Assembly (NCBI GenBank): GCA_947575425.1
Contig: CANPNQ010000054.1
Span: 1-6,797 of the forward strand
Origin: an uncultured Erysipelotrichaceae bacterium
GTDB lineage: Bacteria; Bacillota_I; Bacilli_A; Erysipelotrichales; Erysipelotrichaceae
DNA length: 6,797 nt
Reading direction: 5' to 3'
The notes below the pieces were generated by a model. The model had not been told where the DNA came from, ran no database searches, and saw nothing but the letters and a program-made list of their open reading frames with translations. Below, piece after piece: positions 1-6,797 of the stretch (positions are counted from its first letter, which is position 1; every line of letters begins with the position of its first letter). The position numbers were made by a program, and so were the translations under genes.

Positions 1-1
1 A

Positions 2-655
2 AAAGAGAAGGAAATGGAACTTGAGCGAGAGGTAACAAAGAAGCATACCAAAGAATTAGCGAAGACATGGACGGAAGCGGTAGCTACAGTAACTAACAAG
101 GCCAACATATCCGAAGCATTAAAGCAATCAGGAATTTATGCCACAGAAGGATATGCCCGCGGGCTTTTGGATCCAAAAGCAATACAGAAGGTAAAAGAAT
201 CTGCACAAACAATGGTTCAAGCAGCGATAGATGCGGCTAACCTCACACAAAAGACAGGTTCTCCAGCTCGTGTTTTTCGCGATGATGTTGCTTATTGGGG
301 CGGTGCGGGTTATGCTTTGGGTCTTACCGATTCACAAGGTTTGATCAAGAAATCGGCCCAGGCAATGGTACAGTGTGCCATTGATGAGGCAAAGCAGATG
401 AATCCCTTGCTTGAAGATGCTTTCAGCATAGACTTAGGATCTACGATCGATGGCATGAGATCGATAGCGATACAGCATTCCAGTACGATGCCGGTACAAG
501 CAAGCAACGATGTCTACAATTCCTATGCCACGAATATGGATCCTATTGATTATGACAAACTGGGTAAATCTGTTGCAGGAGCGATCGGTGATGAAGGTCT
601 ATCTGTGAAATTGAATAGTCGTGAGATCGGTAGAATGAAAAAGGAGTGGCAATGA
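2..655 (+). CDS. Phage tail tape measure protein, C-terminal part (partial)
   Basis: The frame is open through the left edge (residues K-E-K-E precede the first Met codon at 14), so this is the C-terminal ~217 residues of a longer protein and the Met at 14 is unlikely to be the start. Tape measure proteins fill the tail lumen, set tail length and are ejected with the DNA. Supporting features are the position directly upstream of Dit, an Ala/Lys/Gln-rich helical composition, and the GSPARVFRD motif (codons near 260-290), which resembles the G-SPS-(R/K)-(V/L/E)-F segments common near tape measure C-termini. Two similar ~37-residue helical units (131-241 and 284-394) flank this motif; both contain GYA-x-GL and SAQ-x-MVQ-x-AID. 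The stop codon overlaps the dit start (TGATG). Confidence 0.85.
   Translation, partial: KEKEMELEREVTKKHTKELAKTWTEAVATVTNKANISEALKQSGIYATEGYARGLLDPKAIQKVKESAQTMVQAAIDAANLTQKTGSPARVFRDDVAYWGGAGYALGLTDSQGLIKKSAQAMVQCAIDEAKQMNPLLEDAFSIDLGSTIDGMRSIAIQHSSTMPVQASNDVYNSYATNMDPIDYDKLGKSVAGAIGDEGLSVKLNSREIGRMKKEWQ
131..394 (+). repeat. Two degenerate ~37-residue repeats in the tape measure C-terminus
   Basis: Unit 1 (131-241) and unit 2 (284-394) translate to segments that align with one gap. They share a GYA-x-GL core followed by a helix with SAQ-x-MVQ-x-AID-x-A. The similarity is clear in protein but not obvious in DNA, which suggests old duplication. Repeated GY/GxA-x-G helices before an SP-x-x-(V/L)F motif are common in tape measure C-termini, so this is a family trait rather than an oddity. 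Confidence 0.6.
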
Positions 656-1488
656 TGGATATTTATTATGAGAACCACAAAGGGCAAACAGTCAACCTGT
701 GCAAACGTCCATATAAGCTGCTTGATATCGATGATCTGTATACCATCAGTAGGGACTACAATCAAAACAATGGAAAGATCACTTCCTTTCAGCAAAAGAC
801 CGCAAGGAAATCCTTTGATCTGGATATCCTTTCCACAAAAGAGATCACATGGAAAGCGGCTGCGGATGAGCTTTATCAAATATTGGAAACGGATATCGCA
901 AATGAGACAGCAGGCAAGCTCTATGTCGGTGAGTATTATCTGCCTTGTTATATTTATCTCGCAGCACCTGACAGAGTGAATTTGCGTAACCCTTATGTAA
1001 CATGTACATTTACCCTTGTCAGTGATCAGCCGACTTGGTTAAGGTCAGATCGATACTCTTATCTGTATGCGAATATTGGCAGCGTCAATGAACGCACCAA
1101 ACGCTATGCTTACCGATACCCGTATCGTTATCATGCAAGAGTAGGTACCAGAGGGCTATACAATCCTTTATCCGCTCCTGCTCATTTTCAATTTATCGTG
1201 TATGGCCCGGTAAATAATCCGGCCATTATGATCGGCGGATATCTTTATCAGGTATTTGTCGATCTGCATGAAAATGAACGCCTGATGATCGATTACAGTA
1301 GTGAAAGAACCAGGACCATTGTGAAATACACTGCAGATGGAAATAGTGAGGATGTTTTCAACAAGCGAAACAAAGAGATCTCGATATTTAAAAAGATCAA
1401 TCCGGGAAAGCAGATCGTGAACTGGTCAGGCGAGTTCAGTTTTGATCTTGTGTTATTTGATGAAAGGAGCCAGCCAAAATGGATCTGA
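655..1488 (+). CDS. Distal tail protein (Dit family)
   Basis: Dit forms the hexameric ring that joins the tail tube to the hub and baseplate. This 277-residue protein sits between the tape measure and the hub gene, where Dit is normally found. Its N-terminal half (about residues 1-125) looks like the Dit barrel domain. The C-terminal half (about 170-277, PAHFQFIVYGPVNNPAI to the SQPKWI end) is the beta-rich galectin-like part of SPP1-type Dits, which often end in a short Q-P-x-W motif. The linker near residues 148-160 is unusually rich in Tyr and Arg. The start chosen is the ATG at 655, 8 bases after AAGGAG (641-646); the ATG at 652 is an alternative adding one Met. A GTG at 646 lies inside the ribosome binding site and is unlikely. 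The end overlaps the hub gene by 10 bases. Family assignment rests on context plus recognisable C-terminal pattern. Confidence 0.8.
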   Translation: MDIYYENHKGQTVNLCKRPYKLLDIDDLYTISRDYNQNNGKITSFQQKTARKSFDLDILSTKEITWKAAADELYQILETDIANETAGKLYVGEYYLPCYIYLAAPDRVNLRNPYVTCTFTLVSDQPTWLRSDRYSYLYANIGSVNERTKRYAYRYPYRYHARVGTRGLYNPLSAPAHFQFIVYGPVNNPAIMIGGYLYQVFVDLHENERLMIDYSSERTRTIVKYTADGNSEDVFNKRNKEISIFKKINPGKQIVNWSGEFSFDLVLFDERSQPKWI

Positions 1489-2486
1489 TTTATACAGAGC
1501 CGTATGATCCAGAACGTGGCATTGTAGAACTTGGATATCTTTCAAACTGTGAGATCGATATAGAATTGGGTACGATTGCAAGCAGTGCCCGGAATGATTT
1601 TGAGGTGATCCTTTATGCAAAAGAGCTTACGGTCAAGAAAGGTGCATTGATCTATGCAGATGATGGATCAGAGATCGGCGGGATGGTCTACGGCGTTAAA
1701 GTAAATACCGGCAATGATGAGATCACTTTGAAATGTAAACTGTGGCGAGGGATGCTGAAGGATCATGTAATAAAACCGGAAACAGGGGATGATTATTACC
1801 TATTTAATGGGGATGCCAATACTGTATTGGCTGATATGATCAACAACGCTTATGACGGTTTGATCGTTGCATCGGATCAGCTATCCCACATATCGGTAAT
1901 GGGCAAAATAAGGTATTCCTCTGTGCTTGAAGCATGTGAGGATATGCTGGCAAAGGTAAATGCGAGATTGAACATCACCTTTACCGGCAGTCAAGTAATT
2001 TGTGAAGCGTTGGAGATCAACGATCTCTCTGATCAGATATGCCTGGATAATGATTATGGTATTCCCATGATCGCAGAGGACAGCGACAGCGGATATAATC
2101 ACATTATCGCATTGGGACAGGGAAACTTGAAGGATCGTCAGGTAATAGAGCTGTGGAGAACAGAGAATGGAACGATCAGTGATGATCCGGGCGCAGAAGG
2201 GATACCGGTAGGGCTCGCTTTAAGATCCTATGTATATGATTATTCATCAGTAGAAACACCGGAAGAATTGGAACGCGCAGCGGTTAAGAAACTGAATGAA
2301 TTGGGACCTACAAAGAAGCTGGAAATAGAACCGGGGAAGCTGGATGTGGAACTGGGAGACATCATAAGGGCAATGGAAAGGACAACGGGTATCAGTATGA
2401 AAAAGCAAGTCACAAGAAAGATCATAAAGGGACAGATCTATAACGGTGTCCCATATATGACAACAGAATATAAGGCAGGTGATTAA
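1479..2486 (+). CDS. Tail hub / Gp37-like minor tail protein
   Basis: The 335-residue protein resembles the siphovirus ReqiPepy6 Gp37-like family, which is thought to form the trimeric hub under the Dit ring (gp27/Tal N-terminal-like). Recognisable parts are the N-terminal strand region (residues 1-45, ending near SSARNDFEVIL), a central region with the HIIALGQGNLKDRQVIEL strand pair, and the C-terminal segment with ETPEELERAAVKKLNEL followed by LDVELGDIIRAM and a final VTRKIIKGQIYNGVPYMTTEYKAGD-type strand end. The length is normal for the stand-alone hub. No peptidase or lysozyme domain is attached, so any tail-associated wall hydrolase would have to be elsewhere. AAAGGAG at 1463-1469 lies 9 bases before the ATG, and the start overlaps the end of dit. 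The gene probably belongs to one late transcript. Confidence 0.8.
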   Translation: MDLIYTEPYDPERGIVELGYLSNCEIDIELGTIASSARNDFEVILYAKELTVKKGALIYADDGSEIGGMVYGVKVNTGNDEITLKCKLWRGMLKDHVIKPETGDDYYLFNGDANTVLADMINNAYDGLIVASDQLSHISVMGKIRYSSVLEACEDMLAKVNARLNITFTGSQVICEALEINDLSDQICLDNDYGIPMIAEDSDSGYNHIIALGQGNLKDRQVIELWRTENGTISDDPGAEGIPVGLALRSYVYDYSSVETPEELERAAVKKLNELGPTKKLEIEPGKLDVELGDIIRAMERTTGISMKKQVTRKIIKGQIYNGVPYMTTEYKAGD

Positions 2487-2487
2487 C

Positions 2488-4170
2488 ATGGGATTAAGAC
2501 ATATTACAGTAGATCGTATTGATGATCCAATCGATATATATGCATCGGATGACAGCCGTATATTTGCGTCTATCTTGGGGGCAGAAGGTATTCATAACAT
2601 CGGAAACTGCATGAAGTGTGAAGCGATCGGCAGTAATCAGTTCAGGATCAGTGACGGTGTTGCGTCTGTACAAGGACATATTGCCATTATCGATCCGGGT
2701 GATGAGGAAGTGCTGACCGCAGATATCGGAGTGTCCGGATATAATCGGATCGATCTGATCGTGCTTGATTTTAACACAGATGGGCAAAACGATGAGATCA
2801 CTCTGCAGGTGATCAAAGGAACACAGGCTTCTACACCTGTCGTGCCTTCTTACGTATCACAGGATCTTACAAAAGGCGGTACCCATCGGCAGGTACCGTT
2901 ATGGAAGATCAATTTTGAGGGTGCATTGATTAAAGGCGTGGAGAGAGCAACGCCTGTGATCGATTCATTGCAATCATTAACGGATCTGATCAATGATGTC
3001 CTTACGGGAACAAAGACAGTCGGTAAGGCAAATAAGGCATTTGGAACGGATGGGATGGATGTTGGATCACCAGAGAATCAGGATCGCTATTTGAATTTCC
3101 ATACAAAAGACGGTGCTTATTATCGCCTATATGCTTATGATGGAGGACTTTACATCAGAAAATACAAAGCTGATGGTACCGCTATTCGTACTGCATTATC
3201 TATCTCAAAGGATGGAATATCAACGGTAGACAATGCGACCAACGCAAGCCATGCGCCTGAAGGCTTTGACTTAGGCAGTGATGAGGCGCCTAACCGCATG
3301 CTTAAATTTTTCACAGGGCATGATGGATCTTATTTCCGCATCCATGCGTGGTATAGCGGCGATCCGGTAAAGGATTGCTTATGGCTGGAATTGGTGGATA
3401 AGGATGGAAACATAATCGGTACACCATTAAAAATTATTGATGGTGAAGGAACCATAGACAAGGCTTTGGCAGTACCATGGAGCGGGGTGTTCGATAAACC
3501 GGAAACTTATCCTCCATCATCACATAATCACGATGACAGATACTTTACCGAAACGGAAATAACAAATAACTATGTTTCCAAAGCAGCGAGCGGACTATTG
3601 GTGAGACCAGCCACCTCTTCAAATATACTATCCTTTGCCTCTGATGGTATAAAAAACGGGCTAGTCGAAGTAGCGAATACATATAGCGGCGATACGGCTA
3701 ACTGTCCGTATGATCCTTTTATGGGGCTTAAGATCCAATACAATATATCGGCATCCATATCCTTTGTGCTGTTGTATGAAGCCGCACCACATCCTGGCAA
3801 TGTCTGGATGAGGGTTTATAACAACAATTGGAGAGATTGGGTATGTGTATCAGGACGCAGACAGCTCTGGACAGGAAGTATTGGCGAAGGAAATCAAGTC
3901 GAACTGAACGCTTCCCCAAAATACTTCCGTCGGCTGGAATTATACGTGGATATATTGGAAACACCTATCACTGTACCCTACAATGAATACAGTGAATCTA
4001 TCTATGGCGGGTTGTCATGGAAAGGCGATGGTGATGGATTTATGCAGACGGCAGGGCAATTTATTATTAACGATAAGATGCTCACAATAGCGAAACTGGG
4101 TAAGAAGAATTTGTCAAATGGCACATATACACCCGGAGTGAAGCTGTTGCGTGTTGTTGGTGTATCATAG
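2488..4170 (+). CDS. Modular tail fibre / receptor-binding baseplate protein
   Basis: The 560-residue protein lies just after the hub and is the best candidate for host-surface recognition. Regions seen (numbering from ATG 2488): residues 1-~165 form an N-terminal structural domain of a type that attaches fibres to the baseplate (contains the RIDLIVLDFNTDG and VPLWKINFEG strands). Residues ~186-325 hold two tandem ~65-residue repeats. At 331-358, WSGVFDKPETYPPSSHNHDD is a tail-fibre linker of the W-x-x-V-x-x-KP...SHNHDDRY type, whose HxH pattern can bind metal in trimeric fibres. Residues ~362-455 include a pyocin-knob-like stretch (NVWMRVYNNNWRDWVCV). Residues ~458-560 are a beta-rich terminal domain I do not recognise. 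The ATG at 2488 is chosen over a GTG at 2479 because AGGTGA (2477-2482) serves it. Ligand specificity cannot be read from the sequence. Confidence 0.82.
   Translation: MGLRHITVDRIDDPIDIYASDDSRIFASILGAEGIHNIGNCMKCEAIGSNQFRISDGVASVQGHIAIIDPGDEEVLTADIGVSGYNRIDLIVLDFNTDGQNDEITLQVIKGTQASTPVVPSYVSQDLTKGGTHRQVPLWKINFEGALIKGVERATPVIDSLQSLTDLINDVLTGTKTVGKANKAFGTDGMDVGSPENQDRYLNFHTKDGAYYRLYAYDGGLYIRKYKADGTAIRTALSISKDGISTVDNATNASHAPEGFDLGSDEAPNRMLKFFTGHDGSYFRIHAWYSGDPVKDCLWLELVDKDGNIIGTPLKIIDGEGTIDKALAVPWSGVFDKPETYPPSSHNHDDRYFTETEITNNYVSKAASGLLVRPATSSNILSFASDGIKNGLVEVANTYSGDTANCPYDPFMGLKIQYNISASISFVLLYEAAPHPGNVWMRVYNNNWRDWVCVSGRRQLWTGSIGEGNQVELNASPKYFRRLELYVDILETPITVPYNEYSESIYGGLSWKGDGDGFMQTAGQFIINDKMLTIAKLGKKNLSNGTYTPGVKLLRVVGVS
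3043..3462 (+). repeat. Tandem ~65-70-residue repeat inside the fibre gene
   Basis: Unit 1 (about 3043-3234) and unit 2 (about 3253-3462) encode alignable segments. Both read G-(M/F)-D-(V/L)-GS, then N/D-x-R-x-L-x-F-x-T-x-x-D-G-(A/S)-Y-(Y/F)-R-(L/I)-(Y/H)-A, then a strand ending in (A/K)-D-G-(T/N), and a closing (S/I)-x-x-DG-x-(S/G)-T-(V/I)-D. Unit 2 carries about five extra residues in the middle. Such duplicated beta units usually lengthen a trimeric fibre shaft. The DNA copies have diverged, so a very recent duplication is unlikely. Confidence 0.72.
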
Positions 4171-4181
4171 GAGGATCGAAT

Positions 4182-4547
4182 ATGAGCAAAGCAAATAAGA
4201 GTGTTGTAGTACAGGAAGAAAAGATAACGGCTAAGATCAAGCTGGATGAAGGCGGGCGCTGTGAATCTGTAAATGGTGTCTATTCAGATGATGATACTGT
4301 CATTGAAAGAACATTTGACAGTGAAGCAGAAGCGTTTGCCTTCTTCCAGCATGCACAGGATTATGTGTACAAAAAAGGAAAGTGGATCGAGGATCCGTTG
4401 CCTGAACCTGAACCGGAAGCATCACCGTTGGAGATACTGCAGGAAGAAAACAAACTGCTAAAGGCACAAGTAAAGTCGCTGGAAGAAACACAGGAGTTTC
4501 TAAGTGACTGCCTGATCGAGATGTCAAGCGTTGTGTATGCTGAGTAG
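4182..4547 (+). CDS. Small tail-module protein with C-terminal coiled coil, function unknown
   Basis: I do not recognise a named family for this 121-residue protein. Visible layout: a polar N-terminal domain (about 1-70) with an SEAEAFAFFQ helix, a Pro/Glu linker (about 71-82, LPEPEPEASP), and a heptad-like helix (about 83-110, LQEENKLLKAQVKSLEE) that should form a coiled coil, followed by a short hydrophobic end (MSSVVYAE). Small acidic coiled-coil proteins in this position, between the fibre gene and an XkdX/CD1375-like gene, are common in Firmicutes siphoviruses. They may help fibre assembly or cap the baseplate, but that is inference from position. AGGAGG (4169-4174) overlaps the stop codon of the fibre gene and lies 7 bases before this ATG, suggesting coupled translation. 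Confidence 0.75.
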   Translation: MSKANKSVVVQEEKITAKIKLDEGGRCESVNGVYSDDDTVIERTFDSEAEAFAFFQHAQDYVYKKGKWIEDPLPEPEPEASPLEILQEENKLLKAQVKSLEETQEFLSDCLIEMSSVVYAE

Positions 4548-4587
4548 GATCTTGGTATGGTTGTTATATGGTGAAGGAGGTGAGGAC

Positions 4588-4716
4588 ATGATGGCAATGT
4601 TATGGGCGCAGAAAATTATGTTTGGCAAAAAAACATATGCGGATGTACCTGCAAAACTGAAAGAGCAGGTAAAGGAAATCCTGATTGAATCAGGTCTTGA
4701 AGAATTGGCGGCATAG
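4588..4716 (+). CDS. CD1375/XkdX-like small phage protein
   Basis: This 42-residue protein has the pattern of a short, widespread family found between tail-fibre and holin genes in Firmicutes phages: a hydrophobic N-terminus, then GKKTYADVPAKLKEQVKEIL and a GLEEL end. Its role is not established. The ATG at 4588 is chosen because AGGAGG (4575-4580) lies 7 bases upstream; the ATG at 4591 is also possible, and upstream ATGs at 4531-4537 lie inside the preceding gene without a good site. The last two Ala codons (GGC GGC) and the TAG stop form one arm and the loop of a terminator hairpin, so the gene end and the transcription stop are the same bases. Confidence 0.75.
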   Translation: MMAMLWAQKIMFGKKTYADVPAKLKEQVKEILIESGLEELAA

Positions 4717-4732
4717 GCCGCCTTTTCTTTTT
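4707..4732 (+). terminator. Intrinsic terminator between tail and lysis genes
   Basis: A perfect 6-bp G+C stem, GGCGGC (4707-4712) and GCCGCC (4717-4722), encloses the tetraloop ATAG and is followed by TTTTCTTTTTC. The stop codon TAG (4714-4716) lies in the loop. The arms are short but all G:C. Because no clear promoter precedes the holin gene, it probably acts as a partial terminator that lowers lysis-gene transcription relative to tail genes; a ribosome reaching the stop codon would cover the stem and could reduce termination. Confidence 0.75.
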
Positions 4733-4734
4733 CA

Positions 4735-4765
4735 AACAAAGAAAGCGAGGACAAACAAAATGAAA
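4735..4765 (+). repeat. Duplicated translation start region, copy 1 (holin)
   Basis: The 31 bases covering the GCGAGGA ribosome binding site and the first two holin codons match 5222-5252 at 28 of 31 positions. Both contain the core AACAAAGAAAG, then YGAGGACAAA, then ATGAAA. Here the copy is non-coding apart from its last six bases and sits directly after the terminator T-tract. Confidence 0.9.
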
Positions 4766-5245
4766 GAGCTTATCACACAGAATTGTAACGCAGCAGTGAA
4801 AACAATCACAGACAAATACAATGCGCTTGTCGGTGGTTGTGTTGCATTCTTATCAATGATCTTTGGTGAATACTGGTATCTGTTCGCTTTATTCTTAGCA
4901 CTGAATGTAGCTGACTGGTTCACCGGCTGGATGAAATCAAGGATTGCCAAGAAGGAAAATTCTACAAAAGGATGGCTTGGCATATTAAAGAAGTTGGGAT
5001 ATTGGATCATGATATTTGTAGCATTTGGGGCATCCGTTGCCTTTATTGGCATTGGTGAAAAGATCGGCATTGATCTAGGCATCACCACCTTACTAGGGTG
5101 GTTCGTTCTGGCCAGCCTGATTGTAAACGAGATCCGATCAATCATTGAGAATTTTGTAGAAGCAGGGTACAACGTCCCTGTTATTTTAATAAAAGGCTTG
5201 GAAGTTGCAGACAAAATGATCAACAAAGAAAGTGAGGACAAATAA
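4760..5245 (+). CDS. Phage holin (phage_holin_4 / toxin-secretion holin type)
   Basis: Holins form lesions in the cytoplasmic membrane at a set time and release the endolysin. The 161-residue protein has hydrophobic segments at about residues 24-50, 81-97 and 106-123. A short polar loop after the first carries the N-x-x-D-x-(F)-TG motif (NVADWFTGWMKS, 49-60), which marks this holin family (D-x-x-TG near the end of the first hydrophobic region). A Lys-rich loop (59-78) and a charged C-terminal tail (KESEDK) follow. The ATG at 4760 is chosen because GCGAGGA (4745-4751) precedes it; an in-frame ATG at 4685 lies within the previous gene and across the terminator. The stop is one base before the endolysin ATG, and the end of this gene contains the endolysin ribosome binding site, so the two are probably translationally coupled. 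Confidence 0.88.
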   Translation: MKELITQNCNAAVKTITDKYNALVGGCVAFLSMIFGEYWYLFALFLALNVADWFTGWMKSRIAKKENSTKGWLGILKKLGYWIMIFVAFGASVAFIGIGEKIGIDLGITTLLGWFVLASLIVNEIRSIIENFVEAGYNVPVILIKGLEVADKMINKESEDK

Positions 5246-5252
5246 TATGAAA
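5222..5252 (+). repeat. Duplicated translation start region, copy 2 (endolysin)
   Basis: Matches 4735-4765 at 28 of 31 positions, including GAGGA (5234-5238), the spacer and ATGAAA. Unlike copy 1, this copy also encodes the last residues of the holin (NKESEDK and stop). The three differences are all substitutions. Confidence 0.9.
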
Positions 5253-6188
5253 ATTATGATTTTATGCGGACATGGCAAGGATGGATCCAGTTATGATCCG
5301 GGTGCCATTGGATGCGGATACAAAGAGGCAGAGGAAACAATTAAATATGGTAATTTGATTGCTAAGTATCTGCGCCAGTATGCAAGCGTGGATGTATACG
5401 AAGGTAACATGTATCATTACTTATTTGAGACAGGGCATACATATGACTTCACCAAATATGACTATGTGCTGGAGTGTCATATGAACGCAGCCGCCAACGC
5501 ATCCGGTCATGGTACAGAGATCTTCGTAACAACACATGAAAAGGAGATCACAGTAGAACAGGCAATCATGAAGCGCTTATCCAAGTATTTCACGCTGCGA
5601 GATAATGATGCCGTATTCGATGGTGTGAAGCGATATAATTGGGGAGTGATCAATGCGATCAAAACGCAGGACAAGGTATCTAGCGCCTTACTGGAACTCT
5701 GTTTCATCACCAACCAAGCAGATATGACTATTTATGCAAATAGCCTTGAGGCGATCTGTAAGGACATAGCAGAGGGCATTGCCGAAGGCTTTCAATTATC
5801 TGCATCCGGCAGTACGGTAAAAGTACCAAGCAATGCGCCAGTGGCAAAGCCAGTAACTAGCGATAAGAAATCGATTGAGACGATCGCAAGGGAAGTCATG
5901 AATGGCGCATGGGGCAATGGTTCTGACAGGGCAAACAGGCTCACTGCTGCGGGTTATGATTATCAAGCGGTCCAGGCTAAGGTAAACGAATTGTACGGAA
6001 TGCCGAGCGCGTCTAAGCCTGTTTCAACGAAGAAAAGCAATGCACAGATCGCACTGGAGATTTATAACGGAACATGCTCTGATCCTCGTTGGAGTGATTG
6101 GGGGAATGGTGGAACAAGGGTAAGCCGCTTACAACAGGCTGGATATGATCCGGTAGCAGTACAAGCTGAAGTAAACAAGCTATTTTAA
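5247..6188 (+). CDS. Endolysin: N-acetylmuramoyl-L-alanine amidase with two CW_7 repeats
   Basis: This 313-residue endolysin should cut the bond between N-acetylmuramic acid and L-alanine in the host wall after the holin opens the membrane. Residues 1-~184 are an Amidase_3 domain: CGHG with zinc ligand His9, GYKEAE with Glu27, ECHMN with His78, and the catalytic Glu150 in SALLELCFITN. A Ser/Pro/Lys linker follows (~185-207). Two CW_7 (Cpl-7-type) wall-binding repeats then occupy ~208-250 and ~263-313, each ending in the AGYD...VQA-x-VN-x-L signature. The second has eight extra residues (TCSDPRWSD region) before WGNG. There is no signal peptide, so export depends on the holin. ATG 5247 is chosen, 8 bases after GAGGA; a GTG at 5232 would sit in the ribosome binding site. 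CW_7 repeats bind muropeptide rather than choline, so wall binding may be broad. Confidence 0.95.
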   Translation: MKIMILCGHGKDGSSYDPGAIGCGYKEAEETIKYGNLIAKYLRQYASVDVYEGNMYHYLFETGHTYDFTKYDYVLECHMNAAANASGHGTEIFVTTHEKEITVEQAIMKRLSKYFTLRDNDAVFDGVKRYNWGVINAIKTQDKVSSALLELCFITNQADMTIYANSLEAICKDIAEGIAEGFQLSASGSTVKVPSNAPVAKPVTSDKKSIETIAREVMNGAWGNGSDRANRLTAAGYDYQAVQAKVNELYGMPSASKPVSTKKSNAQIALEIYNGTCSDPRWSDWGNGGTRVSRLQQAGYDPVAVQAEVNKLF

Positions 6189-6196
6189 AAGAAATT

Positions 6197-6234
6197 ATCC
6201 CATCTCTCTTAATTGAGGGGTGGGATGTTTTTTT
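6197..6234 (+). terminator. Intrinsic terminator ending the phage late operon
   Basis: The arms ATCCCATCTCTC (6197-6208) and GAGGGGTGGGAT (6215-6226) pair over 12 bp, with two G-U pairs when read on the + strand, around a TTAATT loop. A run of seven T follows (6228-6234). On the minus strand the G-U pairs become A-C mismatches and the T-tract is poor, so it works chiefly for the + strand. It stops phage transcripts 8 bases after the endolysin stop codon, before they run antisense into cotJC. The minus-strand chimeric cotJC frame ends within the same bases (stop at 6195-6197). Confidence 0.9.
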
Positions 6235-6263
6235 ATGTATTTTCCTAACAAATAGAATGTATG

Positions 6264-6291
6264 TACCGATTCCTCGGTTGCGATATCGGTA
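6264..6291. other. Candidate prophage attachment junction (att half-site pair)
   Basis: Protein similarity to CotJC ends at or just after the TEE codons (6270-6278). This stretch is an imperfect dyad: TACCGAT (6264-6270) and its reverse complement ATCGGTA (6285-6291) around a 14-base centre whose middle two bases are GT (6277-6278). Large serine recombinases cut at a central dinucleotide flanked by imperfect inverted arms, so the geometry fits, but seven-base arms can occur by chance. The exact crossover cannot be fixed without the other prophage end or an uninterrupted cotJC. Confidence 0.4.
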
Positions 6292-6427
6292 AGCATTGCC
6301 TTTAACTGTGGATAAGGCATCGAATAGCGTTGGCTCATATAACGCAGAGCCGCAGACAATTCTCCGTCCGCTCCTCCCACCTGCGTGATAAGCACTTTGG
6401 CAAATGCCGGATCGCTCCTATGAATCG

Positions 6428-6715
6428 TTACCGGAAATTGAAGTCGTTTTTCATATGCCCACATGATTCATCGTCTCCTTCCCATGGCCATGGTCCATAT
6501 ACATACTCCCAGCGATCAGAAAGATTACTGCGGTTACTCAAAGGTCCGTAGCATTTTTCATAGATCGCAACCGCCTTGTTTTTGTATTCCCGATATGTCT
6601 GATACTCATTCATTGCCTGCTTATCGTGAGGATGGGAATTGAGAAATAAGGCTGCTTCCTGAATAGCAAAGTCAAACACTTGAATGTCGTGTAGCAGCTC
6701 TTTTTTAGTTTTCAT
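6428..6715 (-). CDS. cotJB: Spore coat protein CotJB
   Basis: The complete 95-residue protein has the CotJB pattern: a helical N-terminal part (KKELLHDIQVFDFAIQEAALFLNSHP), a Tyr-rich helix leading to YEKCYGPL, and a WEYVYGPWPWEG segment near the C-terminus matching the family's conserved Pro-Trp end. CotJB is a coat component made in the mother cell and works with CotJA and CotJC. GAGAGG (6725-6730) lies 9 bases before the ATG. The start overlaps the end of cotJA (11 bases, ATGAAAACTAA), and the end overlaps cotJC by 37 bases and carries the cotJC ribosome binding site, so the three are one translationally coupled operon. The frame is intact and the length is normal. In Bacillus subtilis the operon is under sigma-E; the promoter here would be outside the window. 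Confidence 0.93.
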   Translation of the reverse strand: MKTKKELLHDIQVFDFAIQEAALFLNSHPHDKQAMNEYQTYREYKNKAVAIYEKCYGPLSNRSNLSDRWEYVYGPWPWEGDDESCGHMKNDFNFR

Positions 6716-6797
6716 GGGGATATACCTCTCTTTTCATGAGTGGCTTGTAAAGCTCACGGAAAATGGTTCCCTGACAAAAGCCATCCTCTAAGCCTTC
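6705..6797 (-). CDS. cotJA: Spore coat protein CotJA, C-terminal end (partial)
   Basis: Reading the minus strand from the right edge gives a 30-codon open frame ending in TAA at 6705-6707. Its EGLEDGFCQGTIFRELYKPL matches the CotJA C-terminal pattern (A/G-L-x-x-GT-x-(F/W)-x-x-LY-x-P). It lies directly upstream of cotJB and overlaps its first 11 bases. The N-terminal part and the operon promoter are beyond the window. CotJA is the small coat protein needed for CotJC assembly into the coat in B. subtilis. Confidence 0.85.
   Translation of the reverse strand, partial: EGLEDGFCQGTIFRELYKPLMKREVYPHEN

Follow-up and report, generated by a model that had tools for sequence, protein, structure and literature searches.

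The window, by which we mean the whole stretch of DNA analysed here, is 6,797 nucleotides long and represents an entire contig (C54) of the draft genome of an uncultured Erysipelotrichaceae bacterium (1.49 Mb in 292 contigs, 66.5% complete). Genes of the cotJ operon enter from the right on the minus strand, and phage genes on the plus strand converge on them. The features are as follows.

6195..6464, minus strand: 5' part of cotJC, an open reading frame (ORF) of 89 amino acids with 65 cotJC codons (6270-6464) and 24 codons of the prophage end (assigned from PF05067, the junction and the frame)
6270..6272, minus strand: attL core GAA (TTC on the plus strand), common to attR at 262-264 of contig C144
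6241..6272, no strand: core and prophage-side attL arm, which with the end of C144 forms an inverted-repeat attP (22 of 29 symmetric positions; left end approximate)
6428..6715, minus strand: cotJB, complete (PF12652, E 1.9e-24)
6705..6797, minus strand: final 30 codons and stop of the upstream gene, read as cotJA and truncated where the contig ends (from the translation)
5232..6188, plus strand: prophage N-acetylmuramoyl-L-alanine amidase with CW_7 repeats, an endolysin (PF01520, E 3.8e-21; PF08230, E 1.8e-32); start likely at 5247, by eye
4685..5245, plus strand: prophage holin (PF05105, E 3.9e-29); likely start ATG at 4760, by eye
4182..4547, plus strand: prophage late ORF of 121 amino acids (from the ORF list alone, without a family search)
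2479..4170, plus strand: prophage late ORF, tail-fibre-like by position (no Pfam match; inferred from gene order)
1479..2486, plus strand: prophage late ORF, Sipho_Gp37-like tail protein (PF14594, E 8.2e-5; 22.2 bits, below the cut-off of 26.2)
646..1488, plus strand: prophage late ORF, distal-tail-like by position (no Pfam match; inferred from gene order)
2..655, plus strand: prophage late ORF, incomplete at the left contig end (no Pfam match)

The name cotJA for 6705..6797(-) was given from position and by eye, without a family search. A preliminary description of this DNA had regarded both cotJA and cotJB as intact, which holds for cotJB; of cotJA, the window contains no more than the 30 codons at its 3' end. 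The same description had a complete phage late operon beginning at the break in cotJC. The operon instead ends there, with its last gene stopping 82 bp away, and it is incomplete, its first ORF extending past the left contig edge. Tail and lysis genes had likewise been described as intact: the lysis genes were confirmed by Pfam as holin and amidase, whereas the label of tail genes is based on order and size, since Pfam gave nothing for three late ORFs and, for a fourth, a match below the cut-off.

The ORF at 6195-6464(-) matched positions 1-70 of the 284 positions of the PF05067 Mn_catalase profile (E 3.1e-20). The cotJC-like sequence ends after codon 65, at the core, in agreement with the earlier estimate of about 65 codons, and the remaining codons of the ORF are element-side DNA. 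A search of the same genome for the Mn-catalase family returned three places: the window (profile positions 1-70), contig C144 (61-164) and a weak match on contig C51. Both cotJC parts exceeded the curated PF05067 cut-off of 27, with 69.7 and 65.9 bits, and the 3' part on C144 adjoins a gene for a large serine recombinase (LSR), an arrangement that the preliminary description had predicted. Joining of the two parts in silico at GAA, as it had proposed, yielded a single open frame, ..DIATEE/LAHVEM.., with the nucleotides ..CTTACCGATATCGCAACCGAGGAA and CTAGCGCATGTGGAAATG.. on the two sides of the junction, so that the insertion point lies between the TEE and LAH codons. The joined frame is open for 152 codons up to the end of C144, the final codons lying beyond that contig, and the resulting protein, TDIATEELAHVEM, is close to congener sequences. 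In all six congeners cotJC is intact across the insertion site, and amino acid identity to the cotJC product of congener G002 is about equal for the two halves, at 86.2% and 87.4%.

The element ends, joined in silico, formed an inverted repeat with 22 of 29 symmetric positions (binomial P of 1.3e-8 per centre, with 80 centres scanned). An inverted-repeat attP is the expectation for a serine integrase. We judged the split not to be due to chance because the 3' part is present in the same genome, both halves are about equally similar to the G002 gene, and attP is an inverted repeat. The coding region of a sporulation gene is thus cut, both of its parts are kept, the frame is restored at a short core, and a serine recombinase lies beside the junction; that a prophage inserted site-specifically inside cotJC is close to certain, and a prophage within this gene is what the preliminary description had held. 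The available text of PMC3416734 lists cotJC as sigma-E regulated in Bacillus subtilis. The attP junction and the cotJC 3' side had no exact match in IMG/VR.

No full-length cotJC was found elsewhere in the 66.5%-complete genome by the Mn-catalase search, consistent with the preliminary description, for which a second intact copy would have counted against its reading. A divergent Mn-catalase paralog does exist on C51 at 2-391(-) (locus L005), truncated by the contig end, and weak matches of this kind occur in all six congeners. Its presence makes a backup for cotJC possible.

Inward from the cotJC 3' part, C144 encodes a 477-amino acid LSR (450-1883; distance to the core at 262-264 about 185 nt) in which Pfam identified Resolvase, Recombinase and Zn-ribbon domains, one further ORF, and a repressor of the S24 peptidase type. 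With the holin and amidase of the window, these are the genes of a temperate phage. The LSR shows 32.2% identity in alignment to the SP-beta integrase yokA, and a search of IMG/VR returned one distant relative. Its ORF has 482 codons from stop to stop, compared with 504-612 for the other 87 LSR ORFs tabulated, and an in-frame stop leaves it 44 codons short of the point where its homologues end. The 44 codons that follow the stop are still open and resemble the COOH-terminus of the homologue in G030, a genome of the same family, so the stop is either recent or an assembly error; as judged from sequence, the recombinase may be recently broken, may carry a sequencing error or may still be active. 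An Rfam scan of the window and C144 gave nothing at gathering thresholds. Upstream of the LSR gene, at 1960-2160 of C144 (locus L004), two hairpin-like stretches and a sigma-A-like promoter were seen by eye, again with no Rfam match.

A search of 146 related genomes with this LSR gave some match in 77. The six closest relatives (in G030, G129, G114, G057, G126 and G115) lie beside a cut cotJC in five cases, and G057 had no Mn-catalase match. An alignment of six sequences was used for a single scan of genome records, which returned 307 relatives. Among the best 80 of the 307 loci, 51 have, according to a profile search, a cotJC piece that lies downstream of the LSR at a distance of no more than 1.6 kb, and 6 of the 29 loci lacking such a piece have less than 200 nt of downstream sequence; the piece was also present in six of seven further whole-genome loci, that of the window's genome included. 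Loci with a cotJC piece come from Lachnospiraceae, Oscillospiraceae, Tissierella, Sedimentibacter, Alkaliphilus, Blautia and one Paenibacillus, among others. The break is marked by T-E-E (GA[AG]GAA) in 27 of 29 5' pieces, the two exceptions being L088, misplaced by the script, and L121, which is frameshifted. In L061, L067, L080, L081 and L093 the codons after T-E-E still read LAH or LGH. All 28 of the 3' pieces start at PF05067 profile positions 60-65. The LSR lies beside the 5' piece in some loci and beside the 3' piece in others, with both arrangements mixed throughout the LSR tree. Of 40 genomes picked from the 80 loci, 37 have a cut cotJC by our own count of the table; 25 of these have no full-length PF05067 match and 12 have one. 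No description of a split and rebuilt cotJC was found in the literature searched, which covered few subscription journals and preprints.

Seven phage records with related LSRs were also examined. An inverted repeat (17 of 25 positions) comes after the LSR of Paenibacillus phage phiIBB_Pl23 and reads GGTACAGAAGAG on the other strand, with a TEE-type core. In phage record MT835739 (L164) the sequence after the LSR is attB-like, GCCAACGAACTGGCTCA, and encodes N-E-L-A-H, as if attP mimicked the host codons. At loci L059 and L065 the sequence next to the LSR resembles an unbroken attP; the assembly may have captured these elements in an excised or extrachromosomal state.

The cotJC elements span about 2.7 to 60 kb. 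With both gene parts on one contig, the gaps of small elements measured 2.7 kb in G172, 4.7 kb in G155, 5.0 kb in G151, 5.2 kb in G153, 5.4 kb in G147, 6.3 kb in G114 and 6.6 kb in G030, and those of large elements were 38-60 kb (G177, G166, G161, G160, G176, G159, G180 and G158). All seven of the small elements have an open LSR gene and keep the cotJC parts. Fourteen of their other ORFs, searched in Pfam, gave no match to head or tail families; they include one phage holin (in G030) and one amidase, with further matches to Fic, radical SAM, acetyltransferase, transporter, RhuM and restriction families, and some ORFs without any match. The small elements could be shrunken prophages.

The small elements share an ORF of 45-75 amino acids near the LSR with the motif E[FY]x[IL]GNTx[IV]KIxDDYC, which we treat as a candidate directionality factor (RDF). 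A profile, built from the same loci, detected it in 52 of 88 LSR loci and in three of the seven phage records, and in none of 13 loci of other LSRs, 20 loci with intact cotJC, or six loci comprising G172 and cotJC insertions at other sites (A, C and D, described below). A database search returned 378 homologues, the named ones among the 120 matches listed being hypothetical or uncharacterised, and comparison with Pfam and PHROGs gave no convincing match. No candidate was found in C144, the window or the rest of their 66.5%-complete genome.

Upstream of the RDF candidate, the motif CATANNNT was present in 25 of 45 regions with an assigned start (shuffle mean 8.0). We take CATANNNT to be a sigma-E/K -10 element and WWRRACARNY to be a SpoIIID box. 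A sigma-A pattern was found in 7 of the 45 regions (shuffle mean 0.4), all seven within a Clostridiaceae small-element clade of 10 regions that also holds 8 of the 25 CATANNNT matches; with a sigma-A-type match in seven of ten, the reading of a mother-cell promoter does not extend to this clade. In seven loci of the clade (L111, L112, L119, L124, L126, L127 and L128) the RDF candidate and the LSR form one operon with a sigma-A-type promoter, and a terminator-like hairpin, seen by eye between promoter and gene, is a possible attenuator. After the 10 near-identical rows of this clade had been left out, the other 35 regions contained CATANNNT in 17 (shuffle mean 5.7, reached in 0 of 300 shuffles), [AG][GT]ACA[AC]-N6-16-CATANNNT in 11 (mean 0.2; 0 of 300), ATA-N15-19-CATANNNT in six (mean 0.9; 0 of 300), WWRRACARNY in 10 (mean 2.3), and the sigma-A pattern in none. 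These counts apply to a motif defined after the same sequences had been viewed, with starts chosen by rule and shuffles that were first-order resamplings. As a background, the ACA box with CATANNNT preceded 14 of 1496 ORF starts of the same loci, RDF-candidate genes included. In G030, CATACAAT precedes the RDF candidate, and there was no match to the promoter motif upstream of the RDF relatives in the three phage records. As a positive control, the region upstream of cotJA had the ACA box with CATANNNT in 0 of 12 cases and the -10 element alone in 7 of 12, a count equalled or exceeded in 4 of 300 shuffles. Sigma-factor motifs showed no clear enrichment upstream of the LSR genes themselves: CATANNNT occurred in 22 of 87 (shuffle mean 22.0), and counts for a fuller sigma-E pattern and for sigma-K and sigma-A patterns were 8, 7 and 4 against shuffle means of 4.3, 3.8 and 1.3, respectively.

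Selection on cut genes was estimated in the genus of locus L119, whose relatives are recorded as Clostridium sp. Among 58 genomes drawn, 20 have a full-length gene, 4 have no match and 34 have partial matches only; at least two of the latter (G191 and G226) are frameshifts, not insertions, and contig ends may explain others. The dN/dS ratio (NG86) of cut cotJC was 0.087 for the 3' part (11 rows) and 0.081 for the 5' part (9 rows), or 0.088 and 0.086 after removal of frameshifted (L204 and L205) and duplicate (L156) rows, compared with 0.096 and 0.047, respectively, for the 20 intact genes. The ratio of the 5' part is thus higher when cotJC is cut than when it is intact. Given these low values, the cut genes are under purifying selection and not visibly decaying. 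Vertical co-descent of element and cotJC was not supported, with LSR and cotJC divergence being uncorrelated in the Clostridiaceae small-element clade (Spearman 0.15, p 0.53); the low dN/dS could therefore predate recent insertions, and frequent re-insertion and long residence are not told apart.

The position of the insertion seen in the window is one of four at which cotJC is cut, at approximate residue or profile positions 30 (site A), 65 (B), 102 (D) and 137 (C). Some genomes have cotJC in three or four pieces, the extra sites being adjoined by other LSR groups. In G157 four pieces lie on four contigs (1-32, 30-65, 63 to about 130, and about 124-190, with a shared part near 133), and its full-length PF05067 match is a divergent paralog. 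The LSRs at sites A, C and D possess all three LSR domains by Pfam, one of them with the zinc ribbon below the cut-off, and share 23-27% identity with the LSR of the window; the site A pair is 43% identical, and those of sites C and D are 39% identical. Site B itself harbours a second LSR type, in G172, that is 25% identical to that of the window. This insert of about 2.7 kb at the TEE site (L216, G172:C273:7900-11700) carries an LSR of a different group and is an instance of convergent site use. In Blautia parvula (L217, G146:C1:6208500-6224500) cotJC is cut near position 137 and the piece adjoins genes that include one for an AAA_10 ATPase, presumably of the conjugation type; judged by these genes, the insert is a putative ICE-like intervening element.

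In part of the loci without cotJC, members of the window's LSR clade interrupt other genes. LysM-GH18 spore-hydrolase (YaaH/SleL-like) genes are cut near YTYGPPMAV in L084, L102, L106 and L114, assigned by Pfam, and in L089, L122, L125 and L130, assigned by eye. Asparagine-synthase genes are cut directly before EIFGGYPW in L091 and L103 (PF00733) and in L100 (by eye). We take both targets to have sigma-E-controlled counterparts in B. subtilis, yaaH and asnO. A further member, at L097, lies in a V-type ATPase subunit A gene, which is not an obvious sporulation gene.

We lean towards the explanation that an LSR prophage occupies cotJC and that the gene is rebuilt on excision, likely in the mother cell. 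According to this model, the LSR encoded beside the 3' part made the insertion, as we infer from its position, and would be present anyway. The small companion protein (about 45-75 amino acids), a predicted RDF made from a mother-cell-type promoter, would switch the LSR from integration to excision, as the accessible part of PMC5025042 describes for CD1234 acting on the skin element of Clostridioides difficile. Excision of the prophage by the LSR would then rebuild cotJC, the mother cell would make intact CotJC, and the spore chromosome would retain the element. That some of these elements, at least, undergo regulated excision is in our estimate reasonably probable; we lowered this estimate because a sigma-A-type promoter occurs in the very clade of small elements for which the selection data are best. 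No excised, rejoined cotJC junction was seen in any data examined. With regard to sporulation of the host, SpoIVA is present in all six congeners and was not found in the 66.5%-complete genome of the window; SpoIIID exceeded the cut-off in none of the seven genomes of the genus (G000-G006), three of which gave weak matches.

The strongest competing explanation, which we regard as appreciable though clearly second, is that cotJC is no more than a safe and conserved landing site for ordinary temperate phages and further LSR elements, the metal-site codons being conserved DNA, the gene dispensable and its rejoining confined to rare induction, with no tie to sporulation. It accords with the lysis genes of the window's prophage, with the mild effects of cotJC-type losses in C. 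difficile and B. subtilis reported in the available portions of PMC11222575 and PMC12122855, and with the full-length Mn-catalase match in 12 of the 37 genomes with a cut cotJC. The unenriched sigma-E/K motifs of the LSR genes, the sigma-A-type promoter of one small-element clade, and the uncorrelated LSR and cotJC divergence, which fits turnover and not co-descent, point in the same direction. A mere landing site does not, however, agree well with small elements that have no recognised head or tail gene and yet retain an open LSR and both gene parts, with the motif upstream of the RDF candidate outside the Clostridiaceae small-element clade, or with the spore-type genes that are the other repeated targets of the LSR clade.

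It is unlikely that the insertion in the window is dead and fixed, with a truncated recombinase and with cotJC of this strain a pseudogene. The stop 44 codons early in the LSR, the missing RDF candidate and the second, divergent Mn-catalase gene on C51 would all suit such a state, but the piece beyond the stop is open and G030-like, and both cotJC parts are open with 86-87% protein identity to the congener G002. With its recombinase truncated and the directionality factor missing, we consider it rather doubtful that this particular prophage can still excise. An artefact of assembly or binning that combined C54 and C144 from different insertions, as might be suspected of halves on separate contigs in a draft of 292, is very improbable given the common core, the single frame, the matching inverted-repeat arms, the equal identity to G002 and the existence of relatives in which a single contig shows this whole architecture.

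Our preferred reading, a prophage whose excision rebuilds cotJC, has several precedents. The SP-beta prophage in spsM of B. subtilis is excised to rebuild a sporulation gene, according to the available text of PMC4191935. The present element likewise is a prophage inside a sporulation gene with a related LSR, whereas the host gene is cotJC, the site is another, and excision during sporulation is here a prediction. For C. difficile skin in sigK, the accessible part of PMC5025042 reports a constitutive LSR, the 72-amino acid RDF CD1234 under control of sigma-E and SpoIIID, and the SpoIIID box KRTAACARK. The cotJC elements would share this logic of an LSR plus a small RDF, although sigK is a regulator and cotJC a coat-enzyme gene. 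The gin element in gerE of B. cereus (28.6 kb, three recombinases, 9-bp overlap) and vfbin in B. weihenstephanensis, as presented in the available sections of PMC5595907, indicate that intervening elements need not be phages, which also applies to the small cotJC elements without recognised head or tail genes; these are about 2.7-7.5 kb, unlike gin, and the core in the window is 3 bp. Alicyclobacillus phage MMB025 is described in the accessible text of PMC13141910 as infectious and identical to a prophage in sigK, with a short core and inverted repeats; these features recall the present case, but the target is sigK and not cotJC. Finally, C. difficile phage phi027 has its attachment site at a CotJC-like gene and in the available text of PMC11222575 and PMC12122855 is described as adjacent to that gene, not as splitting or rebuilding it.

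In the accessible parts of the cited papers, intervening elements of sporulation genes have a handful of targets (sigK, spsM, gerE and the target of vfbin). Here one coat-enzyme gene, cotJC, is cut in more than 50 genomes, at up to four sites and beside genes for unlike recombinases, and an unnamed family of small proteins beside the LSR fits the role of directionality factor. A cotJC gene that looks broken in a member of the Clostridia or a relative may be a functional split gene. A broader proposal, which we hold tentatively and at close to even chances, is that mobile DNA of many kinds docks in cotJC throughout the spore-forming Bacillota, with at least four LSR groups using four fixed codon sites, and that in some species, as with the four pieces of G157, the gene has to be spliced at the DNA level, element by element, in the mother cell; the elements would be phage-sized, ICE-like and of 2.7-7.5 kb. 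If this is true, cotJC would amount to a bacterial gene interrupted by several mobile "introns" that are removed once per life cycle. If excision is developmental, these loci would provide many ready systems of recombinase, factor and att sites, as well as a natural test of why phages pick genes that are needed solely in a doomed cell.
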